From Moorella sp. Hama-1 (GTDB taxonomy: Bacteria > Bacillota > DSM-521 > Neomoorellales > Neomoorellaceae), in the NCBI RefSeq assembly GCF_023734095.1, contig NZ_AP024620.1:1298501-1362500 (forward strand): a DNA stretch of 64,000 nucleotides, in the 5' to 3' direction. Both the position numbers and the translations under genes were made by a program. The notes below the pieces were generated by a model. The model was given only the letters and a program-made list of their open reading frames with translations. It was not told where the DNA came from and did no database searches. Shown here one piece after another: positions 1 to 64,000 of this stretch; the first letter of the stretch is position 1, and each line of letters opens with the position of its first letter.

Positions 1-147
1 AATCAGGTCAGGTTTCCCGGCAGCCAGGGCCAGAGCCTGGGTACCGTTGGCGGCAACTTCGACCTCATAACCCTCGTAGGTCAGGGCTCGCTTGAGCATG
101 GAAGTAATTCTGGGATCATCGTCAACAACCAGGATCCGGGTCCGCAC
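1..147 (-). CDS. Response regulator, N-terminal fragment (cut by window edge)
   Basis: The minus strand from position 147 reads (M)RTRILVVDDDPRITSM and onward for 49 codons to the window edge. This is the first half of a CheY-type receiver domain: beta-1 hydrophobic run, then the acidic DDD triad (residues 9-11) that binds Mg2+ in phosphotransfer. The phospho-accepting Asp would lie just beyond the edge. The start is GTG, chosen because a strong GGAGGAGGTG ribosome site ends 6 bases upstream. The output domain is outside the window, so its target is unknown. A solitary kinase lies at 8.6-9.3 kb, but nothing here links the two. Confidence 0.85.
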   Translation of the reverse strand, partial: MRTRILVVDDDPRITSMLKRALTYEGYEVEVAANGTQALALAAGKPDLI

Positions 148-372
148 TGGTTACACCTCCTCCAAGTTGTCCTAAATATAACGCGGAGTCCTTGTGCCTG
201 TCAAGGGCGACAGGGATTATAGACGGGCGGCGTATAGGAAACGCCCTGGCCCTAATTCTTCCAGGAGCTGGCCGCGCCGGAGGTCGGAATTTAAAGCCTT
301 CCTTACAATGCTGGATATAAGTCTCTGCTGGCGGGTTATGCGTCAGGCCCGGGATTTGGGTTTAGTTAGTGC

Positions 373-401
373 TTGACTTTGTCCTGGTGCTGTGCTATTA
401 T
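373..401 (+). promoter_or_regulatory. Promoter of tRNA-Gln
   Basis: A -35 element TTGACT (373-378) is followed after 17 bases by TATTAT (396-401); an overlapping TATAAT at 399-404 is an alternative -10 with a 20-base spacer. The tRNA begins about 20 bases downstream. This is a housekeeping sigma-A type arrangement. Confidence 0.7.
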
Positions 402-422
402 AATTCGTGCGCGAAAAAATGA

Positions 423-496
423 TGCGGGATGGTGTAGCGGTAGCACCCATGACTCTGGATCATGTTGCCCAGGTTCGAATCCTGGTCCCGCAGCCA
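423..496 (+). tRNA. tRNA-Gln (anticodon CTG)
   Basis: A full cloverleaf can be drawn: acceptor TGCGGGA pairs with TCCCGCA, D arm GTGTAGCGGTAGCAC, anticodon stem CATGA/TCATG around loop CTCTGGA (anticodon CTG), T arm CAGG-TTCGAAT-CCTG, discriminator G and encoded CCA. The U1-A72 pair is typical of bacterial tRNA-Gln. It has its own promoter and terminator, so it is a monocistronic unit. The glutamyl-tRNA synthetase gene lies convergently next to it, which is notable because many Firmicutes make Gln-tRNA through mischarging by GltX and GatCAB, but that route is not shown here. Confidence 0.95.
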
Positions 497-501
497 GTAA
501 A

Positions 502-538
502 AGAACCTCCCTTTCAGTCAGAAGGAGGTTCTTTTTTT
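502..538 (+). terminator. Rho-independent terminator of tRNA-Gln
   Basis: A 9-bp stem AGAACCTCC / GGAGGTTCT with a 13-base loop is followed directly by a run of T, six bases after the tRNA CCA end. Confidence 0.9.
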
Positions 539-580
539 ATGCCAATGCCTGCTCCATGAAGTCAATCGACATATTAATAA

Positions 581-610
581 GCATAAAGGGCCGGTTTGCG
601 GACCGGCCCT
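581..610 (-). terminator. Probable terminator downstream of gltX
   Basis: A 9-bp GC-rich stem (AGGGCCGGT / ACCGGCCCT, 587-595 and 602-610) lies 35 bases past the gltX stop. On the minus strand it is followed only by a short T-rich tract (TTTATG), so termination strength is uncertain. Confidence 0.65.
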
Positions 611-645
611 AATAGGTAAAGCCCCATGAGCAAGGTGGCTTAAGC

Positions 646-2118
646 TTACGCCAGGTTTTCCCGGATCCACCTGGCAGCCCGGTGCAGGCGTTCCAGGACG
701 GTTTCCCGGCCCAGGAGTTCCATAATCTCGAAGAGCCCCGGTCCCATGGTCCGGCCGGAGATGGCCAGGCGGGTGGGATGAAAGAGCTGCCCTGTTGACA
801 GACCCTTTCTTTCCGCCAGGTTCCGGTAGGCTTCTTCAGCCATCAGGGCGTTAAACTCGGGTAAAGCCTTTAACTCCTCCCCGGCCTCCTCCAGCAAGGC
901 CGCTGCCCCGGGCTTGGCGAAATGTTTCCGAACTCCTTTTTCATCATAACTGGTAACCTCGGTGAAAAAGTAACTGGCGGCATCGGCGACCTCAGCCAGG
1001 GTCTTGACCCGGTCCCGGACGGCGCCGACAATACCCCGCACATGATTATACTCCTCCGGCGGCAATGACCCGGAAAGCAGCCCCCGGGCCTGGAGGAAAG
1101 GCACGGCTAGCCGGGTAACCCGATCCAGGTCACCCTCCCGGAGGTAATGGCCGTTGATCCAGGTTAGCTTTTTAGTATCATAAATGGCAGCGTTTTTGGA
1201 AACCCGTTCCAGGGAAAACCGGGCCACCATTTCTTCCAGGGGCATAATCTCCTCTTCATCTTCCGGTGACCAGCCCAGGAGGGCCAGGTAGTTAATAATG
1301 GCTTCGGGCAAATAACCTTCATCCCGGTATTCCTCGACTGAAGTGGCACCGTGGCGCTTACTCAGTTTACTCCGATCGGGGGCCAGGATCATGGGTACGT
1401 GGGCAAAGGCAGGCAAATCATACCCCAGGGCCTCATAAACTAAAATCTGTTTGGGGGTGTTGGAGAGGTGTTCCTCGGCCCTGATGATATGGCTGATTTG
1501 CATTAAATGGTCATCGACCACCGTGGCAAAATTATAGGTGGGCATACCGTTGGATTTAAAGATAATAAAATCATCAATGGTCTCGTTGGCAAAGGTTACC
1601 TCACCGCGGATCAGGTCCCGGACCACAGTAGAACCTTCCGCCGGCACAGCCAGGCGCACAACCGGTTGCCGGCCCTCCTGCTCCAGGCGGGTCCTGTCGG
1701 CTGGGGTTAGATAACGGCAGCGACGGTCATACATGGGGGGGCGGCCCTCAGCCTGGGCTTTCTTACGCCGTTCAGCCAGCTCCTCGACGGCACAGTAACA
1801 CAGGTAAGCCTTACCCTCATTTAATAAGCGTTCGGCCTCCCGACGGTAAATCTCCAGCCGCTGGGACTGCAGATAGGGTCCGAACTGGCCTCCCTTTTCC
1901 GGCCCTTCATCCCAATCCAAACCCAGCCAGCTCATGGCAGCCAGGATTTCTTTGTAGGAAGCCTCGGTGGAACGTTCAGTATCTGTATCATCAATACGCA
2001 GGACAAATGCTCCCTGATGGTGCCGGGCAAAAAGCCAGTTAAATAAAGCTGTTCGCGCTCCACCAATATGCAGGCTGCCGGTGGGGCTGGGGGCAAAACG
2101 AACCCGAACCATTTCCAA
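646..2118 (-). CDS. gltX: Glutamyl-tRNA synthetase (class I)
   Basis: Charges tRNA with glutamate in the cytoplasm. The 490-residue length is normal for the family. The HIGH-type signature appears as [13 protein letters not shown] near residue 11, and the KMSKS loop as KLSKR in the middle of the protein. A C-x-C pair plus YDRRC at about residues 107-133 resembles the zinc site of the E. coli-type enzyme. The C-terminal half is the helical anticodon-binding domain. The ATG at 2118 or the ATG two codons later could be used. It follows the glycosyltransferase gene by 12 bases, suggesting cotranscription. Whether it also charges tRNA-Gln cannot be decided from the sequence. Confidence 0.96.
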
Positions 2119-2130
2119 GTAGCAACACTC

Positions 2131-3264
2131 CTATCTAAGTAACTCCTGGTATTGGTCCGCCAGGCGGCGGGCCATGGTTGCCGCCGCCAGGGAGACAGCG
2201 TTAAGGCGTCCCTGCCGGCCCAATTCGGTCCGCAGGTGGCTATCCAGAACCAGCTCCCGGATGCGACTGCTGAAGGCATCCAGATCTAAAGGGGTCAAGT
2301 AACCGTCCCGGCCGTCGTCCACCATCTCCTGTACGCCCCGGGCCTTAACGGCGACTACCGGGAGACCGGCAGCTTTGGCTTCCCCGATTACCAGGCCCTG
2401 GGTTTCCGTAACAGAGGCAAAGATAAATAAATCGGCGCCGGCATAGACGGCCGGCATCTCCTCGAAGGGGAAGGAACCGGCAAAGGTTACTGCCCCTGCG
2501 ATACCCAGGGTCCTGGTCTGGTGTTTTAACTCCCCCTGCAGGGGGCCGCTGCCTACCAGAACCAGGTGGGTCTGCGACACTTCTTGATGGACCCTGGCAA
2601 AGGCCTGCAGGACGAAGGTTATATTCTTTTCCTGGCCCAGACGGCCGGCGTGGAGGAGGATGATGGCCTCCCCTGGTAGCTCCAGGTGCCGGCGTAACCA
2701 GGTGGGATCAATACCCTGGAAACGCTCCAGATCTATCCCTGTGGGAATACTAACTACCGGTACCCGGAGGCCGTTTTCCTGCAGGTAATGGGCGATGTTA
2801 TGCGTCGGGGCGATCACCAGCTGGCAACGATTACAAAAAGATATTGTATAATTCCTTACTACCCGGCCTAATAATCTGGGCGCCAGGGGAAAATAATGGA
2901 CATATTCCTCGTAAAGGGTGTGGTAAGTAGCCACCAGGGGCAGACCTAGTTTACGGGCCATCCTGGCCCCCAGCCGCCCCAGTAAAAAAGGCGAATGGAC
3001 GTGAATCAAATCAACCCCCAGCCGGCGTAGGGTGCGGGGGAGGCCGGGGGCTACGGGGATGGCCAGGGCGAATTCTTTAAAAGTGGGGGCCTTAATAGCC
3101 CGGAAACGGTAAATATCTTTTTCCGGTTGGCAGTTACCATAGTCAGGGGCAAAGATGGTAACCCGGTGCCCCAGGTTCCGGAGTTCCCTGCTGAAGGTAA
3201 CTACCGATCGGACGACCCCGCTAGTATAGGGCAAATAACTGTCAGTAAAGACGCCAATATGCAT
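2131..3264 (-). CDS. GT4-family glycosyltransferase, diacylglycerol glucosyltransferase-like
   Basis: A 377-residue GT-B fold enzyme. The N-terminus (HIGVFTDSYLPYTSGV) has the glycine-containing loop and the TxGV signature of GT4 members that glycosylate lipids. The C-terminal nucleotide-sugar half has HAGRLGQEKN near residue 206 and the EX7E-type motif ETQGLVIGEAKAAGLPVVA near residue 287. Close family members transfer glucose or mannose to diacylglycerol or phosphatidylinositol at the inner membrane face. The exact acceptor is not readable. It lies in a minus-strand run with a CBS protein upstream (16-base gap) and gltX downstream. Confidence 0.85.
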   Translation of the reverse strand: MHIGVFTDSYLPYTSGVVRSVVTFSRELRNLGHRVTIFAPDYGNCQPEKDIYRFRAIKAPTFKEFALAIPVAPGLPRTLRRLGVDLIHVHSPFLLGRLGARMARKLGLPLVATYHTLYEEYVHYFPLAPRLLGRVVRNYTISFCNRCQLVIAPTHNIAHYLQENGLRVPVVSIPTGIDLERFQGIDPTWLRRHLELPGEAIILLHAGRLGQEKNITFVLQAFARVHQEVSQTHLVLVGSGPLQGELKHQTRTLGIAGAVTFAGSFPFEEMPAVYAGADLFIFASVTETQGLVIGEAKAAGLPVVAVKARGVQEMVDDGRDGYLTPLDLDAFSSRIRELVLDSHLRTELGRQGRLNAVSLAAATMARRLADQYQELLR

Positions 3265-3280
3265 GAAGGTACCCCTTTTC

Positions 3281-3736
3281 TCAAGGGGTACTCCTGGCTA
3301 CGGCCTGGACAATATCGTGGCGCCGTACCAGGCCAACCAGGCGGTTCTGGTTGGTAATGGGTACCTGTTTGATCTTCCGGTCACTCATTAACCCGGCGAC
3401 CTCGGCGATAGTGGCCCCTTCGCTGGCGGTAATGACCCTGCGGGTCATGATTTCTTTAACCGGCCGGGAAGTTAAGGCCTGGATCTTACTATTCAAGTCG
3501 CTGGTATCTTCCAGGACAAAGACTGAGTTGAAGAGGTCAATATATACCGGCCGCCGTTGCCGGATGGCTGCCATGATATCGCCATCGGTGACGATTCCCT
3601 GGAGCTTGCCTTTATTATCCACCACCACGGCACAGGTAATGCCCTTTTGTAAAAATAGGTCGACCACTGCTCTGACGGTATCTTCAGGGTGGACTACGGC
3701 CACATCAGTAGTCATAATGTCCCGGGCCAGGATCAT
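3281..3736 (-). CDS. Tandem CBS-domain protein
   Basis: A 151-residue protein made of two CBS motifs: residues 4-60 (DIMTTDVAVVHPEDTVR, TDGDI) and 95-148 (EIMTRRVITASEGATI, RRHDI). Such paired domains bind adenine nucleotides and act as energy sensors, usually on a partner protein. No catalytic domain is fused. The start ATG has a good GGAGGGAGAA site upstream. It lies just upstream of the glycosyltransferase gene. A second CBS protein (with an ACT domain) is 600 bases away on the other strand; the two may have arisen from related modules. Confidence 0.9.
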   Translation of the reverse strand: MILARDIMTTDVAVVHPEDTVRAVVDLFLQKGITCAVVVDNKGKLQGIVTDGDIMAAIRQRRPVYIDLFNSVFVLEDTSDLNSKIQALTSRPVKEIMTRRVITASEGATIAEVAGLMSDRKIKQVPITNQNRLVGLVRRHDIVQAVARSTP

Positions 3737-3769
3737 GGTTCTCCCTCCTTATTAAAATTTATTATATCA

Positions 3770-4231
3770 CTATGGCCTCAAGGTAGCCACCACCCGCTTG
3801 GGTTTTAAGAGGAAATCCAGGGCCGCCAGGATGTCGGTAAAAACGACATCGGTGGCCTGCAGGGCCCGGCCCGAGGCTCCCTCTGGACCAAGGACAAGTA
3901 ACCCCAGGGCGGCCCGGGCAAGCATCAGGGCGTCGTTATTGCCATTACCAACGGCCGCCGTATGCTCTGCCCCCAGGGCAATCACCAGGAGCTCCTTATC
4001 TTCACCGCCGTCAACCTTAGTCAACTGTACCGGCAGGTCTCGGCAGGCCCGGGCTGCAGTCCCAAAGGTATCAGCCGTCAGGACATAAATCCTGGTGGCC
4101 GTCGCCAGGGCCTGCAGGCGCGATACCACTCCAGGCAGGAGCTCCCCGTCGCAGGCCAGGGTACCGTTAAAATCCAGGACAACGTGCTTAATGGTGATTA
4201 TTTTTTGCCCGGGTAGCTGATAGGCTAACAT
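3770..4231 (-). CDS. Small HAD-superfamily phosphatase-like protein
   Basis: A 153-residue protein resembling the catalytic P-domain of P-type ATPases as a free-standing soluble form. Motif I is DFNGTL (residue 19 region), a TAD motif II lies in YVLTADTF, and GNGNND forms motif IV with its acidic metal ligands. The ATG at 4231 was chosen because GGGGAG lies 5 bases before it; a longer reading frame extends upstream to 4330 but has no ribosome site. In motif I the usual second Asp of DxD is Asn, as in P-type ATPase-like hydrolases that lack the acid/base residue. Substrate unknown. Confidence 0.75.
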   Translation of the reverse strand: MLAYQLPGQKIITIKHVVLDFNGTLACDGELLPGVVSRLQALATATRIYVLTADTFGTAARACRDLPVQLTKVDGGEDKELLVIALGAEHTAAVGNGNNDALMLARAALGLLVLGPEGASGRALQATDVVFTDILAALDFLLKPKRVVATLRP

Positions 4232-4344
4232 TATTCTCCCCTGCCAAAAATATTTATAATCTTCTTCCCCGCTCCAGCAGGATTTATCAAGACCTGGACG
4301 AAATAGATCCTTAAGATAGACCACTAACAAGGAGGTTGGTCAGG

Positions 4345-4989
4345 ATGTTTGTCCGCGACCATATGACTCCCCATCCCATTACCGTAACTAAAGAGACCTC
4401 TGTCCTTGATGCCCTGGAGTTGATGAAAAAGAATAAAATCCGACGGTTGCCGGTGGTTCAGGACGGGCGCCTGGTGGGCCTGGTTACCGAACGGGATATC
4501 CTGAGGGTCTCCCCTTCCCCGGCTTCTACCCTGAGCGTTTTTGAGGTTAACTACCTGGTGGCCAAGATGGCGGTCAAGGATGCCATGATTAAGCGTCCGG
4601 TTACCGTTCCCCCGGATATGACCATCGAAGAGGCGGCCCTGTTAATGCGGGAGCATAAGATCGATAACCTCCTGGTAATGGAAAAGGATCAACTGGTGGG
4701 GATTATTACTCAGACCGATCTCTTTGAAGCCCTGATCAAACTCTTTGGCCTGCGGCGACCGGGCATTCGTTTGACCCTGGAAGTAGTCGATCGTATCGGC
4801 GTGCTGGCCGAAATCGCCCGGCTGGTCAAGGAGGCGGGCATCAATATCATTAACGTCGCCAACCGCCACAAGGACGATGTCCACACCTACGTCGTCCTGC
4901 GGCTGGCGACGGATGACGTGAGCAAGCTCATTCCGGCCCTGGAGGCCAGGGATTACCGGGTCGTCCACGTCAGCCCCTATAACGGGTAA
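4345..4989 (+). CDS. CBS-CBS-ACT domain protein, AcuB-like
   Basis: A 214-residue protein with two CBS motifs (residues 2-55 with DHMTPHPITV and TERDIL; 75-130 with DAMIKRPVTV and TQTDLF) followed by an ACT domain (about 140-212, RLTLEVVDRIGVLAEIARLVKEAG cut short as RLTLEVVDRIG). This order is that of AcuB-type proteins, thought to sense adenylates and small metabolites such as amino acids. The start ATG at 4345 sits 9 bases after AAGGAGG; an upstream TTG at 4336 is too close to the site. It is a single plus-strand gene with its own terminator. Its partner is unknown. Confidence 0.88.
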   Translation: MFVRDHMTPHPITVTKETSVLDALELMKKNKIRRLPVVQDGRLVGLVTERDILRVSPSPASTLSVFEVNYLVAKMAVKDAMIKRPVTVPPDMTIEEAALLMREHKIDNLLVMEKDQLVGIITQTDLFEALIKLFGLRRPGIRLTLEVVDRIGVLAEIARLVKEAGINIINVANRHKDDVHTYVVLRLATDDVSKLIPALEARDYRVVHVSPYNG

Positions 4990-5065
4990 ACAGCTCGCTG
5001 AACTAAGGACTGGAGGCCTGTACCCGGCTGGACGCAACTAGCAAACTCAGGATTATCATTGCCCT

Positions 5066-5090
5066 GGCCCTATACGGGCCGTTTTTTTTT
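5066..5090 (+). terminator. Terminator after the CBS-ACT gene
   Basis: A short stem GGCCC / GGGCC with loop TATAC is followed by G and nine T. The T tract touches the stop codon of the convergent nrdJ gene (TAA read from 5089-5091). Confidence 0.75.
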
Positions 5091-8000
5091 AGCCGCATTT
5101 ACTGAAACCGCAACTGCAGGTAACGCATCCCTCCTGAAAATAGAGGGAGGAACCGCACTCCGGGCAGATACCCCGGGCAATGAGCTCGGCTTCTTCGGTG
5201 GCGCTCAGGGAATGGAAACCAGGGGTCCCAACATCAGCGGTGGCACCGATCTCGGCCAGGGCTTTACTGTCGAAATCAGGCGGTAACTGGTAAGGACCGT
5301 GGTCATGCCAGTTTTTAAGCTCCTGGGCCAGGACGCGGCCAATGATATCGGGACAGGACTTCCCGATAATGCTCTTATCGGTGGCCCGGCGGCGTAAGAA
5401 ATTGGGGCAACTGACGGAGGTCAGCTGGTCGATGATGGCCTCGGGAGCGATGTTGGCCCGGAGGGCCAGGGATATTAGCCGGCTGACCCCCTCGGTGAAA
5501 CCGCTGCAGCCACCGGAGGAACCGGTGGTGGCGAAGGTTTCGATCAGACCCTCCTGGTCATAGTTAACGGTAATATACATCTTGCCGCAACCGGTCTTCA
5601 CCTGCTCGGTGACGCCGCAGGTACGTTTCGGCCGCGGCCGGGGGTAGGTTTTTTGCCGGTCGGGCTCGCTAGCTGTTTTGCCGGTACCGGTAACCAGGAC
5701 TTCCTTTTCCCGGCTGCCGGAGCGATAGACGGTAACTCCCTTGCACCCCAGGCGGTAGGCCAGTTCATAAGCCCGGCGCACGTCTTCCCGGGTGGCTTCC
5801 GGGGGGAAGTTGACGGTTTTGGAAACGGCGTTATCGGTACTGGCCTGGAAGGCCGCCTGCATGCGGATGTGCCATTCCGGGCTGATCTCCAGGGCGGTCA
5901 CAAATACCCGGCGCATCTCCGGCGGGATGGCGGCAATCTCCCGGACCCGGGCCCCGGCGGCAATCAGGTTGAAAATGGCCTGCCCTTCTTCCGGGGTAAA
6001 ATTGGTTCCAATGTAGGCCTGGAAAAAGGGATTGACCTCCACCAGGCTGGCGCCATCGAGGACGTTTTTGGTATAGGCCAGGGCAAAGACCGGCTCAATA
6101 CCGGAGGTAGTACCGGCAATCATGCTGATGGTGCCCGTCGGGGCGATGGTGGTGCAGGTGGCGTTGCGCAGCTGCTGGCCCTGGTAAATACTCTTCTCGA
6201 TGTTCGGGAAGCTGCCCCGCTCCAGGGCCAGTTCCGCTGAGGCCTGATGGGCTTCCTTCTGGATAAAGGCCATGACCTTCCGTCCCAGTTCGACGGCTTC
6301 TTCGGAATCGTAGGGCAGCCGGAGTTGGAAGAGCATATCGGCCCACCCCATGACCCCCAGGCCGATCTTACGGTTACCCTGAACCATAGCCGTAATCTTC
6401 TCCAGGGGGAAGTCGTTGATTTCAATAACGTTATCCAGGAAGCGTACCGCCAGGTGGACGGTAGCTGCCAACTTGTCCCAATCCACTCCCCCCTCCCGGA
6501 CCATATTCGCCAGGTTCAGGGAGCCCAGGTTACAGGCCTCGTAGGGCAGTAAAGGCTGTTCGCCACAGTTATGGGCGTAAATGCCGTTGGCGTCGAAGGC
6601 GTTGATACCGGGAACCTGTACGTCATATACGTCTTCAAATCCATCAGCTTTAATGGCACGGACTGTGGCTATAAATCGTTCACGATTCATTCCGCGATGG
6701 TAAGACGTAAGAAGTGTATTTAATTTCCTCGCCTTAGCGACATCGCCAAAGCCGATGCGATCGGCGAAAAAGGCCAGGTTATCCCCGCTGATGACCAGCT
6801 CATGCTGGGCCTTGATTTCATACTCGCGGGTACCTCCTTTACCATCGGGCAAGGGATGCTTACCGGCTGGACGTCGTTCGACATAAATGGTGCTGATAAT
6901 ACCCAGGCGCAGGAGCATGCGCTGTACGGTTTGCAAGAGTTCAAGGTTACTTTGGGCCAGACGGATACTAACACCCTTTTGCTGGCTCCCCTGGACTGAG
7001 GCATCGCAGTCAAACAGACCGCGCAGGAAGCCCCGGTAGCCGTCTGACGAAGCCCGTTCCATTGCTGGGGTAATGATCTTGGCGCCGGGTCCCATACCAA
7101 TTTGCTTGGCCAGCATTTTCAGGCTGACTGACTTGAGGCGGAATTCGCCGCGTCCTTTAACGGGCAACCACCCGCGGAAATCAGAGCGATGGGGTAATCG
7201 GCTGGTATAGTCTAAAGCCAGCCTCATTACGGCATTCGGACCTTCATTGGCCGACAAACCGTTTACTACCCGTTCTCCCAGCCAAACTGAAAGGATGGCA
7301 GTCTCCTTTTTAAGGACGCCATCACCGACCAGGAGACCGAGGAGGTAACCCTCACCCTCCGTTAATTCGCCGGGCCAACCTGCCAGGGGACGGTGGTTAT
7401 GCAGGACAATCTGATCGCCGGGCTGCAACTCTTTAACCGGGACCCATTCGGAAACAATACGGTAGCGCCTCCGGTCCACCACACGTAGCACTCGGTGGTC
7501 AGGGGTGAGCCGGACACTGTATCCTTCCCGGGTGCGCAGACTGACGACCGGCTTTGTCCCCGTCTTGAAGAAGCCTTCTTTTCCTGTGGTGTAGGGCCTG
7601 CCGTTGACTACTGCTGTAAAGGGCTGGCCCACCAGTTCCCAGACCTGACGTGGACCTTCGGTGGTAGTGACCCACGTGTCGCCCGGGACACAGGGGTTGG
7701 TAGCTTCGATCTCCCCCAGCTCCGGGGTGGGGTTATCCTGGTTGAGGCGGTCCAGAAAGATAATACCCGGTTCGCCGTTGGCCCAGGCGTGGTTGACAAT
7801 CTCCGCGAAAACCTGCTGCGCTTTAAGCTTTTGATATACCCGGCCGCCGAACTGCAACTCATAGTAATCGTCCCGGGCCAGGGCGTCCATGAATTCTTTA
7901 GTCAGGCCCACAGAGATATTGAAGTTGGTCAGTTCGTTGTTGTTCTCTTTGCAGGAGATAAACTCCAGGATATCCGGGTGGTCGACCCGCAGGATGCCCA

Positions 8001-8517
8001 TGTTGGCGCCGCGCCTGGTACCTCCCTGTTTGATGGCCTCGGTGGCGGCATTAAAGACCTTCATAAAGGAGACGGGGCCTGAGGCTACGCCACCGGTGGA
8101 GCGGACGGGGCTATTCTTGGGGCGCAGGCGGCTGAAGGCAAAGCCCGTCCCCCCACCGCTTTTATGGATCAGGGCGGCGTCCTTGACGGCCGTAAAGATG
8201 GCATCCATACTATCATCGACGGGTAAGACAAAACAGGCCGAGAGCTGGCCCAGCTCCCGGCCGGCATTCATCAGGGTAGGGCTGTTGGGGAGGAAGTCCC
8301 AGCTGGTCATGAGCTGGTAGAAACGGTCGGTGTAATCGTCAACCTGCTCTTCTTTCAAGGAAGGATTAAAAAGCCTTTCCGCCCCTGCGACGGCCGCTGC
8401 TACCCGGCGAAACATCTCCTCCGGTGTCTCCACCGGGACGCCATTTTCTTTTTTAAGATAACGTTTTTCGAGGATCACCCGGGCGTTGTCGGTAATTTTC
8501 ATCTCGTCACCATCCAT
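5089..8517 (-). CDS. nrdJ: Adenosylcobalamin-dependent (class II) ribonucleotide reductase with intein
   Basis: Reduces ribonucleotides to deoxyribonucleotides using a 5'-deoxyadenosyl radical from B12. The 1142-codon frame holds a 767-residue host protein plus a 375-residue intein (separate entry). Host landmarks are NSPTLMNAG (residue 78), SACFVLPV (93), the NPC/GEQPLLPYEACNLGSLNL active-site segment split by the intein, PTGTISMIAG, and a C-terminal zinc-finger-like CPECG...CVTCSCGFSKCG with the redox cysteines. No N-terminal ATP-cone is evident. Start is ATG 8517; the ATG at 8502 has a better GGTGA site and may be the true start. A tandem of DnaA-box-like 9-mers lies 30-60 bases upstream. 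Confidence 0.95.
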   Translation of the reverse strand: MDGDEMKITDNARVILEKRYLKKENGVPVETPEEMFRRVAAAVAGAERLFNPSLKEEQVDDYTDRFYQLMTSWDFLPNSPTLMNAGRELGQLSACFVLPVDDSMDAIFTAVKDAALIHKSGGGTGFAFSRLRPKNSPVRSTGGVASGPVSFMKVFNAATEAIKQGGTRRGANMGILRVDHPDILEFISCKENNNELTNFNISVGLTKEFMDALARDDYYELQFGGRVYQKLKAQQVFAEIVNHAWANGEPGIIFLDRLNQDNPTPELGEIEATNPCVPGDTWVTTTEGPRQVWELVGQPFTAVVNGRPYTTGKEGFFKTGTKPVVSLRTREGYSVRLTPDHRVLRVVDRRRYRIVSEWVPVKELQPGDQIVLHNHRPLAGWPGELTEGEGYLLGLLVGDGVLKKETAILSVWLGERVVNGLSANEGPNAVMRLALDYTSRLPHRSDFRGWLPVKGRGEFRLKSVSLKMLAKQIGMGPGAKIITPAMERASSDGYRGFLRGLFDCDASVQGSQQKGVSIRLAQSNLELLQTVQRMLLRLGIISTIYVERRPAGKHPLPDGKGGTREYEIKAQHELVISGDNLAFFADRIGFGDVAKARKLNTLLTSYHRGMNRERFIATVRAIKADGFEDVYDVQVPGINAFDANGIYAHNCGEQPLLPYEACNLGSLNLANMVREGGVDWDKLAATVHLAVRFLDNVIEINDFPLEKITAMVQGNRKIGLGVMGWADMLFQLRLPYDSEEAVELGRKVMAFIQKEAHQASAELALERGSFPNIEKSIYQGQQLRNATCTTIAPTGTISMIAGTTSGIEPVFALAYTKNVLDGASLVEVNPFFQAYIGTNFTPEEGQAIFNLIAAGARVREIAAIPPEMRRVFVTALEISPEWHIRMQAAFQASTDNAVSKTVNFPPEATREDVRRAYELAYRLGCKGVTVYRSGSREKEVLVTGTGKTASEPDRQKTYPRPRPKRTCGVTEQVKTGCGKMYITVNYDQEGLIETFATTGSSGGCSGFTEGVSRLISLALRANIAPEAIIDQLTSVSCPNFLRRRATDKSIIGKSCPDIIGRVLAQELKNWHDHGPYQLPPDFDSKALAEIGATADVGTPGFHSLSATEEAELIARGICPECGSSLYFQEGCVTCSCGFSKCG
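6568..7692 (-). other. LAGLIDADG-type intein inside nrdJ
   Basis: The intein starts at Cys276 of the precursor (CVPGDTWVTT, block A) and ends with GIYAHN before Cys+1. Block B is LTPDHRVLRV; the endonuclease motifs are YLLGLLVGDGVL and FLRGLFDCDASV, each with an acidic residue; block F is FEDVYDVQVPG and block G ends in His-Asn. All splicing residues are present, and both endonuclease motifs look intact, so it should splice and may home. It is 375 residues long. After excision the host reads ATNP-CGEQPL. Confidence 0.93.
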
Positions 8518-8546
8518 AATATGACATCACATGAAATTAGTAGAAG

Positions 8547-8576
8547 TTATCTACAATGTTATCCACTTTATCCACT
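8547..8576. promoter_or_regulatory. Three tandem DnaA-box-like 9-mers upstream of nrdJ
   Basis: TTATCTACA (8547-8555), TTATCCACT (8559-8567) and TTATCCACT (8568-8576) lie in one orientation in the 68-base gap between the nrdJ start and the histidine kinase stop. The known consensus is TTATCCACA, so each site differs at one position. Control of ribonucleotide reductase genes by DnaA is known in other bacteria; binding here is inferred. Confidence 0.55.
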
Positions 8577-8585
8577 GGTTCTAGT

Positions 8586-9290
8586 TTAAGATACAGGCAA
8601 ATGAATGCTGAAGCAACTCCCCTCCCCCACTTTACTTTTAACCTTTATTCTACCACCATGGCCGGCGATGATACGGTTACTCAAAGTCAGGCCCAGCCCG
8701 GTACCGTTTTCCTTGGTGGTATAAAAGGGTTCAAAAATTAGCTGGAGCTGTTCCGGGGGGATGCCGGGACCGGTATCGGCGATGGTAGTCACTATCTCCC
8801 GGTTCTCCTCGTCCAGGTAGGTAGTGACAGTTACTTTACCCCCTGGCCCGGCGGCCTGGAGGGCGTTGAAGATAAGGTTCAGGATGACCTGCTTGATCTG
8901 GGCGGGATCAAGGCACAGCAGGGGTAAGTCGGGGGCCAGGTGCTGTTCCAGCTTCACTTCATGCATAATGGCCTCCTGCTCGGCCAGGAGTAAAGCCTCG
9001 GCCACCAGCTGGTCGAAGGAGACAATTTGCAGCTGGGGCGGGGCTGGTTTCGACAAGGAAAGGAACTCCTTAATAATATTATTAATACGATCGAGTTCGT
9101 CTAACATGATGTCAAAGTATTCCTGTTCGGCTGCCTGGGGGTCGTACTTGCTCTGGAGTAACTGGAGAAATCCCCGGATAGAAGTCAGGGGATTACGGAT
9201 TTCGTGGGCCATACCGGCGGCCAGTTCGCCGATAATGGCCAGTTTTTCGGTCAGATAATCCCGGTCTTCCTCGGGAAAGGAATAAATCAT
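8586..9290 (-). CDS. Soluble sensor histidine kinase lacking a sensor domain
   Basis: About 234 residues with only a dimerisation/phosphoacceptor domain (GELAAGMAHEIRNPLTSIRG, phospho-His near residue 33) and an HATPase domain (N box IFNALQAAG, G1 DTGPGI, G2 GTGLGL). No membrane segment or PAS domain is present, so any signal must come from a partner. The sequence is like the catalytic core of sporulation-type (KinB/ResE-like) kinases. ATG 9290 is preferred with AGAGG upstream; a GTG at 9302 is possible. No response regulator is adjacent. It lies upstream of nrdJ on the same strand. Confidence 0.88.
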   Translation of the reverse strand: MIYSFPEEDRDYLTEKLAIIGELAAGMAHEIRNPLTSIRGFLQLLQSKYDPQAAEQEYFDIMLDELDRINNIIKEFLSLSKPAPPQLQIVSFDQLVAEALLLAEQEAIMHEVKLEQHLAPDLPLLCLDPAQIKQVILNLIFNALQAAGPGGKVTVTTYLDEENREIVTTIADTGPGIPPEQLQLIFEPFYTTKENGTGLGLTLSNRIIAGHGGRIKVKSKVGEGSCFSIHLPVS

Positions 9291-9368
9291 CGAGCCTCTC
9301 ACTCCCCGGAACTCGGCCTTACCGATATTAGTTCCACATAATGGTCGATTTTTCCTTCCCCTTCTCCC

Positions 9369-12095
9369 TTATTCGGGTAGATTTTGTCCCAGGTCGTGCA
9401 GGACCTGCCCTAGCTTCTTCAGGCTTTCGCCGTACCCGGCCCAGTCGCCCTGTTTTAACCTATCCTGGGCCTCGGTATAGAGACGATTGGCCTCTTTAAT
9501 AAGCCCGGACAGGTTGCCGGTGGCAGCCGCCCCGGCCGGGGCCGGAGCCTGTTGCTGGGTCGCCGGTGCCGGGGCACCGAAGATGGCCTTCAGGGCGTCG
9601 TTCAGGGTAGGGGCCATGACAATTTTTTCCCCGTAAGCGACGACTACCTGGCGGAGTTCCGGTAGCTTGCTTTCCTGGGCCTGGAGGAAGATGGGTTCAA
9701 TATAGAGGAGGGCACCCTTGATGGGGATCACCAGGAGGTTACCCCGGATCACCTGGGAACCGTGCTGGTCCCAAAGGGTCAACTGCTGGGAAATAGCTGG
9801 TTCCTGATCAATCCGCGCCTCGATCTGCATGGGACCATAAATAGCCCTATTTTTGGGGAACTGGTAAAGAAGCAACTGGCCGTAGTGGGGACCATCATTG
9901 CGGGCCACCAGCCAGGCAATCATATTCACCTTATTGGCCGGCGTAAAGGGGAGCATTAAAGTGTATTCCGCCTGCTTCTCCCCCGGCAAGCGCATTATAT
10001 TGTAGTAGGGCTCTATGGCCTGGCGCTTATCACCAACCATTTCCTCCGCTATATTCCAGGCATCCTCTTTGTTGTAAAAGAGCATGGGGTTTTCCATATG
10101 GTAATTGGTTAACATCCGCGCCTGGATAGTCAAAAGATACGGGGGATAGCGCAGGTGCTGCTGTAGTTCCGGCGGCATGGCTGCCAGGGGTTTAAAGACC
10201 CCGGGGAAGACCTTATTCAGGGTCTGGATCAAGGGATCCTGGGGGTCAACAATGTAGTAATCGACACTACCATTGTAAGCATCGATAACCACCTTGACGG
10301 CATTGCGGATATAATTGAAGCCATCCCGGGTGGGCTCGGAGTAGGGGTACATGTTAGTCAGGGTATAGGCATCCTGGATCCAGAAGAGACGGCCGCCGGC
10401 AACTACCAGGTAGGGATCACTATCATACTGCAAGTAAGGCATAATCTTGCGAGCCCGCTCCTGGATATTGCGATAAAATAGGATCTTGCTCTGGGGAGTT
10501 AGTTCACCGCTCATCAACAACCGGTAATCATGAAAGCGAAAGGCGAAGACCAGCCGCCGCCAGGGGTTGTTAATAGCTACTCCTCCCTGGCCCTGGTACC
10601 GGGTTTCGATAAAATTGTCTTCACTGGTAGAGGAATAGTCGAATTCGGCCGCCGTACCGCCGGTAAGGACATAATCGCCGGTCAGTTCACCAAAGTATAT
10701 CCGCGGTTCCTTGACCTGGAGACCGGCGCTACTGCGTAAAGGCAGATCGCCGGCGATAAACTCCGGCTGGCCACTGGGGGTGACGCTGTTGGCCGGGTTC
10801 ATGGCCAGGCCGTAACCATGGGTATAACGCATTTTCTCATTTATCCAGGTCCGGGCCCGGTCGGGCAGTTTGTTTTGATCCAGTTCCCGGGCCGCGAGCA
10901 TGACCTGGCGTTCCTGGCCACCGATGGTATAGCGGTCGACATCGATATCTTTAAAGCTATAGTAGGGGCGGATCTCCTGGAGCTGGCTGTAGGTTTGCTG
11001 CAGGGGGCGGTAGTCCCAGAGACGGATATTATCCAAGGTGACGGCTTCTTCCTGGAGGTTGGCCGGGGTGAGGTTATCCTGAGCCGGGTATTCCCTGGTT
11101 GTAATCTTGTCCAGGCCGTAGGCTCGGCGGGTGAAGTCAATATTGTAGCGCAGGTAGGGTTCTTCCCGGGCAAACTCATTAGGTTCAACCCGGAACTTCT
11201 GGAGTGCCAGGGGAATAACTACTACCAGCAGGGCGTAGGCCAGGACAAAGGTTATGACCCCGGTGCTAACCAGTTTCAGGTTGCGCCGGAAGGCGTTGAG
11301 GATAATAATCAAGCCGCAGGCCACGGCTACCCCGGCCAGGATATTATAGCCGGGCAGTAGGGCGTGGATGTCGGTATAACTGGCACCAAAGGCCACCCCC
11401 CGGGGGGAACGGACCAGGTCCAGGGCCTGCAGGCGGAACCCCCAGGCCTGAATCAGGAAAAACAAGGCTACCAGGGTGGAAAAGTGGACCAGGGGCCGGG
11501 AAAAATGGCCCCGCCGCAGGCCCAGGAGTTCCCGGGGGTTAAAAATCAGGTAGAAGCAACCGGTAACCAGGGCCGCCCCGACTACTGCCGTAATCAACAA
11601 GGTATAGAGAAAGTGATAAAAAGGCATGGTGAAGATATAAAAGCTGATATCCCGCCCGAAGAGGGGATCGGCAATACCAAAGGGAGTTGCCTGCAGGTAC
11701 TCCCGGACCGCCAGCCATTTACCGGCTGCCAGGGGGCTGAAAATCAGAGCTCCGAGGAGGCTCAGCAACAGGTACAGGATACCCAGGCGCCGGCCGGTAA
11801 TAAAGCGGTTGACCAGGTATTCTTTGAAGGTCCAGCTCTCCCTGTCGGCAGGGGTTGTTAAATTGAGGCCCCGGCGGGTAAAAAGGAGATTCAGGAAAAA
11901 GAAAAGGAAGAAAAAGATAGTTACTCCCAGCCGCAGTCCCAGGTCCGATAGCAATCGGGTAATTAAGACCTGGCGATAGCCTATGGTGGCAAACCAGTAC
12001 CAGTCGGCCAGGAAGTGGGAGCCCAGGTAAGCCACAAGCAGGACGCCAAGGAGGATAACTAAAAGGTATAGCCGTAAACGGTTGTAATATTTCAT
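9369..12095 (-). CDS. UPF0182-family membrane protein
   Basis: A 908-residue protein matching the length and layout of the UPF0182 family: about seven membrane segments in the first 310 residues (LYLLVILLGVLLVAYLGSHF, then several leucine-rich spans), then a large extracytoplasmic domain with the motifs NIDFTRRAYGL, RYTHGYGLAMNP and YLLTIQARM. An Ala/Pro-rich linker and a short helical tail end the protein. The family has no firmly established role. The gene is alone between the kinase and ddl. Confidence 0.9.
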   Translation of the reverse strand: MKYYNRLRLYLLVILLGVLLVAYLGSHFLADWYWFATIGYRQVLITRLLSDLGLRLGVTIFFFLFFFLNLLFTRRGLNLTTPADRESWTFKEYLVNRFITGRRLGILYLLLSLLGALIFSPLAAGKWLAVREYLQATPFGIADPLFGRDISFYIFTMPFYHFLYTLLITAVVGAALVTGCFYLIFNPRELLGLRRGHFSRPLVHFSTLVALFFLIQAWGFRLQALDLVRSPRGVAFGASYTDIHALLPGYNILAGVAVACGLIIILNAFRRNLKLVSTGVITFVLAYALLVVVIPLALQKFRVEPNEFAREEPYLRYNIDFTRRAYGLDKITTREYPAQDNLTPANLQEEAVTLDNIRLWDYRPLQQTYSQLQEIRPYYSFKDIDVDRYTIGGQERQVMLAARELDQNKLPDRARTWINEKMRYTHGYGLAMNPANSVTPSGQPEFIAGDLPLRSSAGLQVKEPRIYFGELTGDYVLTGGTAAEFDYSSTSEDNFIETRYQGQGGVAINNPWRRLVFAFRFHDYRLLMSGELTPQSKILFYRNIQERARKIMPYLQYDSDPYLVVAGGRLFWIQDAYTLTNMYPYSEPTRDGFNYIRNAVKVVIDAYNGSVDYYIVDPQDPLIQTLNKVFPGVFKPLAAMPPELQQHLRYPPYLLTIQARMLTNYHMENPMLFYNKEDAWNIAEEMVGDKRQAIEPYYNIMRLPGEKQAEYTLMLPFTPANKVNMIAWLVARNDGPHYGQLLLYQFPKNRAIYGPMQIEARIDQEPAISQQLTLWDQHGSQVIRGNLLVIPIKGALLYIEPIFLQAQESKLPELRQVVVAYGEKIVMAPTLNDALKAIFGAPAPATQQQAPAPAGAAATGNLSGLIKEANRLYTEAQDRLKQGDWAGYGESLKKLGQVLHDLGQNLPE

Positions 12096-12161
12096 TGTTT
12101 ATACCTCCTGCTGGTTGTCCTTAGTATTTCGCCACCGGCTGGAGGCATTCCTCCCTGGCCC

Positions 12162-12198
12162 ATAAAAATGCCCCGGCCGTAACTTGCGGGCCGGGGGC
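12162..12198 (-). terminator. Terminator downstream of ddl
   Basis: A 9-bp GC stem (GCCCCGGCC / GGCCGGGGGC) is followed on the minus strand by CATTTTTATG, directly past the ddl stop. Confidence 0.8.
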
Positions 12199-12211
12199 AA
12201 TCAGGATGCTT

Positions 12212-13141
12212 TTAAGGTTCCAGGGCCAGCTCTACTATCCTTTGGACCAGGGCCGGGAAATCCATCCCCGCGGCCCGGGCGGCGTCAGGTACCAGGCTGG
12301 TGGCCGTCATCCCGGGGACGCTGTTGACTTCGATTACCTGGGGCTCCTGTCCCCCGGCGACAATAAAGTCGACCCGGGCAAAGCCGCGGCAACCCAGGAG
12401 GGTATAGGTCTGGCCGGCCAGGGAGGTAGCTTTCTGGATAACGCCAGCCGGCAACCGGGGCGGGATCAGGTGATCACTCAGGCCAGGGGTGTATTTGGCA
12501 GTATAATCATAGAAACCGGTGTGGGAGACGATTTCAATCAGGGGCAGGACCTGTGGTTCCCGGTTGCCCAGGACGGCGGCGGTAATCTCCGGTCCGGCCA
12601 GGAAGGCCTCGGCCATGAAAGAGGGGTCGTATTGCAGCGCCCCGGTTATGGCCGGTTCCAGTTCTTTTTCCTCCCGGACAATAAAGGTGCCGATGGTAGA
12701 ACCCTGGGTCGGCGCCTTAATGACTAACGGTAGGCCCGGGTCTTTCAGAATGGCGGCTCTGATTTCCGCGCCGCTGGCGGCATACTGGTCGGCAGTCCAG
12801 CTTCTGAAGGCGGGCGTGGGAATGCCGGCCTGGCGGAGAAGCCTTTTGGTCATGATTTTATCCATGGTAATGGCGCTGGCCAGGACCCGGCTGCCGGTAT
12901 AGGGGATACCTAAAACCTCCAGTAAACCCTGGACGGAACCATCCTCCCCAGGTTTGCCGTGGAGGGCATTAAAGATTACATCGGGGACAAAATCCTTCAA
13001 CCTGGCGACCACCTCCCGGTCCAGGTCGATCTCCTTTACCTGGTGCCCCAGACCAGCCAGGGCTGCAGCCACAGCAGCACCGCTCTTTAAGGAAATCTCC
13101 CTTTCGGAAGACGGTCCACCCATCAGGACGGCAATTTTCAT
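12212..13141 (-). CDS. ddl: D-alanine--D-alanine ligase
   Basis: Joins two D-Ala with ATP for peptidoglycan precursor synthesis in the cytoplasm. The 309-residue protein has the ATP-grasp layout: N-terminal VLMGGPSSEREISLKSG, FNALHGKPGEDG near residue 57, the P-loop-like GSTIGTFIV near 146, and the C-terminal metal site ARVDFIV...VIEVNSVPGMT. The EVNSVPG segment is shortened by one residue class relative to the common EVNTLPGMT, but the ligands E and N are kept. It starts 3 bases after the PHP gene, so the two are cotranscribed. Confidence 0.94.
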   Translation of the reverse strand: MKIAVLMGGPSSEREISLKSGAAVAAALAGLGHQVKEIDLDREVVARLKDFVPDVIFNALHGKPGEDGSVQGLLEVLGIPYTGSRVLASAITMDKIMTKRLLRQAGIPTPAFRSWTADQYAASGAEIRAAILKDPGLPLVIKAPTQGSTIGTFIVREEKELEPAITGALQYDPSFMAEAFLAGPEITAAVLGNREPQVLPLIEIVSHTGFYDYTAKYTPGLSDHLIPPRLPAGVIQKATSLAGQTYTLLGCRGFARVDFIVAGGQEPQVIEVNSVPGMTATSLVPDAARAAGMDFPALVQRIVELALEP

Positions 13142-13144
13142 AAC

Positions 13145-14005
13145 TCAGATTGGAGCCTCCTCGGTGAATACATTTGTTAAATGGTTTTTTAACCTGGCCA
13201 GCATACCGGCCGTGATGCCGGCGGCCCCCATCTTTACCGGGGCATAAAGGCCGTGAAAATCAGTACCCCCGGTCATCAGGAGGTGCCTTTCCCTGGCCAG
13301 GTGGTAGAAATACTGGATGAATTCCCTACGGTTACTCCCTAGATAATAATAGAAGACCTCCAGGCCGTCAATGCCCTTTTCCAGGGCGGCCGCCAGCAGC
13401 CGGGTATCCCTGATGAGGCCCGGATGGGCTAGAACAGCTATACCGCCGGTATTATGGATGAGTTCAATAGCCCGGGGCAAGGGGTTACCTTCATAGGGAA
13501 TATAGGCCAGTCCTCCGGGGGCCAGGTAGCGCCGGAGAAACTCAACGGCTTCTTCCTGACCGGCGATATAGCCGTTATGGCGCAGGACCTGGAGGAGATG
13601 GTTTTTCCCCATTACCCCCCCGGGGGGAATAAGGGCCCGCACCTGTTCCCAGCTGATATTAAAACCCAGACTTTGCAGGCGCTGGATGATCCGGCGGGAT
13701 ATTAATTCCCGTTCCTGGCAGATGGTCTCCAGGGCTGCTATCAGGGCCGGAGCAAAGGGATCAAAACCGTACCCCAGGAGATGGATTTCCTGGCCGCCGA
13801 TACTTGTTACCATTTCCAGGCCGGGCAGGAGTTCCAGGTTGAGTTCCCGGGCGTATTTATATACCTGACAGTAACCGGCTACACTTTCATGATCGGTTAG
13901 ACTGAGGGCTTTGAGGCCTATCCGTTTAGCCTGTTCCAGGGTTTCTGCCGGCGGCGTGCTACCATCCGAGGCCAGGGTATGAATATGAAGATCGGCATAG
14001 ACCAA
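13145..14005 (-). CDS. PHP-domain phosphoesterase
   Basis: About 286 residues with the metal-binding PHP motifs: DLHIHTLASDG at the N-terminus, LTDHESVAGY, PGLEM, LAHPG near residue 195 and GGTDFHG near 250. Relatives hydrolyse nucleoside 3',5'-bisphosphates or short RNA 5' ends. The start is taken as TTG 14005, spaced 7 bases from GAGG; a GTG at 14014 overlaps that site and is less likely. It forms a unit with ddl (3-base gap). The 210-base region upstream up to tRNA-Trp can fold and is discussed as a finding. Confidence 0.85.
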   Translation of the reverse strand: MVYADLHIHTLASDGSTPPAETLEQAKRIGLKALSLTDHESVAGYCQVYKYARELNLELLPGLEMVTSIGGQEIHLLGYGFDPFAPALIAALETICQERELISRRIIQRLQSLGFNISWEQVRALIPPGGVMGKNHLLQVLRHNGYIAGQEEAVEFLRRYLAPGGLAYIPYEGNPLPRAIELIHNTGGIAVLAHPGLIRDTRLLAAALEKGIDGLEVFYYYLGSNRREFIQYFYHLARERHLLMTGGTDFHGLYAPVKMGAAGITAGMLARLKNHLTNVFTEEAPI

Positions 14006-14174
14006 AGACAACACCTCGAGTAAGGGGACACTACATTTATATTCGGCTTAGATAGAAAGAAACCTGCTGGAAAATAAAAAGCGCCCCGGCGGCACAGGAT
14101 GTATAGCCCCAGTCCTACAGGTGCCCTTTCGCCGAGCTGAGGTCCCGGCTCCGGACAAACCATTGATCGGCCTC

Positions 14175-14203
14175 TTGACTCCGAGCCCGAAAATGGCTAT
14201 AAT
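14175..14203 (+). promoter_or_regulatory. Promoter of tRNA-Trp
   Basis: TTGACT (14175-14180), 17-base spacer, TATAAT (14198-14203); the tRNA starts 12 bases later. Nearly perfect sigma-A promoter. Confidence 0.85.
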
Positions 14204-14214
14204 AAAGGTGCTGT

Positions 14215-14290
14215 AGGGGTGTAGCTCAACTGGTAGAGTAGCGGTCTCCAAAACCGTTGGTTGCGGGTTCGAGCCCTGCCACCCCTGCCA
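14215..14290 (+). tRNA. tRNA-Trp (anticodon CCA)
   Basis: Acceptor AGGGGTG pairs with CACCCCT; D arm GCTCAACTGGTAGAGT; anticodon stem GCGGT/ACCGT (one G-T pair) around CTCCAAA gives anticodon CCA; T arm GCGGG-TTCGAGC-CCTGC; discriminator G and encoded CCA. It stands alone between its promoter and a strong terminator. Confidence 0.96.
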
Positions 14291-14293
14291 TTG

Positions 14294-14323
14294 ACCGGCG
14301 AAGCGCCGGTTTTTATTTTTTTA
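14294..14323 (+). terminator. Terminator of tRNA-Trp
   Basis: Stem ACCGGCG / CGCCGGT with a 3-base loop, then TTTTATTTTTTT, beginning 4 bases after the CCA end. Confidence 0.92.
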
Positions 14324-14325
14324 TC

Positions 14326-14356
14326 GAAAAAGGACCCCCTCCTGGGAGAGGGTCCC
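14326..14356 (-). terminator. Terminator of the EF-G-like gene
   Basis: On the minus strand GGACCC...GGGTCC forms a stem followed by TTTTTCG, about 75 bases beyond the stop of the EF-G paralogue and back-to-back with the tRNA-Trp terminator. Confidence 0.8.
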
Positions 14357-14428
14357 CAAAGAACGCTCCTTGTTCCTGGCTTACCGCAGTGGGTGTAGCG
14401 AAACCAGCCGGTATTATGCTTTCTAAAA

Positions 14429-16471
14429 CTACGCCTCTTTCTTAGCCCTGGCCTGCTGGATGATCTTCTCAGCAATGCTGGCCGGGACCTCTTCGTATTG
14501 GGCGAAGTCCATTTTGAAGTGGCCGCGGGCCTGGGTGATGGATTTCAAATCAATGGCGTAACGGTACATCTCGGCCAGGGGTACCTGGGCGCGGATAACC
14601 TGGTTTTTACCCTGGGGTTCCATACCCAGGATACGACCGCGACGGCTGTTCAAGTCACCCATGATATCGCCCATGAACTGTTCCGGTACCGTTATCTCCA
14701 CGTTCATGATGGGCTCCAGCAGCACCGGCTTGGCCTGCTCCACAGCTTTACGAAAAGCCAGGCTCGCGGCAACCTTGAAGGCCATTTCCGAGGAGTCTAC
14801 CGGGTGGTAGGAACCGTCGGCCAGGTTAACCTTGATATTGGTTACCGGGTAGCCAGCCAGGATACCCTCCTGCATGGCTTCCCTGATGCCCTTTTCTACT
14901 GCCGGGATATACTGGCGCGGTACGGCCCCGCCGAAGATACTCTCGGTGAACTCAAAGTCCTGCTCTGGCAAGGGTGCCATGTCAATAAAGACATGGCCGT
15001 ACTGGCCGTGACCCCCGGTTTGTTTTTTATGCTTACCTTCAATATGATTGACGGCAGCACGGATAGTTTCCCGGTAAGGCACGGTGGGGGTGCTCATTTC
15101 GACTTCGACGCCGAATTTCCGCTGCAGCCGTTCCAGGGTAATATCCAGGTGGGATTCACCCATCCCAGTAAGGATGGTTTCCCTGGTCTCGGTATTCTTG
15201 CTCAAGCGGAGGGTCGGGTCTTCCTCCAGCAATCGTGCCAGGGCATTGCTGAGTTTATCCTCATCACCCTTGCTCTTCGGTTTGATAGCAACCGGCAGGG
15301 TAGGCTCCGGAAAATCGATGCCCTCCAGGCGTACCGGGGCGGCTTTGCTGGTAAGGGTGTCGCCGGTGGTGGTAACCTGGAGTTTGGCTATGGAGCCGAT
15401 GTCCCCTGGTTGCATCTCCGTCACCGGCAGCTGGTTTTTCCCCTGGAGGGAAAAGAGCTGGCCGATTTTTTCTTCGCTTTCCCGGTTAACGTTGTAAACT
15501 GTGGAGTCGGATTTCAGAATGCCGCTATATACCCGGAACATACTTAATTTGCCGACATAGGGATCGGCGATGGTTTTAAATACCAGGGCCGCCAGTTTCT
15601 CCTGCGCCAGGGCGGCGACGTCTTTGCCGGCTGTATCCACGGGTGAAGGCAGGTAATTAATAATATAGTCCAGAACAGGCCGGACGGCCATATTCCTCAG
15701 GGCTGAACCACAGAGCACGGGGATGACCTTGCCGGCAGCCACGGCTTTTTTCAGGCCGGCGCGGATTTCGGCAGCGCTGAGCTCTTCGCCGTCCAGGTAT
15801 TTCATTAACAGATCATCATCGCCCTCGGCGGCGGCTTCCACCAGGGCTTCCCGCAGGCTGGCCACCTCGTCGGCATACTCTGCCGGGACTGGCCCCTCCT
15901 TTTCATTACCATTATCATAGGTAAAGGCCTTCTGGCTGAGGAGATCAATAACGCCGGCAAAGCTTTCCGCTGCTCCCATGGGTAACTGCACGGGAACGAT
16001 ATGCCCGCTCAGCTGCTCCCGCATGGAATCCACGGCTTTGTGGAAATTGGCATTCTCCCGGTCCATCTTATTTACATAAGCAATCCGGGGCAGTTGGCGC
16101 TTATCGGCCTCTTCCCAGACCACTTCCGTCTGGACCTCGACCCCGGCCACGGCGCTTACTACCACCAGCAAACTATCTACTACTCGTAAAGCACCTATCA
16201 CATCGCCAAAGAAGTCACTGTAACCGGGGGTATCCAGCAGGTTTATCTTATGATCCTCCCACTCGGCTACGGCCAGGGAGGAATTGGTCGTCACCTTGCG
16301 TTTAATCTCTTCGGGAAGGTAGTCGGTTACTGTATTGCCCTCATCGACGCGTCCCAGGCGCTTGGTAGCTCCGGCATTATACAGCAGGGCCTCGGTAAGA
16401 CTGGTCTTGCCGGCACCGCCGTGGGCGGCAATAGCTACGTTACGGATACTGCTACTGGGGTAAACCTTCAT
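14429..16471 (-). CDS. EF-G-like translation GTPase (second-type FusA)
   Basis: A 680-residue protein with all EF-G domains. The GTPase motifs are AHGGAGKTSLTEA (G1), DTPGYSDFFG (G3) and NKMDREN (G4). The G1 loop differs from the AHIDAGKTTTTE of the canonical factor, which marks this as the paralogous EF-G-like group found in Firmicutes and Actinobacteria rather than the main elongation factor. No tuf or ribosomal protein genes are adjacent, which agrees. The role of these paralogues (ribosome recycling, stress or translocation variants) is not settled. Start ATG 16471 has GGAGGGT upstream. Confidence 0.9.
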   Translation of the reverse strand: MKVYPSSSIRNVAIAAHGGAGKTSLTEALLYNAGATKRLGRVDEGNTVTDYLPEEIKRKVTTNSSLAVAEWEDHKINLLDTPGYSDFFGDVIGALRVVDSLLVVVSAVAGVEVQTEVVWEEADKRQLPRIAYVNKMDRENANFHKAVDSMREQLSGHIVPVQLPMGAAESFAGVIDLLSQKAFTYDNGNEKEGPVPAEYADEVASLREALVEAAAEGDDDLLMKYLDGEELSAAEIRAGLKKAVAAGKVIPVLCGSALRNMAVRPVLDYIINYLPSPVDTAGKDVAALAQEKLAALVFKTIADPYVGKLSMFRVYSGILKSDSTVYNVNRESEEKIGQLFSLQGKNQLPVTEMQPGDIGSIAKLQVTTTGDTLTSKAAPVRLEGIDFPEPTLPVAIKPKSKGDEDKLSNALARLLEEDPTLRLSKNTETRETILTGMGESHLDITLERLQRKFGVEVEMSTPTVPYRETIRAAVNHIEGKHKKQTGGHGQYGHVFIDMAPLPEQDFEFTESIFGGAVPRQYIPAVEKGIREAMQEGILAGYPVTNIKVNLADGSYHPVDSSEMAFKVAASLAFRKAVEQAKPVLLEPIMNVEITVPEQFMGDIMGDLNSRRGRILGMEPQGKNQVIRAQVPLAEMYRYAIDLKSITQARGHFKMDFAQYEEVPASIAEKIIQQARAKKEA

Positions 16472-16665
16472 TAAAATTAACCCTCCTCATCCTTCTTCAG
16501 TTAACAAAAACTTAATCTAATAGGTTATATATTTGCCTTCCCTTCGAAAAAATCCTCTTTTTCCCGCGAAATATTTTTACCGTTTTAGTTTCTACTTTTC
16601 CCCAGAACTGGTTCTTCTAAACATCGCCTGGCCGGCATAAGCATAATAGGACGAGGGGTGAAACT

Positions 16666-18210
16666 ATGGCCACTACATCCATCTGGCAAGGGGCTGCTGT
16701 CCTAATGCTGGCCAGCCTATTAAACCGTATTTTAAGCTTTGGCTATCGCATGCTGGTGGTGCGCTATATCGGGGCCGAAGGGATGGGCCTCTATGAGATG
16801 GTTTTTCCCTTTTATAGCCTGGTGCTGATGGTGGCTACGGCCGGCGTACCTGTGGCTCTGGCCAAATTGACGGCCGAAAGGGTGGCCCTGGGGCAGTGGG
16901 GAAAAGTACGTAGCGTCTTTCGTCTCTCCCTGCTATTTTTGACGGCCAGCGGTCTGCTGGCATCCCTGGTGCTATGGCGGCTGGCCCCGGTACTTACCGG
17001 GAGAATGTTTGCCGATAGCCGGGTTTACCAGGCCTTTATGGTCATGCTCCTGGCCCTGCCGGTGGTTTGTGTTTGCTCGGCCTTTCGAGGTTATTTTCAG
17101 GGCTGGCAGCTGATGCGACCTGTAGCCCTGGCCCAGGTCATAGAACAATTCGTACGGGTTAGTGCCGGGCTCTTCCTGGGTATCTATCTATTACCCTACG
17201 GGGTGGCCATGGCTGCTGCCGGTCTGGCGGCGGGGATGGTCCTGGGGGAGGTGGCGGGATTGGGAATCAGTATGTTGATCTTTAACATGGCCCGGCCCTA
17301 CCATGATCTCGCCGTCGGCCAGGCGAGCTCCTTACGGGTCGATATCTTACCCCTCACCCGCCTGGCCATTCCGGTAATGCTGGCCCGGGTGGCTGGAGGT
17401 ATTATGTTAACTCTTGAAGCCCTCCTCATTCCGCGCCAGCTCCAGGCCTGGGGGGTTACCGTCAGCGAAGCCACGACCATTTACGGCCAGTACGCCGGCA
17501 TCGCTTTTACTTTAATCTACCTGCCCATGGTAATTACCGTCGCCCTGGCTATAGCCATGGTCCCGGCTATTGCTGAAGCCCGGGCTATTGGGGATTTCGA
17601 GCTTTTAAATAAACGCTGCCGGCAGGCTTTGAAACTGACCATTTATAGCAGCCTGCCCTTTGCCATTGCCTTTTATCTCTTTGCTTCTCCTATCTGCAAC
17701 CTGGTCTTCGCTACCCCCGGGGCTGGTATACCCCTGAAAATCCTCGCCTGGGGGTGTATCTTTATCTACCTGGAGCAGACTACAGTCGGTATCCTGAACG
17801 GCCTGGGGGCCATGCCCACCATCCTCTGGACGACCCTGGCCGGGGGGATTGTCGACCTCCTGGGGATCTATTATCTGACACCGATAATGGGGATTACCGG
17901 TGCGGCCCTGGGCGTCAACCTGGGAGCCGCCCTTACGGCTATCCTGAACCTCCTGGCCCTGGCCCGGCTGACCGGTTTTCGCCTGGATTTCCGGACCTTT
18001 ATTTACTGGCCGGCGGTGGCCGGCGCGGGAATGTTCCTGGGAGCCTCCCTCCTCTGGGTGCTACTGGCGGCAGCACCGGACTTATGGCGCCTCCTCCAGT
18101 CCCTGGCGGGCAGCGGCCTCCTCTACCTGTTGATCCTTTTGGGAGGTGGGGAAATAACCCCCGCGCATTTCTACCTCTTCCCCTGGCCGGGCCACAGAAA
18201 TGGTAAATAG
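16666..18210 (+). CDS. SpoVB/MurJ-type polysaccharide flippase
   Basis: A 514-residue integral membrane protein with about 14 hydrophobic segments, the MATE-like MVF layout of lipid-linked oligosaccharide flippases. The N-terminus (ASLLNRILSFGYRMLVVRYIG) is typical of SpoVB and related stage V sporulation or cell-wall precursor exporters. It is preceded by GACGAGGGGTG and ATG 16666. Its last 40 bases overlap the convergent surE gene, an unusual tail-to-tail overlap of two real genes. Whether it serves the spore cortex or the vegetative wall cannot be told here. Confidence 0.88.
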   Translation: MATTSIWQGAAVLMLASLLNRILSFGYRMLVVRYIGAEGMGLYEMVFPFYSLVLMVATAGVPVALAKLTAERVALGQWGKVRSVFRLSLLFLTASGLLASLVLWRLAPVLTGRMFADSRVYQAFMVMLLALPVVCVCSAFRGYFQGWQLMRPVALAQVIEQFVRVSAGLFLGIYLLPYGVAMAAAGLAAGMVLGEVAGLGISMLIFNMARPYHDLAVGQASSLRVDILPLTRLAIPVMLARVAGGIMLTLEALLIPRQLQAWGVTVSEATTIYGQYAGIAFTLIYLPMVITVALAIAMVPAIAEARAIGDFELLNKRCRQALKLTIYSSLPFAIAFYLFASPICNLVFATPGAGIPLKILAWGCIFIYLEQTTVGILNGLGAMPTILWTTLAGGIVDLLGIYYLTPIMGITGAALGVNLGAALTAILNLLALARLTGFRLDFRTFIYWPAVAGAGMFLGASLLWVLLAAAPDLWRLLQSLAGSGLLYLLILLGGGEITPAHFYLFPWPGHRNGK

Positions 18211-18953
18211 CCGGCCAGTTCTTTTTGAAAGGAGTAATTGGTTAAATCAAGCTGCAGGGGGGTAAGGGAGATCATTCCCCGTCCCAGGGCGCCGATATCA
18301 GTGTCGGCTTCCTGGTCCAGGTCGGCAACATCCCCGGCCAGCCAGTAGTAAGCCCGCCCCCGGGGGTCCAGGCGACGGGTCACAGTGTTAAGGTAACGGC
18401 GTCGTCCCAGGCGGGTGATGGTTATACCCTGGATATCTTCTTCTGGCAGGTAGGGAATATTAACATTTAACAGGGTGCCCTCGGGGAGACTGCGGTTCAT
18501 TATGGTCTCCACCAGGCGGCCGGTAAAAGCGGCGGCGAAGGAGAAATCCAGCTGGCCCTCGCCGGCCAGGGATACCGCCAGGGAAGGACGGCCGTTAATG
18601 CAGCCCTCGATGGCTCCCGAGACGGTGCCGGAATAAAGAACGTCCGTACCCAGGTTACCACCCAGGTTGATGCCGGAGACTACCAGGTCCGGCTCCTCAT
18701 CCAGGAGGGCATCCAGGGCCAGTTTAACGCAATCAGCTGGGGTACCATTGACGGCCAGGGCCGTTTCTACAGGCCCTTCCCAGGGGACCGCAGTAGCCCG
18801 CAGGGGTTTATGCATGGTTATACCATGGCCAATGGCGCTGCGTTCCTTCTCGGGGGCGACCACTGCTACTTTACCTATTAGCGCCAGGACTCTGCTTAAG
18901 GCTTTAAGACCCGGAGCATGGATACCGTCGTCATTCGTGATTAGGATAAACAA
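18171..18953 (-). CDS. surE: 5'/3'-nucleotidase SurE
   Basis: Hydrolyses nucleoside monophosphates (stationary-phase survival family). The 260-residue protein begins with ITNDDGIHAPG, which holds the DD metal ligands, and continues with PEKERSAIGHGIT, VNGTPADCV and VVSGINLGGNLG, all family signatures. The start is TTG at 18953, 2 bases after the stop of the small YpmA-like gene and behind the GAGGTG of that gene's end, so translation is probably coupled. The 3' end overlaps the flippase gene by 40 bases. Confidence 0.95.
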   Translation of the reverse strand: MFILITNDDGIHAPGLKALSRVLALIGKVAVVAPEKERSAIGHGITMHKPLRATAVPWEGPVETALAVNGTPADCVKLALDALLDEEPDLVVSGINLGGNLGTDVLYSGTVSGAIEGCINGRPSLAVSLAGEGQLDFSFAAAFTGRLVETIMNRSLPEGTLLNVNIPYLPEEDIQGITITRLGRRRYLNTVTRRLDPRGRAYYWLAGDVADLDQEADTDIGALGRGMISLTPLQLDLTNYSFQKELAGYLPFLWPGQGKR

Positions 18954-18955
18954 GA

Positions 18956-19111
18956 TTACACCTCATAAATGGACATGATCATGGTCCGGCCTTCGGCGTC
19001 CTGGGCCAGGCCGAACATCAAGCGATATTCCTTCAGGGTCTTATTCAGCAGGTCAACAACCTTATAGAGTTCATCGTTGCTGGTAAAGCTCCGGGTAGCC
19101 AGCAGGCGCAT
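18956..19111 (-). CDS. YpmA-like (DUF4264) small protein
   Basis: A 51-codon frame too short for routine ORF lists. It begins MRLLATRSFTSND, with GGAAGG 6 bases upstream of the ATG, and contains DELYKVVDLLNKTLKEYRL and MFGLAQD. This matches my memory of the B. subtilis YpmA family, which has an LYKIVDxLNRxLK...LMFGLA core. Function of the family is unknown. It ends 2 bases before the surE start, forming a tight pair with surE. Confidence 0.8.
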   Translation of the reverse strand: MRLLATRSFTSNDELYKVVDLLNKTLKEYRLMFGLAQDAEGRTMIMSIYEV

Positions 19112-19126
19112 AGAATCCTTCCTTTC

Positions 19127-20038
19127 TTACTGTTTCCTACTGTTTTTATCCTGCCCGGAGTCAGCCAGGCCCCAGGCGCGGTTATAGCAACTGGCGGCAG
19201 TAGCCGTATCCCCCAGGGTTTCGTGCAGGGTCCCCAGGAGCTGCCAGGCAGGCCGGTATTCCGGGTAAAGGTGCAGCATTTCTTCCAGTACCGACCGGGC
19301 TCTGGCCAGGTCGCCGATTTTTATTAAACAAGCGGCGTAGTTGTACTTGATCTGGACCTCTCCGGGTTTCAGGGCCAGGGCCCGGGTATAAAGGGATACG
19401 GCCAGGTAGGCCTTGCCCAGGGCTTCCAGGCAGGCCGCCGCGTTGTTCAGGATGGAGATATCTCCGGGTAAAAGGCGTAGGGCCTTTTCGAAATAATCTA
19501 TGGCCTCCGGCCAGCGATGGCAGCTGGCCAGGGCGGCGGCCAGGTTACCTGTAATCTCGCCATCCTTTGGCGCCAGGGCCGCAGCCTGGTAGTAGAAGGG
19601 CAGGGCTTCCCCGGGGCGTTCCATCTGGACCAGGCAGGCACCAAGGTTATTCAGGAGATCGACATCCCCGGGTGCCCTCGCCAGGGCCCGGCGAAAACAG
19701 CGATAAGCCTCCGGCCACTGCCCCAGACGCTGGTGACAGTAGCCGTTATTGATCAGGATGTCTTTATTACGGGGATCGAGCTTTAAGGCCTTTTGGTAAC
19801 AGGCCAGGGCTTTCTGGACCTCTCCCAGCCGCAGGTGACAGTAACCCAGGTTATTCCAAAGGCTGGGATGATGCCTCCGTGAACGCAGGATCTCCTCATA
19901 AAGGAGGGCAGCTTCCCCATAGCGCCCCTGCTCCATCAACCGCCATGCCTGTTCCTCCTGCGGCACATCTGCCTGGCGAACGAGGGTTAATATACCCCGG
20001 CCGCGGCTGCAAGTTGGGTTCTGGACAGGACCGGACAT
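19127..20038 (-). CDS. Tetratricopeptide-repeat protein
   Basis: A 303-residue protein consisting almost wholly of about seven TPR units (for example SLWNNLGYCHLRLGEVQKA, DILINNGYCHQRLGQWPEA, DISILNNAAACLEALGKA cut to shorter pieces), each with the W/L-G-Y-A-P pattern. No signal peptide or enzyme domain is present, so it is probably a cytoplasmic scaffold. The ATG has GGGAG 8 bases upstream. It lies just upstream of ypmA-surE on the same strand with only 15 bases between. Confidence 0.85.
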   Translation of the reverse strand: MSGPVQNPTCSRGRGILTLVRQADVPQEEQAWRLMEQGRYGEAALLYEEILRSRRHHPSLWNNLGYCHLRLGEVQKALACYQKALKLDPRNKDILINNGYCHQRLGQWPEAYRCFRRALARAPGDVDLLNNLGACLVQMERPGEALPFYYQAAALAPKDGEITGNLAAALASCHRWPEAIDYFEKALRLLPGDISILNNAAACLEALGKAYLAVSLYTRALALKPGEVQIKYNYAACLIKIGDLARARSVLEEMLHLYPEYRPAWQLLGTLHETLGDTATAASCYNRAWGLADSGQDKNSRKQ

Positions 20039-20125
20039 TACTATCGCTCCCTTTCATATCCATCCTGCCCTTAATTTTCGCCCTCTCTTATGCCAATTCC
20101 TCCCATATATGCCAAAAATCGTACG

Positions 20126-20593
20126 TCAAATACTGCCAGGCTCCGACTGGTCTTTGCTTTTGGCGGCACATTCCCGACAGTATCCGTAAAATTTCAATTG
20201 GTGATCGGTAATCAGGAAACCGTTTTTCTGGGTTAGTAAGTTTTCCAGGGATTCCAGTAAATCAGCGTCAAACTCCTGGACCCGGCCGCATCCCAGGCAG
20301 ATCATGTGGTGGTGGTGATGGGCCTCGTGCTGGCCAAGCTCATAACGGGTGCGGCCGTCACCGAAATTGATCTTGGTTAAGACGTCCAGGTCAGCCAGGA
20401 GTTCCAGGGTCCGGTAAACGGTGGCCAGACCAATATCGGGATGCTGGCTTTTAACAATACTAAAGACATCCTCAGCACTCAAGTGTTCTGTAGCGTGCTC
20501 CAGGAAGGTTTTAAGGATAAACTGGCGCTGGGGCGTCACCTTGTATTCTGATTGTTGGAGTTTTTGACAGATGGCATTAAGTTGCTCTTCCAT
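20126..20593 (-). CDS. fur: Fur-family metalloregulator
   Basis: A 155-residue repressor. Residues 1-85 form the winged helix (YKVTPQRQFILKTF, IGLATVYRTLELLADLDVL). The metal site region is HEAHHHHHMICLGCGRVQEF, with the CxxC at residues about 102-105 and a second pair CRECA near 143-146 that form the structural zinc site. This is Fur/PerR/Zur type; the motif set cannot separate them with certainty. A Fur-box-like site lies in the feoAB promoter at 47.7 kb in this window, which favours iron control. Confidence 0.88.
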   Translation of the reverse strand: MEEQLNAICQKLQQSEYKVTPQRQFILKTFLEHATEHLSAEDVFSIVKSQHPDIGLATVYRTLELLADLDVLTKINFGDGRTRYELGQHEAHHHHHMICLGCGRVQEFDADLLESLENLLTQKNGFLITDHQLKFYGYCRECAAKSKDQSEPGSI

Positions 20594-20603
20594 TAAAATG
20601 CAC

Positions 20604-21572
20604 CTAATTTTTCCCCGCGACCAGGGTCTCGGTAATCCCCTGGCCTGCCAGGGTCAGTTCGGGTTGGGCGGCAATCTTTAGTGCCCCCCGGTGGCGGCAG
20701 TACAGGCTTCTGGCCCCCAAGCGGGACAAGGCCCCGGTAGCCAGGACCATGGGGTCCTTGAGGGTCACCCCGGATGGCGGCACAACACCGGCCTGGAGGC
20801 TTACCTCCACGGGGAAATCGATGCCGTTTTTGTTTTCCTGCTCGTAAACCTGAAGGGTAAGGTTACCACTGGATCTTAACTCTTGCCCTTTCCGGGCCAG
20901 GTACAGGGCGGTTATTTCCTGGCCGCTGTAGAGCCGGTTGCCCCGGAAAGCGGCCCACAGGAAGGTATAATCGCCGGCGTAAAACCGGCCCAGGTAGGCC
21001 CCGGCCATGGCTTCATCTAGGAGAAAATTATAGCGGCGGTGATCGTGATAACCATTACCCTGGAAGCTGCTTCTGTCCCCTGCCACCTCCAGGGTGCCGC
21101 TGACCAGGGCCCGGGGGACGGGAACATTCCAGATGAAATATTTATTTCCTTTCTCGCCGTAGTTAATCCGGCCACCCCCGGGTTGCCAACCGGCCAGGAG
21201 GGGTTGAAATTTCAGGTCCAGGTTGATATCCCCCTCCAGCCACTGCAGGGAGAAATACTCTCCTTCCTGGCGGGCCCGGACACCCCCTGCCTGTAAATCC
21301 AAGTGGGAGCTGGCGGCTGTAAACGCAGTAGTAATTTCCCTGGTCACGGCTTCATGGCCGGGCCGGAAAAGGGTCAGTCCAACCCGCCCCTCCCGGTCGT
21401 AGACTGTCATCTGGACATTGAGATAGGTACCATCGTCGGCAGTAGCTTCAAAGAGCCAGCTCTCTTCTTCGCCCGCCTGTCCCTGGTAAGCGTCCCCGGC
21501 CGGCACCAGGGGCTCGTCGGACCGGGTATTGAAGTCGGTATCCTGCCAGAAGGAAAAGGTACTCTCACGCAT
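20604..21572 (-). CDS. Lipocalin-like CrtC/AttH-fold protein
   Basis: A 322-residue protein of beta-strand character. The segments WLFEATADDGTYLNVQMT, SFQGNGYHDHRRYNF and YAGDYTFLWAAFRGNRLY are like those of the CrtC/AttH lipocalin-like family, whose hydroxyneurosporene synthase members carry a GxGYHDH motif. No carotenoid genes are nearby, so carotenoid hydration is not implied. No signal peptide is visible. It is 10 bases upstream of fur and 15 bases downstream of the activase gene, so it may be part of one transcript with both. Function unknown. Confidence 0.6.
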   Translation of the reverse strand: MRESTFSFWQDTDFNTRSDEPLVPAGDAYQGQAGEEESWLFEATADDGTYLNVQMTVYDREGRVGLTLFRPGHEAVTREITTAFTAASSHLDLQAGGVRARQEGEYFSLQWLEGDINLDLKFQPLLAGWQPGGGRINYGEKGNKYFIWNVPVPRALVSGTLEVAGDRSSFQGNGYHDHRRYNFLLDEAMAGAYLGRFYAGDYTFLWAAFRGNRLYSGQEITALYLARKGQELRSSGNLTLQVYEQENKNGIDFPVEVSLQAGVVPPSGVTLKDPMVLATGALSRLGARSLYCRHRGALKIAAQPELTLAGQGITETLVAGKN

Positions 21573-21587
21573 TTAAACCCACTCCTT

Positions 21588-22550
21588 TCATTCACCCAGG
21601 GTATCCCATTTACCACAGCGACTGCCCCAACGGGCGATTAACTGGCCATCGGCTTCGATATTGACGATCTCACACAGGTTGGAACACCCCTGGCAGACAA
21701 AACTCCGGGCCTGGTAATCCTCCTCGGATACCTCGAAGCCCTTGAACTTTGTCCCCGGGTGTTTGGCTACATAATCCCGGGCCAGGAGGGCGGCCCCCAG
21801 GGCCCCCATGACGGCAAAATGGCGCGGGACAAGGATCTCTTCCTTCAGGGCCCGGGCGAAGGCCGCCCGGATGCCGGCGTTGGCAGCTACGCCACCTTGA
21901 AAGACGATGGGCGGCAGGATCTCCTTGCCCTTGGCGACGTTATTCAAGTAGTTACGTACCAGGGCTTCACAGAGGCCGCCGATGATGTCTTCTGTATTGT
22001 GCCCCATCTGCTGCTTATGAATCATATCGGACTCGGCAAAGACGGTACACCGTCCGGCGATGCGCACCGGGTTGTGGGACTTTAAAGCCATATCCCCGAA
22101 GTGTTCAATGGGGATCCCCAGGCGGGCTGCCTGCTGGTCCAGGAAGGAGCCCGTACCGGCGGCGCAGACGGTATTCATGGCAAAGTCGGTGACCACTCCC
22201 TGGCGCAGGATGATAATCTTGGAGTCCTGGCCGCCGATCTCCAGGATGGTCTGGACTTCCGGCACCTCCAGGCGGGCGGCTACGGCGTGGGCGGTAATTT
22301 CGTTTTTGACAATATCGGCACCGATGATGGCTCCGGCCAGGGTGCGGCCGCTACCGGTGGTACCGGCGCCGTTGATTTTGATATCCCCAGGCAGGGCGGC
22401 CGCCGTCTGGCGCAGGCCGTCCTTGACGGCCTGGATGGGCTGGCCGTGGGTGCGTAAATATAGGCTACTTAAAACCTCTCCTGCCTCAGTAATGACCACC
22501 ACATTGGTGCTGACGGAACCGACATCAATACCCAGGTAACAGGGCTGCAT
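21588..22550 (-). CDS. BadF/BcrA/HgdC-type CoA-dehydratase activase
   Basis: A 320-residue ASKHA ATPase. The N-terminus YLGIDVGSVSTNVVVI is the phosphate-1 loop; ILEIGGQDSKIIIL and AGTGSFLDQQAARLG are the family's Gly-rich and FeS-binding parts, and FQGGVAANAGIRAAF is the adenosine motif. HgdC-type activators drive one electron into a partner by ATP hydrolysis. A C-terminal Cys cluster (CQGCSNLCEI...SRCGKW) is an extra feature seen in the large activase-related group. Start ATG 22550 has GGAGG 9 bases upstream; it overlaps the preceding gene by 26 bases, so the three genes are translationally linked. Confidence 0.85.
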   Translation of the reverse strand: MQPCYLGIDVGSVSTNVVVITEAGEVLSSLYLRTHGQPIQAVKDGLRQTAAALPGDIKINGAGTTGSGRTLAGAIIGADIVKNEITAHAVAARLEVPEVQTILEIGGQDSKIIILRQGVVTDFAMNTVCAAGTGSFLDQQAARLGIPIEHFGDMALKSHNPVRIAGRCTVFAESDMIHKQQMGHNTEDIIGGLCEALVRNYLNNVAKGKEILPPIVFQGGVAANAGIRAAFARALKEEILVPRHFAVMGALGAALLARDYVAKHPGTKFKGFEVSEEDYQARSFVCQGCSNLCEIVNIEADGQLIARWGSRCGKWDTLGE

Positions 22551-23637
22551 GGCTTTTTGCCTCCATCTGCTCGCGGCGCTGGCGTAAGAGATCGACAAAG
22601 GCTTCCAGGCGGGTCTCGACCCCGGCCCGGCCTGTTTGCTCATCGATGGTCAGGCTCAGGACCGGTATGTTAAAATCACGGCTCACCCGGGGTAGGATAC
22701 TCTTGGCTACAATCTCCGGGATGCAGGTGAAGGGAGCCAGCTGGACAACGCCGTCGAAGCCGTGTTTGGCGTAGAGGATGGTTTCACCGATACTGTTCTG
22801 ACCGTGGCCGCCTATAAACTGATTGAGGTAAGGGTGGGCTGCCTGGCGGACATCCTCAGTGCCGTGGGCCAGGACATCAGTTGTCGTATAGTTGGTCAGA
22901 TAAATAGAGCGGTTGGTAATGGCACCCATCTCGCCCAGGGTTTTTTCAATATCCTGGTTCATAAAGGGCTCCAGCAGGACGTAAATCTCCCCGACAATGC
23001 CAATTCGAAGGGGACGGCGGCTGTCGTCCCTGGGTACGGCCTTGAGCAACTGCCGGCACTCCTCACTGGCGGCAGCTATTTCTTTGAGGCTCCGCGCCCG
23101 GTCAACAATAGCCAGACACTCCTTGAAGGTACGGGTGGTTGCCCCACGCTGTAGTTCGTAGGGCCGGGTAACGGTAGCCAGTTGCTCCAGTTCATCCAGA
23201 AGCCGCAACTTAGCCCAGGCCCGGCGGATGACTTCGATAAAGGCCGGCCAGGAGAGATGGGCTTCTTTAAGGACCCGGCGCAATTTCCCAAAAAAGCTGC
23301 CCAGGCCCGTCAGGGGGGGATCAAAGACAAAGATCTCGAACTTAAACCCCAGATTACGTAAAATCTTTTCATGTAGCAGGCCGTAAAGGCCGGCCCGGCA
23401 GGGCCCCACCCCCCCCGAAGTGATGATCATCTCGGCGCCCCGGTTGAGGACCTCCAGGTAGGTGCCCAGGACGGTTTTAAAGGGGATGCAGGCAAACTCG
23501 GGGGCGTACTGGACCCCCAGGTCCAGGGTGGCCGGGCTGGGGTTAGCCGGTACAATGGCTTCGAAACCCATGTCCTCTACCAGCTGTTTAAACCCCAGGT
23601 AAGAATAGCCCATATGGGCAAAGGATACCTTTTTCAC
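22525..23637 (-). CDS. 2-hydroxyacyl-CoA dehydratase-related protein (COG3581-like)
   Basis: A 370-residue protein beginning VSFAHMGYSYLGFKQLVEDMG with the segments EFACIPFKTVLGTYLEVL, ITSGGVGPCRAGLYG and APFTCIPEIVAKSILP, the last holding Cys that could ligate an iron-sulfur cluster. It belongs to the family annotated as acyl-CoA dehydratase activase-related or DUF2229-type. Its C-terminal LSLTIDEQTGRAGVETRLEAF is almost the same as in the next gene, showing that the two are paralogues. It sits between that paralogue and the activase. Substrate unknown. Confidence 0.75.
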   Translation of the reverse strand: MKKVSFAHMGYSYLGFKQLVEDMGFEAIVPANPSPATLDLGVQYAPEFACIPFKTVLGTYLEVLNRGAEMIITSGGVGPCRAGLYGLLHEKILRNLGFKFEIFVFDPPLTGLGSFFGKLRRVLKEAHLSWPAFIEVIRRAWAKLRLLDELEQLATVTRPYELQRGATTRTFKECLAIVDRARSLKEIAAASEECRQLLKAVPRDDSRRPLRIGIVGEIYVLLEPFMNQDIEKTLGEMGAITNRSIYLTNYTTTDVLAHGTEDVRQAAHPYLNQFIGGHGQNSIGETILYAKHGFDGVVQLAPFTCIPEIVAKSILPRVSRDFNIPVLSLTIDEQTGRAGVETRLEAFVDLLRQRREQMEAKSHAALLPGY

Positions 23638-24620
23638 CGGTTCCCCCTCCTTTGCAAGAGCATATCAACAAAGGCCTCCAAGCGGGTATTCATGCCGGCA
23701 TCCCCCGTTTGCTCGTCGATGCAGATGGACATAAAGGGAAGCTGGCCCCGGGTATAGTTGCGGATATCCAGTTCCATAATCTTATCCACCATGGCATCGG
23801 GACCGCAGCCAAAGGCAGTCACGTGGATGATGCCGTCGAGATCGCCCTGCCGGAGGTAATAGCTGGTGGCCCCGACGACCAGGTTGGAAAAGTGCCAGAA
23901 GAGCCGCCGCGGGAGTTGCCGGCTCAACTGGTAAAGGCGATCCGGCGGGATCATTTCCAGGGTCCGGATATTCACCCCCATTTTTTTCAGTTTGGCGATG
24001 ATGTTCAGGCTGATGTAACCATCATATACCTGGTAAGGGTAACCTAGGACTGCCAGGTTCAAGGCTCCAGGTTGCCGGGCTGCGGGTTCCACTAGTTCGC
24101 CCCGTAGTTTGGCCAGGGCCTGGAGGGGAAGATAACCTTTGAGGAGTAGCCCCTGAAAGGCTTGCTGGTGGCGAGTGCCTTCCCGGTAAGCTGCCCAGGC
24201 TGCCCGGCGGCTGAAACCCAGGATTTCAGCCACGCCCCGGCAGGTAGGCCATAAACCCCACAGGTTACGGCCGGCATCGACCTGGAGGTCGATAAGGGGT
24301 GGCAACTTGCCCAGGGTGGCCCGCACCATATCCGGTAACCCAAGGAATTTGGGGCAAAAGGTGGCGTACCGGTTGATCCTGACCATGCGGGGGATAAAAA
24401 GAGCGTCGACTTTATCCTTGAGGGCCAGGACATGCCCGTGATAGAGCTTAATAGGAATACAGGCATCGGCTACAGCTTCCCGGGCACCGTCATCCAGGAT
24501 GGCCTTGGTCGTCGGCGGTGAGGTAACGACCTCGGCACCCAGGCGATTAAAATAGGCCTGCCAGAAGGGAAAATGGCTGTAATATATCAGGGCAGTAGGA
24601 AAACCGATATGTAGGGACAA
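23634..24620 (-). CDS. 2-hydroxyacyl-CoA dehydratase-related protein (COG3580-like)
   Basis: A 328-residue protein starting (M)SLHIGFPTALIYYSHFP. Start is TTG 24620, with AGGAGGGG 8 bases upstream; the longer frame to 24725 is rejected because it has no ribosome site. Conserved Cys occur in VADACIPIKLYHGH, RYATFCPKFLGLP and TAFGCGPDAMVDK. The end MSICIDEQTGDAGMNTRLEAF parallels the downstream gene. The two genes overlap by 4 bases. In many Clostridia these domains are fused with the activase into one protein of over 1000 residues; here they are three separate genes. Function unknown. Confidence 0.75.
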   Translation of the reverse strand: MSLHIGFPTALIYYSHFPFWQAYFNRLGAEVVTSPPTTKAILDDGAREAVADACIPIKLYHGHVLALKDKVDALFIPRMVRINRYATFCPKFLGLPDMVRATLGKLPPLIDLQVDAGRNLWGLWPTCRGVAEILGFSRRAAWAAYREGTRHQQAFQGLLLKGYLPLQALAKLRGELVEPAARQPGALNLAVLGYPYQVYDGYISLNIIAKLKKMGVNIRTLEMIPPDRLYQLSRQLPRRLFWHFSNLVVGATSYYLRQGDLDGIIHVTAFGCGPDAMVDKIMELDIRNYTRGQLPFMSICIDEQTGDAGMNTRLEAFVDMLLQRRGNR

Positions 24621-24675
24621 AAGTTTCCCCTCCTGCTGAACTCTCCTGCCTAAATTTCGACGTCCATTTAAAAAA

Positions 24676-24703
24676 ACCTGCCAGGTTAGTGAAAGAGGCA
24701 GGT
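24676..24703. other. Stem-loop upstream of the dehydratase-like operon
   Basis: ACCTGCC (24676-24682) pairs with GGCAGGT (24697-24703). On the minus strand the stem is followed by six T (TTTTTT), as in an intrinsic terminator, but no minus-strand gene lies directly upstream. It may be a leader attenuator 50 bases before the operon start, or a fortuitous repeat. Confidence 0.45.
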
Positions 24704-24761
24704 ATTTTCTCATTACCCCGGGCATAGGGATAAGTTGAAAAGAGTTCAGGGAGGTGTCAGC

Positions 24762-25112
24762 TTGCCGCGAGCCATCTTAACAGGCCTGTTATGGTCCCTT
24801 TTAACTGGATTATTGCTGGCACTGGTGGCGGGGTTGCTCCTGTACTTTACGCCCCTTTCCGAAGGCCTGCTGCCGTTGTTGGCCAGCATTATCCTGGCCT
24901 TGTCCGTCTTTGGTGGCGGCCTGCAGGCGGCCCGGTTGGCCGCGGCCCGGGGTTTTGCCCAGGGAATGGGAGTGGGGCTCTCCTTCTTCCTGGTAATTCT
25001 GGCCCTGGGCTGGACTGCCACCCCCCTGTTCCTGGCGGCTGCTGCTAAAAAGCTGGGCCTCTGCCTGCTGGCCGGGGCCATGGGTGGCGTGGCCGGTATG
25101 GCCGGGAGGTAG
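24762..25112 (+). CDS. TIGR04086/YrzE-like four-helix membrane protein
   Basis: A 116-residue protein with four hydrophobic segments and almost no polar loops, ending GAMGGVAGMAGR. Start is TTG 24762, placed 6 bases after GGGAGGTG; the upstream ATG-like frame at 24735 lacks a site. Its size and layout fit the TIGR04086 small membrane family of Firmicutes, known only by sequence. It is a single plus-strand gene with its own terminator. Confidence 0.7.
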   Translation: MPRAILTGLLWSLLTGLLLALVAGLLLYFTPLSEGLLPLLASIILALSVFGGGLQAARLAAARGFAQGMGVGLSFFLVILALGWTATPLFLAAAAKKLGLCLLAGAMGGVAGMAGR

Positions 25113-25216
25113 GCTAATGGGCGCAGGTTATAAAGAGCCAGTAAAGCAACCCTCCGGCCAGGAGGCCCAGGCCAAAAATCAGGCGAAAGCGGGGACTGCC
25201 GGGCGGGGTAAATCCT

Positions 25217-25242
25217 CCAGGCCAGAGGGCCTGGTTTTTTTT
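25217..25242 (+). terminator. Terminator after the YrzE-like gene
   Basis: Stem CCAGGCC / GGCCTGG with a 4-base loop followed by eight T. It also lies just past the stop of the convergent minus-strand gene. Confidence 0.88.
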
Positions 25243-25246
25243 ATGG

Positions 25247-25735
25247 TTACAGGTGAGCATCCTTTCCCCCCTGTTCTTCAATGGCCTGGATCTTCCAGCG
25301 GCCTTGCTGGTTTAAAAGGAGGATCTTCTGGGGGAGGGAGATGGTTCCCCTGTTCTGGGCGACCCATTCGGCGTTGCCCCGGGCCCAGGCCGTACCGGCC
25401 TGGAGGTCAACCGCCTGTTCCTTGATTAAAAAGAAGACAAAACGCAGGGAGGGATCCTGCTGCCTGAGACTTTGCAACTGCTGGATAAAGGGTTTGCTGT
25501 TAAGGGCTGCCTGCAATTCGGGGCTTACCAGGGACCGGCAGGCTTCTTCCCTGCCCTCGTCCAGGGCCCGGTAAAAATCGTAGATTACAGCGAAGGGTTG
25601 GGCCTGTTGCCGGGCAGCGGCCGTTGCCGGCAGGGCCGGTTCACTACCCCGATCCCCGGGAAAAAGGGTAAACCACCCCCAGGTTAAACCGATGCCCAGG
25701 ATTAAACCGGCAGCGAAGTACTTCCAAGCACGCAT
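25247..25735 (-). CDS. Membrane-anchored protein with NTF2-like domain
   Basis: A 162-residue protein: residues 4-24 form one membrane helix (YFAAGLILGIGLTWGWF), then a Pro/Ala-rich linker and an alpha/beta domain (PFAVIYDFYRALDEGRE, VSPELQAAL, GTAWARGNAEWV, GRWKIQAIEEQG) of the SnoaL/NTF2-like pattern seen in extracytoplasmic lipoproteins and DUF4878-type proteins. The ATG at 25735 follows GGAGGTGGGG; an ATG five codons upstream overlaps that site. It probably acts outside the membrane; no partner can be named. Confidence 0.6.
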   Translation of the reverse strand: MRAWKYFAAGLILGIGLTWGWFTLFPGDRGSEPALPATAAARQQAQPFAVIYDFYRALDEGREEACRSLVSPELQAALNSKPFIQQLQSLRQQDPSLRFVFFLIKEQAVDLQAGTAWARGNAEWVAQNRGTISLPQKILLLNQQGRWKIQAIEEQGGKDAHL

Positions 25736-25808
25736 CTGCCCCACCTCCATGGTTAATTTTAGTGGCGGTGGGGTTCTTTTATGCTAAAAAAGAAGAGAGG
25801 TTGCCCCC

Positions 25809-25880
25809 TCATTCCTGGTGCAGGACTTTTTTCAACAGGCGTTTAAGGAAAGACGGCAGGGGGATGAAGTACACCCGCAT
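25809..25880 (-). CDS. spoVM: SpoVM-like sporulation peptide
   Basis: A 23-codon frame, MRVYFIPLPSFLKRLLK then KVLHQE, with GTGAGGTG 6 bases before the ATG. It matches the amphipathic SpoVM peptide of B. subtilis (which begins MKFYTIKLPKFLGG) in length, in the basic-x-Tyr-x-Ile-x-Leu-Pro-x-Phe-Leu start and in the conserved Pro at residue 9. SpoVM recognises the convex forespore membrane and anchors the spore coat protein SpoIVA. It is too short for ORF lists. Neighbouring genes are not sporulation genes, so the call rests on the sequence alone. Confidence 0.75.
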   Translation of the reverse strand: MRVYFIPLPSFLKRLLKKVLHQE

Positions 25881-25959
25881 CTCGGTCACCTCACTTTTTA
25901 ACTTACCTCCCTAACTATACTATTAAGGCGGCAGGTAAAAAGTGCATGGCAGCCGGTAA

Positions 25960-28725
25960 TCAATCTGGAAACCAGGCCTTGATCCGGTGAGGTGCCGCTG
26001 CGGGTTCCACCTCCGCCAGGGTTACCGGCGGCAGGGATTGGATGAAGTAGCGGCCGTAACGCTGGGAGAGGAGACGCCGGTCGAGGACTACCAGGACACC
26101 CCGGTCGCTGGTCCGGCGGATGAGACGGCCAAAACCCTGGCGGAAGCGGATAATGGCCTGGGGGAGACTCAAGGTGGCAAAGGCGTTCTGACCCCTGGCA
26201 GCCAGGTGCTCCGTGCGGGCGGCCATGATGGGCTGGCCTGGCGAGGGGAAAGGTAGGCGGGGGATGATGACACAGCGCAACAGGTCACCCGGCAGGTCGA
26301 TGCCCTCCCAGTAACTGCTGGCTCCCAGGAGAACGGCCCGGGGGGTCTGGCTGAATTCCTCCAGCAACCGGGAACGGCTGCCGTCAATGCCCTGGGCCAG
26401 GACCGTGTAGCCGCTGCCAGCCAGGCTGGTGCTTAATAGTTCATAGACCTCCCGCAAAAAACGATGGGAGGTACAGAGAATCAGGGAGCGACCGTCGACG
26501 GCAGGACAGACGGCGGTTAAAACGGGTGCAATAGCCCGGGCGTAGTCGGCATCCCTTAACTGGCCGGGATTGGGCAGTCCCTTGAGGGCACAGACCAGGG
26601 CCTGGGACTGGTAGTCAAAGGGCGAGGCTACCTGACAACTGGTTACCCGGTCCTCCGGGAGTTCCTGCAAGCCAGTTTGCTGATGGTAAAAAGTAAAATT
26701 GTTGTTAACCGTCAGGGTGGCTGAGGTCAAGATGACAGCCTGCTTGCGGGAGAAGAGGAGCTCGGCCAGCAGGGGCCCGATCTCCAGGGGAGCGGACCGT
26801 AAGATATACTGATCATGGCTATTCTTCTCTACCCAGCCGATTGTTGTATCCGGGTCGGCGTCGAGGATTTGGCCCAGGTCATAGCTGTACTGGGCTACTG
26901 TATCCCCGAAATTGGCGGCATCGGCGGCCATCTCAGGAGCGCCGGCGGCATCCAGCAACTCGGAGAGGCGTTTCAGGCGGTTGGCCAGGCCGCAGAGGTT
27001 TTCTTCCAGGTTGCCGAAGGCCACCAGGAGGTTATCCCAGGCCGGGGTTTCTTTGAGATGGTTGGTAAAGCGCAGGGTATAGCCCGTTTCTTCCCAGCGG
27101 GCGGCCGCACTCAATCGCCCCAGGTTAACCCAGAAGCCCTGCCACCCGGCCAGGGCGGCATTTACAGTTATATCCATATCACCCAGGAACCGTAACAATC
27201 CCGGGTTTCCTTCCGGCGGCAGGCGGCGGGCGAGGTTCCGGGCCCGACCCAGGAAGGTGAAGGGCTGGTCACCCTTCCCCAGGCGGCGAAAGAAGAACTC
27301 ACAGGCCGCCTGGCTGACATTGCTGCCCAGGTGCTCGGTAGCCGCCTCTTCCAGGTGATGGGCTTCATCGATGATCAGGTAGGGATAATCGGGCAGGACC
27401 TGGTTGTTTAACCGGACATCGCTCAGCAAGAGGGAGTGGTTGAGAATCAGGATATTGGCTCCTTCGGCCTGCCGGCGGGCGGCATTAAAGAAACAGCCTT
27501 CGTTAAAGGGGCAGGAGCTGCCGGCACAGGTCTCGGCATCGGCAGCCAGGGCAAACTTGAGGCCCTCTTCCTCAGGAGTGAGTTTCATTTCACTCCAGTC
27601 GCCGCTTGTTGTTAGATGCAACCAGCGTAAAACCCTGAGGGCCAGGAGACGCCCCTCCTCCCCGCCGGGGGGATTGTCCTGGAAGTCCCGCAGTTTACGC
27701 CGGCAAAGGTAGTTACTGCGACCTTTGACCAGGGCGGCTTTAAAGGGAAAGGGCAGGATCTCCCGCAGCCGGGGTAGGTCCTTTTCCCAGAGCTGCTCCT
27801 GCAGGCTGATGGTATGGGTAGCAATAGCCACCCGCTTTTGCTGGCTGCAGGCCCAGTAAATGGCCGGCAGCAGGTAGGCCAGGGACTTGCCTGTACCCGT
27901 GCCCGCCTCCACCGTCAGGTAGTGGTTATCGGCCAGGGCCGCGGCCACGGCCCGGAGCATAGCCACCTGCTGGGGCCGGTATTCATAACCGGCAATATGG
28001 CCGGCCAGGAGACCACCGGGAGCCAGCATTGCAACCAGGTCATCGACATTAAAATCCGGGACGGATCCAGGGTGGGGGGACGAACCTGCGGCCGGGGCGA
28101 AGAGGCCGGCTGCAGCCACCTCATAGTGGTTGGCCGGGGCTTCCCCGGCCAGGGCGGCCTGGAACCATGGCTGCAGACCAGGTGGGGCCAGGGCTAAAAA
28201 ATTGGTTAACAGGTTACGATCCAGAGTCCGGGTGACCTCCCAGAGGGTCTCCAGGAGGCGGGCCGTAGTCAAGACATCAGCCAAGGCCCGGTGGTGCCCG
28301 GTGGCCTCCAGGCCCAGATGCTGGCTCATATAATCTAAACGATGGGAAGCCAGGCAGGGAAAGAGAATCCGGCTGAGGGTCAGGGTGTCCAGCAAAGGCG
28401 GATGCCAGTCCTGGCCCAGAACCTGGTTCAGGAAAGCCAGGTCAAAACTGCCGTTATGGCCGGCTGGTACGGCGTTATGGAATAACTCCAGCAGCCCTGG
28501 CAAAACCTCTGTCAGGGGCGGTGCCTGGCGAACCATAGCATCGCTGATGCCGGTGAGCCGCTCAATGGCCGGGGGGATAGGCCGGCCAGGGTTAACCAGG
28601 GTTTGAAATTGACCGGTGATGCCCCCCTCCTCCAGACGGACGGCGGCGATTTCGATTATTTTATCCCGGGCCGGATCGAGGCCGGTAGTTTCCACATCCA
28701 GGACGACATAAGTCTGGGGGAGCAT
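25960..28725 (-). CDS. dinG: DinG-family helicase with N-terminal exonuclease
   Basis: A 921-residue fusion. Residues 1-170 form a DnaQ-type 3'-5' exonuclease (VVLDVETTGLDP, GHNGSFDLAF, HRALADV with its catalytic acids and His). The rest is an XPD/DinG-type superfamily 2 helicase: VEAGTGTGKSLAYLLPA (Walker A), YLIIDEAHHLEEAA (DEAH box), and the C-terminal GASSYWEGIDLPG and QGFGRLIRRTSDRG motifs. The Cys near LCRRKLR, ETCAGSSCPFNEGCF may hold a 4Fe-4S cluster. This domain order is that of Firmicute DinG. Role: nuclease/helicase action in DNA repair. Confidence 0.92.
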   Translation of the reverse strand: MLPQTYVVLDVETTGLDPARDKIIEIAAVRLEEGGITGQFQTLVNPGRPIPPAIERLTGISDAMVRQAPPLTEVLPGLLELFHNAVPAGHNGSFDLAFLNQVLGQDWHPPLLDTLTLSRILFPCLASHRLDYMSQHLGLEATGHHRALADVLTTARLLETLWEVTRTLDRNLLTNFLALAPPGLQPWFQAALAGEAPANHYEVAAAGLFAPAAGSSPHPGSVPDFNVDDLVAMLAPGGLLAGHIAGYEYRPQQVAMLRAVAAALADNHYLTVEAGTGTGKSLAYLLPAIYWACSQQKRVAIATHTISLQEQLWEKDLPRLREILPFPFKAALVKGRSNYLCRRKLRDFQDNPPGGEEGRLLALRVLRWLHLTTSGDWSEMKLTPEEEGLKFALAADAETCAGSSCPFNEGCFFNAARRQAEGANILILNHSLLLSDVRLNNQVLPDYPYLIIDEAHHLEEAATEHLGSNVSQAACEFFFRRLGKGDQPFTFLGRARNLARRLPPEGNPGLLRFLGDMDITVNAALAGWQGFWVNLGRLSAAARWEETGYTLRFTNHLKETPAWDNLLVAFGNLEENLCGLANRLKRLSELLDAAGAPEMAADAANFGDTVAQYSYDLGQILDADPDTTIGWVEKNSHDQYILRSAPLEIGPLLAELLFSRKQAVILTSATLTVNNNFTFYHQQTGLQELPEDRVTSCQVASPFDYQSQALVCALKGLPNPGQLRDADYARAIAPVLTAVCPAVDGRSLILCTSHRFLREVYELLSTSLAGSGYTVLAQGIDGSRSRLLEEFSQTPRAVLLGASSYWEGIDLPGDLLRCVIIPRLPFPSPGQPIMAARTEHLAARGQNAFATLSLPQAIIRFRQGFGRLIRRTSDRGVLVVLDRRLLSQRYGRYFIQSLPPVTLAEVEPAAAPHRIKAWFPD

Positions 28726-28756
28726 TGCAGTACACTTCCTCTTTTTGGGGCCACCA

Positions 28757-29143
28757 TCAGGCCAGGGTTACCAGGGGCTGGCCGCTGCTAACGGTGGCCC
28801 CGGCCTCCACCAGCACTTCCCGGACAACACCCCCGGTTGGCGCCGGGATCTCGTTTTCCATCTTCATGGCTTCAATAATTATCAGGACCTGGCCGGCGGT
28901 TACCCGCTGGCCGGGTTTTACCTTAACCTCGACTACCGTACCCGGCAGGGGCGCGGTAATGGTCCGGTTGTCCCGCGTTGGAGCAGGGGGTGCGGCTGCC
29001 AGCCGGCCGGGTTTGGGGATGACCCCAGGACCCGGGGCCAGGGACACTGCCGGGGCTGCGGGTTGCCCGGCAGGTTCCTGGTGTTCCTCTACTTCAACCT
29101 GGAAGGTTTCACCATTAACCGTTACCTGAAAATGACGTTTCAA
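28757..29143 (-). CDS. Biotin carboxyl carrier protein of an acyl-CoA decarboxylase/carboxyltransferase
   Basis: A 128-residue protein. The N-terminal KRHFQVTVNGETFQVEVEE strand pair leads by a Pro/Ala-rich flexible linker (about 25-60) to a biotinyl domain, with EAMKMENEI as the biotinylation site (Lys about 94). It carries carboxybiotin between the carboxyltransferase alpha subunit and a partner. It overlaps the preceding small gene by 4 bases and lies downstream of the alpha subunit, making one operon. Gamma subunit of methylmalonyl-CoA decarboxylase in known systems. Confidence 0.9.
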   Translation of the reverse strand: MKRHFQVTVNGETFQVEVEEHQEPAGQPAAPAVSLAPGPGVIPKPGRLAAAPPAPTRDNRTITAPLPGTVVEVKVKPGQRVTAGQVLIIIEAMKMENEIPAPTGGVVREVLVEAGATVSSGQPLVTLA

Positions 29144-29364
29144 ACCGCCGGCCGCCTCCTTTCAAAGGCCAGGGAAGCGTTGATCAACTCCTGGCGGCCG
29201 GCCTGGCTCCAGCGGCGTGCCGGAGCGACCTGGGGCCGGATGGACGTGATTTGCCAGGAAGTGCTGCCGGGCCGCAGATAGACAGCCAGGGCGGCAGTAA
29301 TGGCGGCGACAATCTCCGCCGGTATGGTTTCCGGGCGGGGGGCTTGCTGGTAGTAGGCGAACAA
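29140..29364 (-). CDS. OadG/MmdD-like small subunit without membrane helix
   Basis: A 74-residue protein with a TTG start 8 bases after AAGGAGGG. Its body, EIVAAITAALAVYL then WQITSIRPQ and RRWSQAGRQELINAS, resembles the cytoplasmic C-terminal part of the small OadG/delta subunits of decarboxylases, in which an I-x-x-I-Kr and W-x-x-aGRqe pattern recurs. The N-terminal membrane helix of OadG is missing. It sits between alpha and biotin carrier genes. It could assist assembly of the complex; that is an inference. Confidence 0.6.
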   Translation of the reverse strand: MFAYYQQAPRPETIPAEIVAAITAALAVYLRPGSTSWQITSIRPQVAPARRWSQAGRQELINASLAFERRRPAV

Positions 29365-29436
29365 TTCCGTTCCCTCCTTGGTCCGAAAATAGGGTCACAT
29401 TTTCATGGTTCGCTGGGGCGGACGCTAGCCCTCTTA

Positions 29437-30990
29437 CTAAACAGGGAAGTTGCCGTGCTTTTTACCCGGCCGGCTTTCTCGTTTGCTGAGCAAGGTTATG
29501 AGATGCCGGACCAGGTGCGGCCGGGTCAGGGCCGGGTCAATAACCGCATCCACCAGCCCCAGGCCGGCGGCCACGTAGGGGTTGGCGAACTTCTCCCGGT
29601 AGGCGGCGATTTTTTCCTGGCGTACCCGGGCCGGATCTTCCGCCTGGCTGATCTCTTGCCGAAAGATAATATTGGCCGCCCCGTCGGGACCCATAACGGC
29701 AATCTCCGCCGTGGGCCAGGCTGCCACATGATCGGCCCCCAGGGAGCGGGAGCACATGGCCAGGTAGGCACCGCCATAAGCCTTGCGCAGGACCAGGGTT
29801 AGTTTAGGTACCGTGGCCTCGGCATAGGCGTATAATAATTTGGCACCGTGCCGGATTATACCACCCTGTTCCTGGCCTACCCCGGGAAGATAACCGGGGG
29901 TATCCACCAGGGTCAGGAGGGGTATGTTGAAGGCGTCACAGAAACGGACGAAGCGCGCGGCTTTGTCGGCGGCGTCGATATCCAGGCAACCGGCCAGGTA
30001 CTGGGGCTGGTTAGCTACAATACCTATAGTATACCCTGCCAGCCGGGCCAAGCCGATAACTATATTGGCGGCATACTGGGCCTGGACCTCCAGGAAGAGG
30101 CCATCATCAACCATGCCGTAGATAATTTCTTTGACGTCATAGGGTTTATTGGCATCCACCGGTACCAGAGCGCGCAAGTGGGGATTCTGGCGTTCCGTCG
30201 GGTCGGGACCGGGCCTGAAGGGGGGATCCTCCAGGTTATTGGCCGGGAGATAATCCAGCAGGGTCCGGATCAGGTGCAGGCAATCCTCTTCCGTCGGGGT
30301 CCGGAAATGGGCTACCCCGCTCCTGGTGGCGTGGGTGACAGCACCCCCCAGTTCTAAAGCACTGACTTCTTCGCCGGTAACGGCTTTGATGACCTGGGGA
30401 CCGGTGATAAACATCTGGGCCGAATTATCAACCATAAAGATAAAGTCCATTAATCCCGGCGAATAGACGGCCCCACCGGCACAGGGGCCCATGATGGCGG
30501 CGATCTGGGGGATAACCCCGGAGGCATGGGTGTTACGGCGAAAAATTTCCCCGTAACCATTGAGGGCGGCTACGCCCTCCTGGATCCGGGCCCCGCCGGA
30601 GTCATTCAAACCAATGACTGGAACCCCGGTCTTTAAAGCTAAATCCAGAACCTTGCAGATCTTGGCGGCGTGCATCTCGCCCAGGGAACCGCCCATAACG
30701 GTAAAATCCTGGGCGTAGACATAGACTGGCCGGCCGTTGATGGTGCCGGAACCGGTAACCACCCCCTCCCCCGGGGTTTCTATGTTCTCCATGCCGAAAT
30801 CAGTAGCCCGGTGGCGGACAAACTGGTCCAGTTCCAGGAAACTACCGGAGTCCAGGAGTAAATCCAGCCGTTCCCGGGCCGTATATTTGCCAGCGGCGTG
30901 CTGTTTGGCAATACGCTCCTCCCCGCCGCCGGTCACTATCCTGGCGCGTCTGGCTTCCAGGTCCGCCAGCCGGGCCGTTATGTCTTCCAT
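29437..30990 (-). CDS. mmdA: Carboxyltransferase alpha subunit, methylmalonyl-CoA decarboxylase type
   Basis: A 517-residue crotonase-fold carboxyltransferase. The N-terminal half has GAKY-type RERLDLLLDSGSF and VVTGSGTINGRPVYVYAQDFTV cut short, GGSLGEMHAAKI and NDSGGARIQEGV; the C-terminal half has VDTPGYLPGVGQEQGG and RKAYGGAYLAMCS. These are the acyl-CoA and carboxybiotin oxyanion motifs of MmdA/PccB. It moves CO2 between acyl-CoA (probably methylmalonyl- or propionyl-CoA) and biotin. No membrane beta subunit or biotin carboxylase is nearby, so the direction of the reaction is open. Confidence 0.9.
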   Translation of the reverse strand: MEDITARLADLEARRARIVTGGGEERIAKQHAAGKYTARERLDLLLDSGSFLELDQFVRHRATDFGMENIETPGEGVVTGSGTINGRPVYVYAQDFTVMGGSLGEMHAAKICKVLDLALKTGVPVIGLNDSGGARIQEGVAALNGYGEIFRRNTHASGVIPQIAAIMGPCAGGAVYSPGLMDFIFMVDNSAQMFITGPQVIKAVTGEEVSALELGGAVTHATRSGVAHFRTPTEEDCLHLIRTLLDYLPANNLEDPPFRPGPDPTERQNPHLRALVPVDANKPYDVKEIIYGMVDDGLFLEVQAQYAANIVIGLARLAGYTIGIVANQPQYLAGCLDIDAADKAARFVRFCDAFNIPLLTLVDTPGYLPGVGQEQGGIIRHGAKLLYAYAEATVPKLTLVLRKAYGGAYLAMCSRSLGADHVAAWPTAEIAVMGPDGAANIIFRQEISQAEDPARVRQEKIAAYREKFANPYVAAGLGLVDAVIDPALTRPHLVRHLITLLSKRESRPGKKHGNFPV

Positions 30991-31087
30991 AATTCAGCTG
31001 TCCCCCTTACTATTCCTTACCTCCTTATATTACCAGGTAATAAGGGTTACTTGCAAGTACCTGGTGGAAAAAGATTAAATCTGCAGG

Positions 31088-32101
31088 CTATAAATCATGC
31101 TGGAAATGGTTGTAACCTCCCGGCTTTAGGGCCATCCGGCGGCCCTTCTGTATAAGGCTGAGGCCCTCTGCCGCCGGGACGATGCGGCCAATGGCCGTTA
31201 CCGGCGTCCCACAGGCCCGGTTCACGGCTTCCCAGATAGCTTCAACCCTGTCCGGGCGGCAGGTCAGCAGGAGCTCAAAGTCTTCGCCGCCATAGAGGGC
31301 GTATTCCAGGGGGTCCTTATGATAGATCGCAGCCAGTTGCCTGGTAGCCGGGGCTATGGGTACGGCTTCGGCTTCAAGGATTAACCCCACCTGGGAAGCA
31401 GCAGCCAGGGTATAGAGTTCGGCCACCAGGCCGTCGCTGATATCGTCGGCCGCCGTAAGCCCACCGGCTGCTAGGGCGGCCCTGATTTCCGCCACCCGGG
31501 GCGAGGGCCGCAGGTGGCGCTGGCGGGCCCAACTGACGGCCGCTTCTGGAGCTGGCTGGGGCGCCAGCAGGGTATCCAGACCGGCGGCCGAGCCGCCTAG
31601 GTCACCAGTCACCAGCAGGATGTCTCCCGGCCGGGCGCCATGCCGGTACAGGCAGGCTACGGCTTCGACCCGGCCCAGGATGGCCAGGTTAATGACCATC
31701 GCCCGGGGTGAGGAAACGGTGTCGCCGCCGACGATGTTCACCCCGTAACGTCGGCCGCATTCCCGTAAGCCGGCGTAAAGCTCGTCCACGAATTCCACCG
31801 GCTGTTCCGGCCTTAAGCCCAGGGAGACCAGGGCCTGTTCTGGTATACCACCCATGGCTGCAATGTCACTTACATTTACGGCCATGGTTTTGTAGCCAAT
31901 TTCCCGGGGCGTGGCCGTGGCCAGGGTAAAATGGACATCCTCCACCAGCATATCAGTAGCCGCCAGGGTCAGGTAACCCGGCTCCGTCTTTAAAACGGCG
32001 GCATCATCACCAATACCCATGACCACTCCAGCCGGGGCGACAATGGCCCCGGCCTTCAAGCGTTCTATGAGTCCGAACTCACCCACTTCTTTTAGTTCCA
32101 A
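31088..32101 (-). CDS. thiL: Thiamine-monophosphate kinase
   Basis: Phosphorylates thiamine monophosphate to the pyrophosphate with ATP. The 337-residue length is normal. N-terminal GEFGLIERLK, GDDAAVL, TDMLVEDVHF, NVSDIAAMG and the VGGDTVSSP segment are metal and phosphate binding motifs of the PurM-like fold; C-terminal ADDISDGLVAEL and YGGEDFELLLTC complete the signature. No other thiamine gene is next to it; such isolation is common in Firmicutes. Confidence 0.95.
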   Translation of the reverse strand: MELKEVGEFGLIERLKAGAIVAPAGVVMGIGDDAAVLKTEPGYLTLAATDMLVEDVHFTLATATPREIGYKTMAVNVSDIAAMGGIPEQALVSLGLRPEQPVEFVDELYAGLRECGRRYGVNIVGGDTVSSPRAMVINLAILGRVEAVACLYRHGARPGDILLVTGDLGGSAAGLDTLLAPQPAPEAAVSWARQRHLRPSPRVAEIRAALAAGGLTAADDISDGLVAELYTLAAASQVGLILEAEAVPIAPATRQLAAIYHKDPLEYALYGGEDFELLLTCRPDRVEAIWEAVNRACGTPVTAIGRIVPAAEGLSLIQKGRRMALKPGGYNHFQHDL

Positions 32102-32169
32102 GGCTCACAACCCACTCCTTTTCCCAGCTACTAACATATTGCCATAACTAAAGGACCGGTGCAAGCCTT

Positions 32170-32721
32170 TTAGCACCGGTCGGCCGGGGTTAGGTTTTTT
32201 TGGAGCAGGGCCAGGATCTCCTGCAGGCGTTCCTTAATGAAGGCGTCACCAGGGTCAAGTTCCCGGGCGGCCCAGTAACAGGCTACGGCCGGGGCGAAAC
32301 GGCCATGGTACTCGTGGATAACTCCCAGGGCCAGTTGTGCTTCCAGGTCCCGGGGGTCGTTTTCCACCCGCCGGAGGTAGCTCAGATATTTCTCCTCATC
32401 CTCCAGGAGTTCCTGCTTAAAAAAGGCGCTGCCAACTTTAACACGCTGGCCGGCGCCTTCCTGAACCTCCAGGGGGCAACTGGCGCTAAAAAGGATATTG
32501 CGATTAACTAAAGCCCGGCGTAAATAACGGCAGCAGGCACAACGACCGTCAAAGCCCCGGCCCTGGAGGCGCAATTCAAGAGCCTCCAGGTTGATACTGG
32601 CATAAGTGGGGATGCGTACCCGGGCGAGTTGCAGGTAGTAGCTGATAGTCTTGATTTCACCGGCGTGGCGGGGCTGCAGGCTTATCCGACAGGTAGGCGG
32701 TGTGTTTTGTGTGGTGATCAT
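32170..32721 (-). CDS. Hypothetical protein with CxxC and TPR-like tail
   Basis: A 183-residue protein I do not recognise. The N-terminal half has a Cys cluster CRISLQ...GRCACCRYLRR (CACC at about 62-65), perhaps a metal or redox site. The C-terminal third (DPRDLEAQLALGVIHEYHGRF, AVACYWAARELDPGDAF) fits one TPR pair. The ATG lies next to GGGGGAGAGG. It is the third in a minus-strand set including the non-AUG gene and the DUF3786 gene upstream, with 60-base gaps. Confidence 0.6.
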   Translation of the reverse strand: MITTQNTPPTCRISLQPRHAGEIKTISYYLQLARVRIPTYASINLEALELRLQGRGFDGRCACCRYLRRALVNRNILFSASCPLEVQEGAGQRVKVGSAFFKQELLEDEEKYLSYLRRVENDPRDLEAQLALGVIHEYHGRFAPAVACYWAARELDPGDAFIKERLQEILALLQKNLTPADRC

Positions 32722-32784
32722 TACCTCTCCCCCATTCTTCTCTTACATCCTATGGTTATAGGGGAGAGAAAATGACCGGATTAA

Positions 32785-33687
32785 TCATCGGCCGTGGGAA
32801 TCGGCAGGGGCTGGCCCTAATTCCAGCATCCGGGGTAACCAGTTTAATTTAGTGGCCAGTTGCAGGTATTCCTTTTCCCTGGCCCCCAGGGCTACCAGCA
32901 CCGCCTCCAGGACGTTGGCTGCCGGGCTAATGCCCTGGAAGGTTGGGGTGGTCGTCAACAGCCTGGAGGCACCACACCGGGCCAGGAGCTCCCGGTCGGC
33001 AGGGTTCGTGCCGCTGGTAATAAACACCTGGCCATCCAGCCGCCGGGGCAGGTTATGGCGGATAAAGTGCCAGTCCCCGGCAATGATCCTGGCCCTGGCG
33101 TAGAGGTGCTGGAAGCGGGGACGGGGATGCTCCTGGTGGGGGCCCAGGGGGTAAAGGTAAGCCAGGGGCAGGCGGGCCAGGAGGGGCATGGTTAAATAAC
33201 CCAGGCGGGTAAAGGTGGGCAGGCTTACGGCCAGGGGTAGTTTTAAACCGAAGGCGGCATCCCCGGCCAGGGTGACATAGCCGGCCTGCTGTAAGGCCCG
33301 GGCCAGCCAGAAACGGTCCAGGACGGAAACCACCAGGGCCGGGCTCCCGGCCGGTAAGGGAGGGAGGAACTCTACCGCTGTGATCTCTACCCGCCTTTTC
33401 CAACCGGAGCCATCAACCAGGGGCGTTTTCCACACCTGGCGGGCCAGGTATTGACCTAACGGGCAGGGGTAATCTTTGCCGGCGAGGTGATAAAAGAGAT
33501 TGACGCCCCCCAGGCCCAGGGCGTCAACCCGGCCGTCAAGCTCCCTGAGGCGATGGGCGGCTATCTCCGGCCGGCCGTCGCAGCCGTAACGCTCCAGGAG
33601 TACCTGCTCTCCTTCCAGGTCGAGCCGGAGGCGGTAATCCCTCCTGGGGCTCCCTAAACTAACGCTGACAATGTGCTTGATGGCAAT
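32785..33687 (-). CDS. Quinate 5-dehydrogenase-like protein with probable AUU start
   Basis: The first in-frame ATG/GTG/TTG is GTG 33435, giving 216 residues, but the same frame is open for 84 more codons upstream and they read like protein: AIKHIVSVSLGSPRRDYRLR, LDLEGEQVLLERYGCDG, LRELDGRVDALGLGGVNLFY. This segment matches the N-terminus I remember for a clostridial family annotated quinate 5-dehydrogenase (VSVSlGS..RD, LDGkVDAfGlGG). An ATT codon at 33687 lies 5 bases after GGGAG and 2 bases after the upstream stop; it is the likely start. The protein would be 300 residues. The later part has VKTPLVDGSG-like KTPLVDGSGWKRR. The family name is probably a misnomer. Confidence 0.7.
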   Translation of the reverse strand: MAIKHIVSVSLGSPRRDYRLRLDLEGEQVLLERYGCDGRPEIAAHRLRELDGRVDALGLGGVNLFYHLAGKDYPCPLGQYLARQVWKTPLVDGSGWKRRVEITAVEFLPPLPAGSPALVVSVLDRFWLARALQQAGYVTLAGDAAFGLKLPLAVSLPTFTRLGYLTMPLLARLPLAYLYPLGPHQEHPRPRFQHLYARARIIAGDWHFIRHNLPRRLDGQVFITSGTNPADRELLARCGASRLLTTTPTFQGISPAANVLEAVLVALGAREKEYLQLATKLNWLPRMLELGPAPADSHGR

Positions 33688-33689
33688 CG

Positions 33690-34382
33690 CTACTCCCGGG
33701 CCAGGCCTTTTAACCGTTTTACCAGGTATTCGGCCAGGACGGCAAAGTCCTCGGTGGCCAGCATATCCGGGGCCGAGGCGTCAAAGAGTATGGTACCGCT
33801 GGGAGGGAACTCTTCATCCCCGGCCCAGATGGCCAGCCGTACCGGCAACTGGGGGAAGGGGTTAATTTCGATGGCTGCATCGCCCTGGTTGACCTGCCTG
33901 CCGCCCAGGGCCGTCCCGGCTTGCAGGAGGTTGGCCGGTTGGGGCCCGAAGGTGTGGATAAGGGGTAGAACGGCCCGGCCGTAAAATGGTTGCTGGTAAA
34001 TAAGGCCGCCGGGTAGCTCCTTGAAAGATATCCATTGGCCCCGCAGGCCAGACCCCGGGGCCAGCAAGTAATGAAGAATTAAGACCTGAAAACGGGGATC
34101 CACCGGCTCACCCAGGGGGGTGCTGACTTCCCCCGCCGGGTAGGTTATATCATAGACCTCATTGAGGGAAGGCAGGCTCAGTAGGCCCTTCTCTGGTTGC
34201 CAGGTAACCTTTTTATATTTAGCTATCTCTTCAGGATCACATTGGGCCAGGCTTGCTCGCGCCCGGTCCAGGGTAACGCCCAGATTATAAGGTAGGGCCA
34301 AGTCTCCCGTCCCCCTCCAGCTAAATGTCTTCGCTGGTGCTCCGCACCGTTTTAAAGCTGTCTGCAAGTTAAAGCTTACCAT
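33690..34382 (-). CDS. DUF3786 protein
   Basis: A 230-residue protein with the DUF3786 features: VLILHYLLAPGSGLRGQWISF shortened to ILHYLL and GQWISFKELPGG, FYGRAVLPLIHTFG, GDAAIEINPFPQLPV, IWAGDEEFPPSGTILFD, and EDFAVLAEYLVKRL. The domain often occurs in Wood-Ljungdahl organisms next to corrinoid or Fe-S proteins; its role is not established. The ATG has no clear ribosome site, so a later start is possible. It ends 2 bases before the proposed ATT start of the next gene, so the two are probably coupled. Confidence 0.8.
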   Translation of the reverse strand: MVSFNLQTALKRCGAPAKTFSWRGTGDLALPYNLGVTLDRARASLAQCDPEEIAKYKKVTWQPEKGLLSLPSLNEVYDITYPAGEVSTPLGEPVDPRFQVLILHYLLAPGSGLRGQWISFKELPGGLIYQQPFYGRAVLPLIHTFGPQPANLLQAGTALGGRQVNQGDAAIEINPFPQLPVRLAIWAGDEEFPPSGTILFDASAPDMLATEDFAVLAEYLVKRLKGLARE

Positions 34383-34390
34383 ATTTGAAC

Positions 34391-34419
34391 CAAAAATAAA
34401 AGCCGGCTGGCGCCGGGCT
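34391..34419 (-). terminator. Terminator after the 44-residue gene
   Basis: On the minus strand a stem with one bulge (AGCCCGGC, loop GCCA, GCCGGCT) is followed by TTTTATTTTTG, directly past the stop at 34425. Confidence 0.75.
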
Positions 34420-34424
34420 GGTAG

Positions 34425-34559
34425 CTAATGCAAGGGAACAACGATGCAGTTATTTTTTCCCTCTTCCCCGCTGGCGGCCAGGACCTTTTCTAGTTCGTCG
34501 GCCCTGACAAACCGGTAATCAACCTCTTCCCCGTTGATCCAGGTCAACAGGTAATCCAT
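34425..34559 (-). CDS. Small hypothetical protein, 44 residues
   Basis: Short frame starting MDYLLTWINGEEVDYRFV and ending NCIVVPLH, absent from longer ORF lists. A very strong AGGAGGAGG lies about 9 bases before the ATG, and a terminator follows the stop, so it looks like a complete one-gene unit. The acidic, beta-like composition (INGEEVDYRFVRADE) matches no family I know. No membrane segment or Cys pair. Confidence 0.65.
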   Translation of the reverse strand: MDYLLTWINGEEVDYRFVRADELEKVLAASGEEGKNNCIVVPLH

Positions 34560-34642
34560 AACCCCCGCCTCCTCCTGGTGTTTTGTATACACCATCCTGT
34601 CTTCAGGATAACACCGGCGGACGGAAAATGCAAGGAAAAATT

Positions 34643-34668
34643 TAAAAAAACGGGCCTGGAGCAGCCCG
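34643..34668 (-). terminator. Terminator downstream of the phosphatase gene
   Basis: Stem CGGGC / GCCCG followed on the minus strand by TTTTTTTAAATTTTT, about 90 bases past the stop of the metallophosphoesterase. Confidence 0.8.
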
Positions 34669-34756
34669 ATCTCTGGAGTCTTATAATACAGCCTGTATTG
34701 GACTTAATGTGGTATACCTTTTCTAGCTAACGCTAGTACCCTGGCTGCCAGGGCGT

Positions 34757-36439
34757 CTATTTGCTAAACATCAGCATGTTGGTGGCGGCATCATACTTGT
34801 AGTTAAAGCCAAAGAGGGCCTGCAGGGCGGCAGCCGGTATGAGAAGAAAATCTTTATCCATCAGAATGCTGCCCGGCAGGTTTAGTTCCTGGCCGTTGAT
34901 GGTGGCCCGGGCGCTGTTGCTGGCTATTTGCACCTTGTTTTTACCATAAACGATGGTTACGCTGCCGTCTTCCTGCCAGGCCACATTGCCGCCCAGGAAC
35001 TGCATGAAGGCCCTTACGGGGACATACCACTGGCCATTGACCTGCTTGGGAGTTACCGGCAGCAGGGGCTGCTGGAGCATGTTACCGAAGATCACCAGCC
35101 TGGTATCATTATATTTGGGTGGGATAACGGTCTGGGGCGTATCCAGTCCGCTGGCTTTATCGATGGTGTAGGTATCGATGGGCGTGCCATCTTGCTTCAT
35201 AGCCCTGAGGGTCAACTTAACCCCATTCAATTCAGCTACAATATAGTTGGGTTGATCTTGAGGGTCGTAGAAGAAGGCGTCCCATACCTTGGCCGAAAGG
35301 TCGGGGTAGTATTTATTACCGCTTCTTCCGGTGACATAATAGATAGTGCCTTTAGCCGGGCTGCTGACAAACTTATCGCCGGCTATAGGGTACGTCCGCG
35401 CGACGCCGTGGTCATGGCCGTTAAAAACCACGTCTACGTGGTATTTATCGAAGAGGGGCTGGAAGGCGGCTTTAATATCTTCGTTGGTGCGGGTGGCCTT
35501 ATTATAATAAGGGGTTTTATGGAAGAAGACCAGTTTCCAGGGCTTATCGGTATTTTGAAGGTCTTTTTCCAGCCAGGCCTTTTGGGCCGCCAGGATATCC
35601 CCGGCAACGCCCTTTTCTTCTTCCTCCTGGCTGTCGAGGATGACAATATGGGCATTGCCATAATCAAAGGAATAGGTCTGACCCTTCAGACCCTCGGGGC
35701 CGTTCTGGGGTAGTTTGAACTGGGTGGTCCAATAAACAGGTTTGGTAGTATGCCAGTCGGGGGGGTTGTAGGTCTCGTGGTTGCCCTGGGTCGCCATGGC
35801 CGGGATGGTATCAATAACACCCCGGGCCGCCTCGAACCATTTATTCCAGTGGACATAATTCTGGCCCCATTCGACCAGGTCGCCGACATTGACAAAGAAT
35901 TTAGCGTCGGGGTTGGCTTTGAAGGCCTTCTGGATGGTTTCCTGCCAGGGTTTATATTCCGGGTTGAGGGGGTCGCCGCTCTGGCTGTCACCAAAGATAA
36001 GGAACTTGAAAGAGGTGGTGTTGCTGGCTTCTGTGGTGAAGGTGTGGATGTCGCTCCAGTTGGTGCCGTCGCCCACCCGGTAGATATACTCGGTGCCGGG
36101 TTCGAGGCCGGTAAGGGTGGCGCTATGGATGTTCATATCCCCCAGATCGGAGGTAAATTTCTGTATTGTAGCTTCGACGGTAGCGGCTTTGCCGGGGAAA
36201 GAGGCCCTGTCCGCGGTCCTGGCATACTGGATAATACCTTTTGTGGCAGCCGGGTCCGTTCTCCACGTGATGGTTTGAGTCGTAGCGGGATCCTGGGTCC
36301 AGGTCAGGGTAATATGATCCGGTTGGGCGGAAACGCCTAGATCATATTGGGGGGTGCCGGCGGCAAAGGAAGCAGCCGGGGCCGCCAGCATGGCAACGGC
36401 CATTACTACAGCTAACAGGAATGCAGCAAACTTCTTCAT
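34757..36439 (-). CDS. Secreted purple-acid-phosphatase-like metallophosphoesterase with stalk-type C-terminal domain
   Basis: A 560-residue exported protein. Residues 1-28 are a Sec signal peptide (KKFAAFLLAVV...APAASFAAG). Residues 30-140 form a fibronectin-like N-domain of purple acid phosphatases (PDHITLTWTQDPATTQTITW). The catalytic domain has FGDSQSGDP, VNVGDLVEWGQN, QGNHETYNP and FNGHDHGVARTYP, the metal ligands of this family. Residues about 455-558 form a copper-amine-oxidase N-like domain (VNGQWYVPVRAFMQFLGG, NGQELNLPG), common in Firmicute surface proteins. It is probably a cell-envelope phosphatase; substrate unknown. Confidence 0.88.
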   Translation of the reverse strand: MKKFAAFLLAVVMAVAMLAAPAASFAAGTPQYDLGVSAQPDHITLTWTQDPATTQTITWRTDPAATKGIIQYARTADRASFPGKAATVEATIQKFTSDLGDMNIHSATLTGLEPGTEYIYRVGDGTNWSDIHTFTTEASNTTSFKFLIFGDSQSGDPLNPEYKPWQETIQKAFKANPDAKFFVNVGDLVEWGQNYVHWNKWFEAARGVIDTIPAMATQGNHETYNPPDWHTTKPVYWTTQFKLPQNGPEGLKGQTYSFDYGNAHIVILDSQEEEEKGVAGDILAAQKAWLEKDLQNTDKPWKLVFFHKTPYYNKATRTNEDIKAAFQPLFDKYHVDVVFNGHDHGVARTYPIAGDKFVSSPAKGTIYYVTGRSGNKYYPDLSAKVWDAFFYDPQDQPNYIVAELNGVKLTLRAMKQDGTPIDTYTIDKASGLDTPQTVIPPKYNDTRLVIFGNMLQQPLLPVTPKQVNGQWYVPVRAFMQFLGGNVAWQEDGSVTIVYGKNKVQIASNSARATINGQELNLPGSILMDKDFLLIPAAALQALFGFNYKYDAATNMLMFSK

Positions 36440-36521
36440 ACCTTCACTCCTCCTTTTTTGGTATATTCAGCATAGCACTTTATTATTAAGCCGGGTTTAT
36501 CCCTTTGTAAAAAGTATGCAA

Positions 36522-36595
36522 AACCGGAGTAAAATTTATGTAAAACCCGGTTAAAAGGATTGGGCCGGTGCAGGTACAGGCAACCGGAGTAAAAT
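36522..36595. repeat. 14-bp direct repeat pair upstream of the phosphatase gene
   Basis: AACCGGAGTAAAAT occurs at 36522-36535 and again, identical, at 36582-36595, exactly 60 bases apart (close to six helical turns). Both lie upstream of the phosphatase start (36439) and downstream of the tRNA terminator. A related AAAACCCGGTTAAAA lies between them. They may be operator sites; no known consensus is matched. Confidence 0.6.
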
Positions 36596-36606
36596 ACCGA
36601 CTTAAA

Positions 36607-36631
36607 ATAAAAAGGCCGGGATACTTCCCGG
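36607..36631 (-). terminator. Terminator of the tRNA-Arg/tRNA-Lys unit
   Basis: On the minus strand ACCGGGA / TCCCGG(C) with an AGTA loop is followed by CCTTTTTATTTT, 75 bases after the tRNA-Lys 3' end. Confidence 0.85.
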
Positions 36632-36706
36632 TCTCCTGTTGCTGTACTTTTTTAGTAATGGGCATAAAATAAGGTTTCGAGTAACCCCCGAAACCCTTGC
36701 AATCAC

Positions 36707-36782
<76 letters not shown>

Positions 36783-36787
36783 AAAGA

Positions 36788-36864
36788 TGGCGCGCCCGAC
36801 AGGATTCGAACCTGCGACCTCCGGACTCGGATTCCGTCACTCTATCCAGCTGAGCTACGGGCGC
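36788..36864 (-). tRNA. tRNA-Arg (anticodon CCG)
   Basis: Minus strand: acceptor GCGCCCG / CGGGCGC, D arm GCTCAGCTGGATAGAGT, anticodon stem CGGA/TCCG with loop ATCCGAG giving anticodon CCG, T arm GCAGG-TTCGAAT-CCTGT, discriminator G and encoded CCA. First gene of the pair with tRNA-Lys. Confidence 0.95.
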
Positions 36865-36882
36865 TCGCCAATTGCAAAAGCT

Positions 36883-36911
36883 ATTATAGTACAGATTGGC
36901 GTGGAAGTCAA
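36883..36911 (-). promoter_or_regulatory. Promoter of the tRNA-Arg/tRNA-Lys unit
   Basis: Minus strand TTGACT (36911-36906), 17 bases, TATAAT (36888-36883), 19 bases before tRNA-Arg. Confidence 0.85.
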
Positions 36912-36982
36912 CCAGTTTACCCTCCCCCAGCTAAAAATATAATCACCGGTAAATTATCCTCGCCACAGTACATCCTGACCTT

Positions 36983-37777
36983 TTACGGGGCATTACCATG
37001 GGCTGGGGGTTTCAGCTGGTGGTTGGGTGTAAAGTAGTAGCGGTAGGCCAGCATAGTAGCTGTAATTGTTGTCAGGGCCGTGGCGGCGGCCATCATATAG
37101 GTGACGACTACCTGGTACCTGACGGCAGCCGCCGGGCTGGCCCCGGCAATGATTTGACCGGTCATCATTCCCGGTAACTGGACAATACCTACCGTCATCA
37201 TGGTACTAACGGTGGGTAGCATGGCCGCCCGTAGGGCCGCCCGCAGGTAGGGCAGGACCGCCTGGTAGGTAGTCGCCCCCAGGGACAAGGCGGCCTCGAT
37301 TTCACCCCGGTGGGCCTTAATCTCCCCCGTCAGCCGGTTGATGGCCAGGGCGGCACCGATCATGGTGTTACCGATAATCATCCCGGCGATGGGGATCATA
37401 TACTGGGGCTGATACCACGGTTTAACCTTTAAAACAACAACGATGACAATAGCCAGGGTTATAAACCCGCCCAGGGCTATGGCCAGGAGCATCACGAAGA
37501 ATAACCGGGGCCAGCGTTCCTGCTGGCGGCGATAGGCATTGGCAGCGGCCACCAGCAACATAACTCCCAGGGCCAGGAGCACCAGATACCAGCGGTTAAG
37601 ATCAAAGATTATTTGGAGCAGGTAACCAACGGCCATGAGCTGGATAAAGGTCCTGATGGTGCCGATAAATAAATCACCATGGAGATCCAGACGCTGCCAC
37701 AGGGAAATGGCCAGGGTAATCCCCACCAGGAACAGGGCCAGGCCGATGTTGCCCAGGTCGATATTAATATACTGCAT
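36983..37777 (-). CDS. fetB: ABC transporter permease, FetB/YbbM type
   Basis: A 264-residue membrane protein with about seven helices (LGNIGLALFLVGITLAISLW, IPIAGMIIGNTMIGAALAINR shortened, and TMMTVGIVQLPGMMTGQIIAG). The PGMMTGQI segment and the length fit the FetB/YbbM permease family, linked to iron export and oxidative stress resistance in E. coli. It begins 3 bases after the ATPase gene, so the two form one transporter. Substrate in this organism is inferred from family only. Confidence 0.82.
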   Translation of the reverse strand: MQYINIDLGNIGLALFLVGITLAISLWQRLDLHGDLFIGTIRTFIQLMAVGYLLQIIFDLNRWYLVLLALGVMLLVAAANAYRRQQERWPRLFFVMLLAIALGGFITLAIVIVVVLKVKPWYQPQYMIPIAGMIIGNTMIGAALAINRLTGEIKAHRGEIEAALSLGATTYQAVLPYLRAALRAAMLPTVSTMMTVGIVQLPGMMTGQIIAGASPAAAVRYQVVVTYMMAAATALTTITATMLAYRYYFTPNHQLKPPAHGNAP

Positions 37778-37779
37778 CT

Positions 37780-38541
37780 CTACCCTCCTAACTGTCCGGC
37801 CAGGAAGAGCTGGCTGCGGGGGTCCCGGGGAGCGGTAAAAAACTCCCTGGCCGGGGCGGCCTCGACTATTTCGCCGTGATGGATAAAAAGGATTTCGTCG
37901 GCCACCTGCCGGGCCTGTTCCAGGATGTGGGTCACGAAGATGATGGTCAGTCCCAGGCGGGACTTCAGGTCGACCATCAGGTGCAGGATATTGGACGCTG
38001 CCGTGGGGTCGAGGGCCGATGTCGGCTCGTCCAAAAGCAGGACTTCCGGTTCATTGGCCAGGGTGCGGGCCAGGGAGACCCGTTGCTGCTGGCCGATGGA
38101 GAGGCTGTCTGCCGGGCGTTCCAGGAGTTCTGCTCCCAGGCCGACCATAAGAATTAATTCTTCGGCCCTGATCCTGGCCTGGGAGGCTGGAACGCCCTGC
38201 AAACGGGGACCGTAAGTGATATTTTCCAGCACTGTACCGGGGAAGAGGGTGGGTAGCTGCCAGACCATTCCCACCCGCCGGCGCAGGGTAAAAATATTGA
38301 GGCGCTTCAGGTCCTCGTTATCAAGGGTAATCCGTCCGGAAGCGGGGTCCTCCAACCGGTTTAAAAGCCTGAGAAGGCTTGATTTACCGGAACCGGAGGG
38401 CCCTAGGACAGCGGTGATTTTTCCCCTGGCAAAGGTAGTGGTTATCCCCTTCAGGATGGTACAGGTCGTTGTCTCCCCGGCGGCATTACGACTGGGACGT
38501 TTCAAGGTCACATCCTTGAGTTCAATTTTTACTTCCCTCAT
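37780..38541 (-). CDS. fetA: ABC transporter ATPase, FetA type
   Basis: A 253-residue ATPase with Walker A GPSGSGKSSLL, Q-loop MVWQLPTLFPG, signature SIGQQQRVSLAR, Walker B LLLDEPTSALD and H-loop IFVTHILEQ. The Q-loop neighbourhood and the operon with the FetB permease assign it to the Fet system, although phosphate-type (PstB) ATPases are similar. The ATG has GGAG upstream. Confidence 0.85.
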   Translation of the reverse strand: MREVKIELKDVTLKRPSRNAAGETTTCTILKGITTTFARGKITAVLGPSGSGKSSLLRLLNRLEDPASGRITLDNEDLKRLNIFTLRRRVGMVWQLPTLFPGTVLENITYGPRLQGVPASQARIRAEELILMVGLGAELLERPADSLSIGQQQRVSLARTLANEPEVLLLDEPTSALDPTAASNILHLMVDLKSRLGLTIIFVTHILEQARQVADEILFIHHGEIVEAAPAREFFTAPRDPRSQLFLAGQLGG

Positions 38542-38590
38542 TTTTTACTCCTTCCAGGGGAGCCCCCTTTCCCTCCAAAAATAGACTCCT

Positions 38591-39283
38591 TTAGCCCTTG
38601 TAACTCACCGCGGCTATAAAACCGCCGTTGGTACGGCCTTCCCGGGCCGCAGCAGCCTCGATGGCCAGGGCCTCGTCGACTTTAGTGCCGTCGAAGTCAG
38701 GGCCGAAGAAGAGAACGGCTTTACCCTTAACGTCTCGCCCGGGCATGGCAGCCAGGAGTTCATCCAGGGTATAAAAACGGGCGTGCTTAAAGAGACAGTC
38801 CGGTTCCCGGGCAGCCCGGGCTTTATAGTGGCGGCTCCAGAGGCTGTTGCCACCGATAAGGCCGATAACCATGCGGCCACCGGGTTTAAGGACGCGGTAA
38901 CTCTCCGCCAGGACGGCCTTCAAATCGGGGGCGAACTCCAGGGCGGTGACAGAGACTATCTTATTAAAGGTATTGTCGGCGAAGGGTAGATTCATGGCAT
39001 CGGCATGGAGGAATTCGACTGCCAGGCCGGCGTCAGCCGCCTTTTTCCTGGCCCTGGCCAGCATGGGCTCCGAAATATCGATGCCCATTACCTTTACTCC
39101 CAGGCGGGCCAGTTCCAGGGAGAAGTTACCAGTGCCGCAGCCGACGTCCAGAATGTATTCTCCGGCATGGGGGTCCAGGTAAGCATAGATGGGTTCTTTT
39201 TCCACCCGGTCGACCAGGGCTCCCAGGGGACGTTGATACCAATCGTCATAATCCCCAGCTTTACGATCAAAGACTTCCGTCAT
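38591..39283 (-). CDS. Class I SAM-dependent methyltransferase
   Basis: A 230-residue protein of the UbiE/Methyltransf_11 type. Motif I is ILDVGCGTGNFSLELA, followed by MGIDISEPML (acidic ribose-binding), HADAMNLPFADNTF (post II) and VLKPGGRMVIGL (post III). The N-terminal DRKAGDYDDWYQ is common in this family. Substrate cannot be deduced. It lies after the fetAB operon on the same strand, 50 bases away, perhaps with its own promoter upstream of 39283. Confidence 0.88.
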   Translation of the reverse strand: MTEVFDRKAGDYDDWYQRPLGALVDRVEKEPIYAYLDPHAGEYILDVGCGTGNFSLELARLGVKVMGIDISEPMLARARKKAADAGLAVEFLHADAMNLPFADNTFNKIVSVTALEFAPDLKAVLAESYRVLKPGGRMVIGLIGGNSLWSRHYKARAAREPDCLFKHARFYTLDELLAAMPGRDVKGKAVLFFGPDFDGTKVDEALAIEAAAAREGRTNGGFIAAVSYKG

Positions 39284-39334
39284 AACGCCAGCTCCTTTCT
39301 AATGGTATACCATATTACCTTAATACTTTCGCTT

Positions 39335-39562
39335 TTATTTTGCTTTTTCCTCTTTTCCCTTCAGCAACATTTGCCAGTGGGATAACTCCTTTTGCAGGCG
39401 GTCGATGGTAGCCTCGTATTCTCGGGCAATATGACCCGGCACGTGGCGGCCGGTCTGACTGAGAACGAAGCTCTTTTCTTCTTCTACTTCAGCGAGTTGG
39501 TCCTTTAATTGCTGGATGGTAGCTGTTATTTCCTCTTTACTCATGTTACCTATGTTATTCAT
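39335..39562 (-). CDS. Small coiled-coil protein
   Basis: About 75 residues, predicted mostly helical: EEITATIQQLKDQLAEVEEE and EYEATIDRLQKELSHWQM form heptad-like coiled coils around a VPGHIAREY turn. Start taken as ATG 39562, 10 bases after GGGGGG; an ATG six codons further in is possible. The longer frame reaching 39622 has no ribosome site. Family not recognised; no membrane or catalytic motif. It lies upstream of the methyltransferase gene. Confidence 0.55.
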   Translation of the reverse strand: MNNIGNMSKEEITATIQQLKDQLAEVEEEKSFVLSQTGRHVPGHIAREYEATIDRLQKELSHWQMLLKGKEEKAK

Positions 39563-39708
39563 TTCTATAGAACCCCCCGGAAGAGATAAAACGAAACGAT
39601 TAACCCTTAAAGAATTATACACCCAAGGAGGAGCTTCCGCCTATAGCCTGATGCTCTAAACTGCTTCGGGCGATGATATCCCTTTGGGCTACGGATCTAA
39701 TTTTGGCT

Positions 39709-39731
39709 AAAAAAAGGACCCCTGGGGGTCC
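39709..39731 (-). terminator. Terminator after the 108-residue gene
   Basis: Minus strand GGACCCC, short loop, GGGGTCC followed by TTTTTTTAGCC, 45 bases past the stop at 39777. Confidence 0.85.
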
Positions 39732-39750
39732 TTTCCTTTCCTTTCCTTTC
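39731..39750. repeat. CTTTC tandem repeat
   Basis: Four perfect tandem copies of the 5-mer CTTTC directly beside the terminator. Such a simple repeat may vary in length between strains; it is intergenic. Confidence 0.85.
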
Positions 39751-39776
39751 TTCCTTCAAGTTTCTCTTTAAGCTAA

Positions 39777-40103
39777 TTAAGCTAACTCCTGCTGGACAAC
39801 AACCTGGTCGGCCATTAACTGGGTCTTGTACTGACCCTTATTAAAACCATGCTCCAACAGCCACTGGGTCAGGTGTTTACCACCTATCTCCCCTATTCTA
39901 CCTTTAGCAGCCAACCTTAACTTCAGGTTACTGGGGTCGTCGCTCTTCTTTAAGATTAAACGCTGGCCATCAACACCAATCATCACGTAACTGCTGCCGC
40001 GTAGATGTTGAAAAGCGGCACCCCGGAGGCGAATACCATTGCTAGAAACGCTGAGATCACCCCTGGCGTTACGATTGGACCAACGGGCCCGGTAAATCTC
40101 CAT
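39777..40103 (-). CDS. Hypothetical protein, 108 residues
   Basis: Starts MEIYRARWSNRNARGDLS, with GGGGG 9 bases before the ATG at 40103; the longer frame to 40229 overlaps the IclR gene and has no site. The sequence is rich in Arg, Gly and beta-strand pattern (VSSNGIRLRGAAFQHLRG, VMIGVDGQRLILKKSDD) and ends in a helical and a Gln-rich tail (WLLEHGFNKGQYKTQ). I do not recognise it. It is the last gene of the IclR set. Confidence 0.6.
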   Translation of the reverse strand: MEIYRARWSNRNARGDLSVSSNGIRLRGAAFQHLRGSSYVMIGVDGQRLILKKSDDPSNLKLRLAAKGRIGEIGGKHLTQWLLEHGFNKGQYKTQLMADQVVVQQELA

Positions 40104-40185
40104 AACATCAAACCCCCTGTGGTTAATAATAGGTTTGATGTTATTATTGCCCAGTAAGGGTTTTAAAATACCTATTAAAGCTAGA

Positions 40186-40986
40186 CTAATCAATTTTGCC
40201 AGGACCACCATAACCCAAATGCTGGCCAATTCTTAAGGCAACCTGAAATACAGCAGTGGCGAATTTACCGGTCAACGCTTCGGCCGGCATGCGATGAGCC
40301 GGACCTGACAGGCTTACGGCAGCGATAACTTTATGCTCATGATTATATACCGGGGCTGCTACACAACGAACCCCATCTTCCCTTTCACCCTCATCCAGGG
40401 CAAAACCCTGACTGCGTATTAGGGATAACTCGGCGCGCAGTTGCTGGGGGTCACTAATAGTCGCCGCCGTGTAAGGCAAAAGGGGCACCTCAGCCAGGTA
40501 TCTGGTCAACAGCTGATCATTCTGATAAGCCAGCAATACCTTGCCCGCAGCAGTACAGTAGGCTGGCGCCCTGGTGCCGGGGCGAGCCAGCATCTTGATG
40601 ATCCGGCCGGATTCCACCTGGTCAATATAAACAACCTGGCAGTTATCCAGAATCGCCAGGTTAGCAGTTTCGTTAAAATCATCTACTAGCTGGGTTAAGA
40701 GGGGCCGGGCGATGGCCCGGATATCCAGGTTATAAAGAGCCCGGTTACCTATCTCAAAGGCTTTGATCCCCAGCCGATAGCGACCCTGGTAAGGTTCCTG
40801 TTCTACCAGGCCGTGGGCCGCCAGGGCGTTTAATAAGCGATGGACAGTGCTGATGTTTAACCGTAGTTCGGCGCTGATGGTTGAGAGCATCATGGGGGAG
40901 CCTTCCCGGGCCATGACCTCGAGGATGGTCAGGGCCCGGTCTACTGCCTGGACACCCCTTATCTTATTATCCCTGGTCCCTGGCAT
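40186..40986 (-). CDS. IclR-family transcriptional regulator (first of two)
   Basis: A 266-residue regulator: winged helix in residues 10-70 (VQAVDRALTILEVMAREG, STISAELRLNISTVHRLLNAL), then the IclR effector domain with YIDQVESGRIIKM, APAYCTAAGKVLLA and RCVAAPVYNHEHKV. Effectors of the family are small acids and aromatics. It follows the glutamate synthase-like gene by 45 bases, so it is probably cotranscribed with it. A close paralogue lies on the other side of that gene. Confidence 0.9.
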   Translation of the reverse strand: MPGTRDNKIRGVQAVDRALTILEVMAREGSPMMLSTISAELRLNISTVHRLLNALAAHGLVEQEPYQGRYRLGIKAFEIGNRALYNLDIRAIARPLLTQLVDDFNETANLAILDNCQVVYIDQVESGRIIKMLARPGTRAPAYCTAAGKVLLAYQNDQLLTRYLAEVPLLPYTAATISDPQQLRAELSLIRSQGFALDEGEREDGVRCVAAPVYNHEHKVIAAVSLSGPAHRMPAEALTGKFATAVFQVALRIGQHLGYGGPGKID

Positions 40987-41031
40987 TGGTGACTCCCCCC
41001 GTAAATGGGTTATTTCGGTATCAATTAGGCT

Positions 41032-42672
41032 TTAATCGAGGAGGATCCTCCGGGCTAATTCATCCTGGACGTCGGTGATGAAGGGAACACCGGTTTCGGC
41101 CTCGGTTTCCCGGTTGGCGGCAGCGATATCCCTCCTGCTGATCTGATCCAGGGAGAATTTACGGGCGCCAGCCATTAACTGTTGCAATCCTGCCGTCAGC
41201 TTGTCGGCCAGGGTCCAGAAGGCAATGGCTCCGTAGGGAATCTGCGCCATGGCTTCAGCCCCGACCTTCTTTTGCACCTCATAGTAACTGGCAAAGATCT
41301 CTTCCGCTCTGTTACCCAGTTCGGCCACCGTCCGGGGCAGGCTATCCCAGTTGCCGTTAACTTTAGCGCGTCTTTCTGGATGGAGGACGCCTTCAATGTT
41401 GGAGCCGACAAAGCCCGGGATCATCAAGGCACGCCCCATGCATACCAGTTTCACATAAGGAGCACCCAGGGCCAGGGCTTTGAAGATATGATCCTCCCGG
41501 GCCAACCCGCCGGCAAAGGCCATATCAACCACCTGCTTACCTTGAGCAGCTAACAGGCTGGCATACTCATGGGCCTTGGCATGGAGCAGGATGGAGGGGA
41601 CGCCCCAGGTCTCCATCATATTCCAGGGGCTCATGCCGGTGCCGCCGCCGGAACCGTCTACAGTCAGCAAATCAAGCTGGGCCTCGCTGGCGAGCCTGAT
41701 GGCCATAGCCAGGGCTTCCATACCGTAGGAACCGGTTTTCAAGGTAATCCGCTGGTAACCCAGTTCTCGCAGGTGTTTGATGGCTCCAAGGAAGTTTTCT
41801 TTAATCTGGTTAAAGCTGGTGAGATCCGTATAACCCAGGCGGCTATGGCGGGCGAAGGCTTTCAGGGCACCACTCTTAAAGGCCTCCTGTACAGCCGGTA
41901 GGGTAGGATCCGGGTCGACCACATAGCCCCTGTTCTTCAAGAAGATGGCATAGTCGAGATCCGTGACCTGAATCTCACCGCCAATGTCCTTGGCACCCTG
42001 GCCCCATTTCAGTTCCAGGATAACCCGGTCGCCATATTTCTCAATGATGTATTCGGCAACGCCGTTACGGGTGTCTTCCACATTCATCTGGACGATTATG
42101 GCCCCGTAACCATCATAGTACTTTAAATAGGTCTGGATACGCCGGTCCAGTTCCGGGGCTTTAGCAATGCGGCCGTTTTCAATAACGGCTTCCTTGTCGA
42201 TGCCGACGACATTTTCCCCGATGACGATGGGCACGCCGACGAGGGCGGCACCAATGGCGAAAGAATCCCAGTATTTAGCAGCAATAAAGGTGGAACCCAG
42301 GGCTCCGGTCATTATGGGGGCCTTGACCTTCGTCTTTACCTGGCTGCCAAATTCGGTTTCCACATTAACGTTGGGGAAAATACAATCATCAGCACTACTG
42401 GAAAGGCCGTTGGCCAGGCCATAAGCACCGTAGTTATACCCCTGAATCCGTAAAGCATTATAAGAGATGCCGATATGGGTCGTATTGCCACTGCCGGCGG
42501 TAACAGTACCAAAATCCCGGGGATAAAGGAGCTTGCGCCCCATCAGGCTGGCCATCCAGGTCTCACACTTTCCCTGGCAATCGGCCCGGCACAGGGTACA
42601 TAAACCGGATTCCGCCGGGTTACCGCGATTAACTGTTCCCAGGACATCATTTTGTTTGGGCCACTGAATCAT
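41032..42672 (-). CDS. FMN-binding glutamate synthase-like protein
   Basis: A 546-residue protein whose main part is the central and FMN domain of the large subunit of glutamate synthase (GltB2/archaeal type). Motifs: GALGSTFIAAKYWDS, VQMNVEDTRNGVAEYI, ITLKTGSYGMEALAMAIR, LTVDGSGGGTGMSPW and AFAGGLAREDHIFKALALGA, which bind FMN and Fe-S. A Cys-rich N-terminus CTLCRADCQGKCE (residues 25-37) may be a further Fe-S site. There is no glutamine amidotransferase domain, so ammonia must come from elsewhere or the substrate is different. It lies between two IclR regulator genes, hinting at control by an acid metabolite. Confidence 0.85.
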   Translation of the reverse strand: MIQWPKQNDVLGTVNRGNPAESGLCTLCRADCQGKCETWMASLMGRKLLYPRDFGTVTAGSGNTTHIGISYNALRIQGYNYGAYGLANGLSSSADDCIFPNVNVETEFGSQVKTKVKAPIMTGALGSTFIAAKYWDSFAIGAALVGVPIVIGENVVGIDKEAVIENGRIAKAPELDRRIQTYLKYYDGYGAIIVQMNVEDTRNGVAEYIIEKYGDRVILELKWGQGAKDIGGEIQVTDLDYAIFLKNRGYVVDPDPTLPAVQEAFKSGALKAFARHSRLGYTDLTSFNQIKENFLGAIKHLRELGYQRITLKTGSYGMEALAMAIRLASEAQLDLLTVDGSGGGTGMSPWNMMETWGVPSILLHAKAHEYASLLAAQGKQVVDMAFAGGLAREDHIFKALALGAPYVKLVCMGRALMIPGFVGSNIEGVLHPERRAKVNGNWDSLPRTVAELGNRAEEIFASYYEVQKKVGAEAMAQIPYGAIAFWTLADKLTAGLQQLMAGARKFSLDQISRRDIAAANRETEAETGVPFITDVQDELARRILLD

Positions 42673-42727
42673 CTTTTAATCCCCCGCTTTTAATAAAATT
42701 TGGGCTTACACGGCCCTTTGTTATATG

Positions 42728-42744
42728 GTGAAAGTCCTTTTCGC
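42728..42744. promoter_or_regulatory. Candidate IclR operator upstream of the glutamate synthase-like gene
   Basis: GTGAAA-GTCCT-TTTCGC at 42728-42744 is an inverted repeat with one mismatch and lies 56 bases upstream of the start at 42672. The same pattern, GTGAAA-N5-TTTCAC, lies upstream of the second IclR gene. Further GAAA-N4-TTTC at 42789-42800. Protein binding is inferred. Confidence 0.45.
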
Positions 42745-42891
42745 AACCCCAAGTTTTATTTTAAAGGGAGGGATTACAACTTGTCAACGAAAGCATTTTC
42801 CACATTATAAAAATAATTAAGCGTCACGTACTCTGTATACGCAAGGGGCGTCTGAATTAACTACCGTTTAATTTTGGAATACATTTTCATT

Positions 42892-43695
42892 TTACCCTTT
42901 ATCCTGGTAACCCAGGCGTTTGGACATCTCTTGGGCTACATTAAGGACGATATCTACCAGTTCGTTGTTTAAATAATAACTGGTAATCCGGGTATGGGGT
43001 CCGGAGACACTGATGGCCGCCACCATTTTACCTTCGTGATTGCGAATGGGGGCGGCAGCACAACGGACATCCTCGTCCCGCTCTCCCAGATCAATGGCAT
43101 AACCCTGGCGCCGGATCCGCTGTAGCTCTTTTTTGAGGATGGTCAGGTCGGTGATGGTCTCGCTGGTGTATCGTTCCAGGGTAACGCCTTCAAAGAGCCG
43201 GTCCAGCTCGTCGTCAGTTAATGAGCTAAGAAGCATTTTTCCCGATCCGGTGGCGTGGGCGGGGCCACGACTCCCGACCCGGGCAAACATGCGGACAATG
43301 ACAATATTGTTGGACTCAACCTGGTCAATATAAACTACCTCCCGGCCATCGAGGATGGCCAGGTTGGCCGTCTCATTGCAACGCCGGACGAGTTCCTCCA
43401 GGAAGGGCCGGCCAATGGTTTGCAGATCCTGGGCATAAAGGGCGGTTTTCCCCATGGCAAAGAGCTTTAAGCCCAGTTTGTAGCGGCTTGTTTCCGGTTC
43501 CTGTTCTATATAACCCCTGACGATCAGGGTGCTAAGGAGACGATGGACAGTGCTGATATTTAACTGGACTTTATCCGCCAGGTCAGTAATAGCCATGGGT
43601 GTACCCGCCTCGGCCAGGGTGTCCATAATAGCCAGGGCTCTTTCTACAGCCTGGACAGTTTTCGCCTCTTCGCCGTTGCTTTTCTTTTCTGCCAT
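42892..43695 (-). CDS. IclR-family transcriptional regulator (second)
   Basis: A 267-residue paralogue of the regulator at 40186-40986: HTH residues 12-75 (VQAVERALAIMDTLAEAG, ITDLADKVQLNISTVHRLLSTL) and the effector domain with YIDQVESNNIVIV, GPAHATGSGKMLL and RCAAAPIRNHEGK. The two proteins share most motif residues, as expected from a duplication. A near-perfect palindrome lies 19 bases upstream (43714-43730), suggesting that the protein may regulate itself and the glutamate synthase-like operon. Confidence 0.9.
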   Translation of the reverse strand: MAEKKSNGEEAKTVQAVERALAIMDTLAEAGTPMAITDLADKVQLNISTVHRLLSTLIVRGYIEQEPETSRYKLGLKLFAMGKTALYAQDLQTIGRPFLEELVRRCNETANLAILDGREVVYIDQVESNNIVIVRMFARVGSRGPAHATGSGKMLLSSLTDDELDRLFEGVTLERYTSETITDLTILKKELQRIRRQGYAIDLGERDEDVRCAAAPIRNHEGKMVAAISVSGPHTRITSYYLNNELVDIVLNVAQEMSKRLGYQDKG

Positions 43696-43713
43696 TAACC
43701 CTTTTCCCCCGTT

Positions 43714-43730
43714 GTGAAACCTGTTTTCAC
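43714..43730. promoter_or_regulatory. Palindromic operator upstream of the second IclR gene
   Basis: GTGAAA-CCTGT-TTTCAC, a perfect 6+6 inverted repeat with a 5-base spacer, 19 bases from the start codon at 43695. Likely a repressor binding site; a similar site occurs at 42728-42744. Confidence 0.55.
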
Positions 43731-43779
43731 TATGACTTAATTTTAAGTTGCTTTATTAAGGTCTGTCAAGAGAAGGAAC

Positions 43780-43807
43780 AAAAAATAAACCCGCCCACCG
43801 GCGGGTT
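43780..43807 (-). terminator. Terminator after the small Cys-rich gene
   Basis: Minus strand AACCCGCC, short loop, GGCGGGTT followed by TATTTTTTG. It overlaps the stop codon region at 43806. Confidence 0.9.
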
Positions 43808-44009
43808 ACTTACGGGGTGGTACCTGATCACAGGCGACCATACCTTCATAACACTCATTACAAAGGAACTGGCCGCAGGTCGGGCAGATTTTCATATCGG
43901 GAGGATTGGTATCCAGGCACTCATAGCAATAGGCTGTATCGCAATGGCGACAGATGATGCCCTCCACATTTTTAGCTTTACAGCGATCACATACCGGGAT
44001 CTTCATCAT
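43806..44009 (-). CDS. Small Cys-rich zinc-finger-like protein
   Basis: 67 residues with about 13 Cys/His in CxxC pairs: CDRCKAKN, ICRHCDTAYCYECLD, KICPTCGQFLCNECYEG. The pattern suggests two zinc-binding sites in a RING- or B-box-like fold. Start ATG 44009 follows GGAGG by 5 bases; an adjacent ATG codon may also serve. Its own terminator overlaps the stop. No family name is recognised. It may be a metal-dependent binding or redox protein; it lies between the IclR gene and pduL. Confidence 0.65.
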   Translation of the reverse strand: MMKIPVCDRCKAKNVEGIICRHCDTAYCYECLDTNPPDMKICPTCGQFLCNECYEGMVACDQVPPRK

Positions 44010-44069
44010 CGCCACCTCCTTTATCCCTTTGATCTTTCGCTTTTAATTATAAATATCCTCCCCGGTGGA

Positions 44070-44102
44070 GAAAAAAATAAAAGCTCCTTTGCAGGAGCTT
44101 TG
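44070..44102 (-). terminator. Terminator of pduL
   Basis: Minus strand AAAGCTCC (loop TGCAAA) GGAGCTTT followed by TATTTTTTTC, just past the pduL stop at 44113. Confidence 0.9.
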
Positions 44103-44112
44103 GAAGGGCCGG

Positions 44113-44727
44113 TTAACTCACCAACCCCAGGGCTTCTACTGCCGCCGGGGATAGGACCTGGACCACGTCATTATTATTCAAGAGACAGGCATTGGCCTCG
44201 TCGGTATCGACATGGAATTCCAGGCGGGAGTTGGGATTGACCCTTACCAGCACGTTGGTGAAAATGAGTCCTCTTTCGCCTCTCACCTGCACTGTTACCA
44301 GGTCTTTATCCTTTAACCCGTACCGCTTGCCATCGCTGGTGTGCATGTGGATGTGGCGCAGGGCGATGATTACGCCTTCCTTCAGGGTCACAACCCCGGC
44401 CGGTCCGACCAATACACAACCTGGTGAACCCGGGTGATCGCCGGAATCCCGAATAGGGGGATTGACACCGACTTTAAAGCAGTCGGTGCGTGATAACTCC
44501 ACCTGGGTATATGACCGGATTGGCCCCAGGACCCGTACCCTTTCCAGGACTCCTTTCGGTCCCACTACCGTGACGGTTTCCTTGGCGGCAAACTGACCCG
44601 GTTGGACTACATCTTTAACCTTAGTTAATTCAGCGCCAGGCCCGAAGAGAGTCTGGAGATGTTCCCTGGTAAGGTGCACATGCCGTCCGGATACACCCAC
44701 CGGTACTTCAAGTAGAATATCGTTCAT
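44113..44727 (-). CDS. pduL: Phosphate acyltransferase of the PduL type
   Basis: Converts acetyl-CoA and phosphate to acetyl phosphate and CoA. The 204-residue protein has the PduL features: VGVSGRHVHLTREHLQTLFG (first motif), IRSYTQVELSRTD, CVLVGPAGVVTLKEGVI and ALRHIHMHTSD with its zinc-binding His, and FHVDTDEANAC. In Moorella, PduL proteins replace the usual Pta in acetate formation; this is known from biochemical studies. ATG 44727 follows GGGGGAGGGG; the upstream frame is ignored. No encapsulation peptide of the microcompartment type is evident at the N-terminus. Confidence 0.93.
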   Translation of the reverse strand: MNDILLEVPVGVSGRHVHLTREHLQTLFGPGAELTKVKDVVQPGQFAAKETVTVVGPKGVLERVRVLGPIRSYTQVELSRTDCFKVGVNPPIRDSGDHPGSPGCVLVGPAGVVTLKEGVIIALRHIHMHTSDGKRYGLKDKDLVTVQVRGERGLIFTNVLVRVNPNSRLEFHVDTDEANACLLNNNDVVQVLSPAAVEALGLVS

Positions 44728-44855
44728 TTTAGGCCCCTCCCCCTCATTCTTCCCGGCTGCCCTTAACAACCGTTTAGCACAAAATATCTACCGTTCAACC
44801 TCATTATAATGCCATTCGGCAGCAGGTGGCAAGGGGGGAGCTTATAGTCAAAATT

Positions 44856-45026
44856 TTAAATTTCCACTGCCTTCTTTTCGGACAATATATTTTTATAGAG
44901 GCAACCCCTGCATTGGCCATTACAGCCTCTCACCAGGGCGGCATGGCAGCGGGGGCAACGCAACTGCCGGGGGTCCTTAAGGGGGTAACCACAGCGAGGG
45001 CATTTATTAAGGCAATGGGATTGCAT
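44856..45026 (-). CDS. FeoB-linked small zinc-ribbon protein
   Basis: 56 residues, too short for the usual ORF lists. It has two CxxC pairs in its first half (CLNKCPRCGYPLKD; CPRCHAALV) and two more in CNGQCRGCLYKNIL, then a short basic tail. GAGGTAGG lies before the ATG at 45026. It starts 17 bases after the feoB stop on the same strand, so it is probably the last gene of feoAB. It could bind iron or zinc; function unknown. Confidence 0.65.
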   Translation of the reverse strand: MQSHCLNKCPRCGYPLKDPRQLRCPRCHAALVRGCNGQCRGCLYKNILSEKKAVEI

Positions 45027-45043
45027 ATCGACCTACCTCTTTC

Positions 45044-46888
45044 CTAGATCAGGATGTGGGAGATGATCCCACCGATGAAGAAAGCCAGGGCCAGGACTGC
45101 GGGCCAGATGACAATCCCCTCCCGCCAGCCCCGCTCTTTAAAGATCACCAGGGCCGAGGCAATACAGGGTACAAACAAGGTAATTGTAACCAGGGCTACC
45201 AGGGACTGGGCTGGCTTTAAGGGCAGGCTGTACAGCCCGGCAGCGCCAAAGTCACGGCGGACGAAGCCCATGATAAAGGCCGTAGCCGCTTCTTTGGGAA
45301 GCTGCAGCCAGCTGACAGTAATTGGCGCTAGCAGGTTTTGCAGTACTGCCAGGGAACCGGTGACCTGTAAAATACCAATCAAAAGGGCACCGCCGGCAAA
45401 TAAAGGCGTGGCTTCCCGGATAAAGGCGCTGGTTTTGGTGGCCGTTTTTTTCAGGATATTAACCGGTTGTGGCCACCGTAAGGGTGGCAGGTCGATTAAG
45501 AGATCGCTGGGCCGGCCTGGCAGCAGCCGGTTCAGGGCTGTCCCGATTAGGACCAGGGTGCCAGCGATCAGTATAATATACAGGATCGTGTAACCGGGGC
45601 CCAGGCGTACCAGCATAGTGGTGATAATCGCCAGCTGGGCCGAACAGGGGATGGTCAAGGCCAGGAGGAAAGTGGCGATGCGGCGTTCCCGGTTGCTCCC
45701 CAGTAACCTGGTGGTGATGGTGGCCGCGGTGACACAGCCAAAGCCCAGGATAATGGGGATGATACCCCGACCGTTTAACCCGATACGCATCAGGGCCCGG
45801 TCCACCAGGACGGCAATTCGTGGCAAATAACCAGAATCCTCCAGGGCCGATAGGCCTAGATAGAAGCCCAGCACCAGGGGCAGCAAGAGCCCCAGGATAT
45901 AGGTTACCGTCATGGTCAGGAGGCCGAATTCCCCTATTAACAGGGCGCCCAGGATGGTATCCGGCGGCAGCCACTGGCTGATCAGGCTACGGATAAAAGG
46001 TTCGTAATAACCCTTCATAAGGCCGTCTTCTGTAATGCCAACAACGGTCTGGGCAATAAAGACCCCGATAAATTCATATAAAAGCCCCAGGGAGATTATT
46101 AAAATGGGAATGCCGGTAAGGGGCTGCATCATCCAGCGGCTGAGGCGGGTGCTCCAGGAGGCCCCGGCATTGGTTTCTTTTACCACCGCGGCTACTATGG
46201 TATCGACCCGCCGCCGCCGGGCCAGGTAGATCTCCTCCTGGCGGTCCATGGGTTTGAGGTGATGGCGAGCGGCTACATAGGGGTCGCCCTCCAGGATAAG
46301 CAGGGCCTCGGCCCGGTTATGGGTTTTATGTTGGAGCAGGGGCAGCATTTCTTCTAGCTCGGAGAGACTGTTACCGCAACGGGCCCGGGCTACAGCCTGT
46401 TTAACCTCCGCGAACCCCTGCTTTTTCACGGCTACGGTGGGAATAACCGGCACCCCCAGCTGCCGCTCCAGTTCCGTAACGTCAATTTTTATGCCCTGGC
46501 GGGTGGCTTCATCAATCATGTTCAAGGCCACTACCATGGGAATACCCATATCAATAATTTGCTGGGTCAGGAAAAGGTCGCGTTCCAGGTGCACAGCATT
46601 GACGACGTTGATGACAATATCCGCACCCAGGATCACATCCCGGGCCACCTTTTCTTCGTCATTAAAGGACGATACACCGTAGACGCCGGGCGTGTCCAGG
46701 ATAAAGTCATTACCCACCCGGGCATGGCTGATCTCCAGGGTGGTACCAGGAAAATTGGAGACATCAACATAAAGACCGGTTAAAGCATTAAAAAAGACGG
46801 ATTTGCCAACGTTGGGATTGCCGGCCAGGACTATTTTCCGCACGCCGGCAGGGATGTTAAGGTCCTGGTTAAGATCGTGGCAGGCCAT
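45044..46888 (-). CDS. feoB: Ferrous iron transport GTPase/permease
   Basis: A 614-residue Fe(II) importer. The N-terminal G domain has GNPNVGKSVFFNALTG (G1), DTPGVYGVSSF (G3) and ALNMIDEA (G4). About eight membrane segments follow with the core motifs PLVLGFYLGLSAL, GRGIIPIILGFGCVTAAT (GFGC) and IPCSAQLAII. The short cytoplasmic tail is normal. It overlaps feoA by 20 bases, so the two are coupled. A zinc-ribbon gene follows. The promoter with a Fur-box-like site is 830 bases upstream. Confidence 0.96.
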   Translation of the reverse strand: MACHDLNQDLNIPAGVRKIVLAGNPNVGKSVFFNALTGLYVDVSNFPGTTLEISHARVGNDFILDTPGVYGVSSFNDEEKVARDVILGADIVINVVNAVHLERDLFLTQQIIDMGIPMVVALNMIDEATRQGIKIDVTELERQLGVPVIPTVAVKKQGFAEVKQAVARARCGNSLSELEEMLPLLQHKTHNRAEALLILEGDPYVAARHHLKPMDRQEEIYLARRRRVDTIVAAVVKETNAGASWSTRLSRWMMQPLTGIPILIISLGLLYEFIGVFIAQTVVGITEDGLMKGYYEPFIRSLISQWLPPDTILGALLIGEFGLLTMTVTYILGLLLPLVLGFYLGLSALEDSGYLPRIAVLVDRALMRIGLNGRGIIPIILGFGCVTAATITTRLLGSNRERRIATFLLALTIPCSAQLAIITTMLVRLGPGYTILYIILIAGTLVLIGTALNRLLPGRPSDLLIDLPPLRWPQPVNILKKTATKTSAFIREATPLFAGGALLIGILQVTGSLAVLQNLLAPITVSWLQLPKEAATAFIMGFVRRDFGAAGLYSLPLKPAQSLVALVTITLFVPCIASALVIFKERGWREGIVIWPAVLALAFFIGGIISHILI

Positions 46889-47147
46889 AGGCGCGCCTCC
46901 TTATCGGGGATTTGGCTGCCGCCGGGGTAGAGACGGGTTCTACGGTAATTCTGGCGGCCAGGCCCCTGCCCAGGGCTATTTCCTGGCGGTTTTTGGCGAT
47001 GATGATGGGGCCTCCGGGAATAATATTGGTGCAGGTGACCAGTTCCCCTTCGGCGATACCCAGGCGGATGGCCTGGGCCCGGATGCCGGCTCCAGGCAGG
47101 GCCAGGATGCGGAGGCGTTGCCCTTCTTTGACCTTGTCCAGGGTCAT
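46869..47147 (-). CDS. feoA: FeoA-like protein
   Basis: A 92-residue SH3-like protein needed for FeoB activity. The fold is shown by DKVKEGQRLRILALPG, AIRLGIAEGELVTC and PIIIAKNRQEIALGRGLAARI. The last 15 residues are an extra basic tail in the overlap with feoB. ATG follows GGGGGAGGGAGC. Cytoplasmic. Confidence 0.92.
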   Translation of the reverse strand: MTLDKVKEGQRLRILALPGAGIRAQAIRLGIAEGELVTCTNIIPGGPIIIAKNRQEIALGRGLAARITVEPVSTPAAAKSPIRRRAYGLPRS

Positions 47148-47160
47148 GATGCTCCCTCCC

Positions 47161-47580
47161 CCGAAATAGATGTGTGAGGTTGGAGGTGAGAGGCTTGTCG
47201 AAACTGGCTGCGCCAGTTTCAGATTAAAACTTGCCCGCCTCTCATTTCTTTCCTTCGTTGGTGGTGATCTGCCACCATGGTCGGCTCCCCCGAAAATAGA
47301 CTTCTGCTAAAATGGTGATTACTAGCCTTCCTCGGCGGCGGGGGTGGCTTGTCTTTATCTCTTTGATCAATCATAACGGGGCGTGGTACTTCTCGTTCCT
47401 GAAGCCACGTTACGATCCCCATCCCGTTCACCGCCGCGAAGCTCAAGGCTTCGCTGAGTTTGCTACCGCCTCGAACCAAGTCGCCCTCCGCCTGTACCCA
47501 TCCAGCCCCTGCCTCAGCCCACATTTTCATAGGTCGCTGGCGGGGGCGTCAGCCCCCATGAGGGGCTCCCCCGTAATGAG
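47161..47580. repeat. Modular intergenic repeat, copy A (between feoA and its promoter)
   Basis: The gap 47148-47770 is non-coding. Positions about 47168-47265 hold a module shared with copy B: TGTGTGAGGT, CTTGTCGAAACTGGCTGCGCC, AGTTTC, CTTGCC. Positions 47326-47510 hold the core shared with copies B and C: GGCGGCGGGGGTGGCTTG, CACGTTACGATCCCCATCCC, GTTCACCGCCGC, TTCGCTGAGTTTGCT, CTCGAACCAAGTCGCC, CCAGCCC. Positions 47516-47570 are a tail shared with copy C (GCCCACATTTT, GTCAGC-CCCATGAGGGGCTCC). The left arm of the core is diverged here. It lies in the 5' leader of feoAB. Confidence 0.85.
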
Positions 47581-47721
47581 ATGCGAGAAGTGGGAAGTTA
47601 GAAGCGGGATACCACATTCTAAGCGTCAAGCAACTTTACATTTATTACCTATACTTATGCCCGGTTTGATGGTACATGTCAGGCGGCAATTGAAAAACGT
47701 TATCAATTAGCTCCTGTAGAT

Positions 47722-47750
47722 ATATTAGAGTAAATGATAATCAATGTCAA
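47722..47750 (-). promoter_or_regulatory. feoAB promoter with Fur-box-like operator
   Basis: Minus strand TTGACA (47750-47745), 17-base spacer, TAATAT (47727-47722). Inside it, TGACATTGATTATCA (47749-47735) resembles the 7-1-7 Fur box, with two to three mismatches. No gene other than feoAB lies downstream. A transcript from here would have a leader of about 570 bases containing repeat copy A. This also explains why the repeat is not the promoter. Confidence 0.65.
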
Positions 47751-47761
47751 TGGGATGACGC

Positions 47762-47788
47762 AAAAAAGCATCACTTTTTGGTGATGCT
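47762..47788 (-). terminator. Terminator of the DnaI-like gene
   Basis: Minus strand AGCATCAC, loop, GTGATGCT followed by TTTTTTG. The stop codon at 47771 is in the loop of the hairpin, an economical overlap. Confidence 0.88.
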
Positions 47789-48583
47789 TTCGCGGCTGAG
47801 GGTATAACGAATGTCTTCGGCCACCGGCAAGTGGTAAGACTGGCAGAGCTGGACGATACGGGAAGTGGTCCGTTCTCCCAGGTATTCTTCCAGGTCCTTC
47901 AGGTCCAGGTTACTCGTTATGACCGTCGGCAGCTCGTTAATTAAGCGGTAGTTAATCAAAGAGTAGATTTTATTACAGGTCCATTCCGTGTAGTTATGGG
48001 CGCCCAGATCGTCAAGGACCAGGATACCTACCCCCCGGGCTGTATCAATGAGTTCGAGTTCAGTCTGGTTGTTATCCTGGGGACGGCGGTCGTAGGTGGC
48101 GCGAATGGCGTCCAGGAGATCCGGTACTACGGCAAAGAGAACCTCTTTCCCGGCGGCAGTAAGGGCATTGGCGATGGCTGCCGCTAAAAAGGTTTTACCG
48201 CTGCCTACCGGCCCAAAAATAAAAAGGCCGCGGCCATGCTCTTCCCGGCGGAAGGTAGTTACAAAACGTTGCGCAGCCTCCAGGCAATGGCGCGCGCTTT
48301 CATAATAGGTAGTACCGGTTAATTCATCCCGCAAGGTACGTGAGTAGTACTTCAGGTCAAAGTTGGAGAAGGTATAGCGGCTGAGCTGGGGCGCCAGGTT
48401 GGCCGCCCGCAACCGGTTCTGCCAGGCTTTTTGTTGCATACAGCGGCAGCGATAGGCGCGGCCGTCACGGATGATTAAGCCCCGATCCCGGCACAGGGGG
48501 CACCGGTAAGAGGTGGCAGCCGCCGGCATGTCCTGGCGCTGCCTTTTAACCAGTAATTCAGGGGGGATTTGGATTCTCTCCAT
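47771..48583 (-). CDS. DnaC/DnaI-like helicase loader ATPase
   Basis: A 270-residue AAA+ protein. A four-Cys zinc-like site occupies residues about 28-49 (CPLCRDRGLI, CRCMQQKAW). Walker A is GPVGSGKTFLAAAI, Walker B is ILVLDDLGAHNYTEW, and sensor 1 is VITSNLDLKDL. DnaI loads the replicative helicase and partners with DnaD; the DnaD-like gene precedes this one by 19 bases, so the two act in replication initiation or restart. Confidence 0.88.
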   Translation of the reverse strand: MERIQIPPELLVKRQRQDMPAAATSYRCPLCRDRGLIIRDGRAYRCRCMQQKAWQNRLRAANLAPQLSRYTFSNFDLKYYSRTLRDELTGTTYYESARHCLEAAQRFVTTFRREEHGRGLFIFGPVGSGKTFLAAAIANALTAAGKEVLFAVVPDLLDAIRATYDRRPQDNNQTELELIDTARGVGILVLDDLGAHNYTEWTCNKIYSLINYRLINELPTVITSNLDLKDLEEYLGERTTSRIVQLCQSYHLPVAEDIRYTLSRESITKK

Positions 48584-48602
48584 CCAGGGTCAAGCCTCCA
48601 TT

Positions 48603-49352
48603 TTAGCCTTCCAGGTTGAGGCGGTAAAGGTCCCGGTACTTATCCCGTGTCGGAGGCTGGTTTTCCGGTTTAGCCCGCCGGGGTTTCCTTTTGTTCTTTT
48701 GCTCATCGTGGGCCATGGCCTGGGAGACGCTACGGATATTATGGCGCAGCCAGTCCCGGAGGATAGAATCAATATACCGGAAGTTAAGGGCCCCTCGCAG
48801 TACGGCCCGGCGCAGGGCTTCCTGCAGCAACTCTACGGACAGGTGTTCATTCTGGCACCATTCCCGGAGCTGGTCGCTTTCCAGGGGGGAGAGGGGCCGG
48901 CCGAACTCTTTTTCAAAGGTACGGTACAATTCCCCCTGTTTATTTGCCGTGGCCGCACCCTCCGCTTGAGGCTCCGCTGGCGGGGTATAATCCCCCAGGG
49001 CAATCCGGGTCAGTTTGGTCCACAGGGGGGCAAAGGAAAAGGTATTCTGCCAGCGGCCCAGGACATGGTTGTAATAGGGCTCCACAGCCAGAAATTTCTT
49101 TTCAATCAGGGAGGCGACCAAGTTCTTGATCTCTTCTTCATCCAGGCTCATATACTGGCGGAGCTTTTCCGGGGTGGGGAAACGTTCCTGTTCCACCTGG
49201 CGCCAGTGAAAGAGATGGATTAAAACCATCATCTCTAATTCCGTCAAGCCCAGGCGGGTGTAAAATTTTAATAACATGTCGGGAATAACCAGACTGCCAC
49301 ATTCCAGCATGGCTGTCGTCAGCAATTCGTAATTATTACCAGTGATAACCAT
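48603..49352 (-). CDS. DnaD-domain replication protein
   Basis: A 249-residue protein with an N-terminal winged-helix part (LLKFYTRLGLTELEMMVLIHLFHW, PTPEKLRQYMSL) and a C-terminal DnaD/DnaB-like domain (FEKEFGRPLSPLESDQL, WCQNEHLSVELLQEALRRAV, FRYIDSILRDWLRHNI). This pairing is typical of DnaD. ATG 49352 is chosen since GGAGGGAAAAGATA precedes it; the upstream ATG is poorer. It is a helicase-loading cofactor and is cotranscribed with the DnaI-like gene. Confidence 0.88.
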   Translation of the reverse strand: MVITGNNYELLTTAMLECGSLVIPDMLLKFYTRLGLTELEMMVLIHLFHWRQVEQERFPTPEKLRQYMSLDEEEIKNLVASLIEKKFLAVEPYYNHVLGRWQNTFSFAPLWTKLTRIALGDYTPPAEPQAEGAATANKQGELYRTFEKEFGRPLSPLESDQLREWCQNEHLSVELLQEALRRAVLRGALNFRYIDSILRDWLRHNIRSVSQAMAHDEQKNKRKPRRAKPENQPPTRDKYRDLYRLNLEG

Positions 49353-49444
49353 TATCTTTTCCCTCCCCTGGAAGCTCATAGCAATACTTAATTATAACAT
49401 CAGTTGCCGCTATAACCAAAGACAGCCAGAGGTTGTCAGGGGCA

Positions 49445-49472
49445 TTGCCTCAACCGGATTTTCGTTTATAAT
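49445..49472 (+). promoter_or_regulatory. Promoter of the ATPase/Asp23 gene
   Basis: TTGCCT (49445-49450), 16 bases, TATAAT (49467-49472), then AAGGGGAGGT before ATG 49501. Confidence 0.6.
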
Positions 49473-49500
49473 TATTTTAGTTAAGGGGAGGTAAAATCCC

Positions 49501-50334
49501 ATGGAGGTTATTGCCCTCGTTGGTCCCAGCGGTAGTGGTAAGAGTCACCGGGCCCTGGCCGTTGCCCGGGACTATGCTGCCGATGCCATAATTGATGATG
49601 GTCTGTTAATCCGGGGCAGTCGTATCCTGGCCGGCACCTCGGCCAAGGAGCAACCGACCCGGGTAGGGGCTATTAAAACAGCCCTTTTCAGTGATCCCGA
49701 ACGGGCCCGGGAAGTCCAGGAGTGCCTGGCGGCCATCAATCCCCCCCGGATCCTGGTCATCAGTACCTCCCGGGAAATGACCCGGCGCATTTGCGACCGC
49801 CTGCAAATCCCGCAGCCCGCCCGCTGGATAGATATTACTGAGATAGCCACCCCCAGGGAGATCAACCGGGCCCGGCAGATCCGGAGCCAGCTCGGTAAGC
49901 ACGTCATCCCGGCACCGACGGTGGAAGTAAAGCCACGATTTAGCGGGCCCCTCATGGAACCCCTGCGCACCTTCCTGCGCCGGCACCAGGCGCCACCGGG
50001 GAAGAGCCGTAACCTGTGGGTGGAACAGACTACCGTGCGTCCCACCTTTAACTCCCTGGGGCATTTCTATATTGCCCAGAACGTAGTGGCCCAGCTGGCT
50101 GGTTATCTGGTAACAAGCGGCGGTTTAAGCAATTCCCGGGTCCAGGTGGAAACCCGGGAAGGCAATCTGGTCCTTAACCTGGAGGTAACCGCCCCTTACG
50201 GCGTTTTTCTACCGCCCCTTTTGCAGGCGGCCCAGAAAAGGGTGAAAACAACTATTACAAATATGACAGCCCTGGAGGTGGAGGCTGTCAATATTACCGT
50301 TAGCGGCCTCAAGTTGCAGGATAAACAAGCTTGA
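49501..50334 (+). CDS. P-loop ATPase fused to an Asp23/Gls24 domain
   Basis: A 277-residue protein. The first 130 residues form a P-loop domain: VALVGPSGSGKSHRALA is the Walker A; IIDDGLLIRGSRI and RILVISTSREMT follow. Residues about 175-275 form an Asp23/Gls24 (envelope stress) domain: NSLGHFYIAQNVVAQLAGYLV, VQVETREGNLVLNLEVTAPYG, AAQKRVKTTITNMTALEVEAVNI (cut). Asp23 proteins usually stand alone; this fusion is unusual. It ends one base before the stop of the convergent nuclease gene. Function unknown; a role in envelope homeostasis or precursor activation is a guess. Confidence 0.8.
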   Translation: MEVIALVGPSGSGKSHRALAVARDYAADAIIDDGLLIRGSRILAGTSAKEQPTRVGAIKTALFSDPERAREVQECLAAINPPRILVISTSREMTRRICDRLQIPQPARWIDITEIATPREINRARQIRSQLGKHVIPAPTVEVKPRFSGPLMEPLRTFLRRHQAPPGKSRNLWVEQTTVRPTFNSLGHFYIAQNVVAQLAGYLVTSGGLSNSRVQVETREGNLVLNLEVTAPYGVFLPPLLQAAQKRVKTTITNMTALEVEAVNITVSGLKLQDKQA

Positions 50335-50335
50335 G

Positions 50336-51946
50336 CTAACTGGCTCTTTCCTTCAGGCCCTGTTCTACCAGGGCCTCTATTTGTTGGAGCTTGCGGTTAA
50401 GCCCGGCATAATCTCCGCTGGCAAAGCCGGCCTCGATCATAGCCTTGAGCTGGACCAGGAGCCGCTGGTAAGTAGCTTCTGCTGCTGCGGCCGTTCCGGC
50501 GGCTGCCAGGGCTGCTGCCGGCGCCGGGGCGAGCTCCGCCCTTCCGGGCAGTAGCTGGACGACATCCAGCCATCCCGGTACTTCCGCCGCCAGGCCCAAT
50601 TCCGTACGTAACAGGCGGGCGAAATCCCCCGCCGCCTCAGGTTCACCGTGGGTGACAAATACCCTCCGGGGCGGTTGGCCGAATGACTTAACCCAGTTCA
50701 AGAGACCCTCCTGATCGGCATGGGCGGAAAAGCCGTCGATACTGACGATTTCAGCGCGGACGGCGATTTCTTCCCCGTGGATGCGTACCCGCTTCTCCCC
50801 TTCCAGCAGCCGCCGGCCCAGGGTACCGGCCGCCTGGTAACCGACCAGGAGAACGGTGGCTTCTGGCCGCCAGAGGTTATGCTTCAGGTGATGCTTAATC
50901 CGGCCGGCATCGGCCATGCCGCTGGCCGAAATAATAATCGCCCCGCTGTGGATTTTATTGATGGCCATGGATTCCTCCGCCGTGCGGCAGAGGTGCATAC
51001 CGGGCAGGTAAAAGGGGCAGGTACTGCCATTATGGCTTAAATCCTTGGTATCGGTATCAAAGTACTTCTGGTGCCGGCAAAAGATCTCCGTGGCGGCAAC
51101 CGCCAGGGGACTGTCCAGGTAGAGGTTATCCACCTGGATAGCACCCCGCTGCAGGAGGACGTTCAGGGCATAGAGCAGGTCCTGGGTACGTTCAACGGCA
51201 AAGGCCGGGATGACCAGGTTGCCACCCTTTTTCCTGGCAGCCAGGATTACCTCTTTGAGGCGTTCGATTTTATCACCCTGGATATTATGGCGACGGTTGC
51301 CATAGGTGGATTCCATCACCAGGTAGTCGGTAGCTTCAATGGCCGCCGGGTCATTGACGATAGGCTGACCTGGATTCCCCAAATCGCCGGAAAAGGTAAT
51401 CTTGCTTTCCCGGCCCTCGTCCTGGATCCAGATCTCGGCCATAGCCGAGCCCAGGATATGGCCGGCGTCCTGGAGGCGCAGGCGGACGCCGGGCAGGATC
51501 TCCTGCTCCTGCTGGTAGTCTATGGTGTGGAAGTTATTCAGGCAGGCGGCGGCCTGCGCGGCCGTATAAATGGGTGTCAGTAAGGGCAGGCCGGCGCGGC
51601 TGTTTTTACGGTTCTTCCGCTCGACCTCCATTTCCTGGATGTGGCCGCTGTCGGGGAGCAGCACCCGGGCCAGATCGGCGGTGACCGGCGTCGTATAGAC
51701 GGGGCCTTTAAAGCCCTGGAGATAGAGTTTGGGGATCAGGCCGCAGTGGTCGATATGGGCATGGGTCAGGACCAGGGCGTCGATATCGCCGGGGTTGAAG
51801 GGAAAGGGACCGTAGTTACGTTCTTTAATGGCTTTGGAGCCCTGAAAGAGACCGCAGTCAATGAGCAACCGGTGACGTCCGGTATCCAGGAGGTAACAGG
51901 AACCGGTTACCGTCCCGGCGGCGCCGCAAAACTGGAGTTTAATCAT
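50336..51946 (-). CDS. MBL-fold beta-CASP ribonuclease-like protein
   Basis: A 536-residue metallo-beta-lactamase fold nuclease. The zinc site is THAHIDHCGLIPKLY (residue 60 region), with DAGHILGSAMAEI and FSGDLGNPGQPIV as further ligands. The beta-CASP domain has NLVIPAFAVERTQDLLYAL, SASGMADAGRIKHHL and FSAHADQEGLLNW, the terminal His motifs. The last 85 residues are an alanine-rich helical extension. Members process RNA (CPSF73/YsmA-like group); the target here is unknown. Confidence 0.88.
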   Translation of the reverse strand: MIKLQFCGAAGTVTGSCYLLDTGRHRLLIDCGLFQGSKAIKERNYGPFPFNPGDIDALVLTHAHIDHCGLIPKLYLQGFKGPVYTTPVTADLARVLLPDSGHIQEMEVERKNRKNSRAGLPLLTPIYTAAQAAACLNNFHTIDYQQEQEILPGVRLRLQDAGHILGSAMAEIWIQDEGRESKITFSGDLGNPGQPIVNDPAAIEATDYLVMESTYGNRRHNIQGDKIERLKEVILAARKKGGNLVIPAFAVERTQDLLYALNVLLQRGAIQVDNLYLDSPLAVAATEIFCRHQKYFDTDTKDLSHNGSTCPFYLPGMHLCRTAEESMAINKIHSGAIIISASGMADAGRIKHHLKHNLWRPEATVLLVGYQAAGTLGRRLLEGEKRVRIHGEEIAVRAEIVSIDGFSAHADQEGLLNWVKSFGQPPRRVFVTHGEPEAAGDFARLLRTELGLAAEVPGWLDVVQLLPGRAELAPAPAAALAAAGTAAAAEATYQRLLVQLKAMIEAGFASGDYAGLNRKLQQIEALVEQGLKERAS

Positions 51947-51980
51947 AATTCCTCTCCCTTGAAAAAACTGAGGGGCCGGC

Positions 51981-53195
51981 TCAGGCCTGGGCTGCTACCC
52001 GCTGGTTGCAGGCCAGGCGCCGGGAGACGAAACGCTCCATACGGTTCATGGCCTCCGTCAGGTCGGCCAGGGAGGCGGCGTAGGAGCAGCGGATGAAGCC
52101 CTCGCCGCTGGCACCAAAGGCTGTCCCCGGGACGACGGCCACTTTTTCTTCTTTAAGCAGCTCTTCGGCAAAGGTGGTTGCATCCAGGCCGGTGGCGGCT
52201 ATGGAGGGGAAGATGTAAAAGGCCCCCCGGGGTTCAAAACAATCCAACCCCATTTCCCGCAGGCGGCTGTAAACCAGGCGTCGCCGCTGGTCGTACTGTT
52301 CCACCATGCGGTCGACGTCCTGGCTACCGTGGCGCAGAGCCTCCAGGGCCGCCATTTGGCCCATGACGGGGGCGCAGAGGATGGTATACTGGTGGATCTT
52401 CACCATGGCGGCCAGGAAATCGGGATGGGCGGCTACGTAACCGACCCGCCAGCCGGTCATGGCAAAGGCCTTGGAAAAGCCGCTCACCAGGATGGTCCTG
52501 TCCTGCATGTCGGGTAAGGAGGCAAAGGATAGCGGCTGGCCTTCGTAACGCAATTCCGCATAAATTTCATCACTGATCACCAGCAGGTTATACTTGATCA
52601 CCAGCCGGGCAATGTCCTGCATTTCTTCCCGGTTGAGGACGGCGCCGGTAGGGTTATTGGGAAAACAGAGGAGCAGTACCTTGCTCCTGGGCGTAAGGTA
52701 TTTCTCCAGGCGGGCGGCAGTGAGGGCAAAATTATCGGCTGCGGTCGTCGGGATGGTAACCGGGACACCACCGGCCAGCTTTGTTATGGGTTGGTAGGAA
52801 ACATAACAGGGCTCGGGGATCAGCACCTCGTCCCCGGGGTTTAATACGGTCCGTAACGCCAGGTCAACGGCTTCGCTGGCGCCGATGGTAACCATGATCT
52901 GTTTCAGGGGATCATAGCTCAGGCCGAAACGCCGTTCCAGGTAAGCAGCAATGGCCTGGCGCAGTTCTGGTAAGCCATAGTTGGAAGTATACATGGTATA
53001 ACCCCGCTCCAGGGACTGGACGCAGGCCTCGCGAATATGCCAGGGTGTCACGAAATCGGGTTCCCCTACCCCCAGGGAGATTACCCCTTTGGTATTGGCT
53101 ACCAGGTCGAAAAAGCGACGAATACCTGAAGGTGGTAGATTCTTGACCACCGGTGCTATAAAACGCTGGGCTTCAAAACCATGGGAGATAGTCAT
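51981..53195 (-). CDS. PLP-dependent class I aminotransferase
   Basis: A 404-residue fold type I enzyme. SLGVGEPDFVTPWHI and SNYGLPELRQAIAAYL are near the N-terminus; CFPNNPTGAVLNREEM and SDEIYAELRYEG bind PLP; SGFSKAFAMTGWRVGY carries the catalytic Lys (residue 245 or so). This resembles alanine/aspartate aminotransferases of Firmicutes. It overlaps the Lrp gene by 4 bases (ATGA). Both lie behind a T-box whose specifier codon appears to be GCC (Ala), which supports an alanine role, though aspartate or another substrate is not excluded. Confidence 0.88.
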   Translation of the reverse strand: MTISHGFEAQRFIAPVVKNLPPSGIRRFFDLVANTKGVISLGVGEPDFVTPWHIREACVQSLERGYTMYTSNYGLPELRQAIAAYLERRFGLSYDPLKQIMVTIGASEAVDLALRTVLNPGDEVLIPEPCYVSYQPITKLAGGVPVTIPTTAADNFALTAARLEKYLTPRSKVLLLCFPNNPTGAVLNREEMQDIARLVIKYNLLVISDEIYAELRYEGQPLSFASLPDMQDRTILVSGFSKAFAMTGWRVGYVAAHPDFLAAMVKIHQYTILCAPVMGQMAALEALRHGSQDVDRMVEQYDQRRRLVYSRLREMGLDCFEPRGAFYIFPSIAATGLDATTFAEELLKEEKVAVVPGTAFGASGEGFIRCSYAASLADLTEAMNRMERFVSRRLACNQRVAAQA

Positions 53196-53677
53196 GGTTG
53201 TAACACCTGCCTCCGGTCTGCTTCCTGGTCTTCGAAGATAACGCCATCCTGTTTGTATCTTTTTAAGATAAAGTGGGTCATGGTGCTCTGGACGTGCTCC
53301 AGAGTCGCCAGTTTCTGGGAAACAAAGGAGGCTACCTCTTTAAGGCTTTTGCCCTGGACCAGGACGGAGAGGTCATACCCCCCCGACATAAGAAATACGG
53401 ACTTTACCTCCGGGTAGCGGTAGATGCGGCTGGCAATTTCATCGAAACCTAAATCCCGCTGGGGGGTGACCTTGACGTCAATGAGGGCCGCCACCTCTTC
53501 TTCACCGGCCTTCTCCCAGTTGATCAGGGTGTGATAGCGCAGGATGATCTTTTCTTCTTCCATGGAGGCTATTTCCCTGGCTACCTGGTCTACCGGCAGG
53601 GCCAGCATAATGGCGATTTCTTTGGCAGTTAACCGGCCGTTGTTTTCCAGGAGATCGAGGATCTTTTTACGCATCAA
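53192..53677 (-). CDS. Lrp/AsnC-family regulator
   Basis: A 161-residue regulator: an N-terminal HTH (ILDLLENNGRLTAKEIAIML, VDQVAREIASMEEE) and a C-terminal AsnC ligand domain (AALIDVKVTPQRDLGFDEIA, VKSVFLMSGGYDLSVLVQGK, VQSTMTHFILKRYKQDG). Such proteins bind amino acids. It precedes the aminotransferase gene in an overlapping operon. A repeat copy (53692-54046) and a T-box lie upstream. Confidence 0.9.
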   Translation of the reverse strand: MMRKKILDLLENNGRLTAKEIAIMLALPVDQVAREIASMEEEKIILRYHTLINWEKAGEEEVAALIDVKVTPQRDLGFDEIASRIYRYPEVKSVFLMSGGYDLSVLVQGKSLKEVASFVSQKLATLEHVQSTMTHFILKRYKQDGVIFEDQEADRRQVLQP

Positions 53678-53691
53678 ATAATCTTCCTCCG

Positions 53692-54046
53692 AAATGGAAT
53701 GTGTGAGGTGGGAGTTGAGAGGTGGGATACTTGTCGAAACTGGCTGCGCCAGTTCCTGAATTAAAGCTTGCCTACTCCCATTTCTCCCGTTCGCTGCGGG
53801 GCTGGTGGTACAAGCTCCGGGCTCCGTGGTTCTCGGCGAGCAAACTTGGCGCTCAGTTGCTTAAGCGGCGGGGGTGGCTTGACTTTATCTCATCGAATAA
53901 GCGTAGCGGGAAGCGGAACTCTTCGTTTCTCAATTTACGTTACGAACCCCATCCCGTTCACCGCCGCTGCGCCGCGGCTTCGCTGAGTTTGCTAACGCCT
54001 CGAACCAAGTCGCCTTCCGCTTGTACCCGCCAGCCCTTCCGCTAGC
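53692..54046. repeat. Modular intergenic repeat, copy B (between T-box and Lrp gene)
   Basis: The gap 53678-54365 is non-coding apart from the T-box. Positions 53697-53800 hold the module shared with copy A (GTGTGAGGT, CTTGTCGAAACTGGCTGCGCC, CTTGCC). Positions 53798-54035 hold the full core: GGGCTGGTGGTACAAGCTCC, GGTTCTCGGCGAGCAAACTT, GCGGCGGGGGTGGCTTGAC, CCCCATCCCGTTCACCGCCG, CTTCGCTGAGTTTGCT, CCTCGAACCAAGTCGCC, GTACCCGCCAGCCC. The left and right parts pair (GGGCTGG/CCAGCCC; AGCAAACTTGGCG/CGCTGAGTTTGCT with G-U). The tail of copies A and C is missing. Confidence 0.88.
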
Positions 54047-54049
54047 ATA

Positions 54050-54321
54050 AAATGAAAACCCCCCGCCCCATTGGTTTAAGGGACGAGAGGTTGTTCCCGC
54101 GGTACCACCCTCATTGGTCGTACGACCCGGCTTAAGGGCGCATCACTGCGCCTGGCCTTTAACGGGGCCAGCGTCCTGCCTTACGGTCCATACCTTTCCG
54201 GCGGCGGCTTGGGGGTGGCTTTCGGCAGGCCTGCCTCCGGGCTTCCACCGTCCCCGGTTCGCTACCTGCAGGGAAACTGCCTACTTCTTCCCGTCATTGC
54301 CTTTGGTCCTACTGAAATATT
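54050..54321 (-). promoter_or_regulatory. T-box riboswitch, alanine-type specifier
   Basis: On the minus strand the conserved T-box sequence AGGGTGGTACCGCGG lies at 54096-54114. Upstream is Stem I with AGCGAACCGGGG and GGTGGAAGCCCGG; the specifier loop reads GAAAGCCAC, so the specifier triplet is best read as GCC (54217-54219), alanine. Downstream an 11-bp terminator stem (CCTCTCGTCCC / GGGGCGGGGGG, with G-U pairs) is followed by TTTTCATTTT. Uncharged tRNA would block termination. The next gene is an Lrp-type regulator and an aminotransferase, not a synthetase. The promoter is a separate entry. Confidence 0.88.
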
Positions 54322-54327
54322 GATTTC

Positions 54328-54357
54328 ATTTTAGCATCAGTCAACCGGGACTGTCAA
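54328..54357 (-). promoter_or_regulatory. Promoter of the T-box transcript
   Basis: Minus strand TTGACA (54357-54352), 18-base spacer, TAAAAT (54333-54328), just upstream of the T-box Stem I. Confidence 0.75.
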
Positions 54358-54365
54358 TATAAATT

Positions 54366-55310
54366 TCAGGAAGATTGGCGCCAGGCGGCTTCACGGCGCA
54401 GGCGCCGGGCCAGGTAAGCGGGATTGGTCAGTTCGTCGTCGGCAACCTGACGGATGCTAATCCCCTCCTGCCGGCAATAGAAATCGTGGCGCCAGTCATG
54501 GCGCCAGGTAGCCAGTTCAAAACCTAACTGGCGCTGGGGTAAATAGAAGGTGATTTTACCCCCCCTGGTTTCATAATCCCGGATGATCTCTTCACCGGGA
54601 TAGGCCTGGAGTAGTGCCAGGTACAGGGCCTCTACAGCATCATCCAGGACGCCGGCGTTATCTTCCTGGGTGGCTTCCTGGTTACTGGTCCCATCGACAA
54701 TAGTTGCCTCCCCCCCCGGTAAGGTGTCATCTATTGCAGGAGAAGCCTCGGCAATGGTCGGTTTTGGAGTTGGCGTCGGCTCTTGTTCTGCCACCGGGGC
54801 GGTAGTTGTTTCCAGGGCGACGGTTTCTTCAGGTTCCTCAGCCTCTTCCTCCAGGGCGGCCACCGGGACTTCCTCCCCGAACGGGCTCGAATCCGTTTCT
54901 TCGTTAACTGGTTTCGCGACCGGAGCACTGTTGTCGCCGGGAGCACCCTCGCCGGGGGTAGCTGTGGCGGCCCCGGCTGGCTCATCTTTCTCTTCCTGCC
55001 GGGATGCCAGGTAGCTGGCGATACCATTACTAATCATCTGCTGGATGTCCCGGGGAAAGTTACCAAAGCTCTGCAGGATACGGCGATCAGGCAGGCGCTG
55101 GGCAATTAGCTGCTCAAGTAAAGCCTGCAGGTGCTCCTCCCGCCCTTCCAGAACTTCCAGGAGCAAATCGCCCATTGCCTGCACCAGGGAAGCGCCGCGC
55201 TTTAACTGTGCTTCCCGGGTAACTTCATCCTTAAGACTGCTGGATATGGCACACTGGACCAGTTCATCGATGCGCTGCAGGATCTCATTCTCCAATCTTT
55301 GACTGCGCAC
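54366..55310 (-). CDS. Hypothetical protein with long disordered middle
   Basis: A 314-residue protein. The N-terminal 130 residues are helical (LENEILQRIDELVQCAISSSL, AMGDLLLEVLEGREEHLQALLEQ shortened). Residues about 135-225 are low-complexity and acidic, rich in Glu, Pro, Ala and Thr. The C-terminal 90 residues form a compact domain (EALYLALLQAYPGEEII, GGKITFYLPQRQLGFELA, CRQEGISIRQVADDEL) that looks nuclease- or Vsr-like in pattern but without sure motifs. GTG 55310 follows AGGAGGTGG. Function unknown. Confidence 0.55.
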   Translation of the reverse strand: MRSQRLENEILQRIDELVQCAISSSLKDEVTREAQLKRGASLVQAMGDLLLEVLEGREEHLQALLEQLIAQRLPDRRILQSFGNFPRDIQQMISNGIASYLASRQEEKDEPAGAATATPGEGAPGDNSAPVAKPVNEETDSSPFGEEVPVAALEEEAEEPEETVALETTTAPVAEQEPTPTPKPTIAEASPAIDDTLPGGEATIVDGTSNQEATQEDNAGVLDDAVEALYLALLQAYPGEEIIRDYETRGGKITFYLPQRQLGFELATWRHDWRHDFYCRQEGISIRQVADDELTNPAYLARRLRREAAWRQSS

Positions 55311-55398
55311 TATAATCCACCTCCTGGCAGCTGTTCCTCCCATCAGTTTATGCGCTAGGGTGAAGGGTAAGAACTAGTAATTTCTAGCCGCCTAGATA

Positions 55399-55432
55399 AA
55401 AACCCCCGGGTTATTGACAACCCGGGGTTTTT
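55399..55432 (-). terminator. Bidirectional terminator after the metF operon
   Basis: CCCCGGGTT / AACCCGGGG with a 6-base loop, with A-rich left and T-rich right flanks, so it can work on both strands. On the minus strand it ends the metF transcript after repeat copy C. Confidence 0.85.
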
Positions 55433-55447
55433 ATCGTTTATATCCTG

Positions 55448-55755
55448 TCTGGGGGCTGGTGGGTACAGGCTCCAGGCTCCGGTGGTTCTCGGCGAGCAAA
55501 CTTAGCGCTCAGCCTTCCTCGGCGGCGGGGGTGGCTTGACTTTATCCCTTTGAGCAATCATGACGGGGCGTGCTACTTCTCTTTCTTGAAGTCACGTTAC
55601 GATCCCCATCCCGTTCACCGCCGCCGAAGCTAGCGGCTTCGCTGAGTTTGCTTTACGCCTCGAACCAAGTCGCCTTCCGCCTGTAGCCTCCAGCCCTTCT
55701 GCCCACATTTTTGTGGTTTCGTGGCGGGGGGCGACAGCACCCATGAGGGGCTCCT
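55448..55755. repeat. Modular intergenic repeat, copy C (downstream of metF)
   Basis: The gap 55344-55765 is non-coding. The core spans about 55451-55700: GGGGGCTGGTGGGTACAGGC, GGTTCTCGGCGAGCAAACTT, CCTCGGCGGCGGGGGTGGCT, CACGTTACGATCCCCATCCC, CGTTCACCGCCGC, GGCTTCGCTGAGTTTGCT, CCTCGAACCAAGTCGCC, GCCTGTAGCCTCCAGCCC. Its outer arms pair (GGGCTGG/CCAGCCC, ACAGGC/GCCTGT), and AGCAAACTTAGCG pairs with CGCTGAGTTTGCT. The tail shared with copy A spans 55701-55755 (GCCCACATTTTTGTGG, CACCCATGAGGGGCTCC). The A/B upstream module is missing. Confidence 0.88.
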
Positions 55756-55765
55756 TATTAATGCT

Positions 55766-56686
55766 CTACTCTACCTTGGGGCGGGGGTAGAGGCCGGCTT
55801 CCTGGACAATAGTGGGGATGATATCCTCCCACATGACGGCCATGATATGGACGCCGGCTACCCCCTCGATGGTCTGCAGGTGTTTAATCTGCTCGACGCA
55901 GATGGCTACCCCTTCGGCTTTGGGGTCGGCAGCCTTTTCCATACGCGTGACGATTTCGTCGGGGACAATCATCCCGGCTACCGATTGCTGCATATACTTG
56001 GCGGCCCGGGCCGATTTCAGGGGCATAACCCCGGCGATGATCTTCGCCCGCTGGTGCAGGCCCCGCTCCCGGGCCAGGGCCATAAAGCGCTCAAAGCGTT
56101 CCATATCAAAGATGCACTGGGTTTGGATGAAGTCGGCACCGGCATTAATCTTCTTTTCCAGGCGCAGGACCCGGAATTCGAAGGGGTCGGCAAAGGGGTT
56201 GGCAGCGGCGCCGATGAAGAACCGGGGCTCCTGGCCTTTGATCTCTTCGCCACAGGCAAACTTCTTCTCATCCCGCAGGTCTTTGACGATGCGGATGAGC
56301 TGGAGCGAATCAACGTCATGAACGTTTTTCGCCGTCGGGTGATTGCCAAAGGACTGGTGGTCGCCGGACAGGCAGAGGACGTTACGCAGCCCCAGACTGT
56401 AGGCCCCTAGGAGGTCGCTCTGGATGGCGATGCGGTTACGGTCCCTGGCCGTCATCTGGATAATAGGTTCGCCCCCGGCCTGGAGGACGTGGACCCCGGC
56501 GGCAATACTGGACAGGCGGACGATGGCCGTCTGGTTGTCCGTCAGGTTCATGGCGTCAACGTAGTCCTTGAGCATGGTGGCGTGTTTTTTAATTCCTTCG
56601 GGATTGGCGTGTTTGGGTGGCCCGATTTCGCCACTGACCAGGAATTGCCCCTGGGAGAGGATTTTGGCCATTTTGCTGTCAAGCAT
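55766..56686 (-). CDS. metF: Methylenetetrahydrofolate reductase
   Basis: Reduces methylene-THF to methyl-THF, a key methyl-branch step. About 306 residues in a TIM barrel with bound flavin: FLVSGEIGPPKHANPEG, MNLTDNQTA, LSGDHQSFGNHP, GAAANPFADPFEFRV, GADFIQTQCIFDME and IIAGVMPLKSARA. The Moorella enzyme is known to work with MetV and HdrABC-MvhD. It overlaps metV by about 8 bases; ATG 56686 was taken, although a TTG and a later ATG are also possible. It is the last gene of the operon. Electron source is not NADH directly in this variant. Confidence 0.95.
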   Translation of the reverse strand: MLDSKMAKILSQGQFLVSGEIGPPKHANPEGIKKHATMLKDYVDAMNLTDNQTAIVRLSSIAAGVHVLQAGGEPIIQMTARDRNRIAIQSDLLGAYSLGLRNVLCLSGDHQSFGNHPTAKNVHDVDSLQLIRIVKDLRDEKKFACGEEIKGQEPRFFIGAAANPFADPFEFRVLRLEKKINAGADFIQTQCIFDMERFERFMALARERGLHQRAKIIAGVMPLKSARAAKYMQQSVAGMIVPDEIVTRMEKAADPKAEGVAICVEQIKHLQTIEGVAGVHIMAVMWEDIIPTIVQEAGLYPRPKVE

Positions 56687-57353
56687 CAATCTTCACATCC
56701 TCTCGTATAACTTTACGCGGTCCGCCATCCCGGGATTTGGACCAGTCCTTGGGGGGCTGGATTTCCAGGAGAAGGTCCAGTTTACCCAGGGCCTGCATCC
56801 GGTCATAGATGAGCTGCCAGGCGCAGGGGGTATTAGGATTGACTTCGCACTTACCCCCCTGGGAACCGCCACAGGGGCCGTTTAAAATGCTCTTGGAGCA
56901 GCGGATAATGGGGCAGATCCCCCCGGTTTTATAGAGGATACACTCGCCGCAGAGGCCGCAGCGTTCTTCCCAGACACCATGTTCCACGGTGCCCCCGGCG
57001 AATTTAGTGTTCAGGGCTGGTACCACCCATTTGTTATAACGCTCAGCCAGGAACTGGACCCCTACTCCGCAGGCCAAAGAGACAATTGCATCGACATCCT
57101 CGGTGACGTATTTCTCCAGCATCTCCACGTATTCCGGGTCGCACTGGCGGGTCAGGGTCACCTCCACCGTTTCCAGGGGGTTACCTTCCTTTTGCCGTAA
57201 CAGGCGCAGTTCCGCGGCCAGGATGCCCGTCTCCTTTTCCCCGCCGGCCAGGCAGACGGTCACGCAGCCGCCGCAACCTACCACCAGGACCTTTTTGGCC
57301 TCTTTAATCAGACCGGCTACTTCAGCCAGGGGTTTACCCTCGGCAATAATCAT
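56679..57353 (-). CDS. metV: MetV, zinc/Fe-S partner of MetF
   Basis: A 224-residue protein needed for electron delivery to MetF. It begins MIIAEGKPLAEVAGLIKEAK and has VVGCGGCVTVCLAGGEKE, then VTLTRQCDPEY, EERCGLCGECILYKTGGICPI (cut) and SILNGPCGGSQGGKCEVN; at least seven Cys can bind a 4Fe-4S cluster and zinc. This matches the MetV family of acetogens. ATG 57353 follows AGGTGAG by 5 bases. It lies between mvhD and metF. Confidence 0.93.
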   Translation of the reverse strand: MIIAEGKPLAEVAGLIKEAKKVLVVGCGGCVTVCLAGGEKETGILAAELRLLRQKEGNPLETVEVTLTRQCDPEYVEMLEKYVTEDVDAIVSLACGVGVQFLAERYNKWVVPALNTKFAGGTVEHGVWEERCGLCGECILYKTGGICPIIRCSKSILNGPCGGSQGGKCEVNPNTPCAWQLIYDRMQALGKLDLLLEIQPPKDWSKSRDGGPRKVIREDVKIDA

Positions 57354-57373
57354 CCACACTCACCTGCTTTCCT

Positions 57374-57835
57374 TTAAAGGTTGGCCCCTTGAATTGGGGA
57401 GGTTTTTTCCGTAGTAACTGCACCCTTTGGCTTGACCGGGCTGGGGCCCAGTTTCCTGATGCGGTCGGTAAACTCCCGGGCGATTTCGGCAAAGCGCGGT
57501 CCCATGGCTGCCGAGAGGTTGTACATCTCCAGGCGCTCGCCGCCGACGCCGATGTCGTCCAGGATTTTTTTCGCCTGCTGCACTCGGTGTTTGGCCCGGA
57601 AATTGCCCTTGAGGAAGTGACAATCGCCCTCCATGCAGCCCAGGACATAAACCCCGTCGGCTCCTTCTTCAAAGGCCTCCAGTAAAACCCGGATGTCGGT
57701 TTTACCAGAGCAGGGCATTTCAACCACCCGGATGTTGGCCGGGTACTGGAGGCGCAGGGACCCCGCCAGGTCGGCAGCCGAGTAGGCACAGTAGAAACAA
57801 CAAAAGGCGATAATTTTGGGCTCAAAATCGGCCAT
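57374..57835 (-). CDS. mvhD: MvhD/FlpD-type electron-transfer subunit
   Basis: A 153-residue 2Fe-2S protein (MvhD/HdrA-associated) passing electrons between redox modules. Conserved Cys: IIAFCCFYCAYSAADLAG (CCFYC, residues 11-15), MPCSGKTD and VLGCMEGDCHF. ATG 57835 lies 2 bases after the hdrA stop. The C-terminal 40 residues are variable. In methanogens MvhD links hydrogenase to Hdr; here it links to MetFV. Confidence 0.93.
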   Translation of the reverse strand: MADFEPKIIAFCCFYCAYSAADLAGSLRLQYPANIRVVEMPCSGKTDIRVLLEAFEEGADGVYVLGCMEGDCHFLKGNFRAKHRVQQAKKILDDIGVGGERLEMYNLSAAMGPRFAEIAREFTDRIRKLGPSPVKPKGAVTTEKTSPIQGANL

Positions 57836-57837
57836 CT

Positions 57838-60800
57838 CTACACCTCCCCGAAGAGGCCGGCTACCTTGGCCAGCAACTGGTCGTCCTTGTAGAACTGCAG
57901 CTGGATGGCCTTGGCCGGGCATTCACCAGCGCAGGTGCCGCAGCCCATACACTGGACGGCATTGATCTCGGCGACGTTGCGTTCATTGATCCGCGGAACA
58001 TTGAAGGGGCAAACCCGGACACACGTCAGGCAGGCGGCGCATTTATCCTCATCAACTACGGCTACTACCCCGCCGACCATGAGGTTTTCCCTGGCCAGGA
58101 CGGTGCAGGCCCGGGCCACCGCCCCTTCCGCCTGGGCAATGGCCTCAGCCGCCAGTTTGGGGGCATGGCCGGCGCCGCAGAGGAAGATGCCGGCCGTGGG
58201 AAAGTCAATGGGTGCCAGTTTGGCGTGGGTTTCCACGTAGAACTTATCCTCATTGAGCGGCAGCTTCAGCAGCGTGGCCAACTTCTCCACCCCTTCCGGG
58301 GCCACGGCTCCCGTAGCCAGGACCAACTGGTCGGGCCAGAGGACCAGTTCTTTGCCGGAATCCGGGTCCTGGACCAGGATCTCCAGGAGGCCGATCTCCC
58401 GCTGCCGTACCTGGGGCGGGTCTTCGGGGTCGTAGGGGATAAAGAGAACCCCTGCTTCCCTGGCCCGGCGGTAGTAATCCTCCATAAAGGCATAGGTGCG
58501 GATGTCCCGATATAGCACATAGACTTGGGCTGCGGCGTTTCGCTCCTTGATGGCCAGGGCGTTTTTAATGGTCTGGGCGCAGCAGGTCCGGCTGCAGTAG
58601 GGATGCTCCGCATCCCGGGAGCCGACGCATTGGATGAAGACTACCTGCTTGTTCTTTTCCGTATCCCACTGGCCGTCGGCCAGGGCCTGTTCCAGCCGGG
58701 TATTGGTAGTGACCCGTTCATCCTGGCCCAGGAGGTAGGCGTCGGTCTTGTTCTCCTGGGTACCGGTGGCCACGATGACGACGCCGTGCTCCAGGGTCTG
58801 GGTACGGCGGACGTGCTCCCGCCCCGGTTCGCCCAGGGAGATAGTCGTCGTAAAGTGGCCCTGGTGGCCGCCGAAGTCTTCAATCCGGGCGCCCGTAAAG
58901 ACCTGGATCCGGGGATTAGCCTGGACCCTGGCGATAAGATCCCGCAGTAAAGCCTGCAGGTCCTCCCCTTCCAGGGTGGTGCGCAGGTTGCGTACCTGGC
59001 CGCCGAGTTCGGGTTCCCGTTCAACAATATAAGCACCAAAACCTTGCTCGGCGACATTCAGAGCCGCAGTTAGGCCGGCGACGCCACCACCGATAATCAG
59101 GGCCTTCTGGATCACCGGCACCGGCTGCATATGCAGGGCTTCATGGCGTTTAACTTTGGCTACCGCCCCCTGGACCAGGTCAATGGCCTTCTGGGTGGCG
59201 TTGGCCGCCTCGTTGCGGTGGACCCAGGAACACTGGTCACGGATATTGGCCATCTCGAAGTAGAACTGGTTTAAGCCCGCTTCCCGGAGGGCCTCCCGGA
59301 AGAGGGGCTGGTGGGTGCGGATGGTACAGGAGGCCACCACGACCCGGTTTAACCGGTACTCCTGGATGGCGTCCTGGATCTTTTTCAGGGTATCCTGGGA
59401 ACAGGTGTAGAGGTTGTCTTCGGCGTGGACCACCCCCGGGAGTTTGGCGGCAGCCTCGACTACAGCCTTGACGTCGACCACACCGGCGATGTTGATACCA
59501 CAGTGGCAGATAAAGACGCCTACCCGGGGTTCCTCCCGGCTGACGTCCCGCTCCGGGGGATACTCCTTGGGGGTGACCAGAGTATTGCGTCCGGAGGCCA
59601 TGGCCGCGCCGGCACAGGCCGCGGCGGCGCTGGCATTGACCACCGTCTCCGGGATATCCCGCGGCCCCTGGAAGACCCCGGCCACATAGATACCATCCCG
59701 GCTGGTGGCTGTAGGGGCGAAGGGCTTTGTCCTGGCAAAACCATACTCGTTGAGTTCGATACCAGCAGCAGCGGCGATCCTGGCGGCGCCCGCCGGCGGT
59801 TTTACCCCTACAGCCAGGACAACCAGATCGAATTCTTCCCGTTGTACCTTCCCATCGGCGTAGTACTGGATGGTCAGGTTTTTGGTCTGGGGGTCCTCTT
59901 CCACCCGGGAGATCATGGCCCGGACGTACCGCACGCCCCCGGCTTTGGCGGCATCAACATAACGGTCGAAGTTTTTACCGTAGGCCCGGATGTCCAGATA
60001 GAAGATAGTAGGCTTAATATTTGCATCATGTTCCCGGGCGATAAGGGCCTCTTTGGTGGAATACATACAGCATATGGCCGAACAGTAGGGGCTGCCCTCC
60101 CGTTCGCAATCCCGGGAGCCGACACACTGGATAAAGGCTATCTTTTGCGGCGGCCGCTGGTCGGAAGGCCGCAGGACGTGACTCTCAGTAGGCCCGGTGG
60201 CACTGAGGAAGCGCTCGAACTCCAGGCTGGTGACGACATTGGGGTAATAACCGTAGCCGTACTCGCCCGTCAGGTTGGCGTCGAAGAGTTCAAAGCCGGG
60301 TGCCAGGAGAACGGAGCCCACCTTTAATTCCGTTACTTTTTCTTGCTGCCAGTGCTCGACGGCCTTCTTTTTACAGACGGCCTCACACTGGAGGCATTCC
60401 GAACAGATGCCGCAGTTCAGGCAGCGTTTAGCTTCGGCTATGGCCTCCTCGGGGGTAAAGCCCTGGTAGACCTCCCGGAAGTCCTGGACGCGCTCTGTTG
60501 CCGGGGCCATGGCCTGGGCCAGGCGCCGGCCGGGGAAGGGCACGACATTGGGCGGCGGATCCAGATGGGGTTCCTTTTCCAGGGAGCGCCCCGCCGTCAG
60601 GTCTTTACCCTGGAGGTAACGGATAACAGATTCCGCCGCTTCGTGGCCGCCGCCGACGGCCTCCACCACTGAAGCCGGTCCCCGGACAATATCGCCACAG
60701 GCGAAGACACCCGGCACGTTGGTAGCCAGGGTGAGGGGGTCGGCGCTGATTAAGCCGCGGTTGGTATTAACTGGGCTTTTTTTTCCCAGTAAGGAAAGGT

Positions 60801-62301
60801 CGGCAGCCTGGCCGATGGCCATGATAACCGTGTCGGCCGCCAGGGTGCTGGTTACCTCCGGGTTATACTGGGGGTTAAAACGGTGGTTGGCATCAAAAAC
60901 CCGGGTACACTGCATCAATTCGACACCGTCAACCCGGCCGTTACTCCCCAGGAAGCGTTTGGGTCCCCAGGAGGGATGGATAATAACGCCTTCTTCGATA
61001 GCCTCCTCGACCTCCCAGGGGTGGGCCGGCATGTCCTCCCGGGATTCCAGGCAGGCCAGGTGGACCTCTCTGGCCCCCAGGCGTCGAGCGGTACGGGCCA
61101 CGTCGATGGCCACGTTGCCGCCGCCGATGACCACGACCTTCTCTCCCACCTGCGGGCTACCGCCCAGGGCTGCCTCCCGTAGGAAGTTTACTCCCGGCAG
61201 GATGCCCTGTAGATCAGACCCCTCCAGCTGGAGCAGGCGGCTCTGTTGCAGGCCGATGGCGATAATGACGGCATTATATTCCTTTTGTAGTTTCTCCAGG
61301 GTAATGTCTTTACCAACAACTGTATTGGGAACAAATTTGACGCCCAGGTTGAGGATACGTTCCGTCTCCCGGTCGACTACCTCCTCAGGTAGTCTATAAC
61401 GGGGGATACCACCCCGCAGCATGCCGCCAGGGCGGCTTAAGGAGTCATAGATGGTAACCTGATAGCCGGCCAGGGCCAGGTCCTGGGCAGCAGTCAAGCC
61501 CCCTGGACCGGCGCCGATAATAGCCACCCTTTCTTCTTTGGGCGATATTTCTGGTTTTTGCTTCTTCTCCCGGGCGGCGTCAGCCTCCCAGCCGTAATCA
61601 AAGGCGGCCCGTTTCAGGGTGGCAATGGCAATGGGGTCATCGAATTCCCCCCGGTTGCACTCCGTTTCGCAGGGATGGTGACAGATGCGGCCGCAGATAC
61701 CGGCAAAGGGCAGGCGCCGGTGGACGACCTCCAGGGCTTCGGCGAATTTACCCTGGGAGATCAGGGCTATATATCCCTGGGCATTGGTGCCGGCCGGGCA
61801 GGCGTTGCGGCAGGGCGGTGTGCCCCGTTTAGTAATCAGATACTTATTGGGTACAGCCTGGGGAAACATCTTGTGGATGGCCTTCCGGGTGCCCATCTCC
61901 TGGTTATACTCGTTGGGTACGCTGACCGGGCAGGCCTGCTCGCAGTCGCCACAGGCTGTACACTCCTGGATATTGACATAGCGGGGCTTTTCCCGGATTT
62001 TGACAGTAAAGTTACCCTTTTTTCCTTCCACCTTCTCCAGGGTAGCGCAGGTATGCAGGCGGATATTGGGGTGATTAGAGGTATCCGTCATCCGCGGCCC
62101 CAGCAGGCACATGGCGCACTCATTGGTAGGAAAGGTTTTATCCAGCTGGGCCATATGGCCGCCGATGGAAGAACTCTCCGTGACCATGTGCACCAGATAA
62201 CCGGCGTTGGCCAGGTCCAGGGCCGATTGCATACCGGCAATACCGCCACCCAGGACCAGGACGGCGCCGACGGCCGGAGTAGTTTCCTTCTTTACACTCA
62301 T
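57838..62301 (-). CDS. hdrA: Double HdrA with inserted NfnB/GltD-like module
   Basis: A 1487-residue flavoprotein, far longer than the usual HdrA of about 650. Residues 1-155 start an HdrA: VLGGGIAGMQSAL, IGGHMAQLDKTFP and the ferredoxin-like CTACGDCEQACPV. Residues about 160-575 are an NADPH-type GltD/NfnB module (CRNACPAGTNAQGY, IIGAGPGGLTAAQDLALAGY, VIGGGNVAIDVARTARRLGA). Residues 627-650 hold CLNCGICSECLQCEAVC. HdrA then continues (IQCVGSRDCEREGSPYCS). Residues 925-1487 are a second HdrA with its own FAD site (IIGGGVAGLTAALNVAEQG) and terminal double 4Fe-4S (CAACLTCVRVCP, CMGCGTCAGECP). It relays electrons between NAD(P)H, ferredoxin and MetF. Confidence 0.93.
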   Translation of the reverse strand: MSVKKETTPAVGAVLVLGGGIAGMQSALDLANAGYLVHMVTESSSIGGHMAQLDKTFPTNECAMCLLGPRMTDTSNHPNIRLHTCATLEKVEGKKGNFTVKIREKPRYVNIQECTACGDCEQACPVSVPNEYNQEMGTRKAIHKMFPQAVPNKYLITKRGTPPCRNACPAGTNAQGYIALISQGKFAEALEVVHRRLPFAGICGRICHHPCETECNRGEFDDPIAIATLKRAAFDYGWEADAAREKKQKPEISPKEERVAIIGAGPGGLTAAQDLALAGYQVTIYDSLSRPGGMLRGGIPRYRLPEEVVDRETERILNLGVKFVPNTVVGKDITLEKLQKEYNAVIIAIGLQQSRLLQLEGSDLQGILPGVNFLREAALGGSPQVGEKVVVIGGGNVAIDVARTARRLGAREVHLACLESREDMPAHPWEVEEAIEEGVIIHPSWGPKRFLGSNGRVDGVELMQCTRVFDANHRFNPQYNPEVTSTLAADTVIMAIGQAADLSLLGKKSPVNTNRGLISADPLTLATNVPGVFACGDIVRGPASVVEAVGGGHEAAESVIRYLQGKDLTAGRSLEKEPHLDPPPNVVPFPGRRLAQAMAPATERVQDFREVYQGFTPEEAIAEAKRCLNCGICSECLQCEAVCKKKAVEHWQQEKVTELKVGSVLLAPGFELFDANLTGEYGYGYYPNVVTSLEFERFLSATGPTESHVLRPSDQRPPQKIAFIQCVGSRDCEREGSPYCSAICCMYSTKEALIAREHDANIKPTIFYLDIRAYGKNFDRYVDAAKAGGVRYVRAMISRVEEDPQTKNLTIQYYADGKVQREEFDLVVLAVGVKPPAGAARIAAAAGIELNEYGFARTKPFAPTATSRDGIYVAGVFQGPRDIPETVVNASAAAACAGAAMASGRNTLVTPKEYPPERDVSREEPRVGVFICHCGINIAGVVDVKAVVEAAAKLPGVVHAEDNLYTCSQDTLKKIQDAIQEYRLNRVVVASCTIRTHQPLFREALREAGLNQFYFEMANIRDQCSWVHRNEAANATQKAIDLVQGAVAKVKRHEALHMQPVPVIQKALIIGGGVAGLTAALNVAEQGFGAYIVEREPELGGQVRNLRTTLEGEDLQALLRDLIARVQANPRIQVFTGARIEDFGGHQGHFTTTISLGEPGREHVRRTQTLEHGVVIVATGTQENKTDAYLLGQDERVTTNTRLEQALADGQWDTEKNKQVVFIQCVGSRDAEHPYCSRTCCAQTIKNALAIKERNAAAQVYVLYRDIRTYAFMEDYYRRAREAGVLFIPYDPEDPPQVRQREIGLLEILVQDPDSGKELVLWPDQLVLATGAVAPEGVEKLATLLKLPLNEDKFYVETHAKLAPIDFPTAGIFLCGAGHAPKLAAEAIAQAEGAVARACTVLARENLMVGGVVAVVDEDKCAACLTCVRVCPFNVPRINERNVAEINAVQCMGCGTCAGECPAKAIQLQFYKDDQLLAKVAGLFGEV

Positions 62302-62321
62302 GGCTTCTCACAACCTTTCCA

Positions 62322-63191
62322 CTAAGAGACTGCCCGTCCCTGCTGTTGTAAAAGGGGCCGGGGATCGACCAGGTGCTTTTTCAGCCAGGGCGTGGTATTG
62401 AGACCCAGGGCCAGGCCGATGATTTCCGTAATGAAGAAGACGGGCAGGGCCTCCTCCTCGTTAACCTGGCGGCTGTCCAGGTTGGTCTGGCAGAGGGGAC
62501 AGGCGGTAACAATGGCCTTCGCTCCGGCCCGGCGGGCGGCAGCCACTATCTTGCCGACCAGCCCTTCGACTAACCTCGGTTGAGGTATGGCCAGGCTGGC
62601 CCCGCAGCATTCATTTTTATGGCTCCAGGACACCGGCATAGCCCCGGCCAGTCGCAAAAGGCGGTCCATTAGCTGGGGCTGTTCAGGATTAATTTCAAAA
62701 CTGGCTACTTTAGGCGGCCGGGTCAGGAGACAACCGTAATAGGAAGCCAAAGGCATACCGGCCAGGCTCTTTTTCAGGCGATCTTTGATCAGGTTTTCGA
62801 CCTGGGGATCGGCCAGAACCTCAATGACGTGGCGTACCCTGACCTGACCCTGGTATTCCCGGCCCAGGGCGGCGGCTACCTGCCGGTTGAGGCCGGCAGC
62901 TTCCTCGCCGCCGGCGGCCATAAAGGTCTGGGCTGCTTTTAAGGAGTTATAGCAGGCGGCGCAGGGAACCAGCAAGTCATCGCCGGCGGCTTCGGCCAGG
63001 ACCAGGTTATGCAGGGGCAGGGCGTGGCTCAAGTAACCGCTCAGGGAGTGGCCCGAGGTGGCGCCGCAGCAGCACCAATCCTCCAGTTCCCGTAGTTCCA
63101 CCCCCAGGGCCTGGAAGAGGTCTTCCGTAGAAGCCGAAAACTCAGCCGCCGTGGAATGTAGGGAACAGCCGGGGTAATAACTTAACCTCAT
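62322..63191 (-). CDS. hdrB: HdrB, CCG-domain subunit
   Basis: A 289-residue subunit with two CCG domains (LSYYPGCSLHST then CCCGATSGHS; ECCGASLAIPQPRLV). In HdrB of methanogens these bind the unusual noncubane 4Fe-4S clusters. ATG 63191 overlaps the hdrC stop (ATGA). The 20-base gap to hdrA indicates a single operon. In this setting it likely moves electrons to MetF/V rather than a heterodisulfide. Confidence 0.93.
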   Translation of the reverse strand: MRLSYYPGCSLHSTAAEFSASTEDLFQALGVELRELEDWCCCGATSGHSLSGYLSHALPLHNLVLAEAAGDDLLVPCAACYNSLKAAQTFMAAGGEEAAGLNRQVAAALGREYQGQVRVRHVIEVLADPQVENLIKDRLKKSLAGMPLASYYGCLLTRPPKVASFEINPEQPQLMDRLLRLAGAMPVSWSHKNECCGASLAIPQPRLVEGLVGKIVAAARRAGAKAIVTACPLCQTNLDSRQVNEEEALPVFFITEIIGLALGLNTTPWLKKHLVDPRPLLQQQGRAVS

Positions 63192-63760
63192 TCCTGCCAC
63201 CCCTTTTCACCCTGGAGTAAAGCCCGGAAGCGCTGGCGATTTTTGATCCCTTCGGGCAGGAGCCGCAGTTTGCGACGCTGGAACATCTTCAGGCCCAGGG
63301 GGACGTCCTGGAAATAGGAGCCGGTTTTCAGTTTAAAAGCGATCATCATGCCCAGTTCATGAACCCGGCCTTTACTTTTGACCGAAGCCAGGAAGGCCTG
63401 GTGGAAGGCGGCAACTTCCGGTAGGGCCGGCTGGATGCCCCGGGCCAGGGCCCGCTGTTTCAGGGCATCATTAATGGCGGCAATATCTATACCATTGGGG
63501 CAGCGGGAGATACAGGTCCGGCAGGCAGCACACTGCCAGATGGTTTTGCTTTTTAAGAGTTCTTCCTCCACCCCCAGCTGGACATAGCGGACTACCTGGT
63601 GGGGCATCAAGTCCATCGCTGCGGTTACAGGACAACCGGCCGTACACTTGTGGCACTGGTAACAGCGGCTGACAGGTTGACCGGATGAATCGGCTACCGG
63701 AGCTATAAGTTGCGGGGACGGTACAACCTGCGGGGAAGGTGCAACTTGCTGTTCAGCCAA
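63188..63760 (-). CDS. hdrC: HdrC, ferredoxin-like subunit
   Basis: A 190-residue protein with two 4Fe-4S sites: CYQCHKCTAGCPV (residues 33-45) and CAACRTCISRCPNGIDI (residues 76-92). Between and after are helices as in HdrC. The first 28 residues are a repetitive Pro/Ser/Gln-rich leader (VAPSPQVVPSPQLIAPV), an unusual N-terminal extension. It precedes hdrB. ATG 63760 follows AAGGAGGAAGG. Confidence 0.93.
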   Translation of the reverse strand: MAEQQVAPSPQVVPSPQLIAPVADSSGQPVSRCYQCHKCTAGCPVTAAMDLMPHQVVRYVQLGVEEELLKSKTIWQCAACRTCISRCPNGIDIAAINDALKQRALARGIQPALPEVAAFHQAFLASVKSKGRVHELGMMIAFKLKTGSYFQDVPLGLKMFQRRKLRLLPEGIKNRQRFRALLQGEKGWQE

Positions 63761-63781
63761 TCCCCTTCCTCCTTTCGGCGT

Positions 63782-63824
63782 TAAAAGAGCAGGTGCCAGC
63801 GTTCAGCAATTCCCTGGCACCTGC
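63782..63824 (-). terminator. Terminator between acsE and hdrC
   Basis: Stem GCAGGTGCCAG (63789-63799) / CTGGCACCTGC (63814-63824) is followed on the minus strand by TCTTTTAA. It lies 110 bases past the acsE stop and 21 bases before the hdrC start. It is therefore both the end of acsE and a possible attenuator for the hdr-met operon. Confidence 0.85.
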
Positions 63825-63936
63825 CGTTTACAGTTCTCCTGGATTAGGCATTTACGTATTGCTGCCGCGCTGGATGTTTTGATAGGACATCTTTTACTAA
63901 TCCTTTTATTTCTTTTCGACGTTACTTTAAAAAATC

Positions 63937-64000
63937 CTACCTGGTTTTATACATCTTGACAAAAGAATCGCAGTAAACCGTCTGGTTCAGCAAGATCTCC
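63937..64000 (-). CDS. acsE: Methyl-THF:corrinoid methyltransferase AcsE, C-terminal fragment
   Basis: The minus strand from 64000 to the TAG at 63937-63939 reads EILLNQTVYCDSFVKMYKTR. This is nearly identical to the C-terminus I remember of Moorella thermoacetica AcsE, which ends DSFVKMFKTR. AcsE moves the methyl group of methyl-THF to the corrinoid iron-sulfur protein. Only the last 20 residues are in the window; the rest lies beyond the edge. Its place just upstream of hdrC agrees with the published gene order. Confidence 0.85.
   Translation of the reverse strand, partial: EILLNQTVYCDSFVKMYKTR

Follow-up and report, generated by a model that had tools for sequence, protein, structure and literature searches.

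Small bacterial repeats are mostly thought to be tolerated through their harmless landing between genes. IS200/IS605-like elements and REP/RAYT have hairpins near their ends and insert next to a short sequence that is fixed, and they are not known to duplicate their target. Mycobacterial interspersed repetitive units (MIRU) are described as small, apparently mobile sequences that insert at start codons, hardly affecting the gene, and carry a short open reading frame (ORF), coupled at a spacing of -4 nt (PMC12548453). The YPAL (RU-2) elements of Yersinia, of ~168 bp, have internal inverted repeats, generate target duplications of 3-26 bp at sites of dyad symmetry and are not AT-rich; their mobiliser is unknown (PMC2229807). 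The portion of the BOX report used here presents the pneumococcal elements as modular (order A-B-C), structured, expressed and equipped with terminal inverted repeats, one of them forming a composite with T-box riboswitches, and that portion describes no Shine-Dalgarno (SD) target (PMC3049150).

The repeats analyzed here were found in a stretch of 64,000 nucleotides of the Moorella sp. Hama-1 genome, hereafter the window. They belong to a non-autonomous interspersed repeat in the broad sense, with dispersed copies, unrelated flanks and empty sites in relatives, and among the small repeats of this class the SD target and the SD duplication set them apart. MIRU is, by analogy, the closest functional parallel, since both insert at translation starts and spare the downstream gene. 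Compared by description, the Moorella element differs from MIRU in that it duplicates an SD, is ~348 bp long and has a long rod-like core, and the overlap of the MIRU ORF with the downstream start codon is absent from it, as its mini-ORFs mostly end within 16 codons. With YPAL it shares internal rather than terminal inverted repeats, target duplications and a composition that is not AT-rich, but YPAL targets dyad symmetry and this element an SD. The T-box association of BOX, as given in that portion of the report, is paralleled by one window copy that lies behind a T-box. Unlike IS200/IS605 and REP/RAYT, the element duplicates its target, and the genome has no Y1 transposase match. No paper describing these repeats was found in a literature search.

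Organization of the intact element

The element was read on the strand of the neighbouring genes, which is the minus strand; the initial annotation of this DNA, made from the sequence alone, had read it on the opposite strand, which is not its functional orientation. The flanks of all copies gave the layout SD-like heptamer, head, core, tail, SD-like heptamer, with GGAGGAG as consensus at both ends. An intact element of ~348 bp thus comprises a head hairpin, a rod-like core of ~245 bp and a tail (median length 348 bp; SD-to-SD span 352-358 bp in twelve copies). The head reads CCCCTCATG GGGGC-TGAC-GCCCCC ...GAACAATGAAAATG..., the core GGGGCTGG.GGGTACAGG...CCTGTACCC.CCAGCCCC and the tail ...CCATTTTTGGTAGAAGTCTATTTTC or ...TTTTTGCCAGAACCCTATTTTC, with the terminus CTATTTTC. 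The element ends CCCCTCATG... and ...CTATTTTC are not complementary, and the inverted repeat is internal. The earlier proposal of a MITE-like element is therefore correct as to dispersal, empty sites and target duplication, and like a MITE the element is non-autonomous, intergenic and foldable. A strict MITE it is not: it has no terminal inverted repeats, is not AT-rich and has no known link to a transposase.

The left SD is followed by a head ATG in 58 of 67 copies, and the mini-ORFs, mostly of at most 16 codons, end far upstream of the gene. We discarded the idea of a conserved leader peptide, because the reading frames differ although the ATG is common; no reading frame conserved across copies was found. 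None of the copies retrieved was a longer version carrying an internal ORF. No head or tail could be recognized at 15 cores, and some copies are without one end or one SD.

Several arrangements deviate from this layout. In seven classified copies (L002, L008, L035, L086, L096, L098 and L108) the core runs opposite to head and tail, as if the hairpin core could flip in place. At L022, L090 and L093 an element is inserted at the terminal SD of another element, in tandem. Chimeric copies at L017 (near 2060), L118 and L123 have the other half of the core swapped for an unrelated GC-rich module, GGGCGCTGGTTGCGCCC...GCGCCAAGGCGCCCTCCGGGAACC, which is a third interspersed module. A different insert upstream of glyA in two other genomes (L213 in G002, L216 in G001) has GCGACTTGGTTCGAGCG in common with the core, together with a head-like hairpin of its own, CCCTCATGCCGCTAATGCGGC; it probably represents a related family in other Moorella-like genomes.

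The three copies in the window

The core motif lies at 47417-47436 (copy A), 53947-53966 (copy B) and 55604-55623 (copy C), at the three places where the initial annotation had put its repeats. The parts of each copy, in window coordinates, are as follows.

Copy A
47566-47572, minus strand: left SD heptamer GGGGGAG (captured SD), an exact match, the same as the right heptamer
47510-47565, minus strand: head, with hairpin GGGGGC-TGAC-GCCCCC
47324-47509, minus strand: core, with the 3' arm (about 60 nt) missing at 47323/47324 by comparison with intact copies
47292-47323, minus strand: tail ...ATTTTAGCAGAAGTCTATTTTC (tail search match 1345785-1345807)
47285-47291, minus strand: right SD heptamer GGGGGAG (target duplication)
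47163-47284, minus strand: family 2 repeat inserted behind copy A, with hairpin GAAACTGGC-AGCCAGTTTC at 47192-47220
47156-47162, minus strand: terminal SD GGGGGAG, preceding the ATG (47147) of a 92-aa ORF
Copy B
53798-54036, minus strand: complete core; head and tail lost
53691-53797, minus strand: family 2 repeat, fused straight to the core (family 2 match 1352275-1352295)
53684-53690, minus strand: terminal SD GGAGGAA, before the start (53677/53674) of a 161-aa Lrp/AsnC-like ORF
Copy C
55751-55756, minus strand: left SD AAGGAG
55697-55750, minus strand: head (head search match 1354227-1354253)
55452-55696, minus strand: complete core; tail and right SD lost

The 92-aa ORF behind copy A is, by eye, presumably FeoA-like. 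In copy C the core is followed by a terminator-like hairpin in place of the tail. Direct repeats of 114 and 53 nt are common to the three copies.

All three are deletion or fusion derivatives of the intact element, which explains their modular look. That description was apt: A consists of head, truncated core, tail and family 2, B of a core fused to family 2 behind a T-box, and C of head, core and terminator-like hairpin. The long imperfect inverted repeat reported for all three exists in B and C; copy A is missing one arm of the outer stem (about 60 nt), so that GGGCTGG...CCAGCCC and AGCAAACTTAGCG...CGCTGAGTTTGCT are not both present in it. The outer ends, the SD bounds, the second repeat family and the supply of an SD to the next gene had been overlooked.

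The T-box next to copy B is a full-length leader at 54076-54306 on the minus strand (80.4 bits, E=1.3e-16, below the gathering score of 93). It is located upstream of the Lrp/AsnC-like and aminotransferase-like ORFs, and copy B is lodged between it and the gene. Four tRNA genes (Gln, Trp, Lys and Arg) are present in the window, at 423-496, 14215-14290 and 36707-36864.

Copy number and spread

The three repeats are worn members of a family of small mobile DNA with ~90 copies in this genome, and the count of three, correct within the window, was a local view. With at most 2 mismatches allowed, a 20-nt core motif has 88 occurrences in the 3,324,617 bp, far more than chance would give, and its reversed control pattern has 0. 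At least 44 matches were obtained with a 316-bp BLAST query, for which 40 of 165 candidates were scored. At no more than 1 mismatch the motif is present in 8 of 10 other genomes of the genus (15 copies in G005, 9 in G006 and 1-5 in each of the remainder). Outside the genus, at the same threshold, it was found 4 times in a genome of another genus of the same family and 3 times in one genome of a more distant family. A variant motif gave three loci in a scan of GTDB contigs, all in one Clostridia MAG. The repeat had zero matches in IMG/VR, plasmids and phages.

One pair of copies is 99.4% identical and another 97.5%, and the similarity of their flanks is no higher than that of random pairs. Near-identical copies within unrelated flanks point to recent movement of the element. 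They also exclude, for those copies, a segmental duplication. That the copies are segmental duplications of a gene remnant, named by the initial annotation among the findings that would overturn its reading, is contradicted by the 99.4% pair; repetition is all that speaks for it, the constant ends at SDs and the lack of a conserved reading frame speak against it too, and we consider it extremely improbable.

Probable insertion into Shine-Dalgarno sequences

The joined flanks of the elements were compared with the genomes of the genus. At the glyA junction, relative G005 reads ATATAAGTAATTTTCGAAGGAGGCC and this genome ...TTTGCTAAGGAG-element-GAAGGAGGCC. An empty site of G006 with 95% identical flanks reads AACATTTCGAGAGGAGGTTTAGC, against AACATTTCCGGAGGAG-element-GGAGGAGGTTTAGC here. 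G005, G006 and further relatives have empty sites with one SD where the glyA, lysC-like, folD and efp junctions are occupied here, and at the rplJ-rplL junction the element is likewise absent in relatives (we take these gene names from the translated sequences and not from a family search). As orthologous sites without the element carry one SD, the duplication, of about 7 nt at the SD, is seen against unoccupied relatives and goes beyond what flanks alone would suggest.

These empty sites are our main evidence for SD duplication, and heptamer statistics lend support. In the copies with both ends defined, left and right heptamers are identical in 16 of 67 (9.7 expected on random re-pairing, p=0.003), in a set where copies are partly non-independent, some of those in G005 and G006 being orthologous, and where part of the match is expected since an SD is conserved in itself. 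When both heptamers depart from the consensus, 6 of 28 pairs are identical (GTAGGAG, AAAGGAG twice, CGAGGAG, GGGGGAG twice; 0.82 expected, p=5e-5). Clear non-consensus duplications number only 8 over both families.

In 44 of 67 copies the start of a same-strand ORF of at least 50 codons lies 8-23 nt downstream of the right heptamer, counted from its first base. The same test found 9 such starts past the left end on the opposite strand, and 9-19 when the position was displaced. At least 7 further copies run directly into the family 2 repeat described below, which has an SD at its own end. The SD of the downstream gene is the right one, so insertion leaves this gene with a start signal. Judged from these sequences, the element appears to insert into an SD in sense orientation and to duplicate it.

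We regard the repeats as very probably small mobile elements of a family, non-autonomous and inserting into SD sequences in sense orientation. An enzyme presumably supplied in trans would insert the element at 5'-(ATTT.C)GGAGGAG, either through a staggered cut of ~7 nt or through copying to the same effect. The captured left SD, 6 nt before the head ATG, would mostly open a mini-ORF of at most 16 codons. The right SD stands before the downstream gene, which keeps its ribosome-binding site, and the element would join the 5' leader or intercistronic RNA of that gene. This nearly harmless choice of site could have aided its spread. The element appears to target the most constrained intergenic bases and to return them duplicated. 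If confirmed, the target of this mobile element would be a translational one, and the element could enter tightly packed operons (the glyA, folD and efp junctions, rplJ-rplL) and place a folded RNA of ~350 nt between formerly adjacent genes. It would also be of relevance for expression design in Moorella-type acetogens.

A second repeat family

The repeat found behind copies A and B belongs to a second family (family 2), ~120-130 bp long, whose head is of the kind found in the first family and whose tail ends in CATTTC. It has at least 59 copies in this genome, 22 in G007, 7 in G008 and 0 in the other eight members of the genus. Some copies show SD duplication, for example GCAGGAG or TGAGGAG on both sides. 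The two families have different cores, and they have their ends and SD target in common. In both, a purine run after the head (GAAAATG or GAAATGAG) could pair with the tail (CTATTTTC or CTCATTTC), and the 3' end may thereby close a stem at the insertion junction.

That two families share only ends and target would also fit an enzyme-free dispersal, in which SD-flanked DNA spreads by template switching during replication or by short-homology recombination at SDs; the target indeed matches the terminal ~7-13 nt of the element. However, such a process needs neither the very constant ends nor a conserved head and core, and ~90 full or partial copies are many for it. We find this explanation quite improbable.

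Structure of the core

The fold of an intact copy is far more stable than that of shuffled sequences on the gene strand (z=-6.7) and on the other strand (z=-5.5). A set of 50 pairs was taken from folds common to both strands and evaluated on 65 cores from several species, where 91.4% of the cells are paired. The arm differences said to preserve pairing are borne out: 21 pairs changed on both sides, against 8.7 in shuffles (0 of 500 as high), with 70 double-change cells against 23.4, and far fewer when slid. One core pair is G-C in 28 sequences and A-U in 25. Each outer arm fits its own partner better than the partners in other copies (8.30 versus 6.63, SD 0.13). RNAalifold on the core alignment recovered 34 pairs and thus the rod only in part; misalignment of the outer arms seems to be the reason.

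The suggestion of a structured RNA is in so far supported that pairing in the core is kept through compensatory changes. This is no proof of RNA function, since pairing in an inverted repeat can persist by copying of one arm from the other. G.U and A.C on the gene strand are about equal over all shared pairs (149 versus 143) and differ in the well-aligned pairs (87 versus 45), a strand test that only hints at RNA on the gene strand.

Strong folding with covariation, the location before genes and the weak G.U excess in well-aligned pairs could be read as a cis-regulatory RNA, i.e. a conserved riboswitch- or attenuator-like leader controlling downstream genes. Yet these genes are unrelated to each other, the same genes are without the element in relatives, near-identical copies stand at unrelated genes, and G.U and A.C are equal when all shared pairs are counted. 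Covariance models of Rfam, HEARO, riboswitches and group II intron parts among them, gave no relative for the window copies and six other loci at E<=1; the only matches were the T-box next to copy B and, by chance, sX5. A role of this kind for the family is very improbable in our opinion, although individual copies may have been co-opted for regulation. In the mobile-element reading, which we favour, the folded core would be kept because the element needs it for its own movement, as RNA or as DNA hairpin, and not for regulating one gene.

Candidate mobilising enzymes

The element provides a concrete case in which to ask what mobilises orphan intergenic repeats. The absence of terminal inverted repeats argues against a DDE transposase. 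The Y1 transposase (PF01797) has no match in this genome (G000), in G005 or in other repeat carriers. Searched across the genus, neither Y1 transposase nor reverse transcriptase (RT) follows the copy number of the repeat, and no mobilising enzyme was found among these candidates. In this genome there is a single intact RT of a group II intron, along with a fragment; G009 has 13 RT matches and 1 core copy, and G007 (84% complete) has no RT match and 22 family 2 matches.

The intact RT could nevertheless act in trans on host mRNA from which the element is copied, in a SINE-like, RNA-mediated route that is conceivable but does not look likely to us. The GGAGGAG after the tail would here anneal to the CTCCTCC strand of another SD and prime reverse transcription, a step that we hold to be as doubtful as the route itself. 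Sense orientation, the SD target and the lack of terminal inverted repeats are compatible with it, as are the 5'-shortened copies with intact tail and SD that exist in the family and are expected for reverse transcription. However, at one locus the G005 copy of ~35 nt looks like a shortened orthologue, so the dispensable 5' side is also lost by deletion, while selection retains the SD. Internal deletions and a 3'-truncated copy are present as well, and RT counts in the genus (G009, G007) do not track repeat numbers. In its full form, a bacterial SINE-like retroelement targeted by base pairing of the SD of its mRNA with other SD sites, the start signals being the insertion address, the idea seems rather unlikely.

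As to the RT itself, the locus L223 (G000:C1:624889-625584) is a group II intron whose RT ORF is intact and which includes a domain-V-like sequence, and G005 has an RT with the same score. This intron looks like it sits inside an IS21-type element.

Follow-up and report, generated by a model that had tools for sequence, protein, structure and literature searches.

A tRNA-Ala T-box leader upstream of an Lrp-family regulator and a predicted alanine aminotransferase in Moorella sp. Hama-1

The operon and its leader

The window, i.e. the entire 64,000-nucleotide stretch of Moorella sp. Hama-1 DNA analyzed here, encodes two overlapping genes on its minus strand. The first (53192..53677, -; the starts of its relatives suggest the ATG at 53674) codes for an alaR-like regulator of the Lrp/AsnC family, matching PF01037 (58.9 against a cut-off of 25) and PF13412 (28.5 against a cut-off of 21.9), i.e. 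a winged HTH together with an AsnC ligand-binding domain. The second (51981..53195, -) codes for an alaT-like class I aminotransferase, which is predicted to be an alanine aminotransferase. These are the genes which a first-pass annotation, made from the sequence without database searches, had placed downstream of a T-box in lieu of alaS.

Upstream of them a complete T-box leader, with promoter, Stem I, T-box, antiterminator and terminator, occupies positions 54357-54049 (-). A promoter scan recovered a sigma-70-type promoter (54328..54357, -), with TTGACA and TAAAAT separated by 18 nucleotides, a TG before the -10 element making it an extended -10, and 11 of 12 consensus matches; two promoter-like sites were found in the region versus 0.3 expected. 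Stem I (54207..54306, -), delimited by the RF00230 match, our own model R1 (91.9 bits) and covariation, has the apex GGTGGAAGCCCGG and a specifier loop GAAAGCCAC (54223-54215), in which the sequence, RF00230 and the specifier column concur on the alanine codon GCC (54217..54219, -). It is followed by the T-box sequence AGGGTGGTACCGCGG (54097..54111, -), assigned from sequence, RF00230 and the discriminator base, whose UGGU fits the ACCA of tRNA-Ala. In the antiterminator (54075..54111, -), defined by pairing comparison, AGGG pairs with CCCU and GCGGG with CUCGU, and its 3' strand is common to the terminator. The latter (54059..54090, -), an intrinsic terminator recognized from sequence, folding and pairing comparison, has arms at 54090-54080 and 54069-54059 that form 11 pairs, including three G-U, before TTTTCATTTT and a U-rich tail (54058-54049). 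The first-pass annotation had listed the promoter, Stem I apex, specifier loop, T-box and 11-bp terminator, and all of these lie on the minus strand at the positions it had assigned; the T-box finding is confirmed as real, and that reading as right in its essentials.

The locus displays the features by which T-boxes are recognized: a Stem I with the specifier loop between two helices, a 14-nucleotide T-box sequence with a UGGN bulge fitting the tRNA acceptor end, and a specifier-loop codon, GCC, in keeping with the amino acid of the downstream gene as predicted from its likely function. The Rfam search that had been proposed as a check returned a full-length match to RF00230 (54306-54076, model positions 1-219, E 1.1e-17), with a score of 80.4 bits that falls short of the gathering score of 93, which is a curation cut-off rather than a class-defining feature; 21 of 28 orthologous leaders are at or above it. 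Owing to this score a default Rfam run of the window lists four tRNAs only. The canonical Stem I did not appear in the single-sequence minimum free energy fold of the leader, which is not unusually stable (z -1.08, with 28 of 200 shuffles equally stable); folding of this kind is uninformative as proof of a T-box, and comparison across relatives carries the case. A separate, weak R1 match elsewhere in the window (15823-15915, E 0.098) was taken as chance.

Conservation of the link and the likely product of the operon

A search of 61 genomes detected the regulator in 36, and 30 loci from these were examined for T-boxes, of which 28 carry one just upstream of the regulator gene. Among the other two, L033 (from genome G025) gave no match, and L021 is cut by a contig end that leaves 46 nucleotides of upstream DNA. 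In a second sample, comprising the best 80 of 591 candidate loci with informative record names, Stem I and the T-box precede the regulator in 23, with those names including Moorella mulderi, Thermincola, Heliobacterium, Carboxydothermus, Syntrophomonas, Thermosyntropha and Ruminiclostridium. The T-box-lrp link that the first-pass annotation had suggested looking for in relatives is therefore conserved in relatives. The remaining 57 of the 80 named loci with the regulator gave no T-box, among them those of Lachnospiraceae, two Bacillales and Gastranaerophilales bins, as well as L161, which has just 13 nucleotides of upstream sequence; thus, the operon does not need a T-box everywhere. The aminotransferase directly follows the regulator in 107 of 110 loci, the exceptions being L151 (none), L114 (a partial match) and L167 (307 nucleotides apart). 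When the T-box label of 108 of the 110 regulators is mapped on a quickly built tree of all of them, it requires at least 8 changes, whereas shuffled labels require 36 on average; this indicates that the T-box was inherited with the operon, with a few gains or losses. As an aside, this tree places the pairs L125, L133, L144, L152, L160 and L168, whose bins carry the name Gastranaerophilales/Melainabacteria, in the midst of Lachnospiraceae, pointing to either gene transfer or misassigned contigs.

Across the two samples the specifier column reads alanine in all 51 T-box loci (45 GCC, 4 GCA and 2 GCG), which are not independent of each other, e.g. the regulators of L036 and L121 are identical. 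The aminotransferase is closest to NF005816 (PRK07682), scoring 597.5-597.8 bits against 339 bits for the next-best paralog in the genome, and lies just below the curated cut-off of 620, a value exceeded in one of 14 control genomes. It is accordingly conceivable, though unlikely, that the T-box is alanine-specific while the enzyme is mainly an aspartate, aromatic or broad-range aminotransferase for which alanine is one substrate among others: the missed cut-off, a family name that gives no substrate, and the best PDB relatives, the aspartate aminotransferase 1gd9 and the aromatic aminotransferase 1dju, all point this way, but 51 loci have a sensor of Ala-tRNA on this gene pair, invariably with an alanine codon, which is difficult to account for if the operon does not raise alanine. 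Also against it, a search of the genome with TIGR00518 for alanine dehydrogenase, a candidate for the main route to alanine, found none, whereas the same model has matches in seven of the 14 control genomes. Neither was a T-box match detected at the single alaS copy of the genome, which could otherwise have been the target of such a sensor. With neither an alaS T-box nor an alanine dehydrogenase found, alanine synthesis becomes the likely output of the operon, and the T-box specificity taken together with the gene content suggests that the aminotransferase likely forms alanine.

A dispersed repeat between the terminator and the first gene

The T-box lies 434 nucleotides from the start codon in the window versus 75-143 in nine congeners. 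The difference corresponds to about 360 nucleotides of extra, repeat-derived sequence between the terminator and the first gene, which the first-pass annotation had left unmentioned. Repeat searches and congener comparison define its core as a copy of a dispersed, strand-polar repeat (53790..54037, -), with related sequence extending to about 53720; two more copies lie in the window at 55452-55697 and 47335-47508. With 40 of 190 first-look candidates scored, there are 56 matches in the genome, 41 of them long, and a search of 10 other genomes from the genus gave matches in 9. The repeat had no Rfam match within the window, and a literature search with broad terms gave no usable description of a Moorella repeat.

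The copies show a characteristic placement. In 24 of the first 30 a same-strand gene with a ribosome-binding site lies downstream within 420 nucleotides, and in three there is a divergent gene on the other side; the respective numbers are 4 and 2 for 11 further copies with shorter flanks, and 7 and 3 for nine copies from the genome G005. Many copies end in the ribosome-binding site CTATTTTCGGAGGAG before the start codon. Two of the six T-box leaders of the genome, the Ala and the Cys leaders, carry the repeat: a copy (L002, 1213-1431) lies directly downstream of the Cys T-box (G000:C1, 3282303-3282540) on the same strand, with 85% identity over 219 nucleotides. This pattern leads us to a tentative proposal, for which the odds are somewhat less than even, that the repeat (about 250-360 nucleotides) might be a 5'-leader cassette of the genus that is, or once was, mobile. 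Such a cassette would insert in a single orientation a short distance before start codons and carry a ribosome-binding site at its end, and would thereby enter leaders, including T-box leaders, with the promoter, riboswitch and translation start being retained. The repeat may be a more unusual object than the T-box itself.

The insertion raises the question of whether the T-box here is a relic, uncoupled from its genes by the repeat. Both the lengthened spacing and the stable fold of the repeat-bearing stretch (z -5.28) would accommodate such an uncoupling, which we consider improbable, given that the promoter, terminator and T-box are all intact and that a GGAGG ribosome-binding site precedes the regulator start. 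Moreover, the promoter scan detected no promoter-like site on the minus strand, i.e. that of the genes, inside the window copy; hence, control of the operon by the T-box has most likely persisted.

Pairing, specificity and a mechanistic interpretation

The secondary structure is borne out by its relatives. In a set of 28 Stem I sequences (A2) 91.9% of cells retain the Stem I pairing as against 83.0% in shuffles, with none of 500 shuffles reaching the true value; versions slid out of register pair in 26.7-52.6% of cells, and 12 of the 15 pairs have changed on both sides. The specifier loop is flanked by helix 16-18/102-104, paired in 100% of cells, and helix 27-31/88-92, paired in 85.7%. In the 3' halves of 47 of the 51 loci (A4; L012, L013, L097 and L121 were omitted as near copies) paired cells amount to 88.0% for the terminator (81.7% in shuffles, with none of 500 getting as high) and to 98.3% for the antiterminator, each exceeding all of its slid versions. 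Since the antiterminator varies little, with changes on both sides in two of its nine pairs, its support comes from conservation more than from covariation. The strand CUCGUCCC is common to both, making terminator and antiterminator mutually exclusive structures.

The specifier counts divide into 26 GCC and 2 GCG in the 28 relatives' loci, where the stretch ends of A2 were set by a pattern requiring GCC or GCG that all 28 fitted, and 19 GCC and 4 GCA in the 23 named loci, which, like the same-genome control T-boxes, were read without this constraint through R1, a model built on A2 that A2 members fit by construction. The controls gave ACC before a thrS-like start and TTC before pheS-like and aroF-like starts, the names being our assumption from the look of the protein starts, while a fourth, Cys-type leader gave TGC (Cys). 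The discriminator bases tell the same story: the tRNA-Ala(GGC) of the genome, one of the tRNAs read by ARAGORN in 30 of 48 loci found, which leaves room for a further Ala tRNA of a different anticodon, has A73, which fits the UGGU of the window T-box; tRNA-Phe likewise has A73 and its T-boxes UGGU, and tRNA-Cys and tRNA-Thr(GGT) have U73 and their T-boxes UGGA. Together with the specifier column this supports a window T-box specific for alanine, as the first-pass annotation had held. That another triplet of the loop is the specifier and another tRNA the one sensed is very improbable: registers can be ambiguous, and the L001 T-box of the same genome has one misfitting its T-box base, but here the column is fixed by covarying helices on both sides, shifts by one base (AGC, CCA) would mean Ser or Pro, the third-position changes among GCC, GCA and GCG retain Ala across loci, UGGU fits A73, and the ACC (Thr) raised earlier as a potential disproof turned up at the thrS-like control instead.

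We therefore regard it as highly probable that a transcriptional tRNA-Ala T-box riboswitch controls an operon of two genes, one for a regulator of the Lrp/AsnC family and the other for a class I aminotransferase that forms alanine. The transcript would start near 54321, and Stem I would present GCC to the anticodon of tRNA-Ala(GGC). When this tRNA is uncharged its ACCA end is predicted to pair with UGGU in the T-box bulge and stabilize the antiterminator, allowing RNA polymerase to continue past the terminator site and the inserted repeat and to transcribe both genes, with the consequent transamination of pyruvate to alanine. When it is charged, the terminator (54090-54059) would form and transcription would stop. 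The regulator is probably a second layer of control.

A precedent for the sensor is presented by the alaS T-boxes of Bacillus subtilis and Clostridium acetobutylicum, which, according to PMC4695836, belong to the same class and share the tRNA-Ala specificity, the UGGU bulge fitting ACCA and the terminator/antiterminator switch. Those T-boxes use a GCU specifier and control the synthetase, whereas here the specifier is GCC, with GCA or GCG in its place in a few of the relatives, and the target is an aminotransferase operon. The T-box database paper (PMC7778990) likewise reports that Ala T-boxes favor specifiers with a 3' U, which occur in none of the 51 loci of the present set. Amino-acid biosynthesis T-boxes, e.g. 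that of the aroF-like L003 in the same genome, similarly place a biosynthetic enzyme under the T-box for its product, and the window operon differs from them only in the amino acid and in the regulator gene within the operon. A gene pair of the same kind, with an Lrp-family regulator adjoining a class I aminotransferase, is the B. subtilis alaR-alaT operon that Sidiq et al. are said to have described in 2021. In two Bacillales loci (L106 and L140) the pair is present with no T-box match, unlike the window operon. A 2019 survey (PMC6522883) lists AlaT as BSU31400 and calls it uncharacterized, its B. subtilis annotation being at that time without experimental support. Our search on alaR/alaT, with broad terms, yielded nothing usable, and the link between T-box, regulator and aminotransferase was not found in the literature searched; large T-box compilations may list it, and we make no claim of priority.

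The T-box is thus of a known class, and its target is conserved and sensible rather than surprising. What the locus adds is a likely function, alanine synthesis, for a widespread regulator-aminotransferase pair, the suggestion that what the tRNA-Ala sensor protects in these bacteria is the alanine supply and not alanyl-tRNA synthetase, and a group of Ala T-boxes reading GCC that can be set against those of alaS, which read GCU.

Two minor observations concern other loci. The L001 T-box (G000:C1:28402-28636) precedes a gene which, from its sequence, we take to encode a class V aminotransferase-like protein; its specifier column reads GGC (Gly), and GCA (Ala) if shifted by one base, while its T-box base, which in most congeners is C, is U in this genome, and tRNA-Gly, with U73, would want A. 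In the window, a 1487-aa ORF (57838-62301, -) presumably encodes an HdrA-type flavoprotein with an inserted part like the glutamate synthase small subunit, and lies near what we assume, from the look of the sequence, to be a methylenetetrahydrofolate-reductase-like gene.
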